DNA of 64,000 bases, from the NCBI GenBank assembly GCA_003139695.1, contig PLJM01000027.1:1-64000 (forward strand). The letters run 5' to 3'. A model generated the notes under the pieces. The model saw only the letters and a program-made list of their open reading frames with translations, searched no databases and was not told where the DNA came from. A program made the translations under genes and the position numbers. Shown in pieces: positions 1 through 64,000 of the stretch. The DNA comes from Candidatus Dormiibacterota bacterium (GTDB lineage: Bacteria > Chloroflexota > Dormibacteria > Dormibacterales > Dormibacteraceae). Position 1 is the first letter of the stretch. Each line of letters opens with the position of its first letter.

Positions 1-80
1 CTCAAGCGGGCTTCCCGCTTTTAGAGGCAAGCTCGCTCAAGCGGGCTTCCCGCTTTTAGAGGCAAGCACGCTCAAGCGGC
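1..80. repeat. 35-bp tandem repeat (two full units plus partial third), each containing the palindrome AAGCGGGcttCCCGCTT
   Basis: ctcaagcgggcttcccgcttttagaggcaagc[t/a]cg repeated at 1, 36 and 71; may extend left of the window. Confidence 0.85.
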
Positions 81-105
81 CTAGCTCACGCAACCGAGCG
101 TCCGC

Positions 106-2016
106 TTATTTGGGACGGAACCGGTTGAGCAGGTCGCTCACGGTGACGTTGCTGTAGTCCTTCCCGAGCACCGCCTGCGCGGTCTGCCAGACGGCACGCG
201 CCGAGGCCGGTCCCTTCTCGGCCAGGTCCGACAGGCGCAGGGCCCCGTAAACCTGGATCTGCGGCACCTGCGCCAGCTGCGCGGCCATCCACTGCGCCCA
301 CTGTTCGACGTTGCCGGCGGTCGGGCCCACGCCCTTCATCGCATCCGCCTTCGCCTGGGAAACGGTCCCCCACGCCGGCGAGCTCGTCACCTTCTCGGCA
401 GCTGCCGCCGCCTTCGCCACCCCGGCCGTCTTGAGCGCACCGGCGACCGCCTGAGCCTTGGCCGCCTCGTCCTCCGCCTTCTGCATGCCTGCAGCTGCCT
501 TGGCCTCTGCCTCGTGTGCCTCGGTCTTGGCCTCCTCCGCAGCTTCCGCGGCCCTGGCCGCAGCTTCGGCTCGGGCTGCCTTGAGGGTGGAGAGACCCTC
601 GCCGGCGATCTCTGTGATCCGATCCGCGGCGCTGCCCGATGCGCTGCCGCCGTCGCCGTCGCCAGTGCGAAGACGCTCGCCAAAACCACGCCCCATCGCG
701 CCGCCGATAAGGCTCGGGACGTCGAGCCCGGTCAGGCCCTTGATCGCCGTGGTCGACTCGATCATGGCCCGGGTCGCGTTCTTGACGAGGTCGGACGCGC
801 CGTCGGCGCTCATGACTGTCAGCGAGTTGATGTGGCCCATCGGTTCAGCCGCGGCCCGAACGATTTCAGGCAGCGCCGCCAGCACGGTCTGGATGATGGC
901 TGCCTCGTTGAACTGCTTGTAAGCGTCGGCGCGCATCGCGAGGGCTTTGGCCTCGGCCTCGCCCTTCGTCAGCACGATCTGGGCCTCGGCGCCGCCTTCG
1001 AGTCGTGTCGTCTCCGCGTCGGCCTCGGCGGACGCGATCTTCGCGCGCTTGTCGCCTTCGGCCTTGGCGATAACGGCCTGCGCCAGGGCGGCGGCCGGCT
1101 TGACGGTCGAGGAGAGCAGCTCCTTCTCTTTGCGGTCGGCCTCCAGCTGGGCAAGCTCGGTCTGCTTGCGCACGACCTCCTGCTGGGCTTCGGCCTGTGC
1201 GAGTGGTCCTGCCTGGTCGGCCCGGGCCTGGGCGGCGGCGACCTGCGTCTTGGTCTCGGCCTCTCGCAGCGCGACGTCTCGGGCCGCGTTGATCTTTATC
1301 TGCTGCGACTCTGCTTCTCGGACCGCCGCTTCCTGGTCGGTGGTCGCCTTCACCATGCGAGCGTCACGAGTCACCGTCGACACGCTCTGCTGGCCCAGCA
1401 GCTCGATGTAGTTCGACTCATCGGAAAAGCTCTGGATCGTGAAGGCATCGATCTGAAGACCGCTGGTGGCGAGGTCGCCCTTGGCCGCGTCCTGCACCTG
1501 CTGGAGCAGCTTCTGGCGGTCGCGGATGAGCTCCTCGATCGTCAGCGTTCCGACGATCGATCGGAGCGAGCCTTCGAGCACGTTCTTGACGATCGAGTCG
1601 ACCTGCTCGGGCTTGGCGTCGAGGAATCGCTCGGCGGCGTTGCGCAGAGACTCCACGTCGCGCCCGATCTTGAAGGTCGCCACGCCCTGGACCTGGACCT
1701 TGATGCCCTGGCTCGTCACGGCGTCCGCGAGCTGCACGTTGATCTGGCGGGCGGTGAGCTTCAGCTTGCCCACGCGGTCGAGGAGCGGGCGGATGAACGT
1801 GCCGCCGCCGACCACGACCTTGACGCCCCGGTCGCCTGGGCTCGACAGGACCTGGCCCCTCTCGTCGCGCACCTTGGCGCCACGCGAGCCGGCGACGATG
1901 AGGGCCTCGTTGGCGCTGGCCACCTTGTAGCGGCTGGCGACGAAGGCGATGAGGAGGATGAGGATGATCACGCCGGTGACGGCAAGGAATGGTGTCGAGG
2001 TCACAAAACTAGGCAT
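106..2016 (-). CDS. Flotillin-like SPFH/band 7 domain membrane protein
   Basis: N-terminal TM helix, SPFH domain, long Ala/Glu-rich coiled coil; adjacent NfeD-like gene. Confidence 0.9.
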   Translation of the reverse strand: MPSFVTSTPFLAVTGVIILILLIAFVASRYKVASANEALIVAGSRGAKVRDERGQVLSSPGDRGVKVVVGGGTFIRPLLDRVGKLKLTARQINVQLADAVTSQGIKVQVQGVATFKIGRDVESLRNAAERFLDAKPEQVDSIVKNVLEGSLRSIVGTLTIEELIRDRQKLLQQVQDAAKGDLATSGLQIDAFTIQSFSDESNYIELLGQQSVSTVTRDARMVKATTDQEAAVREAESQQIKINAARDVALREAETKTQVAAAQARADQAGPLAQAEAQQEVVRKQTELAQLEADRKEKELLSSTVKPAAALAQAVIAKAEGDKRAKIASAEADAETTRLEGGAEAQIVLTKGEAEAKALAMRADAYKQFNEAAIIQTVLAALPEIVRAAAEPMGHINSLTVMSADGASDLVKNATRAMIESTTAIKGLTGLDVPSLIGGAMGRGFGERLRTGDGDGGSASGSAADRITEIAGEGLSTLKAARAEAAARAAEAAEEAKTEAHEAEAKAAAGMQKAEDEAAKAQAVAGALKTAGVAKAAAAAEKVTSSPAWGTVSQAKADAMKGVGPTAGNVEQWAQWMAAQLAQVPQIQVYGALRLSDLAEKGPASARAVWQTAQAVLGKDYSNVTVSDLLNRFRPK

Positions 2017-2560
2017 CCGGACGTGCTCCTTCAGTGGTGACTAACGGGAGGGGGGCGACGATGATGTTGCTGCCGGCCACGCCCACGACCTTGACCGTGC
2101 GGCCCGGCGGAATCTCTGCATCTGCGGTGGCGGTCAGGTTGTGCGAGCCGCCCGCGAAGCTGATCAGCACAGTGCCGAAACGGTTGGCGGGAATCCCGAC
2201 CGAGACTCGCCCGGTCGAGCCGATCATCTCCTCGAGCCTGAACGTGTCTGACGACTCGGCCTGCTTGAGGACCTTGAAGGCGCCGAATACGACGCCGGAG
2301 CCAAGCGCCCCTGCCACGATGCCCGTGAGGGTCGCCACCCCGACGCCTGCGCCAAGGCCATGGAGGCCAAATAGCCCGCCAATGCCGAACATGGCGAGGA
2401 AGCCGAGCAGCATGGGGGCTGGGGACACGCCGGCAACGTCAAAGCCGAGATGAATGGCTCCAAATAAGCCGCTGAAGATGTCATCGAGGACCAGCGTGAG
2501 CAGCAGGAGAGCGCCCCCTGCGAGGAGGCAGACGCCAAACACCAGATCGGCTACATGCAA
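2009..2560 (-). CDS. NfeD/YuaF-like membrane protein with C-terminal OB-fold
   Basis: TM helices then IGSTGRVSVGIPANRFGTVLI...; overlaps the flotillin start. Confidence 0.75.
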   Translation of the reverse strand: MHVADLVFGVCLLAGGALLLLTLVLDDIFSGLFGAIHLGFDVAGVSPAPMLLGFLAMFGIGGLFGLHGLGAGVGVATLTGIVAGALGSGVVFGAFKVLKQAESSDTFRLEEMIGSTGRVSVGIPANRFGTVLISFAGGSHNLTATADAEIPPGRTVKVVGVAGSNIIVAPLPLVTTEGARPDA

Positions 2561-2629
2561 TCCGTTCCCACCAGCGCCTGAATCTTAGGACGGCTTGCGG
2601 CCTGCTGCCGGTTGCTGCGCGGGCGCGGG

Positions 2630-3532
2630 CTACCGGTCCAGGAAGTCGACTATTGCCCGCGCCGCCGCCGGCGCCATTCCCACCGTGTAGTGGTTGGCCT
2701 CGATCTCGACGCCCACCGCGGTCGGAACCTCACGCAGGAAACGCGCGTATTCCTCTTTGGTGATGAGGAAGCCGAAGTTGGGCGGAATCTCCTGCGCCGC
2801 GCGCACCAGGAGAGCGGGCATCGTCAGCGCCGACCAGAGCTTGTAGGGGTCCTGGCCGAGGCGATATTGCTCGTCCTCCCAGGGCGCAGGCTTCTGGGTC
2901 CTGAACGAGACGCCACCCTCCACGTCGACCAGCTCGTAGTCGAACAGGCGCTCCCATGGCGGCCACGGCTGGTAGTGCGGCAGGTTCCTGGCCAGCGTCA
3001 TGAACGCTTCGCGGGAGGGAAAGACTGTCGCCAGCCGATCAAGGCCGGCGTATACGGGCACTTTGATCGATTCCTCGGGGAGGCCCGCGGCGTCCACCAG
3101 CACGATCCGGCGGACACGATCGGGCGCCACCTTGGCGACCACCATCGCGATCCAGGCCCCCATCGACCAGCCGATGACGTCAAAGGTCTCGGCTCCGAGC
3201 TGGTCGGCGATCTCGATGACGTCCCTGGCATGCGCTGGCCAGCCGTAGGTCCCGGGGCCGGTCTTGCTGCTGTGGCCCCGGCCACGGGGATCGAACGCCA
3301 CCTTGCGATGGCGCTCTCCATCGAGCGCTTCGTAGATGACGTCGAAGCTGCGCAGGTTTGCGCTCAAACCAGGAATTCCTATGACGAGCCGGCCTTCATC
3401 CGAGCCCGATATCTCACAGGCGACCTCGCCCGATTGCAGCTTCAGACGGCGCTTGGTGATCGGCAAAGGCTCAGTCCTATTACCCTGTTTGTAGGCGCTT
3501 GGTGTGCCCATCCTACTTGGGAAGTTGGGCAT
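2630..3532 (-). CDS. Alpha/beta hydrolase
   Basis: DVIGWSMGAWIAM nucleophile elbow, C-terminal ANHYTVG; exact start uncertain. Confidence 0.85.
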   Translation of the reverse strand: MPNFPSRMGTPSAYKQGNRTEPLPITKRRLKLQSGEVACEISGSDEGRLVIGIPGLSANLRSFDVIYEALDGERHRKVAFDPRGRGHSSKTGPGTYGWPAHARDVIEIADQLGAETFDVIGWSMGAWIAMVVAKVAPDRVRRIVLVDAAGLPEESIKVPVYAGLDRLATVFPSREAFMTLARNLPHYQPWPPWERLFDYELVDVEGGVSFRTQKPAPWEDEQYRLGQDPYKLWSALTMPALLVRAAQEIPPNFGFLITKEEYARFLREVPTAVGVEIEANHYTVGMAPAAARAIVDFLDR

Positions 3533-3560
3533 CGAGTCACCCGAGCGCCGGGAGGTCGAA

Positions 3561-4343
3561 ATGGCAATACGCCCGCCCGCCTCGACAGCCGCGTACCGCG
3601 GTCCGCGCGATCCGATTCGGGTTGTGCCGTTACGCGAAGAGTTCGGCCCGATCGCGCCCGCGCCGATCCCCGCTCCCAGCCTTACCTACCGGGGTGGACC
3701 GCTGATGACCGCGGTGCAGATCTTCACGTTCTTCTGGGGCGGCGGCTGGCAGGGGCAACCCCAGGCGGGACTTATGGCGCAGATCATCGGGTTCTTCGAC
3801 TATGTCGTAACCAGCCCCCTTATCGATCAGCTGGCAGAGTACGGGGTGGCCGGAAGCAAAATTGGCCACGGCGCCAATCTCGGCGCCCTCTCGATCGCCG
3901 GAGCGGTCGGACCGTCGGTCGACGACAATGCAATCCAGCAGCTCATCCAGCACGAGATCTCAACGAACTCCGCTGTGCCGCAACCCACGCCGAGCTCGCT
4001 GTACTTCCTCTTCGCGCCGCCAGGGGTGGCGGTCAGCCTCGGCGGGAGCAGCTCGTGCACAACCTTCTGCGGCTATCACAACGACATCAACGGTCAGATC
4101 TTTTATGCAGTCATGCCGTATCCGGACTGCACTGGCTGCACGGGCGCGCTCACCGCCCTTGACGCAATCACGTCGACGACTTCGCACGAGCTGTGCGAAG
4201 CGATCACGGACCCGATTCCAGGCCAGGGTTGGTATGACGACAGCAACGGCGAGATCGGTGACATCTGTGCGTGGAAAACGAAGCGGCTTGGCGCGTACAC
4301 CGTACAGCTGGAGTGGTCGAATCACGCGGGGCGGTGCATCTAA
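3561..4343 (+). CDS. Putative metalloprotease-like protein with TTSHELCEAITDP motif
   Basis: HELCEAITDPIPGQGWYDDSNGEIGDIC motif; followed immediately by a phosphoesterase. Confidence 0.6.
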   Translation: MAIRPPASTAAYRGPRDPIRVVPLREEFGPIAPAPIPAPSLTYRGGPLMTAVQIFTFFWGGGWQGQPQAGLMAQIIGFFDYVVTSPLIDQLAEYGVAGSKIGHGANLGALSIAGAVGPSVDDNAIQQLIQHEISTNSAVPQPTPSSLYFLFAPPGVAVSLGGSSSCTTFCGYHNDINGQIFYAVMPYPDCTGCTGALTALDAITSTTSHELCEAITDPIPGQGWYDDSNGEIGDICAWKTKRLGAYTVQLEWSNHAGRCI

Positions 4344-4345
4344 AC

Positions 4346-5323
4346 ATGGCGGCAACAAGCCCGATCAAGCATGTCGTGATCATCGTCAAGGAGAATCACG
4401 GCTACGACAATTACTTCGGTGCGTTCCCGGGTGGCAACGGGGCCACCATGCAGCGAAGCCCGAACCCACCGCCGAAAGATCCCGACCACCGGCACGCGGC
4501 GTGGCTCACGAGGGATACCACCGCGCCTCGCGTGCAGTTCGAGCAGGCCGACATTCCCCACTACTGGAAATACGCGAGCGAATTCAGCCTCTGCGACAAC
4601 TACTTCACCGACGTGGCCGGACCGTCGACGCCCAACCACCTGATGCTGATCATGGCCGACTCGCCATTGATCGATAATCCCCGCCGCAATTACCGGAAGG
4701 CGCCAGGGCCCCCGTTGTACGACCAGCCCAGCCTGCCCTCGAAGCTGGATGCCGCGGGCCTCACATGGGGCAACTACGGCGGCTACGCCTTCGAGTTCAT
4801 CAAGTACACCGCGGGCAAGAATCGGCCTTGGCAACAGTTCGCCACGGACGCCGCGGCCGGCAAGCTGCCTTCAGTCTCGTGGCTCTATTCCGATGGCGTA
4901 CGCAGCGAGCACCCTGCAGATACCTCGGCTGAAACGGCTGCCGGCAATGGCAACGTGACCAATGGGATGCAGTGGACTGTGGACCAGGTCAGCGCGGTGG
5001 TGGCCGCAGGTCTCTGGCAGCAGGTGGCGATCTTCATCACGTGGGATGACTGGGGAGGCTGGTGGGACCACGTGACTCCCGCGCAGATCGAGAAGTGGAC
5101 GGATGGTACCCAGTTCCGATACGGGGGGCGCGTTGGTTGCCTGGTGCTGAGCCCGTACGCGCGTAAAGGCTACGTCTCCAAGGGGCTGCACTCCCACGTG
5201 AGCTTGGTCAAGTTCTGTGAGACGACGTTCGGCCTCGCCTCACTGAACGCCCGCACCGCGGCGGCCGATGGGATGGCGGACTGTTTCGATCTGACCCAGG
5301 CACCGTTGCCACCCCCATCCTGA
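4346..5323 (+). CDS. Phosphoesterase / phospholipase C-acid phosphatase family protein
   Basis: IKHVVIIVKENHGYDNYFGAFPG... FITWDDWGGWWDHV, typical of this family. Confidence 0.88.
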   Translation: MAATSPIKHVVIIVKENHGYDNYFGAFPGGNGATMQRSPNPPPKDPDHRHAAWLTRDTTAPRVQFEQADIPHYWKYASEFSLCDNYFTDVAGPSTPNHLMLIMADSPLIDNPRRNYRKAPGPPLYDQPSLPSKLDAAGLTWGNYGGYAFEFIKYTAGKNRPWQQFATDAAAGKLPSVSWLYSDGVRSEHPADTSAETAAGNGNVTNGMQWTVDQVSAVVAAGLWQQVAIFITWDDWGGWWDHVTPAQIEKWTDGTQFRYGGRVGCLVLSPYARKGYVSKGLHSHVSLVKFCETTFGLASLNARTAAADGMADCFDLTQAPLPPPS

Positions 5324-5371
5324 TTGGCGACGTGAATGGACACAGGAGCCCAGCGTGGGTAAGGTCAGACC

Positions 5372-5938
5372 ATGACCACACTTAGGAACCGGCCGAAGAC
5401 CGCGCTCCTCGTCGTGGACGTGCAGAACGGCGTCGTCGGAGGGGCTCACGAGCGCGACGCGGTCGTCGCGAACGTCGGCACCCTTGTCGAGAAGGCGCGG
5501 AAGGAACGGGTCCCCGTGGTCTGGGTCCAACACTCCGACGAGCAGCTTGCTAAAGGGAGCGACGACTGGCGGATCGTCCCCGAGCTGAAGCCCGCAGACG
5601 CCGAGCCCCACGTCGAGAAAAACTACGGCGACGCCTTCGAGGACACCAACCTCGAGCCCGTGCTGTCGGGCCTCGGAGTCGGGCGACTCGTCATCGTCGG
5701 CGCGGAAACCGACGCGTGCATCCGGTCGACGCTCCACGGCGCGCTGGTAAGGGGCTACGACGCGACTCTTGTCAGCGACGCCCACACGACGGGCGACAAG
5801 TCGGAATGGGGGGCGCCGACGCCGGACATGGTCATAGCGCACACGAACCTGTACTGGAAGTACCAGACGGCGCCGGGTCGTACGGCCGGGACGGTCGAGA
5901 CCAGGGATGTCGACTTCGGCGGCACGCCTAAGACTTAG
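5372..5938 (+). CDS. Isochorismatase-family cysteine hydrolase
   Basis: KTALLVVDVQNGVV ... RLVIVGAETDACIRSTLHGALVRGYDATLVSDAHTT. Confidence 0.9.
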   Translation: MTTLRNRPKTALLVVDVQNGVVGGAHERDAVVANVGTLVEKARKERVPVVWVQHSDEQLAKGSDDWRIVPELKPADAEPHVEKNYGDAFEDTNLEPVLSGLGVGRLVIVGAETDACIRSTLHGALVRGYDATLVSDAHTTGDKSEWGAPTPDMVIAHTNLYWKYQTAPGRTAGTVETRDVDFGGTPKT

Positions 5939-5963
5939 CGTCGACCTGCATTCGCGGTCATGT

Positions 5964-6395
5964 CTAGTAGACCGCGCTCGGAGGGAAATTGCCCGAGGTG
6001 GCCACGAACGTTACTTTGCTTGCGCCATCGACCCTGTATAGCCATGAGTGCGATAGCTGCCCGTGGCTGGGGTCGACATCGCCGCCGTGGAACGCACTTG
6101 CGTCCCAATCCTCGGTAAGGGTCACGAGGAACTCGCTACGGTACCAGGCAACCGACGTCTGGCACGTGCCTGGCACGCGAATCCCAGGGGCCGGACCTCC
6201 GCCTCCAATGATGCAGGGCATTTGACCCGGCTTCTCTGGAAACGTCTGCGATGAATCCGCGAAGCCAGAAGCAACGAGGACGGCCCGTATGGCAGCGTCC
6301 GTATTCGGTTCGGCTGTGCTCGTACTACAGGCCGCCAACGTCACGCTCGCAAGGACCACAAGCACCGTTCTAATTCGCCGATTCATGGTCGCCAA
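5964..6395 (-). CDS. Hypothetical lipoprotein
   Basis: Signal peptide with lipobox LAAC. Confidence 0.55.
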   Translation of the reverse strand: MATMNRRIRTVLVVLASVTLAACSTSTAEPNTDAAIRAVLVASGFADSSQTFPEKPGQMPCIIGGGGPAPGIRVPGTCQTSVAWYRSEFLVTLTEDWDASAFHGGDVDPSHGQLSHSWLYRVDGASKVTFVATSGNFPPSAVY

Positions 6396-6773
6396 CGTAA
6401 ATCATGAAGGGGCATGAGGGTCAGCTGGATTGCCCGAATTACAGCCCTTAGGACGCGCCCGAACGCGCTCTTAGCAGTCGAACACAGACCAGCAGATGTC
6501 GTTCCGCAACCGCTGGTCGTCGAATACGAGCTCGCGAATCGCCTCCGGGAGCTGGTCGCGCTGCCACCGGCACTCGAGTCGCCCTGCGCATAGCTTGAAT
6601 TCACTCAAGTCGCCAATGAGCGCGCGCCACGGTCCTTTGCGCATCTGCTTCAAGAAGGTAGGAGTCTTGCTATCCGGCGCTGAGGTCTGCCCGTGGCAGC
6701 CAAAAGGGCACGAATGGTGGCATTTTTGGCGCTCGCACAGCCTAAAGGGCACGAATGGCCGATCCGAGCGTGT

Positions 6774-6850
6774 TGGTCGGGCGGGCGAGATTCGAACTCG
6801 CGGTCTCCTGGTCCCAAACCAGGCGCTTTGCCGAGCTAAGCTACCGCCCG
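6774..6850 (-). tRNA. tRNA-Pro(TGG), CCA encoded
   Basis: CGGGCGG/CCGCCCG acceptor, T-arm GCGAG-TTCGAAT-CTCGC, anticodon loop TTTGGGA. Confidence 0.93.
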
Positions 6851-6955
6851 CCTCACTGAAGTCAGACCAGGCGCCAACAATGCCGACCATCGCCTCGACC
6901 GTCTGTTACTGACTTTCTTACGGCAACGAACCGAGGGTGGTAAACATTATCAAGG

Positions 6956-6989
6956 AAGCCGAATAGGTTTCCGACCGCTCGGCTTTTTT
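6956..6989 (+). terminator. Intrinsic terminator/attenuator-like hairpin upstream of secreted-protein gene
   Basis: aagccga...tcggcttttttg, 15 nt before ATG at 7004. Confidence 0.5.
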
Positions 6990-7003
6990 GGGGAGTGTGT
7001 CCT

Positions 7004-7597
7004 ATGAAGAGATGGTTCGTGGTGGCATTGGTTTCGGCCGCGATGGCCCTGGTGCCCATGACGGCAGCTGCAGACGAGGGGCACGGAGACGGGCATAGCA
7101 AGGACTTCGGGCCTTTCAAGAGCTCGTCGACCGACTCCAGCACCTGCGGGAACGATTGGGCCAACGACACATTCAAGCGTGAGTTCGTCGTCCATGATTC
7201 GGGTTCCGGGTCTTGGACTGTCACCGAAAATTTCGACGACGGCCATTTCGTGACGATGACAGCAGTGAGCCCGGGTGCTTGCGAGACCAGCTCACATCAC
7301 GGCCTCCTGGTCACCGCCGGCAACAAGGGCAACTTCGAAGGCTTCCTGTCCGGATCCGTGTCAGGTGGGACGTACACTCCAAACGGCTGCAAAGCTGCGA
7401 CGGCAGACTGCACGACGACTAGCGGTTTCATCCTGGCCGTGTTCGGGCCTGCCGCCACCTATAGCTGCTTAATCAGTGGCGGGGCTTGCAGCTTCTTCTT
7501 CGACTACAAAGGCCACGGCCACGAGCTCATTTACCGCCACTGGATCAACGCTTCGGATGATCTGGGCGGCAACCGCGGGGACATCGCGACCTCGTAG
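7004..7597 (+). CDS. Hypothetical secreted protein
   Basis: Signal peptide MKRWFVVALVSAAMALVPMTAAA; Cys pairs; ORF complete. Confidence 0.6.
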   Translation: MKRWFVVALVSAAMALVPMTAAADEGHGDGHSKDFGPFKSSSTDSSTCGNDWANDTFKREFVVHDSGSGSWTVTENFDDGHFVTMTAVSPGACETSSHHGLLVTAGNKGNFEGFLSGSVSGGTYTPNGCKAATADCTTTSGFILAVFGPAATYSCLISGGACSFFFDYKGHGHELIYRHWINASDDLGGNRGDIATS

Positions 7598-7684
7598 ACG
7601 GCAAGACGGACGGAGCCGGCGGATCGTCGCCGGCTCCGCAACGCCGGTCTCCCAACCCTCTGCCCAAAAGGTGAGACGGAGCAT

Positions 7685-8272
7685 TCACACTGACAGCCGA
7701 CCCAGCGCGCCCGACTCCAGCAGCGCGCGGACCGCCCGAGCCCGATGACTGTACAAACGCTTCTCCTCCAGCCGCATCTCCCCGAACGTTTTCCCCGTGC
7801 CCGGAACCAGGAACACCGGGTCGTAGCCGAAGCCGGCCTCGCCCCGCCACTCCGGCACGATCTCCCCTCGGCACTCGCCCTCGAAGAACTGGGTTGGGTG
7901 GCCCGGATCGGCCAGCGCCAGCACGCAGACAAAGCGCGCGTTCCACGGCCGCGGCTTGCCCTCGAGCCGTTTCAGCAGCTCTGCGGTGCGCTCCTCTTGC
8001 GTCGGTCCCAGCCGCGCCGAGCGGATGCCGGGAAATCCCTCCAACGCCTCAACCTCGACCCCAGAGTCATCGCCTAACGCCGGCAGACCTGAGCGCTCAA
8101 CGGCCGTCTCCGCCTTCAACCTCGCGTTCTCCGTGTAGGTCTCCCCCACCTCGTCGATCTCGGTGTCAAACGCGATGAGCTCGAGCCCAGCACTTGCCAG
8201 CAGCTCGCGATACTCCCGCAGCTTTCCCGTGTTGCCGGTCGCGATGACCAGCTTGCGTCGCTTCTCAGCCAA
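7685..8272 (-). CDS. rdgB: XTP/dITP diphosphatase (RdgB/HAM1)
   Basis: [19 protein letters not shown]...; [22 protein letters not shown]. Confidence 0.93.
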
Positions 8273-8999
8273 GCGTAGCGATCGCGCGTTTTTGCCCGAC
8301 GATCAGCTCTTTGATTCCCTTGTGAGCCAGCGCGAGCATCGCGTCGAGCTCCTCTTTCGAGTAGGCCGCACCCTCGGCTGTCGCCTGCAGCTCGACCAGC
8401 TTTCCGTCCTCGGTCATCACGCAGTTGAGGTCGGTCGACGCCGTGAAGTCTTCCGTGTAGTCGAGGTCAAGCATCGGCGTCGCCTCCACGATGCCGCAGC
8501 TGACCGCGGCCAGGTAGTGGCGGATTGGAATCTGGTCGATCATCCGCGCATCCTTCATCCGCTTCACCGCCATGTACAGAGCGGCAAAGGCACCAGTGAT
8601 CGAAGCGGTGCGTGTGCCTCCGTCCGCCTGCAGCACGTCGCAGTCGAGCGTGATCGTCCTCTCCCCGATCTTGCCCATGTCGACCGCGGCACGAAGGGAC
8701 CGCCCGATCAGGCGCTGGATCTCATGCGTGCGGCCACCGACTCGTCCTTGGGTCGCTTCACGCGTGCCTCGATCGTGGGTCGAGCGCGGCAGCATCGAGT
8801 ACTCGGCCGTGATCCAGCCCTGGCCGCTCCCGCGGCGGTGCGGCGGGACACGGTCCTCAACGCTCGCGGTGATCCAGACGCGCGTGCGGCCCATCTCGAT
8901 GAGGCAAGAGCCTTCCGCGTGAACGTTGACCCCGAGCTCGATCTTGAGTGGGCGCAACTGATCCGGTTGACGTCCATCGGGCCGCGAATGGCCCGTCAT
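8265..8999 (-). CDS. rph: Ribonuclease PH
   Basis: [13 protein letters not shown]..., [33 protein letters not shown]. Confidence 0.95.
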
Positions 9000-9745
9000 C
9001 GCTTTAACAGCTTGAGTAGCAATGCAGTTCCTTCAAAGAAGATCCAGAGCGGGACGAACATGATCAGCGGCGTGAAGGGATCGACGCCTGGGGTGAGGAA
9101 GTTGGCCAGGAGGCCGAGCCCGAGGAACCACCAGAGCCTGTTCTTGTACAGCCACTTCGAGTTGATGATGCGGGCCATCCCCAGCATGAACAGCACGACT
9201 GGCAGCTCGAAGATGATGCCGAAGCCAATGACCATAATGAGCATGAAACCGACGAGCTGGCTGATGTCCGCGAAGTAAGTTGTGTTGGCCGGCGCGAGCG
9301 AGTTGAGGACGCGGATATATAGAGGCAGCGCGAAGATCGCTACCGCGACGCCGATCAAGAAGAACACGATGCTGGCGACGATCAGCGGGAGAATGAAGCG
9401 CCGTTCGTGTGCGTGCAGCCCGGGGCTGACAAACCACCAGATCTGCTGGATCACCACCGGTGCGGCAATCACCAGCCCGATGTACAGCGCGACCTGCAGC
9501 TCAAGGATCACACCGCCGGTGGGCCCGAAGTAATACGCGTGGCCGATGCCGGCCCTCTCCACCAGCAGGCCGATCACCTGCCTGGTGATAAAGAACGCAC
9601 CCACCGTCGTGATCGCCCAGGCAACCAGCGAGACGATGAGAGCGCGCCTGAGTGCCTCGAGATGCTCGATCACCGACATGCGGTCTTCTTCGACGGGCTT
9701 CGCGGGTCGCCGCGCGCGCGAAACGACCCTGTCTAGAAGGGCCAC
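8996..9745 (-). CDS. tatC: Sec-independent protein translocase TatC
   Basis: [14 protein letters not shown]..., six-TM pattern, [12 protein letters not shown]. Confidence 0.93.
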
Positions 9746-9752
9746 GAGAGGC

Positions 9753-10022
9753 TCAGATCTTGGGGGAGGTGGCCTCGGACTGCGAGCCCGCTGACCCGGA
9801 GCTCTCCGAAGAGGCAGGCTGTGCGGGCGCCGGCGGCGTGGCGGGTGGCGGCGCGGTCGACTGAACGGCCGCTGTCATCTCGTTGGTGATGTCCGTGGTG
9901 GCCTTACGGAACTCGCGCATCGCCTTGCCTACGGCGCCTCCCAGCTCGGGCAGCCGGCCCGGTCCGAAGATGATCAGCACGATGACGAGCAGGCCGACGA
10001 TGTAAAACCAGTGGAATGGCAT
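9753..10022 (-). CDS. tatA: TatA/E-family translocase subunit
   Basis: Single TM, FGPGRLPELGGAVGKAMREFRKAT. Confidence 0.9.
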   Translation of the reverse strand: MPFHWFYIVGLLVIVLIIFGPGRLPELGGAVGKAMREFRKATTDITNEMTAAVQSTAPPPATPPAPAQPASSESSGSAGSQSEATSPKI

Positions 10023-10089
10023 CTCGAGTGGATTATAGACCGCTGCCGTCGGCTTCCGGCTTGAGGCCGATTTCAGCCGATTTTGCCTC

Positions 10090-10791
10090 TCAGCCCACCT
10101 GGATTGTGATCGAGGTGATCCGGTCGGTCGGCGCCGTCAGGAGCTGGGCCGCGCCAAGCCCCTGGATGACGGTCCCGAACCGGTTGTAGACGGTGGTCGG
10201 GCCCGTTCCCGGCCACGCGGCGCGCTGGATGAAGAACTGGCTGCCGTTGACCGGGCTGCCGAGCGGGCGCGCCATGCCGACAGCGCCAATCCCCCAGGCA
10301 GGGCTCGTATTCGGTTCGCTAGGCAGGTTGTAGCCAGGACCGCCCCGGCCATCGCCGGTCGGGTCCCCGCTCTGGACCACCCAGTCCTGCGTCGTCCACA
10401 ACATGCCGTTGTAGTAGCCGTCGAGCGCGAGCACTATGAAGTTATTGACCGTCACCGGGGCCACTTGGGGGTACAGCTGGATCGTTATCGGCCCTTTCGT
10501 CGTATTGACAGTCGCCTGGTAGGTGCGGGTGGGCACGATGCATATCGGCTGCGGTCCGATAAAGGTGTGAGTGCCGGTTTGGGTCGAGGTGATGCATGCG
10601 GCAAGGGCACTCGGCCGCGACGACTGCAGCGCGTCGGAGATCGCCAGCCCTGAGGCAAGGATCGCCGCGATGACGACGCCGGAGATGAGCAGCGGCCTCC
10701 AGGGCCGACCCTGCCATCGAGGCGGCAGATCGGCGGCATCGTCTACTGGCGAAACGATTGGCCGGCGGGCGGGAACCTTGGCCTTGCTCAT
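10090..10791 (-). CDS. Membrane-anchored cyclophilin-type peptidyl-prolyl isomerase
   Basis: TTKGPITIQLYPQVAPVTVNNFIVLALDGYYNGM; N-terminal TM; start chosen at MSKAKV. Confidence 0.85.
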   Translation of the reverse strand: MSKAKVPARRPIVSPVDDAADLPPRWQGRPWRPLLISGVVIAAILASGLAISDALQSSRPSALAACITSTQTGTHTFIGPQPICIVPTRTYQATVNTTKGPITIQLYPQVAPVTVNNFIVLALDGYYNGMLWTTQDWVVQSGDPTGDGRGGPGYNLPSEPNTSPAWGIGAVGMARPLGSPVNGSQFFIQRAAWPGTGPTTVYNRFGTVIQGLGAAQLLTAPTDRITSITIQVG

Positions 10792-12218
10792 TTCTTGACC
10801 GCTGCCTCTGCGATGGCCTGGACCAACCCGTGCGTCGTGTACTCGCGAGCAGTGATCGCAACCGGCAAGCCGAGCTTGCGCGCCGTGTCCGCTGTGACCG
10901 GGCCCATGCACGCGATCTCAGCGTCACCGAGCACGGCGGGAAGGCGATCGTCAGGGAATGCGCGCACGAAGTTGACGACTGTAGAGGAGCTCGTGAACGT
11001 GATCACGTCAACGCCCTCGGCATTGAACAGGCGCCACAAAGCCTCGCTCGCCCCGGCGGGCCGCATCGCACGGTAGACGGGAAGAATCTCAACCTCCGCA
11101 CCTTTCTTGGCGAGAAGCGATGGTAGTGCGTCGCGGGCCACCTCTGCACGCGGCACCAAAACCCGCATGCCCTCCATCTCCCAACCCTCGAGCGCCTTTG
11201 CCAATCCTTCCGCCGTGTACTCCGATGTCACGAGCTCCGGCCGAAGGCCTCGAGCTTCAAGCGATTCGGCCGTCTCCTGGCCGATCGCGCACAGCTTTGA
11301 GGCGTGCAGGGCTCTCGCATCGCCGCCCGTCTCGAGCAGCATCCGGAAGAAGATGTCTACTGCGTTCGCGGAGGCGAAGATCACGAGGGCCGTCCCGTTG
11401 AGGCGCTTGATGGCGCTGCGAACGCGCTCGTCGGTGGGCATCGGGCTGATCTCAATGGTTGGAATCTCGATCACCGCGGCGCCGAGATCAACCAGCTCCC
11501 GGCGAAATGGATCGACCTGGTGGCGCGCTCGCGTGATCAGGATGCGGCGCCCATGGAGCGGTCGCTTCGACAGCGTGTCGAGTCGATCCGAGATCTCAAC
11601 GCCTGGGCCGAGGACCAGCAACGCATCGCCTCTCAGGCCATACGTCGCCGCTTTGCGCGCAAGCTCGCCAAGGGGAGCGCTTACACGATGCTGTCCCGGC
11701 TGGCCGGGGTTGAGGATCAAAGCGGCCGGCGTCTCAGGGGTCCGGCCGTCCGCCATAAGCGCGGTGATGCCCGATTCCCACCAACCAGATGCGAGACGGA
11801 GCACGACCGTCTCCGCGCCTTTGACCAGGCCAAAGCCGATCGAGGCGGACTGGCCCTCGATCGTCAGCGGGATTCCGCTCATCACCGGGGCCGCAAGCTC
11901 GACGATCAGGCCGGGGACTGCTTCGAAGTCGATCTCCGCGCGCTCGAGCTTCTCCGCGATGTCGCTGCCGTTGGAAAACGCGTACGGGTTGCCAGGAAAG
12001 AGCACTGCCACCTTGCGACCCGTCCGCGCGAGACGAACTATCTCCTCCGCCGATTCAAGCGGTCCGATATCCGCCTGCGCCGAAGCCAGGTGGAGAAGTC
12101 CGGTGCCGCAACCATCACAGCAACGGATGATTTCGGCTTCCTTGATCGCCTCAACTGCCTGGACTGTGGCCAGGCCAGGATGTCCGGGGCCGATTCCGAC
12201 CAACCTGACTCTGCTCAT
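10788..12218 (-). CDS. Tetrapyrrole methylase-like / uroporphyrinogen-III synthase (HemD) fusion
   Basis: N-terminal VRLVGIGPGHPGLATVQAVEAI; C-terminal HemD-like GRRILITRARHQVDPFRRELVDLGAAVIEIPTIE. Confidence 0.8.
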   Translation of the reverse strand: MSRVRLVGIGPGHPGLATVQAVEAIKEAEIIRCCDGCGTGLLHLASAQADIGPLESAEEIVRLARTGRKVAVLFPGNPYAFSNGSDIAEKLERAEIDFEAVPGLIVELAAPVMSGIPLTIEGQSASIGFGLVKGAETVVLRLASGWWESGITALMADGRTPETPAALILNPGQPGQHRVSAPLGELARKAATYGLRGDALLVLGPGVEISDRLDTLSKRPLHGRRILITRARHQVDPFRRELVDLGAAVIEIPTIEISPMPTDERVRSAIKRLNGTALVIFASANAVDIFFRMLLETGGDARALHASKLCAIGQETAESLEARGLRPELVTSEYTAEGLAKALEGWEMEGMRVLVPRAEVARDALPSLLAKKGAEVEILPVYRAMRPAGASEALWRLFNAEGVDVITFTSSSTVVNFVRAFPDDRLPAVLGDAEIACMGPVTADTARKLGLPVAITAREYTTHGLVQAIAEAAVKK

Positions 12219-12250
12219 GAGTCCACCACCGCTCGGAGCACCCAGACAGG

Positions 12251-13246
12251 TTAGAGCTTTCGGGATACCACGTAGGTGGCGAGCGTTGCGAGCGATGCCT
12301 GCGCTTCCCCATCACCCAAAGTCTCGAGCTCGCGTCGTGCCTCAGAAGCGAGTTGGCGTGCCCGCTCGATCGCTCGCGTGGGTCCGTCGCTGGCGCGCAC
12401 GAGCTCGACAACACGGTGGGCCTCTGCCTCGGTGAGCTCGCGATGCGTCTGGAGAAGCTGCCGCAGCTTGCCGCCTACGCCATCGTCTTCGAGAGCCATC
12501 ATTAAAGGAAGAGTCGCGAAGCCCTCCGCAATGTCGTGACCAATCGGCTTGCCGATCTCGTCCTCGCTGCTTTCGTAATCGAGAACATCGTCAGCGATTT
12601 GAAATGCGAGACCCAGAAGACGCCCGTAAGCGCGGATCGCCGAACGCTTGGGCCGATCGAGGCCGCCGAGGAGGGCCCCGATGTCGCAGCATGCGGCGAG
12701 CAGAGTCGCGGTCTTGGCTTCGATGCGACGCATGTATTCGTCGACGTCGGTGTCATAGCGATGACGGATCGCCTGCTGCCTCACCTCGCCGGCGCAAATG
12801 TCCATCACCGCACGCGCGAGAATGGCGACCACCTCCGGAGAATCCGTGAATGCCGCCTGCTCGTAGGCCTTGGCGAAGTAGAAGTCGCCGACCACGATTG
12901 CCGCCTCGTCGCCGAGCTTCGCCGCCACCGTGGGGCGACCGCGCCGCACCTGGGCTCGATCGATCACGTCATCGTGGACGAGCGTCGCAGCGTGAATGAG
13001 CTCGACGGCCATGGCCGCAGGGGTCAACGTCTCGAGGTCGTAGGAGCCGCACCTCGCGGCGAGCAGGACGAGCGCAGGGCGGATGCGCTTGCCTCCTGCG
13101 GCAAAGAGGTCCGTCATCGGCGCAGCGACCACGTCCGGGTCGCTCTCGATGAGGCGGCGCAGGCCCGCTTCGATCTTTTCGAGGTCGGCCGCGACCGGGC
13201 CGAAGATCGCGTGAGGTCCCGCCTCTAAGCCTTCAACTCCTGCCAT
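12251..13246 (-). CDS. Polyprenyl diphosphate synthase
   Basis: ATLVHDDVIDRAQVRRGRPTV and second Asp motif QIADDVLDYESSEDEIGK. Confidence 0.93.
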   Translation of the reverse strand: MAGVEGLEAGPHAIFGPVAADLEKIEAGLRRLIESDPDVVAAPMTDLFAAGGKRIRPALVLLAARCGSYDLETLTPAAMAVELIHAATLVHDDVIDRAQVRRGRPTVAAKLGDEAAIVVGDFYFAKAYEQAAFTDSPEVVAILARAVMDICAGEVRQQAIRHRYDTDVDEYMRRIEAKTATLLAACCDIGALLGGLDRPKRSAIRAYGRLLGLAFQIADDVLDYESSEDEIGKPIGHDIAEGFATLPLMMALEDDGVGGKLRQLLQTHRELTEAEAHRVVELVRASDGPTRAIERARQLASEARRELETLGDGEAQASLATLATYVVSRKL

Positions 13247-13264
13247 CCAGGCACCTCCGGCGCG

Positions 13265-13980
13265 CTAAGCGCTCTTCACCGAAAGCCGGTAACCCAGGCC
13301 GGGCACCGCCTCGATGCTCACGCCTGGGCTGGCAAGGCCCGACAGCTTGCGCCGCAGACGCTGCACGTGAGGGTCGACCGAGTGGTCGTCGAGATCGTGC
13401 GGGTAGCCCCACACCTTGTCGCGCAGCTGCGCCCGCGTGAGGACGCGCTCCGGGTTGGCGGCCAGCACCGCGAGAAGGTTGAACTCGGTCATCGTCAGCG
13501 TGATCTCCTCGTTGCCCACCCTCACCCGACGCGCGGCGTTGTCGATCTGAAGGGCGCCGACCGTGAGGATCCCCTCTCGCCCGGGACCCGCCTGGGTGAG
13601 GGCCGACCGCCTGAGGTGAGCGTTGATTCGCGCGGCCAGGATGCGTGAGTCGAACGGCTTGGTGATGTAATCGTCGGCTCCGACTTCGAGGCCGACCACC
13701 TCATCGGTCTTGGTCGAGCGCCCGGTGAGCATGACCATCGGGCTCATCACGCCTTGCCGCCGCAGCTCGAGGATGACCTCGGTGCCGCTGATGTCAGGCA
13801 GCACCCAGTCGACGAGGACGAGGTCCGGACGGCCTCCCGTGCCAAGCTCGATCGCCTTGGCGCCATTCGCAGCTTCGAGGACTTCGTGACCCTGCAGCCT
13901 GCACACCTCGGCGATCAGTGCCCTAACGTCGTGGTCGTCCTCGATGACGAGGATGCGCTGCTTGCGCCGGCCGGGGAGTG
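13265..13980 (-). CDS. OmpR/PhoB-family response regulator (start approximate)
   Basis: RILVIEDDHDVRALIAEVCRLQGHEV receiver plus winged-helix C-terminus; longer ORF to 14191 overlaps another gene. Confidence 0.85.
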
Positions 13981-13983
13981 AGG

Positions 13984-14310
13984 TCAGTTGTGATCCGGAG
14001 GTGCGAATCCAACCCTGCGCGACTCGTGCGACGAGCGCTTCGAGCGCCTCATCAGGAGGACCCGTTTCTCCCCTCCATCGATCACGTCGGCCAACTCCCA
14101 GCCGTCGGCTGCCGAGGCCTGAAGGAACTTGACCAGGGTCGTTCCATCGGCCACCTGGGCCAGCGTCAGGACCTCGGTCGAATACTCCCATTCGCGGGCA
14201 GGGAGGCCCACCGACGGGATGTGGGTGGTCGGCGCCGCGCCGTCCTCCGGCTGCTCGGGCTCGTCGGGATCGTCGTCCGGGTCTTCTTCGTCGTGCATGG
14301 GCACTGTCAA
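13984..14310 (-). CDS. Hypothetical protein, DUF4177-like
   Basis: REWEYSTEVLTL...LQASAADGWELADVIDGGEKRVLLMRR. Confidence 0.6.
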   Translation of the reverse strand: MTVPMHDEEDPDDDPDEPEQPEDGAAPTTHIPSVGLPAREWEYSTEVLTLAQVADGTTLVKFLQASAADGWELADVIDGGEKRVLLMRRSKRSSHESRRVGFAPPDHN

Positions 14311-14331
14311 ACGATTGTAGGTGCCTCGGAG

Positions 14332-14404
14332 TACCCCCGGCGGGGGTCGAACCCGCGCTGGACCGGGTTTAAGCCGGCTGCCTCTGCCATTGGGCTACGG
14401 GGGC
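14332..14404 (-). tRNA. tRNA-like gene with anticodon TAA and short (class I) variable arm
   Basis: GCCCCCG/CGGGGGT acceptor, D-arm GCC..GGC, anticodon stem GCCGG-CTTAAAC-CCGGT, T-arm GCGGG-TTCGACC-CCCGC. Confidence 0.8.
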
Positions 14405-14463
14405 AGGGTCAATTGTGAGCGAGCAACCGGCGACCAGGCTGCCAGTCCCTTATCGCCCGCGGA

Positions 14464-15324
14464 TCACTTCGGATAGTCGAAGAAACCCTTGCCCGTCTTG
14501 CGGCCCAGGTGGCCTTCTTCCACCAGCTTCCTCAAGAGCTCGGGCGCGTCTGCGCCCTCGCCCTGGCGGTGGCGATCCTTCATCGCGCCATAGAAGATGT
14601 CGAGGCCGCTGAAGTCGAGAAGGTGGAATGGACCCATCGGCCAGTTCAGTCCCTTTTGCACCGCGGTATCGATGTCCTCCGCGCTCGCGTAGCCGCCCTC
14701 GAGCAAACGCAGGGCTTCTTCTGAGGCCGCGAAGAGGATGCGGTTGACGATGAAACCCCAGATCTCCTTTTGCAGGAGCACTGGAGTGCGATCGATGCTG
14801 CGTACGAACTCCATCGCCGCTTCGACCGTGGCCTCGGCCGTTTTGGGCCCGCGCACGACCTCGCAGAGCTGCATGACGGTGACCGGGTGGAAGAAGTGCA
14901 TGTTGCAGCAGAGCTCCGGGCGGCCCGTGAAATCGGCGAGCCGGCTGATCGCGATGGTGCTGGAGTTGCTGGCCAGGATCGCATCCTTGCCGGCGTGCCG
15001 GCCGAGCGTCTTGAACACGGCCTGCTTGACGTCAAAGTCTTCGACCACGGCTTCGATGACCAGATCGGCGTGGGCCGCGGCGCCGGCAAGGTCGTTGCTG
15101 TCCTTGATGCTGCCGAGGGCCTTCGATGCCGCCTCCTTGGTCAACCGTCCCTTCTCCACCGACCGGTCGAGGAGCCGGGTGTTCTGGGCCCGGGCTCGTT
15201 CGAGCTGGCCTTCGACGGAGTCGGCGAGCGTGACTTCGTATCGACCGCTCAACGCGGTCTGCAAAGCGATCTGGGAGCCCATGGTTCCTGCGCCGACGAC
15301 CAACACACGCTTCAATTCATGCAT
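14464..15324 (-). CDS. 3-hydroxyacyl-CoA dehydrogenase
   Basis: RVLVVGAGTMGSQIALQTALSGRYEV; ASNSSTIAISRLADFTGRPELCCNMHFFHPVTVMQLCEVV. Confidence 0.92.
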   Translation of the reverse strand: MHELKRVLVVGAGTMGSQIALQTALSGRYEVTLADSVEGQLERARAQNTRLLDRSVEKGRLTKEAASKALGSIKDSNDLAGAAAHADLVIEAVVEDFDVKQAVFKTLGRHAGKDAILASNSSTIAISRLADFTGRPELCCNMHFFHPVTVMQLCEVVRGPKTAEATVEAAMEFVRSIDRTPVLLQKEIWGFIVNRILFAASEEALRLLEGGYASAEDIDTAVQKGLNWPMGPFHLLDFSGLDIFYGAMKDRHRQGEGADAPELLRKLVEEGHLGRKTGKGFFDYPK

Positions 15325-15334
15325 GCGGGTGAGC

Positions 15335-15634
15335 ATGCAGGAATTCGAGGCCGCGGCGCAGGCCGCCGTCGATTCGATCCCGGATGAATTCGTGCAGTAC
15401 CTCGTAAACACGGTATTCGTGATCGAGGAGTCGTCGCCCGAAGGGCTGATGGGGCTTTACGAGGGAGCCACGGCGCTGGCCGGCCTGGGCATGCCCGAGC
15501 GGATCACCCTTTACAAGCGCTCTCACGAGCGAGCCGCGGACTCGATCGACGAGCTGGTCGAGGAGGTCCGCCGGACGATCATGCACGAGGTCGGCCACCA
15601 CTTCGGGATGGAGGAAGAGGACCTTCCCTATTAA
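15335..15634 (+). CDS. Minimal zincin-like metallopeptidase family protein
   Basis: IMHEVGHHFGMEEEDLPY HExxH motif; ERITLYKRSHE. Confidence 0.8.
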   Translation: MQEFEAAAQAAVDSIPDEFVQYLVNTVFVIEESSPEGLMGLYEGATALAGLGMPERITLYKRSHERAADSIDELVEEVRRTIMHEVGHHFGMEEEDLPY

Positions 15635-15640
15635 GAGGCT

Positions 15641-16114
15641 TTAGCGGAGGGTCCAGAAGGAGCGGTCCCACAGGATCAGGGGGTCGCCCGCACCGGCCAC
15701 CGCCGCCTCCACCCTGCCCACGCAGATGTCGTGGTCGCCGGCTGGGTGAGTTGCGACCAGGCTGCATTCCAGCCACGCCACGCACCCTTCGATCAGGGGT
15801 ATGCCGTTGGTGCCGAGGCGGTGCGGAATCTCGCGCCAGGATTCGTCGATGGCGGGGGCGCGACCTGCGAAGCGATCGGCGATAAACTCTTGAGTGCGGG
15901 TCAGGACGCTGACGTTGAAGGCCTTCCCCTCGACCACCGCTGCGCGTGTCGTGGCTTCGCGCTCGAGGCCGACCAGCACCATGGGAGGGTCGGCTGAGAT
16001 CGAGACGAGGCTGCTGGCGGTGAGCCCACGGTAGCCGGACCCATAGCGCGCGCTGACCACGACCACGCCGGAAGGGAGGCGCGCCATGACGTCCCGAAAC
16101 TCCTGCGATGCCAA
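15641..16114 (-). CDS. Flavin reductase-like domain protein
   Basis: FRDVMARLPSGVVVVSARYGSGYRGLTASSLVSISADPPMVLVGLE. Confidence 0.85.
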   Translation of the reverse strand: MASQEFRDVMARLPSGVVVVSARYGSGYRGLTASSLVSISADPPMVLVGLEREATTRAAVVEGKAFNVSVLTRTQEFIADRFAGRAPAIDESWREIPHRLGTNGIPLIEGCVAWLECSLVATHPAGDHDICVGRVEAAVAGAGDPLILWDRSFWTLR

Positions 16115-16203
16115 ACCGCCAGTAGCCTAACCCTCGCGAAGCGGGACGGGTCCCGCGCCCCGGGATAGAGCGACTGCGCAGGTAAAATCGACCACGGATC
16201 CGA

Positions 16204-16277
16204 GGCGACGTAGCCAAGTGGCAAGGCAGAGGTCTGCAAAACCTCCATCCCCAGTTCGATTCTGGGCGTCGCCTCCA
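16204..16277 (+). tRNA. tRNA-Cys(GCA), CCA encoded
   Basis: GGCGACG/CGTCGCC acceptor, discriminator T, anticodon loop TCTGCAAA. Confidence 0.93.
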
Positions 16278-16374
16278 ATCTTTCTTAAAGCTTCGTGAGG
16301 TGCGAAATACATCGCGCCTCCGATGCGTTTGAGAGAGTGGACCTGATCCCTCATGGCCAGAGGGAGGGTCTACG

Positions 16375-16436
16375 TAAAGGGGCCAGGCGCCAAAGGTGCT
16401 GTCGAAAAGACCGCCTCAGGCGCCTGACCCCTTTGT
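16375..16436. repeat. Inverted repeat AAAGGGGcCAGGCGCC...GGCGCCTGaCCCCTTT
   Basis: Arms read directly from the sequence, ~24 nt spacer. Confidence 0.7.
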
Positions 16437-16454
16437 AGGGAGGAATCGAAATAA

Positions 16455-16565
16455 TCAGTACTTTGTCGGGTTGGACAGAACGCTCGGCTTGGGACCCATT
16501 CCCCGCACCACAATCAGCCCCGCGATCGCCGAGATGACGATCGCGATCCGAAGGACGTTGCGCAC
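16455..16565 (-). CDS. 36-aa single-TM microprotein (unlisted short ORF)
   Basis: VRNVLRIAIVISAIAGLIVVRGMGPKPSVLSNPTKY*; strong SD AGGAGGTGAAAGCGA before GTG. Confidence 0.55.
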   Translation of the reverse strand: MRNVLRIAIVISAIAGLIVVRGMGPKPSVLSNPTKY

Positions 16566-16807
16566 TCGCTTTCACCTCCTGGGGCGTTTTTTCTCGCTTG
16601 CCGTGCCCCGCCAGTAGAACGACCCCGCCGCAAGGCGAGTTACGCCGGCCTCGTGCGGAGCCGGCCTTTCTGCCCGGAGCCGACCAAGTGGGCCCTTTTG
16701 GCGCAGTAAGTTGCTACAGGAGCGACCATCTGTGCCCGAATGGCAGCTGTTTGGCGGCTGGTGGCACTTGATAGACTCGGATCAACACTCAGGCGAGGAG
16801 AAAGCGC

Positions 16808-18121
16808 ATGGGCTTGGCCCAAATCAAGATGCCCCAGCTCGGCGAGTCGGTGACCGAGGGCACGGTCGAGAAGTGGCTCAAGAGCGAGGGTGACTTCGTA
16901 AAACGCGACGAGCCGATCGTGGAAGTCGTCACGGACAAGGTCAACGCCGAGATCCCCTCCCCCTTCGAAGGCAAGCTCGTCAAGATCACGGTCACCGAGG
17001 GCGAGACGGTGCGGGTCGGCGCCGTGATCGCCCAGATCGAGACCGCCGGTGGCGCCGCGGCCGACGCCCCTCCCGCTCCAGCCAAGCAGCCCGCCACCCC
17101 GGCCAAGGAATCCGCAGCGCCCCATCCGGAGGTCCCTGCTGCCCCCGCTCCGCGTCAGGGCGCGAGCGCCCCGGCTGCCTCTGCGCCTGCACCCGCCCCT
17201 TCGAGCGACAACGGAGGCACCGACCGAGCTCGGCTTTCGCCCGCCGTCCGAAAGCTCGCGGCCGAGCACGGCATCGACGCCACGGCGATTCGCGGAAGCG
17301 GTATGGGCGGCCGGGTCACCCGAGACGATGTCCTCGCCGCCGTGGAAGGCGGAGGTGCCGCTCCAGCTGCTGCTTCTGCTGCCCCCGCGCGATCCGCCCC
17401 CCGCCCAGCGCAGACCGACGGCGCGCGCGAAGAGGTGGTGAAGCTGGGCTCGATGCGAAAGGCGATCGCCGAGCACATGGTTCGGAGCCTTGCCACATCA
17501 CCTCACGCCTGGACCCTCCAGGAGGTCGACGTCACCAACCTGGTGCGTTATCGCGCGGTGGAGAAGGAAGGTTTTCGGACGCGGCACGGAGTCTCGCTGA
17601 CGTACCTGCCGTTCGTCGTGCAGATCGTGTGCGACGCGATCAAGGAGTTTCCCTGGCTCAACTCGACCTGGAGCGACGAGGGCGTCGTGCTGAAGCACTA
17701 CATCAACATGGGCATCGCCGTTTCGATCCCTGACGGCCTCATCGTCCCTGTGCTGAAGGACGCGGATCAGCTTGGGTTCACCGAGCTTGTCCGTTCAATC
17801 AACGACCTCGTCGAAAGGGCGCGCACGAAGCAGCTCAAGCCGGACGATGTCCAGGGCGGCACGTTCACCCTCAACAACACGGGCTCGACCGGCTCCGTTG
17901 CCAGCCAGCCGATCATCAATCAGCCTCAGGCGGCCATCCTGACCACCGAATCCATTGTCAAACGCCCAGTGGTGATCGGCGACGGGATCGCGGTTAGAGA
18001 CATGATGAATATGTGCCTAAGCTTCGATCACCGGATCATCGACGGGATGATGGCGGGGCAGTTCCTAGGCACGATCAAGAAGCGCCTCGAAGAATGGACC
18101 GCCGCGAGCATCCAGCTGTGA
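16808..18121 (+). CDS. 2-oxoacid dehydrogenase dihydrolipoyl acyltransferase (E2)
   Basis: Lipoyl domain VEVVTDKVNAEIPSP, E3-binding domain, C-terminal catalytic SFDHRIIDG. Confidence 0.93.
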   Translation: MGLAQIKMPQLGESVTEGTVEKWLKSEGDFVKRDEPIVEVVTDKVNAEIPSPFEGKLVKITVTEGETVRVGAVIAQIETAGGAAADAPPAPAKQPATPAKESAAPHPEVPAAPAPRQGASAPAASAPAPAPSSDNGGTDRARLSPAVRKLAAEHGIDATAIRGSGMGGRVTRDDVLAAVEGGGAAPAAASAAPARSAPRPAQTDGAREEVVKLGSMRKAIAEHMVRSLATSPHAWTLQEVDVTNLVRYRAVEKEGFRTRHGVSLTYLPFVVQIVCDAIKEFPWLNSTWSDEGVVLKHYINMGIAVSIPDGLIVPVLKDADQLGFTELVRSINDLVERARTKQLKPDDVQGGTFTLNNTGSTGSVASQPIINQPQAAILTTESIVKRPVVIGDGIAVRDMMNMCLSFDHRIIDGMMAGQFLGTIKKRLEEWTAASIQL

Positions 18122-19011
18122 GCACAGGCGTGCCACTGACCCAGACTCCCATTCCTTCATGGATACGCATCCGCGTGACCGAGAGCGAGAACTTCAAGAA
18201 GCTCAAACAGATCGTCAAGGGCAGCCGTCTGCACACGGTCTGCGAGGAGGCGCGCTGCCCGAACATCTTCGATTGCTGGAACCGCCGCACAGCGACCTTC
18301 ATGATCCTTGGCGACGTTTGCACGCGCGCCTGCCGGTTCTGCGCAGTCACCTCGGGCCGGCCGACAGAGCTGGACCTGGGCGAACCGCTGCGAGTCGCCG
18401 ACTCGGTGGCCGAGCTCGGCCTGCGACATGCCGTCATCACGTCGGTCGATCGAGACGACCTGAGAGACGGCGGGGCAGGGATCTTCGCGCGCACCATCCG
18501 CGCGATCCGGCGGCGCAGCCCCGGCACGACGATCGAGGTACTGACCCCCGACTTCCAGGGCGACCTCGAATCCGTGCAGACCGTCGTCGACGCCGGCCCC
18601 GACATCTTCAACCACAACACCGAGACCGTCCCCCGCCTGTATGCGCGGATCCGGCCAAAAGCTGTTTACGCGAACAGCCTCGCCCTGCTGCGGTACGTGA
18701 AGGCATCGGCGCCTCAGATGGTCACGAAGTCCGGCCTGATGGTCGGCCTTGGGGAAACAGAGGACGAGCTGCTCGAGGTGTTTGGCAATATGCGCGCGCA
18801 CAACATCGATGTCCTGACGGTGGGCCAGTACCTGCGGCCGACCAAAAGTCATGCCGAGGTCGTGCGCTACTACAGGCCCGAGGAGTTCTCGCGATTGAAA
18901 GGCCTGGCGCTCGAGATGGGCTTTGGCCACGTCGAAGCAGGACCCCTGGTCAGGTCCTCATACCACGCTGATGAGCAAGTCCCAGAACGTAAGAGCCTGC
19001 TGGCTGGGTAG
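18118..19011 (+). CDS. lipA: Lipoyl synthase
   Basis: CEEARCPNIFDCW and GDVCTRACRFCAV cluster motifs; GTG start overlaps E2 stop. Confidence 0.95.
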   Translation: MSTGVPLTQTPIPSWIRIRVTESENFKKLKQIVKGSRLHTVCEEARCPNIFDCWNRRTATFMILGDVCTRACRFCAVTSGRPTELDLGEPLRVADSVAELGLRHAVITSVDRDDLRDGGAGIFARTIRAIRRRSPGTTIEVLTPDFQGDLESVQTVVDAGPDIFNHNTETVPRLYARIRPKAVYANSLALLRYVKASAPQMVTKSGLMVGLGETEDELLEVFGNMRAHNIDVLTVGQYLRPTKSHAEVVRYYRPEEFSRLKGLALEMGFGHVEAGPLVRSSYHADEQVPERKSLLAG

Positions 19012-19666
19012 CTCTCCTTACCAGGAGGCATGGGACCTCCAGGCGGAGATCGTTGCCGCCGTTCGCGACGGAGGCGCGCCCGACACGCTCCTGCTCCTCG
19101 AGCACCCGCACGTCTTCACGATGGGAAAGGCGGCGAGCTCTGCCGACATCCTGTGGGATGAAAGCGAGCGGGCGGCCCGCGAGGTCGACCTGATCTGGTC
19201 TGACCGCGGCGGCGAGGCGACATATCACGGTCCAGGGCAGCTGGTCGGGTATCCGATCATCGATCTCGCGCACTTCGAGCTCACGATTCCCGCTTACATC
19301 CAGAAGCTCGAGCAGTCAGTGATTGAATATCTACGCGAGCTCGGCGTCGAATCGGAGCCTGGCGAACGTAGACTCACCGGCGTCTGGTCCGAGGGCGAGA
19401 AGGTGGCGGCAATCGGCATCAAGCTGAACCGGTCCGTTGTGAGCCACGGCTTTGCGCTGAATCTCACCACGGATCTTCAGTACTTCGACGGCATCGTTCC
19501 CTGCGGACATGCGGAGAAGCGTCCGACATCGGTCGAGGCCCTCACGGGCCGGCGCATCGACACCGCGACCGCGGCTCGCGAATACACCAGACATTTCGCC
19601 GGTGTATTCAGAGCTACGGCCGATTGGGCATCACCCGAAGCGCTTCTCGCGGCTGCGCGCCACTAG
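18971..19666 (+). CDS. lipB: Octanoyltransferase
   Basis: PDTLLLLEHPHVFTMGK; RGGEATYHGPGQLVGYPIIDL; GIKLNRSVVSHGFALNL. Confidence 0.95.
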   Translation: MSKSQNVRACWLGSSPYQEAWDLQAEIVAAVRDGGAPDTLLLLEHPHVFTMGKAASSADILWDESERAAREVDLIWSDRGGEATYHGPGQLVGYPIIDLAHFELTIPAYIQKLEQSVIEYLRELGVESEPGERRLTGVWSEGEKVAAIGIKLNRSVVSHGFALNLTTDLQYFDGIVPCGHAEKRPTSVEALTGRRIDTATAAREYTRHFAGVFRATADWASPEALLAAARH

Positions 19667-19723
19667 CTCTTGAGCTCGCCCCTGGCGAGCCTATACTCCG
19701 CCCACTGAGCGCCCGGGTAATCA

Positions 19724-20428
19724 ATGCTGGCACACGCTTTTTCCCTCTCGGACAACCTTCCGGGCTGGCTGCAGGACCCAAGTTGGTGGCGGCCCCTCGC
19801 CCATGCCGTGCAGGAATTCGTGCGCCAGCACCAGGCGACCGGACTGTTCGTGGTCATCTTCCTGGAGGAGCTCGGCGTTCCGCTGCCGGCACCTGGCGAC
19901 GTCGCGATCATGTACGGGGGCTACCTCACGACAACGGGCGCCATCCCCTACCCGCTTGCCTATTTGGCCGTGGTGTCCGCTGCGGTCCTCGGTAGCGCCT
20001 GCAACCTGACCATCAGCCGCAAGTACGGCCGTCCATTCATCCAGCGCTTCGGCAAATACATCGGCGTGACCGAGGCAAGGCTGATCCAGGCCGAAGGGCT
20101 TTTCAAGCGATGGGGCCCCTGGGCGATCATCATCGGCCGCCACATTCCCGGCATGCGGATAGTTTTGTCGGCCTTATCGGGAATACTTGGGGTGCCTTAC
20201 CGGGTTTTCATACCGTGCGTATTCGTTTCAGCGATGATCTGGGCCGCGATCTTTCTCGAGATTGGACGTCGAGTAGGTCCCCGCGTACGAGAGGTTTTTC
20301 TCATATTCCCGGCACACCTGATTCCTTGGGTTTTGCTGGGTTTGGGCTTGCTCGTGATCGGGTATCTGGGATATGAGCATGGTTTCAAACCGAAAGCCTG
20401 GAACAGACACGCTGAAGAGCCCCATTGA
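19724..20428 (+). CDS. DedA-family membrane protein
   Basis: FLEELGVPLPAPGDVAIMYGG; RHIPGMRIVLSALSGILGVPYRVF. Confidence 0.88.
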   Translation: MLAHAFSLSDNLPGWLQDPSWWRPLAHAVQEFVRQHQATGLFVVIFLEELGVPLPAPGDVAIMYGGYLTTTGAIPYPLAYLAVVSAAVLGSACNLTISRKYGRPFIQRFGKYIGVTEARLIQAEGLFKRWGPWAIIIGRHIPGMRIVLSALSGILGVPYRVFIPCVFVSAMIWAAIFLEIGRRVGPRVREVFLIFPAHLIPWVLLGLGLLVIGYLGYEHGFKPKAWNRHAEEPH

Positions 20429-20711
20429 GCTCGTTCGCCTCGACACTGTCGAGATGGACGAGGACGACGAGATCCTTCCCGACTTCTCAGCAGAAGTCGA
20501 TGGACGGCGCGTCTGGGTCACCGCCGTACTGGAGAGGACCGTCGTGATCGAGCCGGCCCCAGGCGAGCCCAAGGTGCTTGTCAACCGCAACCGCCTGATG
20601 GTCGACCCCGGCCAGCTCCGCGTTCGCCACCTGGCGAGCAAGGAAGCCGCCCGGCGCGGCCGCGAGGCTGCCCGCCAGCTTCGGATGCAAGAAAACCGCT
20701 CAGCGGCCTGA
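20373..20711 (+). CDS. Small hypothetical protein (paralog of 20803-21111)
   Basis: Shares VDGrrVwVtAVLERTVVIE with the next gene. Confidence 0.55.
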   Translation: MSMVSNRKPGTDTLKSPIELVRLDTVEMDEDDEILPDFSAEVDGRRVWVTAVLERTVVIEPAPGEPKVLVNRNRLMVDPGQLRVRHLASKEAARRGREAARQLRMQENRSAA

Positions 20712-20802
20712 GCTCACCCCCTCGGGGTTGAGCCTTTGTAACGTTCTGGTAAAGTTGGCTGCTCCGCGGCAGACATGGCCGCCTAGCCCAAGGAACGACT
20801 GC

Positions 20803-21111
20803 ATGAGCAAAATCGTACCCGTCGAGCTTGTTTCGCTGGCCAGCATCGTTCCGCCCCTCAACCACGAGGTCAGCGGGGGCTTCAACGCGATGGTGGACGG
20901 CAAGCAGGTTCGCGTCCGCGCCGTGCTGGAGCGGACCGTCGTGATCGAGCACCAGGAAGGCGGCGAGCGCAGCGTCGTGCGCAAGGACAACTGCATGGTC
21001 AAGCCCTCGACAGTCGTGTTCGTGCCGGGCAACCCCAACAACGGTGTCGGACCACGCCAGTGGCGCAGGCTGCCGGGCAAACCCCCCGCCACCCCAAGGG
21101 TCGGGCCCTAG
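20803..21111 (+). CDS. Small hypothetical protein (paralog of 20373-20711)
   Basis: PVELVSLASIVPPLNHEVSGGFNAMVDGKQVRVRAVLERTVVIEH. Confidence 0.6.
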   Translation: MSKIVPVELVSLASIVPPLNHEVSGGFNAMVDGKQVRVRAVLERTVVIEHQEGGERSVVRKDNCMVKPSTVVFVPGNPNNGVGPRQWRRLPGKPPATPRVGP

Positions 21112-21118
21112 CCCCAGT

Positions 21119-22714
<1,596 letters not shown>

Positions 22715-22738
22715 CGTCCGCCAATTTACAGGACGGCG

Positions 22739-23677
22739 TCAGGTGCCCGCCAGACGCGCGACCACAGGAGCGAAGGACTCGGCTGCCTCGCCAGGCACGA
22801 TGACGTATGAGATTCCGTACCGTTCGCGCCGCGCCTGCACGTCCTCGACCACCTCATCGACGGTGCCGATCAGGAAATGCGGCATCGCGAGTATGTCTTT
22901 CGGTTCCACGCCGATGCCCGCGGCCATGACCGAAGCTACCGACTCGCGGTCGTCGGTGATATTGGCCAGAAATATCGTGACGCTCAGCTCGACGCGTTCC
23001 ATGCGTTCGCCCGCCGCGTCTCGGATCCAACCAAGCTTCTCGTCGGTCGCCTCCGCGAGCCCGGTGCGCACGAGGTTGCGATTGATGGCGCCCTCGCGCA
23101 AGTCGAAGTTCACATTGACGATGTCCGCCTCGCGAGCCGCGAGCCGCAACATGCGACGGCCGCCTCCCCCGAGCAGAATCGGCGGATGAGGCATCTGGAG
23201 GGGCCGCGGAGATCCTTCGATGCCAGTCACCCGATAGTGCTCGCCGGCAAAGGTGAACGGCTCGCCCGTGAAGAGCCCTTTGATGATCGTCAGCGCCTCC
23301 TCCATCCTGCTGATTCGCGTGCCCGGGCTGTCGAACGGGATGCCAGCCTGCTCGTAGTCGGAGGCCATCCAGCCGGCGCCCAGCCCGAGGTCAAACCTTC
23401 CATCCGACAGCAGGTCGATGGTGGCCGCTTCCTTCGCGAGCACCACAGGGTGCCTGTAGTCGTTGTCGAACACCAGCGACCCGACTCTCAACCGCGTGGT
23501 CGCATCGGCGGCGGCCATGAGCGCGGCAATCGGACCGACCTGGTCGGTGAAGTGGTCGGGAAGGTACAAGGAGGCGTAGCCGAGCGCCTCGACCTGCCGA
23601 GCCTTCTCCTTCCAGGCCGTGGCGCTGGGAGCCCGATGTTCCTGCACTCCGAACCTGAGCGGGCGCAGCTTGGTCAC
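22739..23677 (-). CDS. LLM-class (F420-dependent-like) oxidoreductase
   Basis: LRVGSLVFDNDYRHPVVLAKEAATIDLLSDGRFDLGLGAGW. Confidence 0.88.
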   Translation of the reverse strand: MTKLRPLRFGVQEHRAPSATAWKEKARQVEALGYASLYLPDHFTDQVGPIAALMAAADATTRLRVGSLVFDNDYRHPVVLAKEAATIDLLSDGRFDLGLGAGWMASDYEQAGIPFDSPGTRISRMEEALTIIKGLFTGEPFTFAGEHYRVTGIEGSPRPLQMPHPPILLGGGGRRMLRLAAREADIVNVNFDLREGAINRNLVRTGLAEATDEKLGWIRDAAGERMERVELSVTIFLANITDDRESVASVMAAGIGVEPKDILAMPHFLIGTVDEVVEDVQARRERYGISYVIVPGEAAESFAPVVARLAGT

Positions 23678-23740
23678 GGCGCGTAATTATGCCGGGCCAG
23701 GTGCGCCGTAACCGCTCCCATGGGCTAACATCGGCGCGCC

Positions 23741-24274
23741 ATGGTCGCCGCTGTCCGCCGAGCGCGGGACACCGCCTGGGTTCCGATCGTGCCGGCGCTT
23801 GTCAGCTGGATGCTGCTTTTCGGCTACCAATGGGCTTTCTCCTTGACGTATAGGGGCCACCAGCACACCGTGTTCGCCTATTACTCGGGAGTGCTGGGCG
23901 ATGGAGTCCTGATACCCGCGGTGAACGTGGCCGGCTTCATGGTGTTGCGGTATCTGGCAGCGGCGATCCAGTGGAGGCGGCTACCGCTCTATGCGCTCCT
24001 TGGATTTGTCACCGCCGCCACCGCGTTCCTCGTCCAGGCCGGGCTGGGTCTCGTCAACTGGTCGATGCCGCTTCCTTTTCATTGGAGCGACGTGGGCCAG
24101 TTCCACTTTCTGGTCATGTGGGCGGAAGTGGCCTACCTCTACCTCGTGCTGGCCACCGCGGTGAACAACTGGTCCCGGTTGAGAGGCGATCTCACTACCT
24201 GGGGTAGCTTCTGGCTCGGCCTACTGGGGCTGGCCCTCTTTGCGTGGACGCTGGCGGCCGACTACATCCGCTAA
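23741..24274 (+). CDS. Hypothetical multi-pass membrane protein
   Basis: Several hydrophobic segments; complete ORF. Confidence 0.5.
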   Translation: MVAAVRRARDTAWVPIVPALVSWMLLFGYQWAFSLTYRGHQHTVFAYYSGVLGDGVLIPAVNVAGFMVLRYLAAAIQWRRLPLYALLGFVTAATAFLVQAGLGLVNWSMPLPFHWSDVGQFHFLVMWAEVAYLYLVLATAVNNWSRLRGDLTTWGSFWLGLLGLALFAWTLAADYIR

Positions 24275-24288
24275 GCCAGGACGGGGTG

Positions 24289-24365
24289 GTGCCGAGACCC
24301 AGACTTGAACTGGGGACACCCGCATTTTCAGTGCGGTGCTCTACCAAGCTGAGCTATCTCGGCAC
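24289..24365 (-). tRNA. tRNA-Phe(GAA)
   Basis: GTGCCGAGATAGCTCAGCTTGGTAGAGC..., anticodon loop CTGAAAA. Confidence 0.93.
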
Positions 24366-24431
24366 GGCGGATGATTGTATCGACCGGACGGGGGGGTTCG
24401 CCCGGAGGACGGCCGTGCCATCCTTGCGCGG

Positions 24432-24977
24432 ATGAAGCAAATGCTCGGCTGGCTCTGGATGGCCGGCGCGATCGTAGCCCTACTGGTGGTCCAGGCATTT
24501 CGACAATCAGAGCCGCTTTCATCGCTCGACCGGTCTCTCAACGCAGGTCGAGGCCTGATTCCACTGGGCATCGCCATCACTGTGGTTGGCGCGGGACTGC
24601 TGCTTGGAGCGGCGATTCATGGCATGGTTTTCGATTCGCAGCCCATGGAAACCGGGGATATTTCAGGGCGGTATTCAGGCCCAACTCCGGGTGGCGGCCG
24701 GCGGATCGGTGCCTTCAAGGGCAAGCGGCTCTGGGGCCGCTCGTTCTATGAAGAGGCGGGTATCTCCGAAGTGAAGCGGTCCTGGCTGACAGGCGAATGG
24801 CTGCGCGACCACCGCCTGCTGCGAACGACGATGGTGCTGATTGGGTTGCCGATCGTGGTGATCGGAGCGTTCGCAACCGTCGCGCTGGCCACGGACGTGA
24901 CTGCGGTCAGGCTGCTGTTGCTGCTGACGGCCGCTTACGTCGCGGTGCACATGGGATTCGCTCTGATCCGCGCCTAG
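24432..24977 (+). CDS. Hypothetical membrane protein
   Basis: Two TM clusters; complete ORF. Confidence 0.5.
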   Translation: MKQMLGWLWMAGAIVALLVVQAFRQSEPLSSLDRSLNAGRGLIPLGIAITVVGAGLLLGAAIHGMVFDSQPMETGDISGRYSGPTPGGGRRIGAFKGKRLWGRSFYEEAGISEVKRSWLTGEWLRDHRLLRTTMVLIGLPIVVIGAFATVALATDVTAVRLLLLLTAAYVAVHMGFALIRA

Positions 24978-25005
24978 TCGGCTGGGTCAGTGAATTGACA
25001 GCGCG

Positions 25006-25119
25006 ATGACATGGCTGAATCTGGTGCTGGTCCCGGCGCTGGCCATTGCCATCGCTGCATTCGCGTTTGAGCTGATCGGAGCAGCCATCCGTTCGAGGCG
25101 CGACCGCACGGCTGCTTAA
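25006..25119 (+). CDS. Small membrane protein (37 aa)
   Basis: MTWLNLVLVPALAIAIAAFAFELIGAAIRSRRDRTAA*. Confidence 0.35.
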   Translation: MTWLNLVLVPALAIAIAAFAFELIGAAIRSRRDRTAA

Positions 25120-25172
25120 TTGCTCAAGCCAGCGGTTTGGACCAAAACGGCCTATGCTCCAGGGGTACAGCT

Positions 25173-25340
25173 ATGAATCTATGGGCTATTGGCGCCTATT
25201 GCCTGCTCGTCGCGATTTACTTTGTTCCGGTGATCATCTTCATCAGGCGAAGGCGGAAGGGTGATCGACCTGCTCCGACCCAGCACGACCAGTCACCGCT
25301 CGATGGTCTTGTCGCCACAATGCCAGTCGACCGCTGGTGA
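25173..25340 (+). CDS. Small membrane protein (55 aa)
   Basis: MNLWAIGAYCLLVAIYFVPVIIFIRRRRKGDRP... Confidence 0.4.
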   Translation: MNLWAIGAYCLLVAIYFVPVIIFIRRRRKGDRPAPTQHDQSPLDGLVATMPVDRW

Positions 25341-25367
25341 GCTCCTAGACCGTTCTCTCAGCAGAGC

Positions 25368-25886
25368 TCAAACCTGAGCGCTGGGCTCCGCGTTCCCGTT
25401 GCGACGCTGCCAGGCGATGATTGCGATGGCGGCAAACGCGAAACCGACGGCACCGGTTGCGGCAGCGGTAGTCACATTGCCGGCCACCAATGCAACACCG
25501 GACCCGGCCAGAACGATTGCCCCCAAACCCAGGGCAACTCCGGTTACTGCTCCAATGGCCACGCCGCGCTGAATATGGACCTGGCGCTCGTCGATGGCAC
25601 GTAGCCGGCAATCGATGGACCAGTGGGCCAATTCGGCGGCAGCGAGCAGCGCCGCCGCGACCACTGGACTCCAGGGGTCCAGGCTGACCCCCTGCGCGAC
25701 GAGCGACACGAGGTAGGTCGCGGCCAGGATCCCGATCGCCCACTGGACAGATCGACGACTGGGGACCACCAGGCTGACCGACATCAATGCGACTGCCGCG
25801 AAAGCCAGGATCCACACGGCCCTCGTAGAGCCCTGGCTCGACGCAGCGGCATCGGCTCCGACCAGAGCCATCAGCAGGACAGCCAT
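25368..25886 (-). CDS. Hypothetical membrane protein
   Basis: Hydrophobic ORF downstream of DUF58 gene. Confidence 0.5.
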   Translation of the reverse strand: MAVLLMALVGADAAASSQGSTRAVWILAFAAVALMSVSLVVPSRRSVQWAIGILAATYLVSLVAQGVSLDPWSPVVAAALLAAAELAHWSIDCRLRAIDERQVHIQRGVAIGAVTGVALGLGAIVLAGSGVALVAGNVTTAAATGAVGFAFAAIAIIAWQRRNGNAEPSAQV

Positions 25887-25897
25887 CGCGCCAGTCG

Positions 25898-27226
25898 TTA
25901 GACGTGGGATGTTCGAGCGAATCGTCGGAATGTGCGCACCTCCTCCAGCGCTGCCGTGAGGGATTCACCGCGGTGCCAGGTTGAGATTGGAATGCCGGCT
26001 TTCCTGTACTCATATCGAAGAGCTTCACGTTTCAGGGCCCACAGCCTGTAAGCCAGGCGGCCCTGCGGACCGCTGGGGGCGGGGAGAAACGGCGTCGGAG
26101 ACACCTCAACGATTGCCACGTCGAACCCACGCCCGCGCAGGTCAAAGAGTGCCGCCACCGTTCGCTCGTCGAGCAGCGGCGTGATCGCTATGACGAGTGC
26201 CTTGGGCGGCAGCGTCCGGGTGGGGATGATGTCGATACCCTTCCACGCATAGCTGAACTGGCTCTCGGTGCTCAGGAGCGCATCGACAATGCGATACGCC
26301 TGTGTGACCCCCATCCGAGGATGTAGCCATCGCAGGGTGCCGCCGAAACTGACCAAACCCACGCGATCTCGGCGGTTCAGGTAGTGGCGAGCGAGCGAGG
26401 CAGCTGCGCGGACGGTCATGAGCAGGATGCTGTCGCCATCCACAGCGAGGTCGGAGAACGTGTCGAGAAAGATGACGACATCGGTGTTGCGTTCCGGGTG
26501 CACGTCGTTGACGTGAAGCTCGCCGCGGCGCGTGCTTTGAGGCCAATTGATTTTGCGGACGCGGTCCCCGGGCACGAACGGCCGGACGTCAGCGAACTCG
26601 ATACCGTCTCCAATCCGACGCGACACCTCATTGCCGGAGAAGACCTGCGTTTCCAGTGGTCGGATGGCTCTTGCCAGCGCCTCCTCACGTGGGTACACGC
26701 GTAGGACGAGCGTCTGATCAAGCAGCTGCTCGAAGGTGAAGAACCCCAGCCGGTCATGCGATTCGACAAGCAGCCTGCCGATCTTGAACGTGCCCCATCG
26801 GGAGGAGATCAGCTTGATTGCGAGGTGGCGCTGCGTACCGGCCGGGAGTTGAATTGTCTGGAGCTCAGTCCCACTGCTCGGCTGAAGGCCGGCCGGAAGC
26901 GGACCCAGGACCTTGAGCCAGGGCATTGCGGTTTGGGCGTCGATCTCCAGGTCGGCCGACACCTCCTCGCCCTCGAGCACGCGCTCGCGGTCAAGTCGCA
27001 CGCTGAGGAATAGTTTCGGCCGCACCATGCCGATCAGACCGGCGATTACTGCAACCAGGAAGCAAATGCCGATCTCCGCAGCCTCGGGCCGCCCGAGAAG
27101 GATCGCGCCCAACAGCCCCAAGCCGGCCAGCCACAGGTAACCGACCAGCTTCGGCGACGCCGACATCCTGACGCTCACGGCCTGCGGACGTCCTCGGCGG
27201 AAGGGGCGGGGACTGACTCCAGGCAT
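25898..27226 (-). CDS. DUF58-domain protein (start may be about 27166)
   Basis: SRRIGDGIEFADVRPFVPGDRVRKINWPQSTRRGELHVNDVHPERNTDVVIFLD. Confidence 0.9.
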   Translation of the reverse strand: MPGVSPRPFRRGRPQAVSVRMSASPKLVGYLWLAGLGLLGAILLGRPEAAEIGICFLVAVIAGLIGMVRPKLFLSVRLDRERVLEGEEVSADLEIDAQTAMPWLKVLGPLPAGLQPSSGTELQTIQLPAGTQRHLAIKLISSRWGTFKIGRLLVESHDRLGFFTFEQLLDQTLVLRVYPREEALARAIRPLETQVFSGNEVSRRIGDGIEFADVRPFVPGDRVRKINWPQSTRRGELHVNDVHPERNTDVVIFLDTFSDLAVDGDSILLMTVRAAASLARHYLNRRDRVGLVSFGGTLRWLHPRMGVTQAYRIVDALLSTESQFSYAWKGIDIIPTRTLPPKALVIAITPLLDERTVAALFDLRGRGFDVAIVEVSPTPFLPAPSGPQGRLAYRLWALKREALRYEYRKAGIPISTWHRGESLTAALEEVRTFRRFARTSHV

Positions 27227-28152
27227 TCGGCGACCACGTCTTCTTGGCGGATGTGCTCTACCCAGAGCTCGGGGCGCAGGGTGAGTCGGTGCGCCAGCGC
27301 GGAGACAGCGACCGACTTGACATCCTCCGGAATCACATAATCGCGGGCGTCGAGGGCTGCACGGGCCCTTGCCAGCTTGAAAAGAGCCAGCGCGCCGCGG
27401 GGACTGGCCCCCACCTGTGTCCGCGGACTCCGTCGGGTAGCCTCAACAAGATCGACGATGTAGTAGCCGATGCTCTCGGACACATATACCTGCTCCAGAG
27501 CGGACTGGAGCCGCAAAAGGGTCGGACCGTCCACGACCGTACGGAGGGCCACCTCATCTTCACCGCGCTCGGCGCGCTGCTGCAGGATCGCCAATTGCTG
27601 CTCCCGGGAGGGATAGCCGATCCGCAGCCGAACGAGGAAGCGGTCGAGTTGCGCTTCTGGTAGCGGATAGGTGCCCTCGAACTCAATCGGGTTCTGGGTC
27701 GCGATGACCAGGAACGGGCGCCCCAGCTGGCGCGTGACGCCCTCCATGGTCACCTGCTGCTCCTGCATTGCCTCGAGCAGAGCAGCCTGCGTTTTCGCCG
27801 GCGCCCGATTGATCTCGTCCGCAAGAAGAAGATTGGTGAACACGGGACCGGGCCTGAAAACGAACTCGCCCGAGCGCTGGTCATAAATGGACGCGCCGGT
27901 TACGTCAGAGGGCATCAGGTCTGGCGTGAATTGAATCCGCTTGAACTGCTGCTCCGTGACCGCGGCGAAGCTGCGTGCCATCAGGGTCTTCGCGAGCCCG
28001 GGAAAGTCCTCGATCAGCACGTGGCCATCACACAAAAGAGCCATAAGAACAAGCTCGAGGACATTGCGTTTGCCCAGGACCGCGCGCTCGATCTCGTCGA
28101 GCACCTCCGAGCAGCGCTTGGCGATGTCAGCTACGCCGTCAACGCTGCTCAT
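27175..28152 (-). CDS. MoxR-family AAA+ ATPase
   Basis: GHVLIEDFPGLAKTLMARSFA; LLADEINRAPAKTQAALLEAMQEQQVT. Confidence 0.93.
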   Translation of the reverse strand: MSSVDGVADIAKRCSEVLDEIERAVLGKRNVLELVLMALLCDGHVLIEDFPGLAKTLMARSFAAVTEQQFKRIQFTPDLMPSDVTGASIYDQRSGEFVFRPGPVFTNLLLADEINRAPAKTQAALLEAMQEQQVTMEGVTRQLGRPFLVIATQNPIEFEGTYPLPEAQLDRFLVRLRIGYPSREQQLAILQQRAERGEDEVALRTVVDGPTLLRLQSALEQVYVSESIGYYIVDLVEATRRSPRTQVGASPRGALALFKLARARAALDARDYVIPEDVKSVAVSALAHRLTLRPELWVEHIRQEDVVAECLESVPAPSAEDVRRP

Positions 28153-28712
28153 ATTGATTCCAACGCATTCACTGCCTGCTCGAGCTCCTCGATCGGCACC
28201 GCGGCCGCGTTGTGACTGGCTGATCGACCGTCCCCGGTTATCGCCGCCCAGAGTTGATCGCCCACCAGGATTCTGGCCAGTGCTGGATCAGATTCAAGGT
28301 TGATGTTGCGGTGCGCGGAGAGCCGCTGGGCTGCCAGTCGACGAAGAAGGCGCCGCAACTGCGAGTTGGGGTCCAAGCCTGAGACGGTGAATAGCGAGAT
28401 ATCCAACTCGATGTGCTGGATTTCTCGCAGGGTCGCCGGCGCGAGTCGCTTGCGTTTAACCGCCTGCTCAATCGCAGTGTGGCCGCCAGATGGAAAAGCC
28501 TGCGACAGAGCGCCGGCGACCGACCACAAAACGACAAACCCGATCAGGACGAGGTAGGCGTGCAGCGCAAGGTTGGAGCGATCGGGGTGGTTGAGCAAAG
28601 CGGCCACGACAACTCCAGTGGCGAGAACGAGCATTACCGCTGGGCCCATCAAGCTCCGCCTAAGGATCCGCATCCCGGCTCTGTCGCGGGCGTGCACTTT
28701 GTCGTGTTCCAC
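28149..28712 (-). CDS. Hypothetical membrane protein of MoxR operon
   Basis: TM segments; start and stop contacts with neighbours. Confidence 0.55.
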   Translation of the reverse strand: MEHDKVHARDRAGMRILRRSLMGPAVMLVLATGVVVAALLNHPDRSNLALHAYLVLIGFVVLWSVAGALSQAFPSGGHTAIEQAVKRKRLAPATLREIQHIELDISLFTVSGLDPNSQLRRLLRRLAAQRLSAHRNINLESDPALARILVGDQLWAAITGDGRSASHNAAAVPIEELEQAVNALESI

Positions 28713-29588
28713 CTAGGTCGGCACCTGGAGCTGGCGTCGGATGTTCGTGAGCGTTCTCACCGCCACCACTCGCATTTTCTCGTCGATCTCATGCTGGCTG
28801 AACCTGGCCAGCTCAAAAAGCTCGGCCAACTTGGTTGCGTCAGCACCTGCGCTGGGAACGGAGGACAGAATCCTGCCTACGAACTCCAATGGAGTCTCGT
28901 AAATCCGCCTGGCGCTCCCGGCTCGCGCGAATGCCTTCTCCATCACTGAATACGCGGCGATCACGGCCAGTCTGGGATCTGGATGAGAAAGTAAAGTCTC
29001 AATGCCTTCTTCAATCGCTTCCGTCATTGTTTCGCGAGGTTTTGACCCAAGGACCTGCGCCGAAAGGCGACGGCGGCGTTCGCTCATGACCCAGGCCAAA
29101 ATGCCGACAAGGACGACTGCCAACGCCAAGCCAAGGCTGATCCAGGGCAGCACGCCGTTGGTAGACCTTGTCGCGGCGAAAGCAGATGACTGGGCCTGAG
29201 GCAGCGCGCCCGGGCCGGCGGATGTTGAGCCCGAAGGTAGCCCAACCGAACCAGGACCCCCAGGCGGTGCCGCCGCGAAGAGACCGACCGCGATGGCAAA
29301 GAGAATGATGGGGATCAGGAGCAGCGCAAGCTTGAGGGCCCTACGGAACTGATGTGGCTCCGACGGCCAAAATAAGTAAACGAGACCCGCCATCAAGAGC
29401 AGGTCGAGGGCGACCCCGAGGTACAGGCCGGTCTGAACGAGCACCACGATCGGCTCTGGTGGCAGCACTGGGCCGCCAAGCTCGATTGCGCCGGACCGAC
29501 TGCCAATCCCGACCAAGGCTGCCAGCCCCACCAGGCCGAGCACGATTGCGACCTGACCTCGGCTCGAAATCCGGTTCCGATCCCTCAT
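28713..29588 (-). CDS. DUF4129-like membrane protein
   Basis: VIAAYSVMEKAFARAGSARRIYETPLEFVGRIL; first gene of the MoxR/DUF58 operon. Confidence 0.75.
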   Translation of the reverse strand: MRDRNRISSRGQVAIVLGLVGLAALVGIGSRSGAIELGGPVLPPEPIVVLVQTGLYLGVALDLLLMAGLVYLFWPSEPHQFRRALKLALLLIPIILFAIAVGLFAAAPPGGPGSVGLPSGSTSAGPGALPQAQSSAFAATRSTNGVLPWISLGLALAVVLVGILAWVMSERRRRLSAQVLGSKPRETMTEAIEEGIETLLSHPDPRLAVIAAYSVMEKAFARAGSARRIYETPLEFVGRILSSVPSAGADATKLAELFELARFSQHEIDEKMRVVAVRTLTNIRRQLQVPT

Positions 29589-29610
29589 GACCCAATGCCC
29601 ACGCTAGGTC

Positions 29611-29672
29611 ATTGTGGGCGGTGATGGATTGGAGACGCCTCTGACAGACTCACTTCGCCTGATTGTCTGACT
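29611..29672 (+). repeat. Boundary repeat L1 copy a
   Basis: attgtgggcggtgatggattggagacgcctctgacagactcacttcgcctgattgtctgactg. Confidence 0.85.
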
Positions 29673-29812
29673 GCGCCGGGGACCCGCTCTCCTTTCACCA
29701 CGATCCAACTCACCCTGTTCGCCATGAGGCACTATTCATACTCCCTCCAAAATGAGGCAGTTTGTCCTGCAACCCTCGGCGTCGATACACACCTAGTAAG
29801 GGATAGGAATGG

Positions 29813-30343
29813 ATGGAGTCATCACAAGATCTCATCTCCAGTGCCCGCATCGGGGACAAGGTCGCCTTCGAGAAGCTATTACAGCCGCACATCTCATCTG
29901 CGGCCAAGCTCGCCTACGCCATGCTTCTGGACCGAACTGAGGCTGAGGACGTCGTGCAGGAAGCTGCTCTCAGCGCGTGGAGGAGGCTCGAAAACGTTCG
30001 TGACGGCGAAGACTTCAAGCCCTGGTTCTTAGGCATCGTCGCCAACCGGTGCCGAACGGTTCGTCGAGGCTCGTGGTGGTCCGTTGTTCGTGTGGCGAGA
30101 ACGCCTATGACCCACTATCCCAGCCCAGAAGAACGACTGGTCCGCGGCGCTGATTTGCGGAGCGCCCTTGCTGTACTTTCTGCTGATCAGAGGGCAGCCA
30201 TTTTGCTGCACTTCTACCTTGACCTTCCACTTGAAGACGTCGCCAGGGCGCTCGAAATCTCAGTGGCAGGCGTGAAGTCGCGCATTAACCGAGCCCTAAA
30301 GCGTTTGCGGCCGGTCCTCCGTGCTGACGAAGAGTCGGTCTGA
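29813..30343 (+). CDS. ECF-type RNA polymerase sigma factor
   Basis: Sigma2 AEDVVQEAALSAWRRLENVRDGEDFKPWFLGIVANRCR; sigma4 LPLEDVARALEISVAGVKSRINRALKRLR. Confidence 0.92.
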   Translation: MESSQDLISSARIGDKVAFEKLLQPHISSAAKLAYAMLLDRTEAEDVVQEAALSAWRRLENVRDGEDFKPWFLGIVANRCRTVRRGSWWSVVRVARTPMTHYPSPEERLVRGADLRSALAVLSADQRAAILLHFYLDLPLEDVARALEISVAGVKSRINRALKRLRPVLRADEESV

Positions 30344-31641
30344 TGGGTATCCGGGAGGAGCTCCATGAGGCTTTCGACGGACAGGACTTCTCCAACGACG
30401 CCCTTCTAGCCCGCGTCGCGACCCAGCTGGACTCGTCGCCGTCTGCGAACAGCCATCAGTGGGCTGCCGCCATCGCGGCGATGCTGACCATCACCTTGGT
30501 CGCGACACTGTTAGTGGCTCGAGCAGTGCGTGATGGCAGCCGCGGCGCACCTACTCCAAGCGGCCGGATCAGCCAGTGCCTGCCGACGCACAACACCAGC
30601 CCCAGCTCGGGGGAGCACGGGAGCATCACTGAATACCCGGTGCCGGCGGACCTCGGGCATCTCGGGGACATCACCGGAGGACCGGATGGGAGCCTTTGGC
30701 TCATTGGTCAGGCGACAAACTCGTCGAACAGCATGATCGTCAAGCTGACGACCTCAGGCGCCTTTACCGAGTATCGGGTCCCCAGTGCCAATACGCAGAT
30801 AGGCGGGATCACAACCGGACCTGACGGCAACATTTGGTTTACCGAGACCTACATTGGCGGTCCTGCGTCAGAACCGCCGCAGGTGAATGTGGCCAAGGTA
30901 GCCAAACTCACCACGTCCGGCACATTTACGGAGTACCGCGTCCCTGGCACCGTGGCGGAGCTCGGCGGAATCATCACCGGAGCCGACTGCAACCTCTGGG
31001 TGACCGATTCAGGATCTAACAAGGTCCTCAAGGTCAGCACGTCGGGCAGCATCACGGAGTTCGCGATTCCCTCCGCAGATAGCCAGCCAGAAGCGATTAC
31101 GGCAGGCCCTGACGGGGCGCTCTGGTTCACGGAGTACTCGACAGCGAAGGTTGCCAGGGTGACCACGTCTGGCCACATCACCGAGTTTCCACTTCCAGCC
31201 ACCGGGGACTCCTTCGGATACCGGCCAAGTGGACTCGCATCAGGGCCTGACGGAAATCTATGGCTCACCGAGGAAGGCAATTGGCCGGGTGGGGGACCGG
31301 GCCAGGTGGCCAGGTTGAGCACGTCGGGGGTCTTCAGCGCTTACGGCGTTCCAACCACCAAGCTCGCTCCAGGTTTGTCGCTGTTGAGAGACACGGGGCC
31401 TCGAAACATCACAGCCGGACCGGACGGGAACCTTTGGTTTTCGGTTCTCTGGAACCTTGACAGCGTGACGACTACAGGAGTCTTCAGCCAGTACATCGTC
31501 ACGGCACCCAACGGTCAAGTCGGCGAGGTGTATTCGATGACAGCGGGGCCGGACGGCGCCATTTGGTTCACAGGAGGCGACTTCACGAGCGGCCGGCCGC
31601 TGGTCGGCAAGCTCGTTGTCAAGCCAGCATCGTCTAGCTGA
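30343..31641 (+). CDS. Single-pass membrane protein with extracytoplasmic Vgb-like beta-propeller
   Basis: Short N-terminus, TM, then repeated ITxGPDGNIWFTE...KLTTSGxFTEYRVP blades; TGATG overlap with sigma gene. Confidence 0.8.
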   Translation: MGIREELHEAFDGQDFSNDALLARVATQLDSSPSANSHQWAAAIAAMLTITLVATLLVARAVRDGSRGAPTPSGRISQCLPTHNTSPSSGEHGSITEYPVPADLGHLGDITGGPDGSLWLIGQATNSSNSMIVKLTTSGAFTEYRVPSANTQIGGITTGPDGNIWFTETYIGGPASEPPQVNVAKVAKLTTSGTFTEYRVPGTVAELGGIITGADCNLWVTDSGSNKVLKVSTSGSITEFAIPSADSQPEAITAGPDGALWFTEYSTAKVARVTTSGHITEFPLPATGDSFGYRPSGLASGPDGNLWLTEEGNWPGGGPGQVARLSTSGVFSAYGVPTTKLAPGLSLLRDTGPRNITAGPDGNLWFSVLWNLDSVTTTGVFSQYIVTAPNGQVGEVYSMTAGPDGAIWFTGGDFTSGRPLVGKLVVKPASSS

Positions 31642-31710
31642 CCGGTAGGCCGCGTTTGCCGCAGGCGCGGGTCATCAAACTCATCGATACGGTGCACTGA
31701 AACTGTCCGT

Positions 31711-31774
31711 CATTGTGGGCGGTGATGGGTCCGAAACGCCTCTGACAGACTCGCTGCGCCTGATTGTTTGACTG
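31711..31774 (+). repeat. Boundary repeat L1 copy b
   Basis: cattgtgggcggtgatgggtccgaaacgcctctgacagactcgctgcgcctgattgtttgactgg. Confidence 0.85.
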
Positions 31775-31814
31775 GACGCACGAGATGGGATCGAGTAGTG
31801 CTCGAGCGCCGGAT

Positions 31815-33077
31815 CTAAGTAGCGCGCTGCGGTCGTCGGCTCCAGGCGTACTGGGCGCCGACGAGGACGATCATGAGAGCGGCGATGACCGTGAGCCACC
31901 AACTGAGCTCCGGCGACCCAATGAACGCGGGGCTGGGACCGACGATGACCCCATTCGGATCGAACAGGTCGAAGTAGTCGCCGCTCGTGATGAGCACTCG
32001 GCCGTCTTGGAGCATGATCAAAGTCGGTCCAAAGATTCCCGAGATCGGCGGCGGGCTCGGGGCGACCGTCCAGTTATTCCCAACCGGGTCATACAGCAGT
32101 ACCCGGATCCCATCGAAATTGAGTAGTTTGCCGTCCAGCATCAGCACAGCGTCACGGCCGGACGGCCCGAACGCTGTCACCGAAGGCCCACCCGGCATAG
32201 CGGTACCTGTCCGAGTGACTCCGGTCTGCAAGTCGAAGACGAAGGGAATGAGGTCGACGGGTGCTGGGACTGATTCTCCGTTGGGGGGCGCTTGGTACTG
32301 ATGCATGAACCCAACGATCTGCCCAGCCCGGTTCAGGAAGGCTGAGCTGACGACGTAACCCGTCGGTGGGAATTTCAAGGTGGACCAGGCATTCGCGCCC
32401 GGGTCGTACAGGGAGGACGGCGGCGACCCTGCGCTCGAGAAACCGCCGGTTACAAACACCCGGCCGTCTGGGAGGGTGATGGCCAGTGCAGACCCTCTGT
32501 CAACAGGCATGTTTGCTGCCTTCATCCACTTCCCAGTCGCTGGGTTGAATATCTCTGAGGAGGTAATTTCGGTCGAGGCGTTCGCGCCTCCCGCTACCAA
32601 CACACGCCCGTCGCGCAGCAGGACAGCACTTTGCATGGACCGGCTTTGGGTCATTGGCGCAACCTTGGTCCAGCTCCCGCTCGCAGGATCGAATATGAAT
32701 GCGGTATTGACGGGAACTACGGTGTTCGCCTTCAATACCCACCCGCCGGCCACGAGGACCCTGCCATCCGCCATAACGGTGACGGACGGAAAGTTAACTG
32801 CTACAGGCATGTCGGTGGCAGTGGACCACGTTGCGTGGTGCGGATCATAGATTTCGACCGTTGCCACTGGCCTGCCGTTCCTGAGGTTGCCGCCCAGAAG
32901 TAGGACGCGCCCGTCATGCATCACCACTGCCGCTTCTCCTGATCGGCTGTTCTCGTCGTGCTGGAATGAGCTCCATGAACCTTGACCCTTGAGTACCGAA
33001 GCTGGGGAGACGGCACAGGCCGATATGAAGAGCAGCATGCCCGCGATCGCGAGACGCCTCACCGGGAGAATCTCCAT
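31815..33077 (-). CDS. Kelch-type beta-propeller lipoprotein with C-terminal TM
   Basis: Lipobox LLFISAC; repeated DGRVLVAGG kelch motifs; C-terminal TM and basic tail. Confidence 0.8.
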   Translation of the reverse strand: MEILPVRRLAIAGMLLFISACAVSPASVLKGQGSWSSFQHDENSRSGEAAVVMHDGRVLLLGGNLRNGRPVATVEIYDPHHATWSTATDMPVAVNFPSVTVMADGRVLVAGGWVLKANTVVPVNTAFIFDPASGSWTKVAPMTQSRSMQSAVLLRDGRVLVAGGANASTEITSSEIFNPATGKWMKAANMPVDRGSALAITLPDGRVFVTGGFSSAGSPPSSLYDPGANAWSTLKFPPTGYVVSSAFLNRAGQIVGFMHQYQAPPNGESVPAPVDLIPFVFDLQTGVTRTGTAMPGGPSVTAFGPSGRDAVLMLDGKLLNFDGIRVLLYDPVGNNWTVAPSPPPISGIFGPTLIMLQDGRVLITSGDYFDLFDPNGVIVGPSPAFIGSPELSWWLTVIAALMIVLVGAQYAWSRRPQRAT

Positions 33078-34012
33078 CTGCCCCGAAGAGCTGTGCCCAC
33101 TAGCTCGAATGCAAGTGCCATTGCCACGACTGCGAATGCCGGCACCAAGACCGGGCCCATTTGCTTGTAGAGGATGTACCGCCGGGAAAGAGCCAGCAAT
33201 TGGCCAAGCTCGAGCTGCGTAATTATGGGAATGCTGTTGTCGCCTTGTTGAACCAGGCTCAGTACCGGGCCCAAAAAGACTTGCAGGTAACCGAGCTCAG
33301 CGAGGAGTACGAGGACAGCGCTGGCCTGAAACGCGATCTCGATCGTCAGCACCGGGCGGAGAAACGGAACCACATGGAGCTGGAAGAAGCGCAAACCACC
33401 GGTGCCCATCGCGTCCGCAGCGATCGAGAAGGGCTGCGTCCGCACTCGTTCCACGGTCTCGGCAACCAGGACCGCGATATCGCGCCAACCGATGATGGAC
33501 ATTCCCACAACGAAGGCGAACTCCTTGCCGCGAGGCGCCAGAGCTTCGATCACCACGATTGCGAGCGCAAGGTATGGAAAACCGATGATCCAGCTCCCTA
33601 TGCCGTCGCTGATGCTCGCCACCAATCGCGACCCCAGACCCATTGCGAGACCGGCAAGGAGGCCGACGACGAGCCGAGCTGCAACGACAACGGCGACCAG
33701 TTCCAGAGAAGGGATCGTGGCATGGGCGACCAGCCCGAGCAGGTCGCGGCCGCCTGGGTCCGAGCCGAGCAGGTAGAAGTGGGTGCCGGCGTTCTGAGGT
33801 GCGACTGTCCAGACGTCAACGTTTGATAACGGTCCGAACGGCGGCAACTGAGGCCCGTTCGACCCATTCACATATCCGAATGCGTAAATGCCGGTGGACC
33901 ACCACTTGGCAGGCTCGGCGAGACCGACCGCTACCAGCGCCGCCAGGGCGCCGAGGAGCCCGAAGCCGGCCACCCCTACCGATGCACGCCAGCGGCGCCG
34001 GATCCAAGTCAT
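33059..34012 (-). CDS. DppC-like ABC transporter permease
   Basis: YLLGSDPGGRDLLGLVAHATIPSLELV; EAA-like loop DAMGTGGLRFFQLHVVPFLRPVLTIEIAFQ. Confidence 0.85.
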   Translation of the reverse strand: MTWIRRRWRASVGVAGFGLLGALAALVAVGLAEPAKWWSTGIYAFGYVNGSNGPQLPPFGPLSNVDVWTVAPQNAGTHFYLLGSDPGGRDLLGLVAHATIPSLELVAVVVAARLVVGLLAGLAMGLGSRLVASISDGIGSWIIGFPYLALAIVVIEALAPRGKEFAFVVGMSIIGWRDIAVLVAETVERVRTQPFSIAADAMGTGGLRFFQLHVVPFLRPVLTIEIAFQASAVLVLLAELGYLQVFLGPVLSLVQQGDNSIPIITQLELGQLLALSRRYILYKQMGPVLVPAFAVVAMALAFELVGTALRGRWRFSR

Positions 34013-34974
34013 GCGGGGCTGATCCTGAGCTCATTGAGTCGTGGATCGAGCCACTGTTGGAGGAGCTTTGCCATCGCTTCCAAAGTCAGCAATATTGCGG
34101 CCATAGCCGCGACCAGGCCGATCGCCAGGTCAGGTTGGAAATGGCCGGCCTGGTCGGGATAAGCGATGCCGATCGCCAGCACCAGCTGCATCCCCAGCCC
34201 CGGGTAAGCGAAGAAAAACTCGACCAGCGGCAATGAACCGATCATCAATCGAAAAGAGGCGATCCAGCCAGCGGTCAGACTCGGTGCGGCGGGACGAACG
34301 ATATGGCGGTTGACGACCTGGCGCCAGGACAACCCCTTGGCCTTGGCTGTCCGTACGTGATCCTCCGCCTGCGCGTCTTGAAGCGTCAAGCGAGCTCGGC
34401 GGTACACGTATGCAGCTGGACGGATCGACAGGACGAGGGCCGCCCAGAAAGCCTGGACCGGGTCGACACTGCCGTAAGATCCGCCGACCGCAAACCCAGT
34501 TATTTGGAACACCTGGGCTTGGACCTCTTGGACCAGGACCGCAAGCAGGAAGGTCGGAAAGACCCACACCACGACGGCGGCAACGCCAACGGCGGCGAGA
34601 GGGCGTTTCTTCTGCGAAATGGTGAGGTACGCCGCTCCGAGCCCGATAGCCGTTCCGACTACGGTTCCAGCGAGCATCACGGCCAGGCTGCGTTCAGCCG
34701 CAGTGAGGATGGTTGAGGCCAGAGCGGAGGCGTTCGGGGTCTGGGCCGAGGCGCCGCTCAGAAACCCGGTTGAGGTGCGTTCAGCGTAGGTGACGACCAG
34801 CCAGGTCGCCATCAGAACGCCAGCCATCTTGAATCCGAGCGCGCTGAGGAATCCGACTCGTGCCCAGATCCGGGGAAAATGCGAAAACGCCAGGACGACG
34901 CCAAGGCTCGCGACGAGCACGAGAAGGCTGAGGTTGTACCAGAGCACCTCGCTGCCATTTTGATCCTCTGGCAA
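34009..34974 (-). CDS. DppB-like ABC transporter permease
   Basis: DHVRTAKAKGLSWRQVVNRHIVRPAAPSLTAG; LPLVEFFFAYPGLGMQLVLAI. Confidence 0.85.
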   Translation of the reverse strand: MPEDQNGSEVLWYNLSLLVLVASLGVVLAFSHFPRIWARVGFLSALGFKMAGVLMATWLVVTYAERTSTGFLSGASAQTPNASALASTILTAAERSLAVMLAGTVVGTAIGLGAAYLTISQKKRPLAAVGVAAVVVWVFPTFLLAVLVQEVQAQVFQITGFAVGGSYGSVDPVQAFWAALVLSIRPAAYVYRRARLTLQDAQAEDHVRTAKAKGLSWRQVVNRHIVRPAAPSLTAGWIASFRLMIGSLPLVEFFFAYPGLGMQLVLAIGIAYPDQAGHFQPDLAIGLVAAMAAILLTLEAMAKLLQQWLDPRLNELRISPA

Positions 34975-34983
34975 TCAAATGGC

Positions 34984-35064
34984 TGACCCTCACATCACTC
35001 CGATTTCGGGGGCGATTGGGTGCGCGGAGAGGATGCATTGGTCAGCCTTGACCTGGAAATGGAC
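34984..35064 (+). repeat. Boundary repeat R2 copy a (~81 bp)
   Basis: tgaccctcacatcactccgatttcgg...ggtcagccttgacctggaaatggac, near-identical to 40269-40349. Confidence 0.88.
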
Positions 35065-35227
35065 CCTTCCCAGTTAAGTGGTCTCCGCCGAAATCGGCTT
35101 GGAGGGCTAAAGATCAGGTCCAATTCGCCAGGGATCGAAGACCACTTGGTCAGGAAAGGCGTTGGCTCCGGAATGGATGTCGAGTCGGTGGCTGTTACCC
35201 GAGCCGCCAGCGGTGCGTTACGTCGAC

Positions 35228-35650
35228 ATGCGTGCGTGGCTATGGTTCGCGGCAATCGGGATTATGGCGATTTCTTGCACCCAGTCTGCCGCGGCCGCGG
35301 GGCTCGTCCGTGATGGCGCGACCAGCGTACTAATCCAACAGTACGGGGGCCTCAACGATCAGCCTCCTCTTGGCTTAGTGGCATCGATTCATGTCAGCGA
35401 TTCATCACAAATCAGCCAGCTTGTACACGAGCTGAACACTCTCCCGGCATATCCGAGCGGCACAATGTTCTGCCCGATGGATGATGGCTCGCACTTTGCT
35501 TTGGCTTTTGCCTACGTAGATAGAACGACCACCATGGTTAAGGTGGACGCGAGGGGCTGTCAGGCCGTGTACGTTGGGGGATCGAAGCACCCGGCAGCCT
35601 GGGCCGCCAAGTCGCCTGAATTATTTGACACGCTGAGGGGACTGCTGTGA
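35228..35650 (+). CDS. Hypothetical secreted protein
   Basis: Signal peptide MRAWLWFAAIGIMAISCTQSAAAA; start approximate. Confidence 0.5.
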   Translation: MRAWLWFAAIGIMAISCTQSAAAAGLVRDGATSVLIQQYGGLNDQPPLGLVASIHVSDSSQISQLVHELNTLPAYPSGTMFCPMDDGSHFALAFAYVDRTTTMVKVDARGCQAVYVGGSKHPAAWAAKSPELFDTLRGLL

Positions 35651-36018
35651 GCTCAGGTAGGTCAGCATCGCTCGCCGCGGCGGTGGTCGCGGCCACCTTC
35701 TTGGCGGCTTGTACGACTCCTTTCGGCGCCGCGCCTGGTATCCACATAGAAAACATCGACGGGCCCGCCGTCCGCGTCGTGCCGTGGAGTGGCGCCCCTT
35801 CCGTCATCGCGGCTTGCGGTAGCGGCACTGATGTGTCGCTAAAGGGGGCGCCACCCCTTCCGTGGGAGTTCAGAATCTACGATGCGACCACGGACCGACA
35901 GCTGTTCTCGAAATCACTCAGCTCTAAAACTCTGTACGTGATAGTGCGAGCTGACGGGGTCCTATGGGGAACAGAGCCTGGCAGCGGTGGACCGGCTCCG
36001 ATCAGGGGTTGTCATTGA
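35647..36018 (+). CDS. Hypothetical lipoprotein
   Basis: GTG start overlapping upstream stop; lipobox FLAAC. Confidence 0.5.
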   Translation: MSSGRSASLAAAVVAATFLAACTTPFGAAPGIHIENIDGPAVRVVPWSGAPSVIAACGSGTDVSLKGAPPLPWEFRIYDATTDRQLFSKSLSSKTLYVIVRADGVLWGTEPGSGGPAPIRGCH

Positions 36019-36141
36019 ACCCCAGAAAATTGTGACGGACCACGGGGGCTAGGTCGTCCCGGCGCTTCAACCCTGGAAGGAATGGCTGTTGCAGTGGACA
36101 CCACCGCCTATCTGCAGCGGTTGACGCGGTCGCCTGCCGGG

Positions 36142-36522
36142 TCATCCACCTCGCGTGCCCGGTCGGCGTCGGAACAGCCACGTCCGTAGACCGATCTCGG
36201 CGCCCGCAAGCGCAATTACAGGCACTAGAAAGGCAAGGGCATACAGTTCGCCAGTCATGGGATCTGCGGCTACGCAGGAGGGAGGCTTGCAGCTCGTCAA
36301 CTGCTGAGCTATGACGGCTGCCCAAACCAATCCAAATCCAATTACCAAGCCGCCTGCTGCGGCTGCAATCAGAGGCGCCCTAATCGGGAGGCGCCAAGCC
36401 AAGACGAGGATACCGATCGCACATAGCAACACGAGAATCCCAACCGGGGACGCCGCCTCAAGCGCGAGCAGCCCATAAATTGCACCAACACCGCCAGCGA
36501 GTACCAGCGTTCGTGCCCACAC
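36142..36522 (-). CDS. Hypothetical membrane protein
   Basis: Multiple TM segments. Confidence 0.45.
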   Translation of the reverse strand: MWARTLVLAGGVGAIYGLLALEAASPVGILVLLCAIGILVLAWRLPIRAPLIAAAAGGLVIGFGLVWAAVIAQQLTSCKPPSCVAADPMTGELYALAFLVPVIALAGAEIGLRTWLFRRRPGTRGG

Positions 36523-36823
36523 GATGGGTCTGAGTCTATGCGGGTCGATGTAGCCGTATCGGCTTCAGAAAGGTTCTGGTACGTGCTCGGCTGGGATCGT
36601 TGACGGTTGCCGGGACCTACTTGGACGGCTAGAAACGTCTTGAGACGTTTTGGCGGTCCTCTGTAAGGGGACCCGGTCAGTGTGGGGCCAGTGGGTTGGG
36701 CTGCCCAGTCGTCCCCTAGCTCGAGGCGCCAAGGAGGACGTCGTCGGCGATGCGGCGCCGCCCCCGGTCAGCTTTCTCCGCGCTTGGTGTCATCGTGGCC
36801 AAGGAGACCAGTTCCGGCGCGAC

Positions 36824-36880
36824 GTTGGTGGGCGGTGATGGATTGGAGACGCCTCTGACAGACTCGCTCAGGCTGATCGT
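36824..36880 (+). repeat. Boundary repeat L1 copy c
   Basis: gttggtgggcggtgatggattggagacgcctctgacagactcgctcaggctgatcg. Confidence 0.85.
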
Positions 36881-36941
36881 GGGACCATCGCACGAGCCTG
36901 GTCCGCCACCCAGGTGCGAGCCCAGTGGGCCGAATTGAGGC

Positions 36942-37892
36942 GTGGAGCAGTCCCGGGCTCAGAATGAGCTTGCCGTGCTGTGGGTAAACCTAGGCTTAGT
37001 TGGCCTGATCGTCGCGGCGACCATTGGTCTGATCTCGATCCGGGCGCCGCAACTGGTTCCAGCCGGAAGGATCTTCGCCACTCTCGCACTTCAGATCAGC
37101 GGTGTGCTGGTGGTCACTTGGTTTCTGGTAGCGCGAGGTCAGACGCAGGCAGCGTCGCTGCCTCCTCCTCCAGCGGCGGAGGCGGCGATCTGGACAAGCG
37201 TTGCGGGTCCAGCTGTCGCCTCGCTGGAGCTGGTGTTGGTCTCGGTGGTTTTGGGTACATGCATTGGGACCGCTACTGCCGCCCTGGTGGCGTGGTCGCG
37301 GTCGTCGTGGCTCGAGCTGCTGGTCGGAGTTGGCAGCCTGGTCTGGATCATCCCCACCTTCTTGCTTGCGATTCTGATCCAAGACTTGCAGTCGACCATT
37401 TATGGCCTCACTGGCACCAGAGTGTCCGGTGGTTATGGCACTGCGAGCGTCGGACAACTCCTATGGAGCGCGGCCGTGCTTTCGATCCGACCTGCGGCCT
37501 ACGCCTTTCGGCAAGGCAATCTGCTCATCTCCGACCAATCCCGCGCAAACCACGTTCGGACTGCCTTTGCCAAAGGCCTGCCATGGCGCACTATCGTCGC
37601 TCGCCACATAATCCGGCCGACAGCCTCAGGCTTGGTACAAACAACAGCGAGCTCGATTCGACTGATGTTCGGGTCGCTCCCGCTAGTCGAGTTCTTCTTC
37701 GCGTATCCGGGTCTTGGACAGCTCTTGCTGTTGTCGCTCGGCGTTAACTACGGTACTTCGACACAGCCTCCCAACCCTTCCGTGGCGATCGCGTCGGCAG
37801 TTCTGCTCGCGTGCATGCTGGCCGTGATCGAAGCGCTGGCGAGGGTACTCACTGTGCGATTCGATCCGCGCCTTGCCGAGGCTGCAGCGTGA
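36942..37892 (+). CDS. DppB-like ABC transporter permease (paralog of 34009-34974)
   Basis: NHVRTAFAKGLPWRTIVARHIIRPTASGLVQ; SLPLVEFFFAYPGLGQLLLLSL. Confidence 0.85.
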   Translation: MEQSRAQNELAVLWVNLGLVGLIVAATIGLISIRAPQLVPAGRIFATLALQISGVLVVTWFLVARGQTQAASLPPPPAAEAAIWTSVAGPAVASLELVLVSVVLGTCIGTATAALVAWSRSSWLELLVGVGSLVWIIPTFLLAILIQDLQSTIYGLTGTRVSGGYGTASVGQLLWSAAVLSIRPAAYAFRQGNLLISDQSRANHVRTAFAKGLPWRTIVARHIIRPTASGLVQTTASSIRLMFGSLPLVEFFFAYPGLGQLLLLSLGVNYGTSTQPPNPSVAIASAVLLACMLAVIEALARVLTVRFDPRLAEAAA

Positions 37893-38863
37893 GCAACAGC
37901 CGCATCCGGCGCCTGGTCCTCCTGGCCTTAGCGATCGCATTGCTGGCGACTCTTGCAATCTTCGTGGTTGTCGGCTTGAGAATTCCTGACCTGTGGGCCA
38001 CCCAGGTCTGGGCGGGGGGCTTTATTCGTGGGACGGTGACTCTGCCTCCGTTTCCCGCTCTCAGCACCGTCGACGTCTTTTCTTCCGATAACACGCCAAT
38101 CCATGACTCGCATTTCTATCTGTTCGGTTCCGACGCCGGCGGGCGAGATCTACTCGCGGTGACCTCGCGAGCGGTGGTGCCTTCACTAGAGCTCGTCGTT
38201 CTTGCACTGATTGGACGCATGGTCCTGGGCATAGGCGCCGGCTTCCTGATCGCCACCGGGACCGAGCCGCTGAGAACCATCGCCAGGTCGGCCGGCGGGT
38301 GGATCGCTGGATTCCCGTACCTGGCGCTGGCGGTTCTGGTGATCCAATCGTTCACGGGCGGGCCCAGTACGGTGGCCGTTCCTGGGCCTACGCGCTTGAT
38401 AGGTTTTGTGGTAGCGATTGCGGTCGTCGGCTGGCGCGACGTTGCTGAGCTCGTCGCTTCAAGACTGCAGTGGGTCAACGCTCAGGAGTTTGCTCTGGGA
38501 GCTCGGGCGATCGGCTCGAGCGGCCTTGGCTTCTTTCGCAGGCACGCCTGGCCTTACCTCCGCCAGGCACTGACGGTCGAGCTTTCGTTCCAGGCTAGTG
38601 CTGTTCTTGTTCTACTGGCTGAGCTGGGATTTCTCCAGTACTACTTGGGTGGATTCACGCAACTGTTTGAGCAGGGAGGAGTGCCGTCTTTCCAGCTGGC
38701 CACCCAGCCGGAGCTCGGCCAGATGATGTCAGATGTTCGGCTGTACCTCTTGAGGCAGGAGCTTGGACCCGCGTTGGTGCCGGCGCTGGCCCTCGCCCTG
38801 GCTGCCCTTTCGTTCGAGCTTCTGGGCCGAGGTCTGCGAGGCAGGACGGACTTTCGCACATGA
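37889..38863 (+). CDS. DppC-like ABC transporter permease (paralog of 33059-34012)
   Basis: YLFGSDAGGRDLLAVTSRAVVPSLELV; RAIGSSGLGFFRRHAWPYLRQALTVELSFQ; GTG start overlaps DppB stop. Confidence 0.85.
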   Translation: MSNSRIRRLVLLALAIALLATLAIFVVVGLRIPDLWATQVWAGGFIRGTVTLPPFPALSTVDVFSSDNTPIHDSHFYLFGSDAGGRDLLAVTSRAVVPSLELVVLALIGRMVLGIGAGFLIATGTEPLRTIARSAGGWIAGFPYLALAVLVIQSFTGGPSTVAVPGPTRLIGFVVAIAVVGWRDVAELVASRLQWVNAQEFALGARAIGSSGLGFFRRHAWPYLRQALTVELSFQASAVLVLLAELGFLQYYLGGFTQLFEQGGVPSFQLATQPELGQMMSDVRLYLLRQELGPALVPALALALAALSFELLGRGLRGRTDFRT

Positions 38864-40221
38864 AACCCGCTGCCGGCACGCTCCTCTTTATGGCGTCCAC
38901 GCTGTCCGCGTGCAGCCTAAGTTTTGGCACCGTCGGCACCTGGTCGAACGAAGCGCCGCCACCGGCCTCGCTCCAGGGGACCAGTTCAGTAGTTATGCCC
39001 GACGGCGAGGTCGTATTCCTAGGCGGCTTCGACGCGCGAACAGGACAGCCGCTCAACCAAGTGCTCCGGTTCGATCCCAAGGACAGTCGATGGAGTCAGG
39101 GTGCGTCGATGCCCGTCCAGGAGATCGGATATTCGATTGTGGCGTTGCAGAATGGCTTGGTCCTAGCAGCGGGCGGCGGAGGGGCGGGCGGTGGGGTGAG
39201 CGTCCTTCCGATTGCGGGCGGTGGAGGCACCGGAGGTGGAAATGGCCTTCTGGCCACCACCTGGCTCTACAGCCCGCAACTCAATACATGGAAGAGGGCA
39301 GGGAACCTGAATGTCGCGCGTTCTGACGCCGCCGCTGTGCTGTTGACAGACGGTCGGGTGCTGATCGCCGGAGGAGACGTGCCTCTTGCGACCCCTATTC
39401 AGCTTCCCGACGGCAGTACCGACTCATTTGGATTCAGCGCCAGCGCGGAGACATTCGACCCTCAAACCAACTCGTGGAGCCTGGTTGGCTCGCTGCATGT
39501 TGCCCGCGGCGGCATGGCTTTGCTGGCTTTGCCACAAGGAAAGGCGCTGGCAGCGGGCGGATGTGCTTTCGCGAACCAGGGAATCATCGCCGGGGGTGCC
39601 CTCACCAGTTCCGAGGTGTTCGACCCAATCACCGCCGCCTGGACCGTGACGGCTCCGCTGCCGGAACCCCGGTGCGGTGCAGACGGCCTTCGGTTGCGTG
39701 ACGGGCGCGCGCTGCTGACGGGGGGTTCAATATCCAACCTCCAGCAGGAGGGACCAGTCACTAATGCATTTCTTTATGACGAGCAGAAGGACGCTTGGAC
39801 CACGACAGGTTCCACAGTTCCGGGGTCATCTCCACCGATCCTCCTGGCTGATGGGCGGATCTTCGTGGCCGCCATGCAGATCGGTCAGATGCAGGGCAAT
39901 ACCGCGTCACTGGTCGTGGGGGGACAGATATTCGACCCGGCTTCCGATGATTGGAGCTTCGCCACCAGCACGTCGGCTCAGGTCTCGAGTCGATTCGCAC
40001 AGGCGGAGGCGCCCAGGGTCGTGGCACAATCCGATGCCACTGCCGTTGTTCTTCTAGCGTATGCAGGCCGTGCTTTCATCTTTAATCCTTCGGGCAATCC
40101 ACCACCTGGGCTGATCCTGGACAGCTCGGGCCTCGCGTTGGTCTTAGCTGCCCTAGCAGCCGCGTTGTGTTTGTGGCTGGCAATCCATTACGTCGTAGAT
40201 CGAGTGCATAACGGCGCTTGA
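38860..40221 (+). CDS. Kelch-type beta-propeller lipoprotein with C-terminal TM (paralog of 31815-33077)
   Basis: Lipobox TLSAC; DGRVLIAGGD and related blades; C-terminal TM; ATGA overlap with DppC. Confidence 0.8.
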   Translation: MKPAAGTLLFMASTLSACSLSFGTVGTWSNEAPPPASLQGTSSVVMPDGEVVFLGGFDARTGQPLNQVLRFDPKDSRWSQGASMPVQEIGYSIVALQNGLVLAAGGGGAGGGVSVLPIAGGGGTGGGNGLLATTWLYSPQLNTWKRAGNLNVARSDAAAVLLTDGRVLIAGGDVPLATPIQLPDGSTDSFGFSASAETFDPQTNSWSLVGSLHVARGGMALLALPQGKALAAGGCAFANQGIIAGGALTSSEVFDPITAAWTVTAPLPEPRCGADGLRLRDGRALLTGGSISNLQQEGPVTNAFLYDEQKDAWTTTGSTVPGSSPPILLADGRIFVAAMQIGQMQGNTASLVVGGQIFDPASDDWSFATSTSAQVSSRFAQAEAPRVVAQSDATAVVLLAYAGRAFIFNPSGNPPPGLILDSSGLALVLAALAAALCLWLAIHYVVDRVHNGA

Positions 40222-40268
40222 CTTCGGTCAAAGAGCTGAATCCCGAAAATAGGCGGTCATCCTAAGGA

Positions 40269-49585: not shown

Positions 49586-50722
49586 CTACTTGGTCGAGGG
49601 CTTGTACCCGGCTGGGGGCGGGAACAGGGTGAGGATCTCCTTCGGCAGCGGGATGCCCTGAGCGAAGATCCTGTCGAGAATCTTGGGCCGAAGGCCGCTC
49701 GGCTTGAATTCCGCGATCACCTTGCCATCAGGAGTGGCACCTTTCTGCTCGAGCAAGAAGATGTCCTGCATGGTGATGACGTCCATCTCCATGCCCATGA
49801 TCTCGGAGATGGCCGTCACCTTGCGTGAGCCATCGCGAAGCCGGTTGAGCTGACAGATGATGTTGATTCCGGATGCCACCTGTTGGCGGATCGCCTTGAT
49901 GGGGAGGTCGACGCCGGCCATCAGCACCAGGGTCTCGAGCCGAGACAGTGCATCGCGCGGACTGTTGGCGTGGATGGTGGTCATCGAGCCGTCGTGACCA
50001 GTGTTCATCGCCTGAAGCATGTCGAGAGCCTCGCCGCCACGACACTCGCCGACGACGATTCGCTCGGGCCGCATTCGCAAAGCGTTGATGACCAACCGCT
50101 GGATGGTCACCTCGCCTTCCCCGTTGATGTCACGCGGTCGGGTCTCAAGGCGACAGACGTGCTCCTGGTGGAGCTGCAGCTCGGCCGCGTCCTCGATGGT
50201 GACGATGCGGTCCTCGACCGGGATGAAGCCGGAGAGCACGTTCAAGAAGGTCGTCTTGCCCGTGCCGGTGCCTCCCGAGACGATGATGTTCGCCTTGGCG
50301 AGGACAGCCGCCTTAAGGAAGCCGAATCCAGCCTCGTTGCAGCTGCCGAATCGAATCAGGTCCTCGACCTGGAACGGATCTCGGGAGAACTTTCGAACTG
50401 TGAGCAACGGCCCGTTCAGAGCGAGCGGCCGAATGACCGCATTGACACGGGAGCCGTCCGCGAGTCGTGCATCACAAAGTGGCTGGCGCTCGTCGATGCG
50501 CCGGCCGACGGTGCGGACGATGAACTGGATCACGTTGAGAAGCTGGTCTTCGTCAGTGAACTTGATGTTGGTCAGAACCACCTTCCCGCCCATCTCGACG
50601 TAGACGTGATCGCTGCCGTTGACCATGATCTCGGTTACGCGGTCGTCACGAATGAGCGGCTCGATCGGCCCGAGCTGCTGGTAGTACTCATCGATATTGA
50701 TACCTGGGATCCGAACTGCCAT
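49586..50722 (-). CDS. CpaF/TadA-type secretion ATPase (stand-alone copy)
   Basis: [59 protein letters not shown]. Confidence 0.92.
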   Translation of the reverse strand: MAVRIPGINIDEYYQQLGPIEPLIRDDRVTEIMVNGSDHVYVEMGGKVVLTNIKFTDEDQLLNVIQFIVRTVGRRIDERQPLCDARLADGSRVNAVIRPLALNGPLLTVRKFSRDPFQVEDLIRFGSCNEAGFGFLKAAVLAKANIIVSGGTGTGKTTFLNVLSGFIPVEDRIVTIEDAAELQLHQEHVCRLETRPRDINGEGEVTIQRLVINALRMRPERIVVGECRGGEALDMLQAMNTGHDGSMTTIHANSPRDALSRLETLVLMAGVDLPIKAIRQQVASGINIICQLNRLRDGSRKVTAISEIMGMEMDVITMQDIFLLEQKGATPDGKVIAEFKPSGLRPKILDRIFAQGIPLPKEILTLFPPPAGYKPSTK

Positions 50723-50796
50723 TAATCAGCCTCCGCGCTGTGAATACGGGGAACGCCTGACCGCACTATAAGCCAGAGGTCCCTCGGGAGCCCCCC

Positions 50797-51477
50797 TCAC
50801 AGGATCACTCGCGCGACCGAGACTCCTGTCACGGGGCCCGATCCAGATTCCCTGAGCGCCACCGCGCAAGCCTCCAGCGTGGCGCCGGTCGTCGCCACGT
50901 CGTCGAGCAGCAGGACAGGCTTTCCGGCCAGGTTTGCTCCTTCCCAGATAAACGCGCCGCGGACGTTCTCCTTGCGCCACAGGCGGTCATGGCCCACCTG
51001 GGGCGGGGTGGCCCTGACGCGGACCAGGGCCCCAGGCGGCCTCGTGAGCGCCAGCCGGCCTCTCAGCTCCCTGGCGAGGAGCTCCGCCTGGTTGAACCCT
51101 CGCTGCCTGAGACGGTCAGGGTGGAGAGGCACCGCCAGCGCCCACGAGCCCGCGAGGCCCTCGACCACCAGCCGCTCTGCCAGCAGCAGGGCAAGCGGCG
51201 TCGCGAGCTGCCGCCACCCCTCGTACTTGAACCGCCTGATCGCCAGCTCGATCGGGCCCTCGTAGGCCACTGCTGAACGCAGGCGCGACAGTGCCTTCAG
51301 GCGCGACCGACAGCCACAGCTCTTTTGGGCAAACTCCAGCTCTACACCACACCGCCTGCATATCGGCTCTTCGAGGTGCCTGATCCGCGCGCGGCACCGC
51401 TCGCACAGCCACGAGCCGACAGCTCTGCACGCCCCGCATCGTGGAGGAAGGACGAGGTCGAAGACTCGCGAGAGCAC
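50797..51477 (-). CDS. ComF-family phosphoribosyltransferase
   Basis: Zn-finger CGACRAVGSWLCERCRARI; PRT loop PVLLLDDVATTGATLEACA. Confidence 0.9.
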   Translation of the reverse strand: MLSRVFDLVLPPRCGACRAVGSWLCERCRARIRHLEEPICRRCGVELEFAQKSCGCRSRLKALSRLRSAVAYEGPIELAIRRFKYEGWRQLATPLALLLAERLVVEGLAGSWALAVPLHPDRLRQRGFNQAELLARELRGRLALTRPPGALVRVRATPPQVGHDRLWRKENVRGAFIWEGANLAGKPVLLLDDVATTGATLEACAVALRESGSGPVTGVSVARVIL

Positions 51478-51510
51478 ATCTGGAAGTTAGGCGGCGCGTC
51501 AAGTCCCTCT

Positions 51511-51861
51511 TTACAGGAGGATCTGATCGCCGCTCTTGAGGTCGATTTCGGTCGTCGAACCCGGTGGGAGCTCCAGCACGCTCTCGGCTCCCCACACCAA
51601 CCAGACCACGCCCCACCACGCCGGGAGGTTCCGATACACCTTCTTGACGCGCTCCTTGCGGTCCAGGAAAACAGCGTCGATCGCGAATCTCATGAACATC
51701 ATGTGGATCCCGTTGCACGGATTGATCCACATGCCGTGGCCCGGGTCAAGCCGTCGTCGGAACATCAGTCCGGCCGTCCGCCCGATAAATGAGCGTTCTA
51801 CCTCAAGGTCGTCCGCCAGGACCTTTCCGGACCGCTCGTGCACCGCGCGCCGACCTGCCAT
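51511..51861 (-). CDS. DUF192-family protein
   Basis: RTAGLMFRRRLDPGHGMWINPCNGIHMMFMRFAIDAVFLD. Confidence 0.85.
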   Translation of the reverse strand: MAGRRAVHERSGKVLADDLEVERSFIGRTAGLMFRRRLDPGHGMWINPCNGIHMMFMRFAIDAVFLDRKERVKKVYRNLPAWWGVVWLVWGAESVLELPPGSTTEIDLKSGDQILL

Positions 51862-51879
51862 CTTGCGTAGCCTAAAGAA

Positions 51880-52020
51880 ATGAGGAAAAACCCGGATGGT
51901 TTTCCCTCATGCTCTCTTTCCGGTATAAGGATGGGCTTTGACTTAGACGGATCTCTGCTTGCCACGCTTGGGTGGGCCTAGAGACAAAGTCATGGCCGGG
52001 GGAACCCCGGCCAACCCTGC
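51880..52020 (+). repeat. Dispersed two-hairpin repeat, copy A
   Basis: atgaggaaaaacccggatggttttccctcat ... catggccgggggaaccccggccaaccctgc. Confidence 0.75.
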
Positions 52021-52049
52021 AACGCAAGTATCAAGGATTATTAATCGCG

Positions 52050-52778
52050 ATGGACTTCGACAGCGATGGCGTCCGTTTGCATTTCGAGCTTCACGGTCCT
52101 GAAGGCGGCGCGCCGATCGTGCTGGTGCACGGCTTCGCATCCGATTACCAGCTGAACTGGGTTGGCACGCGGTGGCAGGAGACGCTGACCAGCGCCGGCT
52201 TCCGAGTCATCGGACTCGATGGTCGCGGCCACGGAAGCAGCGACAAGCCTCACGAGCCCGCCGCCTACGCCCTGGAGATAATGGCCGCCGACGTTCGCCG
52301 TCTGCTCGACCACCTCGAAATCGAGACCGCGAACTATCTCGGCTATTCGATGGGCGGAAAGATCGGCGTGCAGGGCATGCTCGATTTCCCAAAGCGCCTG
52401 GACCGGGTTGTGCTTGGAGGCGCCGGCTGGGGCGGCGCGTTCCGCGCAGCACACGACATCGCAAAAGCTCTGCGGGGCGGGGCGACCGACAGCGCGGTGG
52501 CGAAGACGTTCTACGACTTCGCGCGGGCGAGGCCCTCGAACGACCTGGAGGCGTTGGCGGCGTGCATTCTCGGCCCCCAGCCAAAGGCTGACCCGACAGC
52601 GCTCGCCTCGATCACGAACCCAGTGCTCGTGGTGGTCGGCGCCCAGGACGACATCGTCAGCGAGGTGGACCGGCTCGTCGAGAGCATCCCGACTGCGAGG
52701 CTGGTGACAGTAGCCGGCAGGAACCACATGTCAACGGTGCCGCGGGAGAGTTCAAAAAAGCCACGCTGGAATTCTTAG
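52050..52778 (+). CDS. Alpha/beta hydrolase
   Basis: PIVLVHGFASDY; GLDGRGHGSSDKP; LGYSMGGKIGV. Confidence 0.9.
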   Translation: MDFDSDGVRLHFELHGPEGGAPIVLVHGFASDYQLNWVGTRWQETLTSAGFRVIGLDGRGHGSSDKPHEPAAYALEIMAADVRRLLDHLEIETANYLGYSMGGKIGVQGMLDFPKRLDRVVLGGAGWGGAFRAAHDIAKALRGGATDSAVAKTFYDFARARPSNDLEALAACILGPQPKADPTALASITNPVLVVVGAQDDIVSEVDRLVESIPTARLVTVAGRNHMSTVPRESSKKPRWNS

Positions 52779-52803
52779 AGCCTTAGAAATTAGAGCAATC
52801 GTG

Positions 52804-52965
52804 GCAGGGTTGGCCGCGGGTCCCCCCGGCCATGACTTTGTATTAAGTGCTCCAAAGCGATGCGTGGAGAAACTAGTTCGTAATTTATCCCATCCCGGGA
52901 AGGAGAGCAGAGCCTGCGGCGGAGCCGCACGCTCGATGAGAGGGAACAGTCTGGTTCTCTCTCAT
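52804..52965 (-). repeat. Dispersed two-hairpin repeat, copy B (inverted relative to A)
   Basis: gcagggttggccgcgggtccccccggccatg ... atgagagggaacagtctggttctctctcat. Confidence 0.75.
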
Positions 52966-52969
52966 GCAG

Positions 52970-53473
52970 TCAGCGAGATCGCTGACTGAATCGCACCTTG
53001 CGCCTGGTCCTTGTTGCGTTTCCTGGGGCCACTATCGAGATGCTGCCGTCAGGCTCCAAGACCCCCAGCGCCACATCCTTCACGTCGGCGACGCCATGCT
53101 CTCGCATCGCCGTCTCGACCTCCTCTTGGTCAACGCCCTCCTTCTTCATGACGTCACGCAGATACTCCCCGTCCTTGATGATCACCGCGGGCGGCGCCGC
53201 CAACAGCCGATGAAAGCGCGGAAATCGGTCCAGCCAGCCCACACCCGCGTTCGTCAACACCAGCGCGACGATGAGGATCAAGCCGCCGCCCAGCGAGTTG
53301 TCAGGCCCGGTGATGGCGGGCTGCAGCGCATTCGCGACCAGCAGGATGAAGACCAGGTCGTAGAGCGTGAACGTCCCGACCTCTCGCTTGCCGAAGATGC
53401 GCAGCGCGACCAGCAACGCCACATAGATCAGGATCGCGCGGCCGATCAGCTCCCAGGCCGGAATGCTCGGCAC
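52970..53473 (-). CDS. DUF421 (YetF-like) membrane protein
   Basis: TLYDLVFILLVANALQPAITGPDNSLGGGL... Confidence 0.85.
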   Translation of the reverse strand: MPSIPAWELIGRAILIYVALLVALRIFGKREVGTFTLYDLVFILLVANALQPAITGPDNSLGGGLILIVALVLTNAGVGWLDRFPRFHRLLAAPPAVIIKDGEYLRDVMKKEGVDQEEVETAMREHGVADVKDVALGVLEPDGSISIVAPGNATRTRRKVRFSQRSR

Positions 53474-53501
53474 CAGGGATGAGGGCGTGCTGTCTCCGGG
53501 T

Positions 53502-54434
53502 TTACCTGGGCGCCATGAGGATCAGCGCGGCTGGTCCCAGGAGGACGATCCAGAGTGTCGGAAAGATGCAGCCGACCATCGGAAGCATCATCTTCAACGT
53601 TGCCTGGGCGGCCTTTTCTTGAGCGCGCTGGCGGCGCTTGCGCCGCATCTCGTCAGCCTGAATGCGCAGGATCTTGCCGATGCCGGTGCCGAACTGCTCG
53701 GACTGGATGATGGCCTGGATGAAGTTGTGCAGGTCATCGACCCCGCTGCTCCGGCCCATCTCGTCCATGGCCTCGAGCCGGGGACGGCCGAGGCTCACCT
53801 CTCGCAGGACCTTGGCGAACATGTCGGAGAGCGCGTTCTTGTACTTGTCGGTGACGCGGGCGAGGGCGGCGTCGAAGCCAAGTCCGGCGTCGACAGCGAT
53901 CACGAGGAGGTCCATGGCGTCCGGAAGGCCCTTCTGGATCGCGGCGCGGCGCGCGTCCACCTTCTGCTTCAGCCATAGAACCGGCAGGTAATAACCGAGG
54001 ACCGCCCCGATCGCGAGGCTGATGACGAGGTAGACGGGCGTTCCGAGGAGCAGGCCGACGCCCAGCCCGGCCGCCGCCATAACCGCCGCCGCAACCAGGC
54101 GAATGGCCCCGAAGTCGGCGGGCGTGAGGTTGCCTGGGCGGCCTGCCAGCTCTAACCGGTTGTCAAGGTCTTGACGCGCTTTCGCCGGGGTCGAACGGGA
54201 CAAGAGATTTCCCAGGCGCTCGATGCTCGGCCTCAGGAACCGTTCGCTGAATGGTCTTGCGAGCTCGACCTCCTCGATTGTCAGCGGCTTCTCAAGCGTG
54301 CCGCCAGCTCCATAGACCTGGAGGCGCTGCTGCACCATCTGCGCGGTGTTGGTAGACGGCGTGCGCGACAACCCGTAGAAGATCATAAGAATGCCGAGGC
54401 CGACGACGATCGCGAGAAGAAGTGTTGTGTTCAT
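53502..54434 (-). CDS. Type II secretion F-domain protein, TadC-like
   Basis: Order in Tad locus; GLPDAMDLLVIAVDAGLGFDAALARV. Confidence 0.85.
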   Translation of the reverse strand: MNTTLLLAIVVGLGILMIFYGLSRTPSTNTAQMVQQRLQVYGAGGTLEKPLTIEEVELARPFSERFLRPSIERLGNLLSRSTPAKARQDLDNRLELAGRPGNLTPADFGAIRLVAAAVMAAAGLGVGLLLGTPVYLVISLAIGAVLGYYLPVLWLKQKVDARRAAIQKGLPDAMDLLVIAVDAGLGFDAALARVTDKYKNALSDMFAKVLREVSLGRPRLEAMDEMGRSSGVDDLHNFIQAIIQSEQFGTGIGKILRIQADEMRRKRRQRAQEKAAQATLKMMLPMVGCIFPTLWIVLLGPAALILMAPR

Positions 54435-54438
54435 CGGG

Positions 54439-55437
54439 TCATACCTCGATGGCGACCACGCGCCGGATGATCAGGTTTCCTATGAAGATCATGAACGCGC
54501 CGATCGCAATCAGGATCCAGCCGATGAAGTTCTGGAACATGGGCCGGAAATAGGTCGGTGTCACGAAGTACATGAAGACCGCCAGCACGATCGGCAGGAA
54601 GGTGATCAGGGTGCCTGACGCTCGCGCTTGAGCCGTGAGCGTGGCGATCTCGCCTTTGATGCGGACGCGCTCGCGGATGGTGTACGCAATGTTGTCGAGG
54701 ATCTCCGCCAGGTTGCCACCGACCGTGCGGTGGATGGAGTAAGCCGTGGCAACGAGGTCGAAGTCAGCGCTCTCCACTCGCTTGGTGATGTTCTGCAACG
54801 CTTCGTCCGGCGAGCCACCAAGGTTCATCTCGCGAACCGCGCGGCCGAACTCGTCGGCGATCGGAGGCACCGCGTTCTTGGCGACCGTGTCGATCGCCTG
54901 GGCGAACGAATAGCCGGCTTTGATCGCGTTTGACAGCAGGGTGAGGGTGTCGCCGAGCTGGTTGTTGAACGCTCGGAGTCGCCGCCCGATGCGGTACTTC
55001 ACGTAGCGCCCGGGAATGAGATACCCGATCGCTGCCGCGAGGAACAGCTGGATGATGCTGCCGAGTCCAAAGCCGAATCGAACACCGGCGACCAGGACAA
55101 ACAGAACAGCCGTCCCGATCTGGATCATGAAGAACTCGGAGGTGCGCAGCTTCAGGTCGGCGCGGAGCAACTGCTCGGCTACCGAGGGCTTGCCCTTCTT
55201 GGCGTCTCCCCTGCCCATGCGATCGGCGGCAGGCTGGAACATCCGGTTCAGGCTTTCCCTGATTCCGCTTGATGGCGGCAGTGTGGTCGAACCGGCCGTG
55301 GTTACCCCATAGGCAGCCAGCCGCGCCTGAAAGTCCTCGGCCCCTCCGGCGGATCGGCGCATCCGGCTGATGCCGAAGAACAAAAGGAAGATTCCCGCAA
55401 AGGCGAGGAGCGCGAACAACAGCGAAGTCGACGGCAT
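54439..55437 (-). CDS. Type II secretion F-domain protein, TadB-like
   Basis: LGDTLTLLSNAIKAGYSFAQAIDTVAKN. Confidence 0.85.
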   Translation of the reverse strand: MPSTSLLFALLAFAGIFLLFFGISRMRRSAGGAEDFQARLAAYGVTTAGSTTLPPSSGIRESLNRMFQPAADRMGRGDAKKGKPSVAEQLLRADLKLRTSEFFMIQIGTAVLFVLVAGVRFGFGLGSIIQLFLAAAIGYLIPGRYVKYRIGRRLRAFNNQLGDTLTLLSNAIKAGYSFAQAIDTVAKNAVPPIADEFGRAVREMNLGGSPDEALQNITKRVESADFDLVATAYSIHRTVGGNLAEILDNIAYTIRERVRIKGEIATLTAQARASGTLITFLPIVLAVFMYFVTPTYFRPMFQNFIGWILIAIGAFMIFIGNLIIRRVVAIEV

Positions 55438-55453
55438 CAGGACCTCCTAACGG

Positions 55454-56947
55454 TCAGTAGAGCTTATCCGGTGGTGGCTGCGGTGTGGGGCGGAAAAGCG
55501 ACTCCGGCACGTCCTCGCCCTCTGCCTTGAGATGCTCCATGCGCATCGGGATGACGCCGGTCGCGGTGTGGTAGCCAACGGCCTTGCCTTCGGCGCTCAC
55601 ACCGAGCTGATTGAACTTGAAAATCTCCTGGTACTGGACGTCCCCGTCCTTCATCCCGGTGATCTCGGCGACGCTGACGATGCGCCGGATGCCACCGCGA
55701 AGTCGGGACTGCTGAACGATCAGGTGAATCGCGGCGCCGATCGTCTCGCGAATGGCTCGCGAGGGAAGGTCCTGCCCGGCCTGAAGCACAAGCGTCTCGA
55801 GACGGACGAGGGCCTCGTGAGGGTTGTTGGCGTGGAGCGTCGACATCGAGCCATCGTGGCCGGTGTTCATCGCCTGGAGCATGTCCAGCGCTTCGCCGCC
55901 ACGGCACTCACCGACGATGATGCGATCTGGCCGCATACGCAGACAGCTCTTGACGAGCTCGCGAATCGGCACCGCGCCCTTGCCCTCGACGTTGGGTGGC
56001 CGTGACTCGAGCTGGATCCAGTGAGGCTGCTGAAGCTGGAGCTCGGCTGCGTCCTCGCAGGTGATGAGGCGCTCCGTCTCAGGGATGAAGGACGAGAGGA
56101 TGTTGAGCAGGGTGGTCTTGCCGGAGCCGGTGCCGCCGGAGACCAGGATGTTCATTCTGGCGCGAACGCAGGAGCGCAGAAATGTCATCAGCTCAGGGCT
56201 GGCCGAGTGGAACCGGTTGACGATGTCGGTCGGGCCCCATTTCTCCTTGGTGAACTTTCGAATGGTCAGGCACGGTCCCTTCAGGGCGATCGGCGGGATG
56301 ACCACGTTGACACGCGATCCATCCTTCAGCCGGGCATCGCAGATGGGTGTCGACTCGTCGACCCTGCGGCCGACCAGGCTGACGATGCGGTCGATGACCT
56401 GGCGCATCTGCCTCTCGGATTCGAAAGTGACGGCCGACAGCGCCGGCTCCCCACTCTTCTCGACGTAGATCTGTTTGGGGTGGTTGGCCATGATTTCAGT
56501 GATATTCGGGTCGGCCAGCAGTGCTTCGAGCGGGCCGAGCCCAAGAACGTCGTCCAGCACCGAGTCGACAAGGCGCTCCTTGTCGGTCTTGGTCATCGTC
56601 ATGGCCGTCGTTCGGAAGTACTCGTCCGCTAGCTCGACGATCTTTTCGCGGACGCCTACCTTGTTGCTGGAGTCGATCTGGTCGGCGAAGCGCTCGATCA
56701 GCTTGGCGTGGATCTGAACTTTGGCCGCAGTAAACGCCGGCGGCGCCTCACCACCGACGACAGCCGCCGGCCGCCCGGCCGCCGGAGGAGGGACGGTGTC
56801 GGTGGCGCGGGCCTTTGGCACGGCCGAAGTCGTGCTGTAAGAGGTGGCTCCCCCGGGGGCGGTCGCTACCGCAGGTCCGTTACTTACCGGACCCGATACG
56901 GGCGGAGCGCCCGTCTGGTTCTGCTTAACCCTGTCGAGAAGACCCAT
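55454..56947 (-). CDS. CpaF/TadA-type Tad pilus ATPase
   Basis: [39 protein letters not shown]. Confidence 0.93.
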
Positions 56948-56968
56948 ATTCAGCTGCCGCCGAGAACG

Positions 56969-57838
56969 TTAAAGGGCCGTGAAATGGTACCTGGCTTCCA
57001 CCTCGGTCTGGCTTACACCCTTGGCAGAGTCGAAGCCGTTCGGGCAGTTCTGGGTGTCAGGACCCGTTGGCGGCGTTGACAGGTAGTCCTGCTGCGACTC
57101 CAACGTGTACTTGAGTTGCGTGTTGTTCAGGAACCAGGTGAAGAATTCGGCGTCGCACTGGGTTAGCTCAATAGTCAGGCTCGAGGTCAAGCCGCCGTTG
57201 CTCGGCGTCGTGCCGCCAACTGTTGCGGCGCCGCTGGCCGGCTGGACATTCGAGGTTGCTGGTCCGAGCCCGATCACCCTCACGTTCGTGAACACGGTCT
57301 TGCTGACGACCTTGGGTGGGCCGGATGCAGACTTGCCGGTGGCGAAGATGGATAGGCTTGCGGACGCGATGACCGTGATGTAGTCGTCCTTCGTGATGTT
57401 ACCGGCCACACCCTGTTGCTCACCGGTGGGGATCGTCATGGCGATCCAACCCTTGGGGATTGGCAGATAAGCGGGGCCGGCTCCTGTCGGCACCAGGCCG
57501 ATGTCTTTGGCGAGCATGTCTTTGGTGATGATGCCGCCCTTGCTGATCTGGATCTCGGCAATCAGCCCGACGAGGTCGTTGGGGTTCGAGTAGGTGTTGG
57601 TGACGTTGGTGGAAACGCCCTTGAGGATGTCGACGTCGGCTGCGGTGATCTGATGACGCATGGGGATCGGGTTCTTTGCGATCACAACCGTCTGCGTTGC
57701 GCCACCAAGGCCGCCGCCGCCGCCGAGGCTACCGAGCAGGTAGACGCCTCCCGCGGCGAGTAAAGCCAATAACAAGCCGACGATGATGAAAAGACGACCT
57801 CCCCCGGGTCGGGGTCGTGCTGATGCTGCGGTGGCCAA
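56969..57838 (-). CDS. CpaB/RcpC-like Flp pilus assembly protein
   Basis: N-terminal TM, SAF-like domain VVIAKNPIPMRHQITAADVDIL. Confidence 0.85.
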   Translation of the reverse strand: MATAASARPRPGGGRLFIIVGLLLALLAAGGVYLLGSLGGGGGLGGATQTVVIAKNPIPMRHQITAADVDILKGVSTNVTNTYSNPNDLVGLIAEIQISKGGIITKDMLAKDIGLVPTGAGPAYLPIPKGWIAMTIPTGEQQGVAGNITKDDYITVIASASLSIFATGKSASGPPKVVSKTVFTNVRVIGLGPATSNVQPASGAATVGGTTPSNGGLTSSLTIELTQCDAEFFTWFLNNTQLKYTLESQQDYLSTPPTGPDTQNCPNGFDSAKGVSQTEVEARYHFTAL

Positions 57839-57922
57839 GGGTTTACGTCACCTCCGAATGTGTGTTCTCTAAGAGTGCCGCCATTGTAGCTATGGGTTCT
57901 CAATATCGTTGTGACCGAAGTG

Positions 57923-57949
57923 AGAGAGCCCCTTTCGGGGCTCTCTTTT
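57923..57949 (-). terminator. Hairpin between flp pilin and cpaB
   Basis: agagagcccctttcggggctctct, on minus strand after the pilin stop. Confidence 0.65.
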
Positions 57950-57974
57950 GAAGGTGCTACTACGCTTGTTCTCG

Positions 57975-58157
57975 TTAGCCGAGAGCGGCTACGACGTTCG
58001 AGAACACGTTCTTGATCTGGTTGCCCATCGTAAGAAGGATCACGATGACGACGATTGAAACGAGGACGAGGATCAGGGCGTACTCAACCATGCCCTGGCC
58101 TTCCTGACGGGTCGTAAGACTGCGGAGCTTCCAGTAAAGACTCAACATTGCATTCAC
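57975..58157 (-). CDS. Flp/Fap-type pilin
   Basis: EGQGMVEYALILVLVSIVVIVILLTMGNQIKNVFSNV. Confidence 0.92.
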   Translation of the reverse strand: MNAMLSLYWKLRSLTTRQEGQGMVEYALILVLVSIVVIVILLTMGNQIKNVFSNVVAALG

Positions 58158-58326
58158 CTCCTTTTTCCAGAAGTACGGACTGTTACCTAGCTAGACGGGC
58201 CCTGACCAGGTTTCTTGCGGTCCCGGCGCCGTCCGCGGCGGTGATCCTACAGGGGCGTCCCCGGGGAGGTCAATTCCTTAAGCAAAACCGTCGCCCCGGC
58301 GGTGATCCAGGGGGCCGGCTGCTAGA

Positions 58327-59079
58327 TTGACGCCGGGAATGGCGGCCGCTGACGTCGAGGAAGATGTGCGTTCAGAAGGCCCAATTCCGGTAGCCGAGCC
58401 GCCTCGCTTGCGCACCGGTCGCTACTGGCGGGAGCTCTTTTTCGGGCGCCTCCTCCCCGCCGTGTTTTTCAGCCTCTTCCTGGTGCGCTACCTGCTCACG
58501 TTTTGGGAGAGCCTCCATTCCGTCCACCGGCCGTTCGACTACCTGTTCGTGCTCCAGCAGCTCCTGGCGCTGGCCTACTTCACGATGCTCGTCGTCCTGT
58601 ACAGCACCCGGCTTCCCGCACGCGGCACCGACCACCGATTCGCCGTGGTCCTGATTGCTTTCACGGGCACGTTCTCCGCGATGGCGGCGAGCTTCCTTCC
58701 CGGCGGCGGACGCCACGACCTATTGGTGATTCCGGCAGACATCATGGCGACAGCCGGGCTTGCCTATGCGGTTTGGGGCCTCGCATACCTGCGCCGCTCG
58801 TTCTCCATCGTGCCGGAGGCCCGGCGGCTGGTCACCGGCGGCCCGTACGCGTTCAGCCGGCACCCTGTTTACCTGGGCGAGATCATCACCGCGCTCGGTA
58901 TCAACCTCGCCACCGCCGGCTGGCCGAGCGCATTGGCCGTCCTTTATTTCGTGCTTTGCGAGCTGCTCCGGATGCGCTGGGAGGAAGGCGTCCTCTCCCG
59001 CGCCTTCCCAAACGATTACCCCGCGTATGCCAACCGGGTGCCCCGTTATGCGCCCAACCCCTTCAAGGCCCTGACCTGA
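58327..59079 (+). CDS. Isoprenylcysteine carboxyl methyltransferase-family membrane protein
   Basis: RRLVTGGPYAFSRHPVYLGEIITALGINLA; EEGVLSRAFPNDYPAYANRVPRYAPN. Confidence 0.8.
   Translation: MTPGMAAADVEEDVRSEGPIPVAEPPRLRTGRYWRELFFGRLLPAVFFSLFLVRYLLTFWESLHSVHRPFDYLFVLQQLLALAYFTMLVVLYSTRLPARGTDHRFAVVLIAFTGTFSAMAASFLPGGGRHDLLVIPADIMATAGLAYAVWGLAYLRRSFSIVPEARRLVTGGPYAFSRHPVYLGEIITALGINLATAGWPSALAVLYFVLCELLRMRWEEGVLSRAFPNDYPAYANRVPRYAPNPFKALT

Positions 59080-64000: not shown

Follow-up and report, generated by a model that had tools for sequence, protein, structure and literature searches.

What does a kelch beta-propeller do beside an orphan pair of peptide-type ABC permeases? The question is raised by a 64-kb stretch of DNA (the window) with two paralogous operons that point away from each other at a distance of about 2 kb. 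Each encodes a DppB-like permease (B), a DppC-like permease (C) and a kelch protein (K), in the order B1-C1-K1 on the reverse strand, from 34974 down to 31815, and B2-C2-K2 on the forward strand, 36942-40221. ABC importers of the Opp/Dpp class are taken to need a venus-flytrap substrate-binding protein (SBP), and SBPs occur as separate lipoproteins or fused. Neither an SBP gene nor an ATPase gene was found in the window, in agreement with a preliminary description of this locus, which had suggested that the propeller may act in place of the SBP and that a shared ATPase is encoded elsewhere. Here, we follow both suggestions through the source genome and its relatives.

Results

Two operons of overlapping genes

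The features of the two operons are as follows.

34009..34974, reverse strand: B1, DppB-like permease of the kelch-linked subfamily (PF00528, 2.6e-20; topology and alignment)
34285..34377, reverse strand: EAA/coupling loop of B1, DHVRTAKAKGLSWRQVVNRH, predicted ATPase contact (alignment to canonical DppB of the same genome and of E. coli, with the equivalent of E. coli K243 retained)
33059..34012, reverse strand: C1, DppC-like permease with an enlarged first extracytoplasmic loop (NCBIfam Opp2C, 2.9e-17, under the equivalog cut-off)
31815..33077, reverse strand: K1, kelch beta-propeller lipoprotein with ISAC lipobox, C-terminal TM and basic tail (Kelch_6, 5.8e-30)
36942..37892 (possible start 36975), forward strand: B2, DppB-like permease, paralogue of B1 (PF00528, 2.4e-13)
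37533..37625, forward strand: EAA/coupling loop of B2, NHVRTAFAKGLPWRTIVARH (alignment)
37889..38863, forward strand: C2, DppC-like permease, paralogue of C1 (alignment; NCBIfam Opp4C, 6e-16, under the equivalog cut-off)
38860..40221, forward strand: K2, kelch beta-propeller lipoprotein with LSAC lipobox and C-terminal TM (Pfam Kelch_6, 9.3e-24)

The start codon of B1 is uncertain, its relatives starting at MLWxNL, and a longer C2 reading frame from 37811, which overlaps B2, is unlikely. Identity between the two operons amounts to 39% for B, 47% for C and 27% for K. Within each operon the genes overlap, by ATGA at B1/C1 and C2/K2, by GTGA at B2/C2 and by 19 nt at C1/K1. The overlap of both kelch genes with the DppC-like gene had been reported correctly; the term "genetically fused" is wrong for the window and applies to two relatives, G093 and G020, in which true fusions occur. 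A scan for promoters and terminators returned sites no more numerous than in shuffles.

Several other genes lie close by. A pair of genes that is convergent with K1 adjoins it (29813-31641). The first encodes an ECF sigma factor (176 aa), the second a protein of 432 aa that combines a short N-terminal part, a single TM and a propeller of the Vgb-lyase type, a layout like that of an anti-sigma factor with a propeller sensor. No such pair was seen beside the other B-C-K triads. Small ORFs occupy the space between the operons (35162-36522): two on the forward strand, one of them with a lipobox-like start and neither with a Pfam match, and one on the reverse strand that encodes a membrane protein. 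Just beyond K2 lies a tRNA-Val gene (40577-40651, reverse strand), overlapped by a listed ORF of 83 aa (40549-40800) that is probably not a gene.

The kelch proteins are tethered propellers

K1 and K2 match several Pfam kelch families above cut-off, and in the whole 3.3 Mb assembly (34 contigs) Kelch_6 matches these two proteins only. The lipoboxes and kelch repeats described before are confirmed. As for the C-terminal TM with basic tail, the TM is present in both proteins, but the tail is clear in K1 (three K/R) and weak in K2 (one K/R). All complete stand-alone K proteins, i.e., those of the triads, of a contig labelled Acidobacteria and of the upstream kelch gene of G093 (see below), have a C-terminal TM, to which most add a basic tail, and 8 of the 11 carry a lipobox.

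The AF2 model of K1 is a propeller (pLDDT 82.5, mostly above 90 in the blades) with a C-terminal helix; its Foldseek matches are the kelch domains of KLHL/Keap1 proteins and GlxA. We also considered a kelch enzyme of the GlxA/galactose oxidase or NanM kind and rejected it: K1 reaches 60 bits against the GlxA model (cut-off 800) and 44 bits against the NanM model (cut-off 416), too weak for membership in either family, and no catalytic signature was recognised. K proteins of different lineages are merely 25-39% identical and their invariant residues are mostly structural, so that a ligand site cannot be named. When kelch rows were aligned jointly with permease rows they spread over the permease, and this joint alignment was dropped.

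The permeases keep the inner face of the Dpp/Opp family

B1 and B2 are strong BPD_transp_1 matches in Pfam, C1 matches PF00528 at 3.6e-4, under the cut-off, and C2 has no Pfam match. All four match NCBIfam Opp/Dpp models, far under the equivalog cut-offs, and the best profile matches of B and C among solved structures are the DppB/DppC/OppB/OppC importers (PDB 8z1v, 8wd9, 8z21, 8j5q). With these reservations about C1 and C2, each operon encodes the two BPD_transp_1 permeases with EAA coupling loops that mark Dpp/Opp systems. The cytoplasmic coupling loops are kept, and the permease motifs SLPLVEFFFAYPGLG and GSDxGGRD are conserved. K243 of DppB forms a salt bridge to DppD; 11 of 12 B proteins of the kelch-linked subfamily (k-B; the C proteins are termed k-C) have K or R at the equivalent position of the alignment.

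The segment from TM1 to just before TM2 comprises 10-25 residues in all 12 k-B, versus 51-58 in canonical DppB (six of the same genome and that of E. coli). The missing stretch includes the region of the scoop motif, residues 32-62 of E. coli DppB, which inserts into the cleft of DppA and fills it (PMC12136057). Since deletion of the scoop in E. coli impairs the transporter without abolishing its function (PMC12136057), scoop loss alone is no proof of SBP loss. PF19300, found in 5/5 canonical B of the same genome, is absent from all k-B scanned, and OppC_N, found in 5/5 canonical C (in one under its cut-off), is absent from all k-C scanned. The first outer loop of k-C is about 20 aa longer than the canonical one in 10 out of 10 cases (47 aa in C1 versus 22-30 aa in canonical DppC). 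The k-B proteins further possess an extra N-terminal TM (TM0) followed by K/R, and these positive residues suggest that it would put the N-terminus of B outside. Taken together, the retained coupling loops on the ATPase side, the lost scoop and the longer loop of C indicate, as a reading of the sequences, that the inner (ATPase) interface is conserved and the outer (SBP) interface rebuilt.

The triad recurs in a narrow group of bacteria

We searched 110 genomes of the class, including the source genome (G000), for the subfamily with C and B. Nine genomes contain k-B, with 12 B genes in total, and G039 was added via a C fragment at a contig end. Every one of the 12 B genes is located beside a kelch gene (10) or is fused to one (2: G093 and G020). 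The order B-C-K is found twice in the window and at eight loci in six relatives (G021, G022, G092, G096, G098 and three times in G108). Genes flanking the triads differ between lineages, and among the neighbours examined at the other triads no SBP gene and no Dpp-type ATPase was recognised. Recurrence of the triad without an ATPase or SBP of its own, for which the preliminary description had looked to a neighbourhood survey, is supported. Near one G108 copy, an ABC-2 type transporter on the opposite strand looks unrelated.

A thirteenth B-C pair, with a kelch gene divergent beside it, comes from the contig labelled Acidobacteria (MNJR01000014.1). Its C reaches 62% identity with C1 in the best segment and its B is partly garbled in the alignment; the contig is possibly misbinned and from the same bacterial group, or possibly the result of transfer. 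Seven loci emerged when 85,488 genomes were scanned with a pattern, six under the title Chloroflexi and one under Acidobacteria, and a 399-genome sample of the phylum, searched with a strict threshold, gave nothing beyond the relatives already known. Most relatives with a named record are soil MAGs, again under the title Chloroflexi. The distribution is narrow, namely soil Chloroflexota MAGs.

Kelch and permease are fused in two families

In G093 (L085:3793-5913, 707 aa) and G020 (L061:3659-5896, 746 aa), which belong to two different families, kelch and B form a single open frame: a signal-like N-terminal segment, kelch repeats and then BPD_transp_1 (Pfam, several kelch families). Pfam detects no SBP family in these proteins, whose outer domain consists of kelch repeats. 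The fused copies are without lipobox and would reach the membrane via the first TM of B, in line with the additional TM at the N-terminus of the subfamily. AF2 modelled the fusion poorly (pLDDT 52.8), and the model was unusable for judging docking. The C reading frame of G020 is broken in the assembly. In G093, further kelch genes flank the fusion and the C gene (L085:2408-3736 and 6896-8554), the upstream copy with a C-terminal TM and the downstream copy with none.

B, C and K diverge together under purifying selection

Distances of B, C and K are correlated over 11 loci (Mantel r 0.90-0.93, permutation p <= 0.002), and without two near-duplicates r is 0.79-0.81 (p <= 0.002). Two genomes contribute more than one copy (two or three paralogues), which weakens confounding by the species tree. 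All three genes are under purifying selection: in two genome pairs, dN/dS is about 0.10-0.17 for the two permeases and 0.27-0.32 for K. K is the faster-evolving protein, which would suit a domain that faces outward to a ligand. Recurrence, fusions and co-divergence rule out a chance neighbourhood, and we consider it likely that K, B and C are one system.

ATPases and SBPs elsewhere in the genome

The genome encodes 12 oligo_HPY ATPases in six canonical loci, i.e., six DppD/DppF pairs, all with their own permease pairs. Hence, no free ATPase pair is seen, and no stand-alone ATPase gene was found in the genome. Of the shared ATPase proposed earlier, the genome-wide search thus upheld that DppD/DppF-type ATPases are present and revealed that each is already provided with permeases. 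Supply in trans is assumed, as none of the triads has a recognised Dpp-type ATPase gene next to it.

Next to the triads, no SBP_bac_5 gene was recognised. Ten such genes exist in the genome, of which two stand alone with context (C33:245 kb and C32:6 kb) and a third orphan (C34) is separated from a contig end by about 1.4 kb. A dedicated SBP elsewhere was tested with two orphans and rejected, since neither is co-distributed with the triad: one occurs in 25 of the 110 genomes, among them only three triad genomes (G000, G092 and G098). The second is present in 55 of 110, spread over f1 and f4, and these include G031, which is of the same genus and without triad. An SBP or ATPase operon co-evolving with these permeases, named before as the finding that would speak against a role of the propeller, did not come to light in either respect, neither as a Dpp-type ATPase among the neighbours examined nor as a co-occurring orphan SBP. 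The system is derived from the Dpp/Opp family, yet has no recognised SBP or ATPases of its own and lacks the N-terminal domains by which that family is recognised.

Discussion

The loss of the scoop, the two kelch-permease fusions and the co-divergence point to the propeller in the place of the SBP, and so lend this earlier proposal partial support. As the best single mechanism, which we consider about evenly balanced between right and wrong, we propose an Opp/Dpp-derived importer in which a tethered kelch propeller would replace the SBP. Each operon would encode the membrane part of a type I ABC importer. The propeller would be located outside, tethered by an N-terminal lipid in most copies and by the C-terminal TM; in the fused form, the additional first TM of B would hold it. 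There it would bind a ligand or carrier and pass it on to the B-C channel, in which the SBP-docking scoop is gone and the outer loop of C enlarged. ATP would be hydrolysed in trans by one of the six DppD/DppF-type pairs, presumably acting through the retained coupling loops. Physical docking, the direction of transport and the sharing of an ATPase are what we infer from sequence comparison.

Four other readings seem unlikely in increasing degree. The triad could be a sensing complex, in which the propeller binds an extracellular cue and B-C relays it with a borrowed ATPase or none, no substrate being moved. The ECF sigma factor and the anti-sigma-like propeller protein adjoining K1 are in agreement with this, as is the missing ATPase. 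However, the neighbours examined at other loci include no evident signalling partner, which places the sigma factor outside the conserved unit, and coupling loops and both permease motifs are conserved as in an energised channel; we regard sensing as improbable.

Slightly less probable still is a device for export or envelope assembly, in which B-C and a borrowed ATPase would export or release a molecule for the propeller to receive, modify or place in the envelope. In its favour, one Opp/Dpp family member bears the name putrescine exporter (SapBC models, matched weakly), there are enzymes among kelch proteins, and K1 weakly resembles the GlxA and YjhT/NanM models, with GlxA among its Foldseek matches. 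Against it, B and C match importers best, the invariant residues of K are nearly all structural, no enzyme site is visible and no biosynthetic genes are conserved beside the triads.

We give even less credence to an ordinary peptide importer that obtains SBP and ATPases in trans and has the kelch protein as an accessory, be it regulator, chaperone or anchor. The stand-alone SBP_bac_5 genes would provide for it, but the tested ones do not track the triad, and the scoop that contacts the SBP is absent from every one of the 12 B measured. Most improbable is that the triads are dpp operons in decay, next to kelch genes that have nothing to do with them. The missing ATPase and SBP genes and the weak Pfam scores of C might suggest this, but it is contradicted by the dN/dS values of B, C and K as well as by conserved order, fusions and co-divergence.

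Returning to the importer with a kelch receptor, we found no published description of a system of kelch protein and ABC permease in the literature searched. There is a little less than an even chance that it is the first family of ABC transporters whose venus-flytrap SBP has been replaced, after scoop loss, by a kelch beta-propeller, separate or fused to the permease. If true, the flytrap receptor is replaceable in ABC importers of this class while the ATPase interface is kept, the list of receptor folds is extended, and a natural system is at hand for asking what scoop and SBP really do. ATPase-less dppBC pairs may then be live systems, which is a warning to annotators.

Comparison with known systems

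Like the triads, the Dpp/Opp importers (DppBC, OppBC) pair two distinct BPD_transp_1-fold permeases that carry EAA coupling loops; the DppC-type GSDxxGRD motif is common to both. Unlike them, the kelch operons have no SBP or ATPase genes, no scoop, no PF19300 and no OppC_N; they have instead an extra N-terminal TM in B, a longer outer loop in C and a kelch protein as fixed partner. With GlxA/galactose oxidase and the NanM/YjhT mutarotases, K has the kelch propeller fold in common. It differs from these enzymes in that model matches are weak and no catalytic site is recognised, and in its C-terminal TM and its linkage to a permease.

A non-flytrap outer partner is also known from Mce systems. 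These are powered by MceG (PMC9947336), and MsiK and MsmK are ATPases shared between importers (PMC6167110, PMC4519317). Permease operons without ATPase are thus common to all these systems and the triads, theirs being powered by an ATPase encoded elsewhere; here, in contrast, no stand-alone ATPase gene was found and sharing would be with one of the six dpp operons. GlnPQ and OpuA are type I importers with an SBP fused to the permease (PMC8025302, PMC11065425). The fusions of G093 and G020, though not the separate genes of the window, similarly join an extracytoplasmic domain to the transmembrane domain, a parallel that holds if the kelch domain is the receptor. The fused domain of GlnPQ and OpuA is a venus-flytrap SBP, whereas that of the kelch-B proteins is a kelch propeller.
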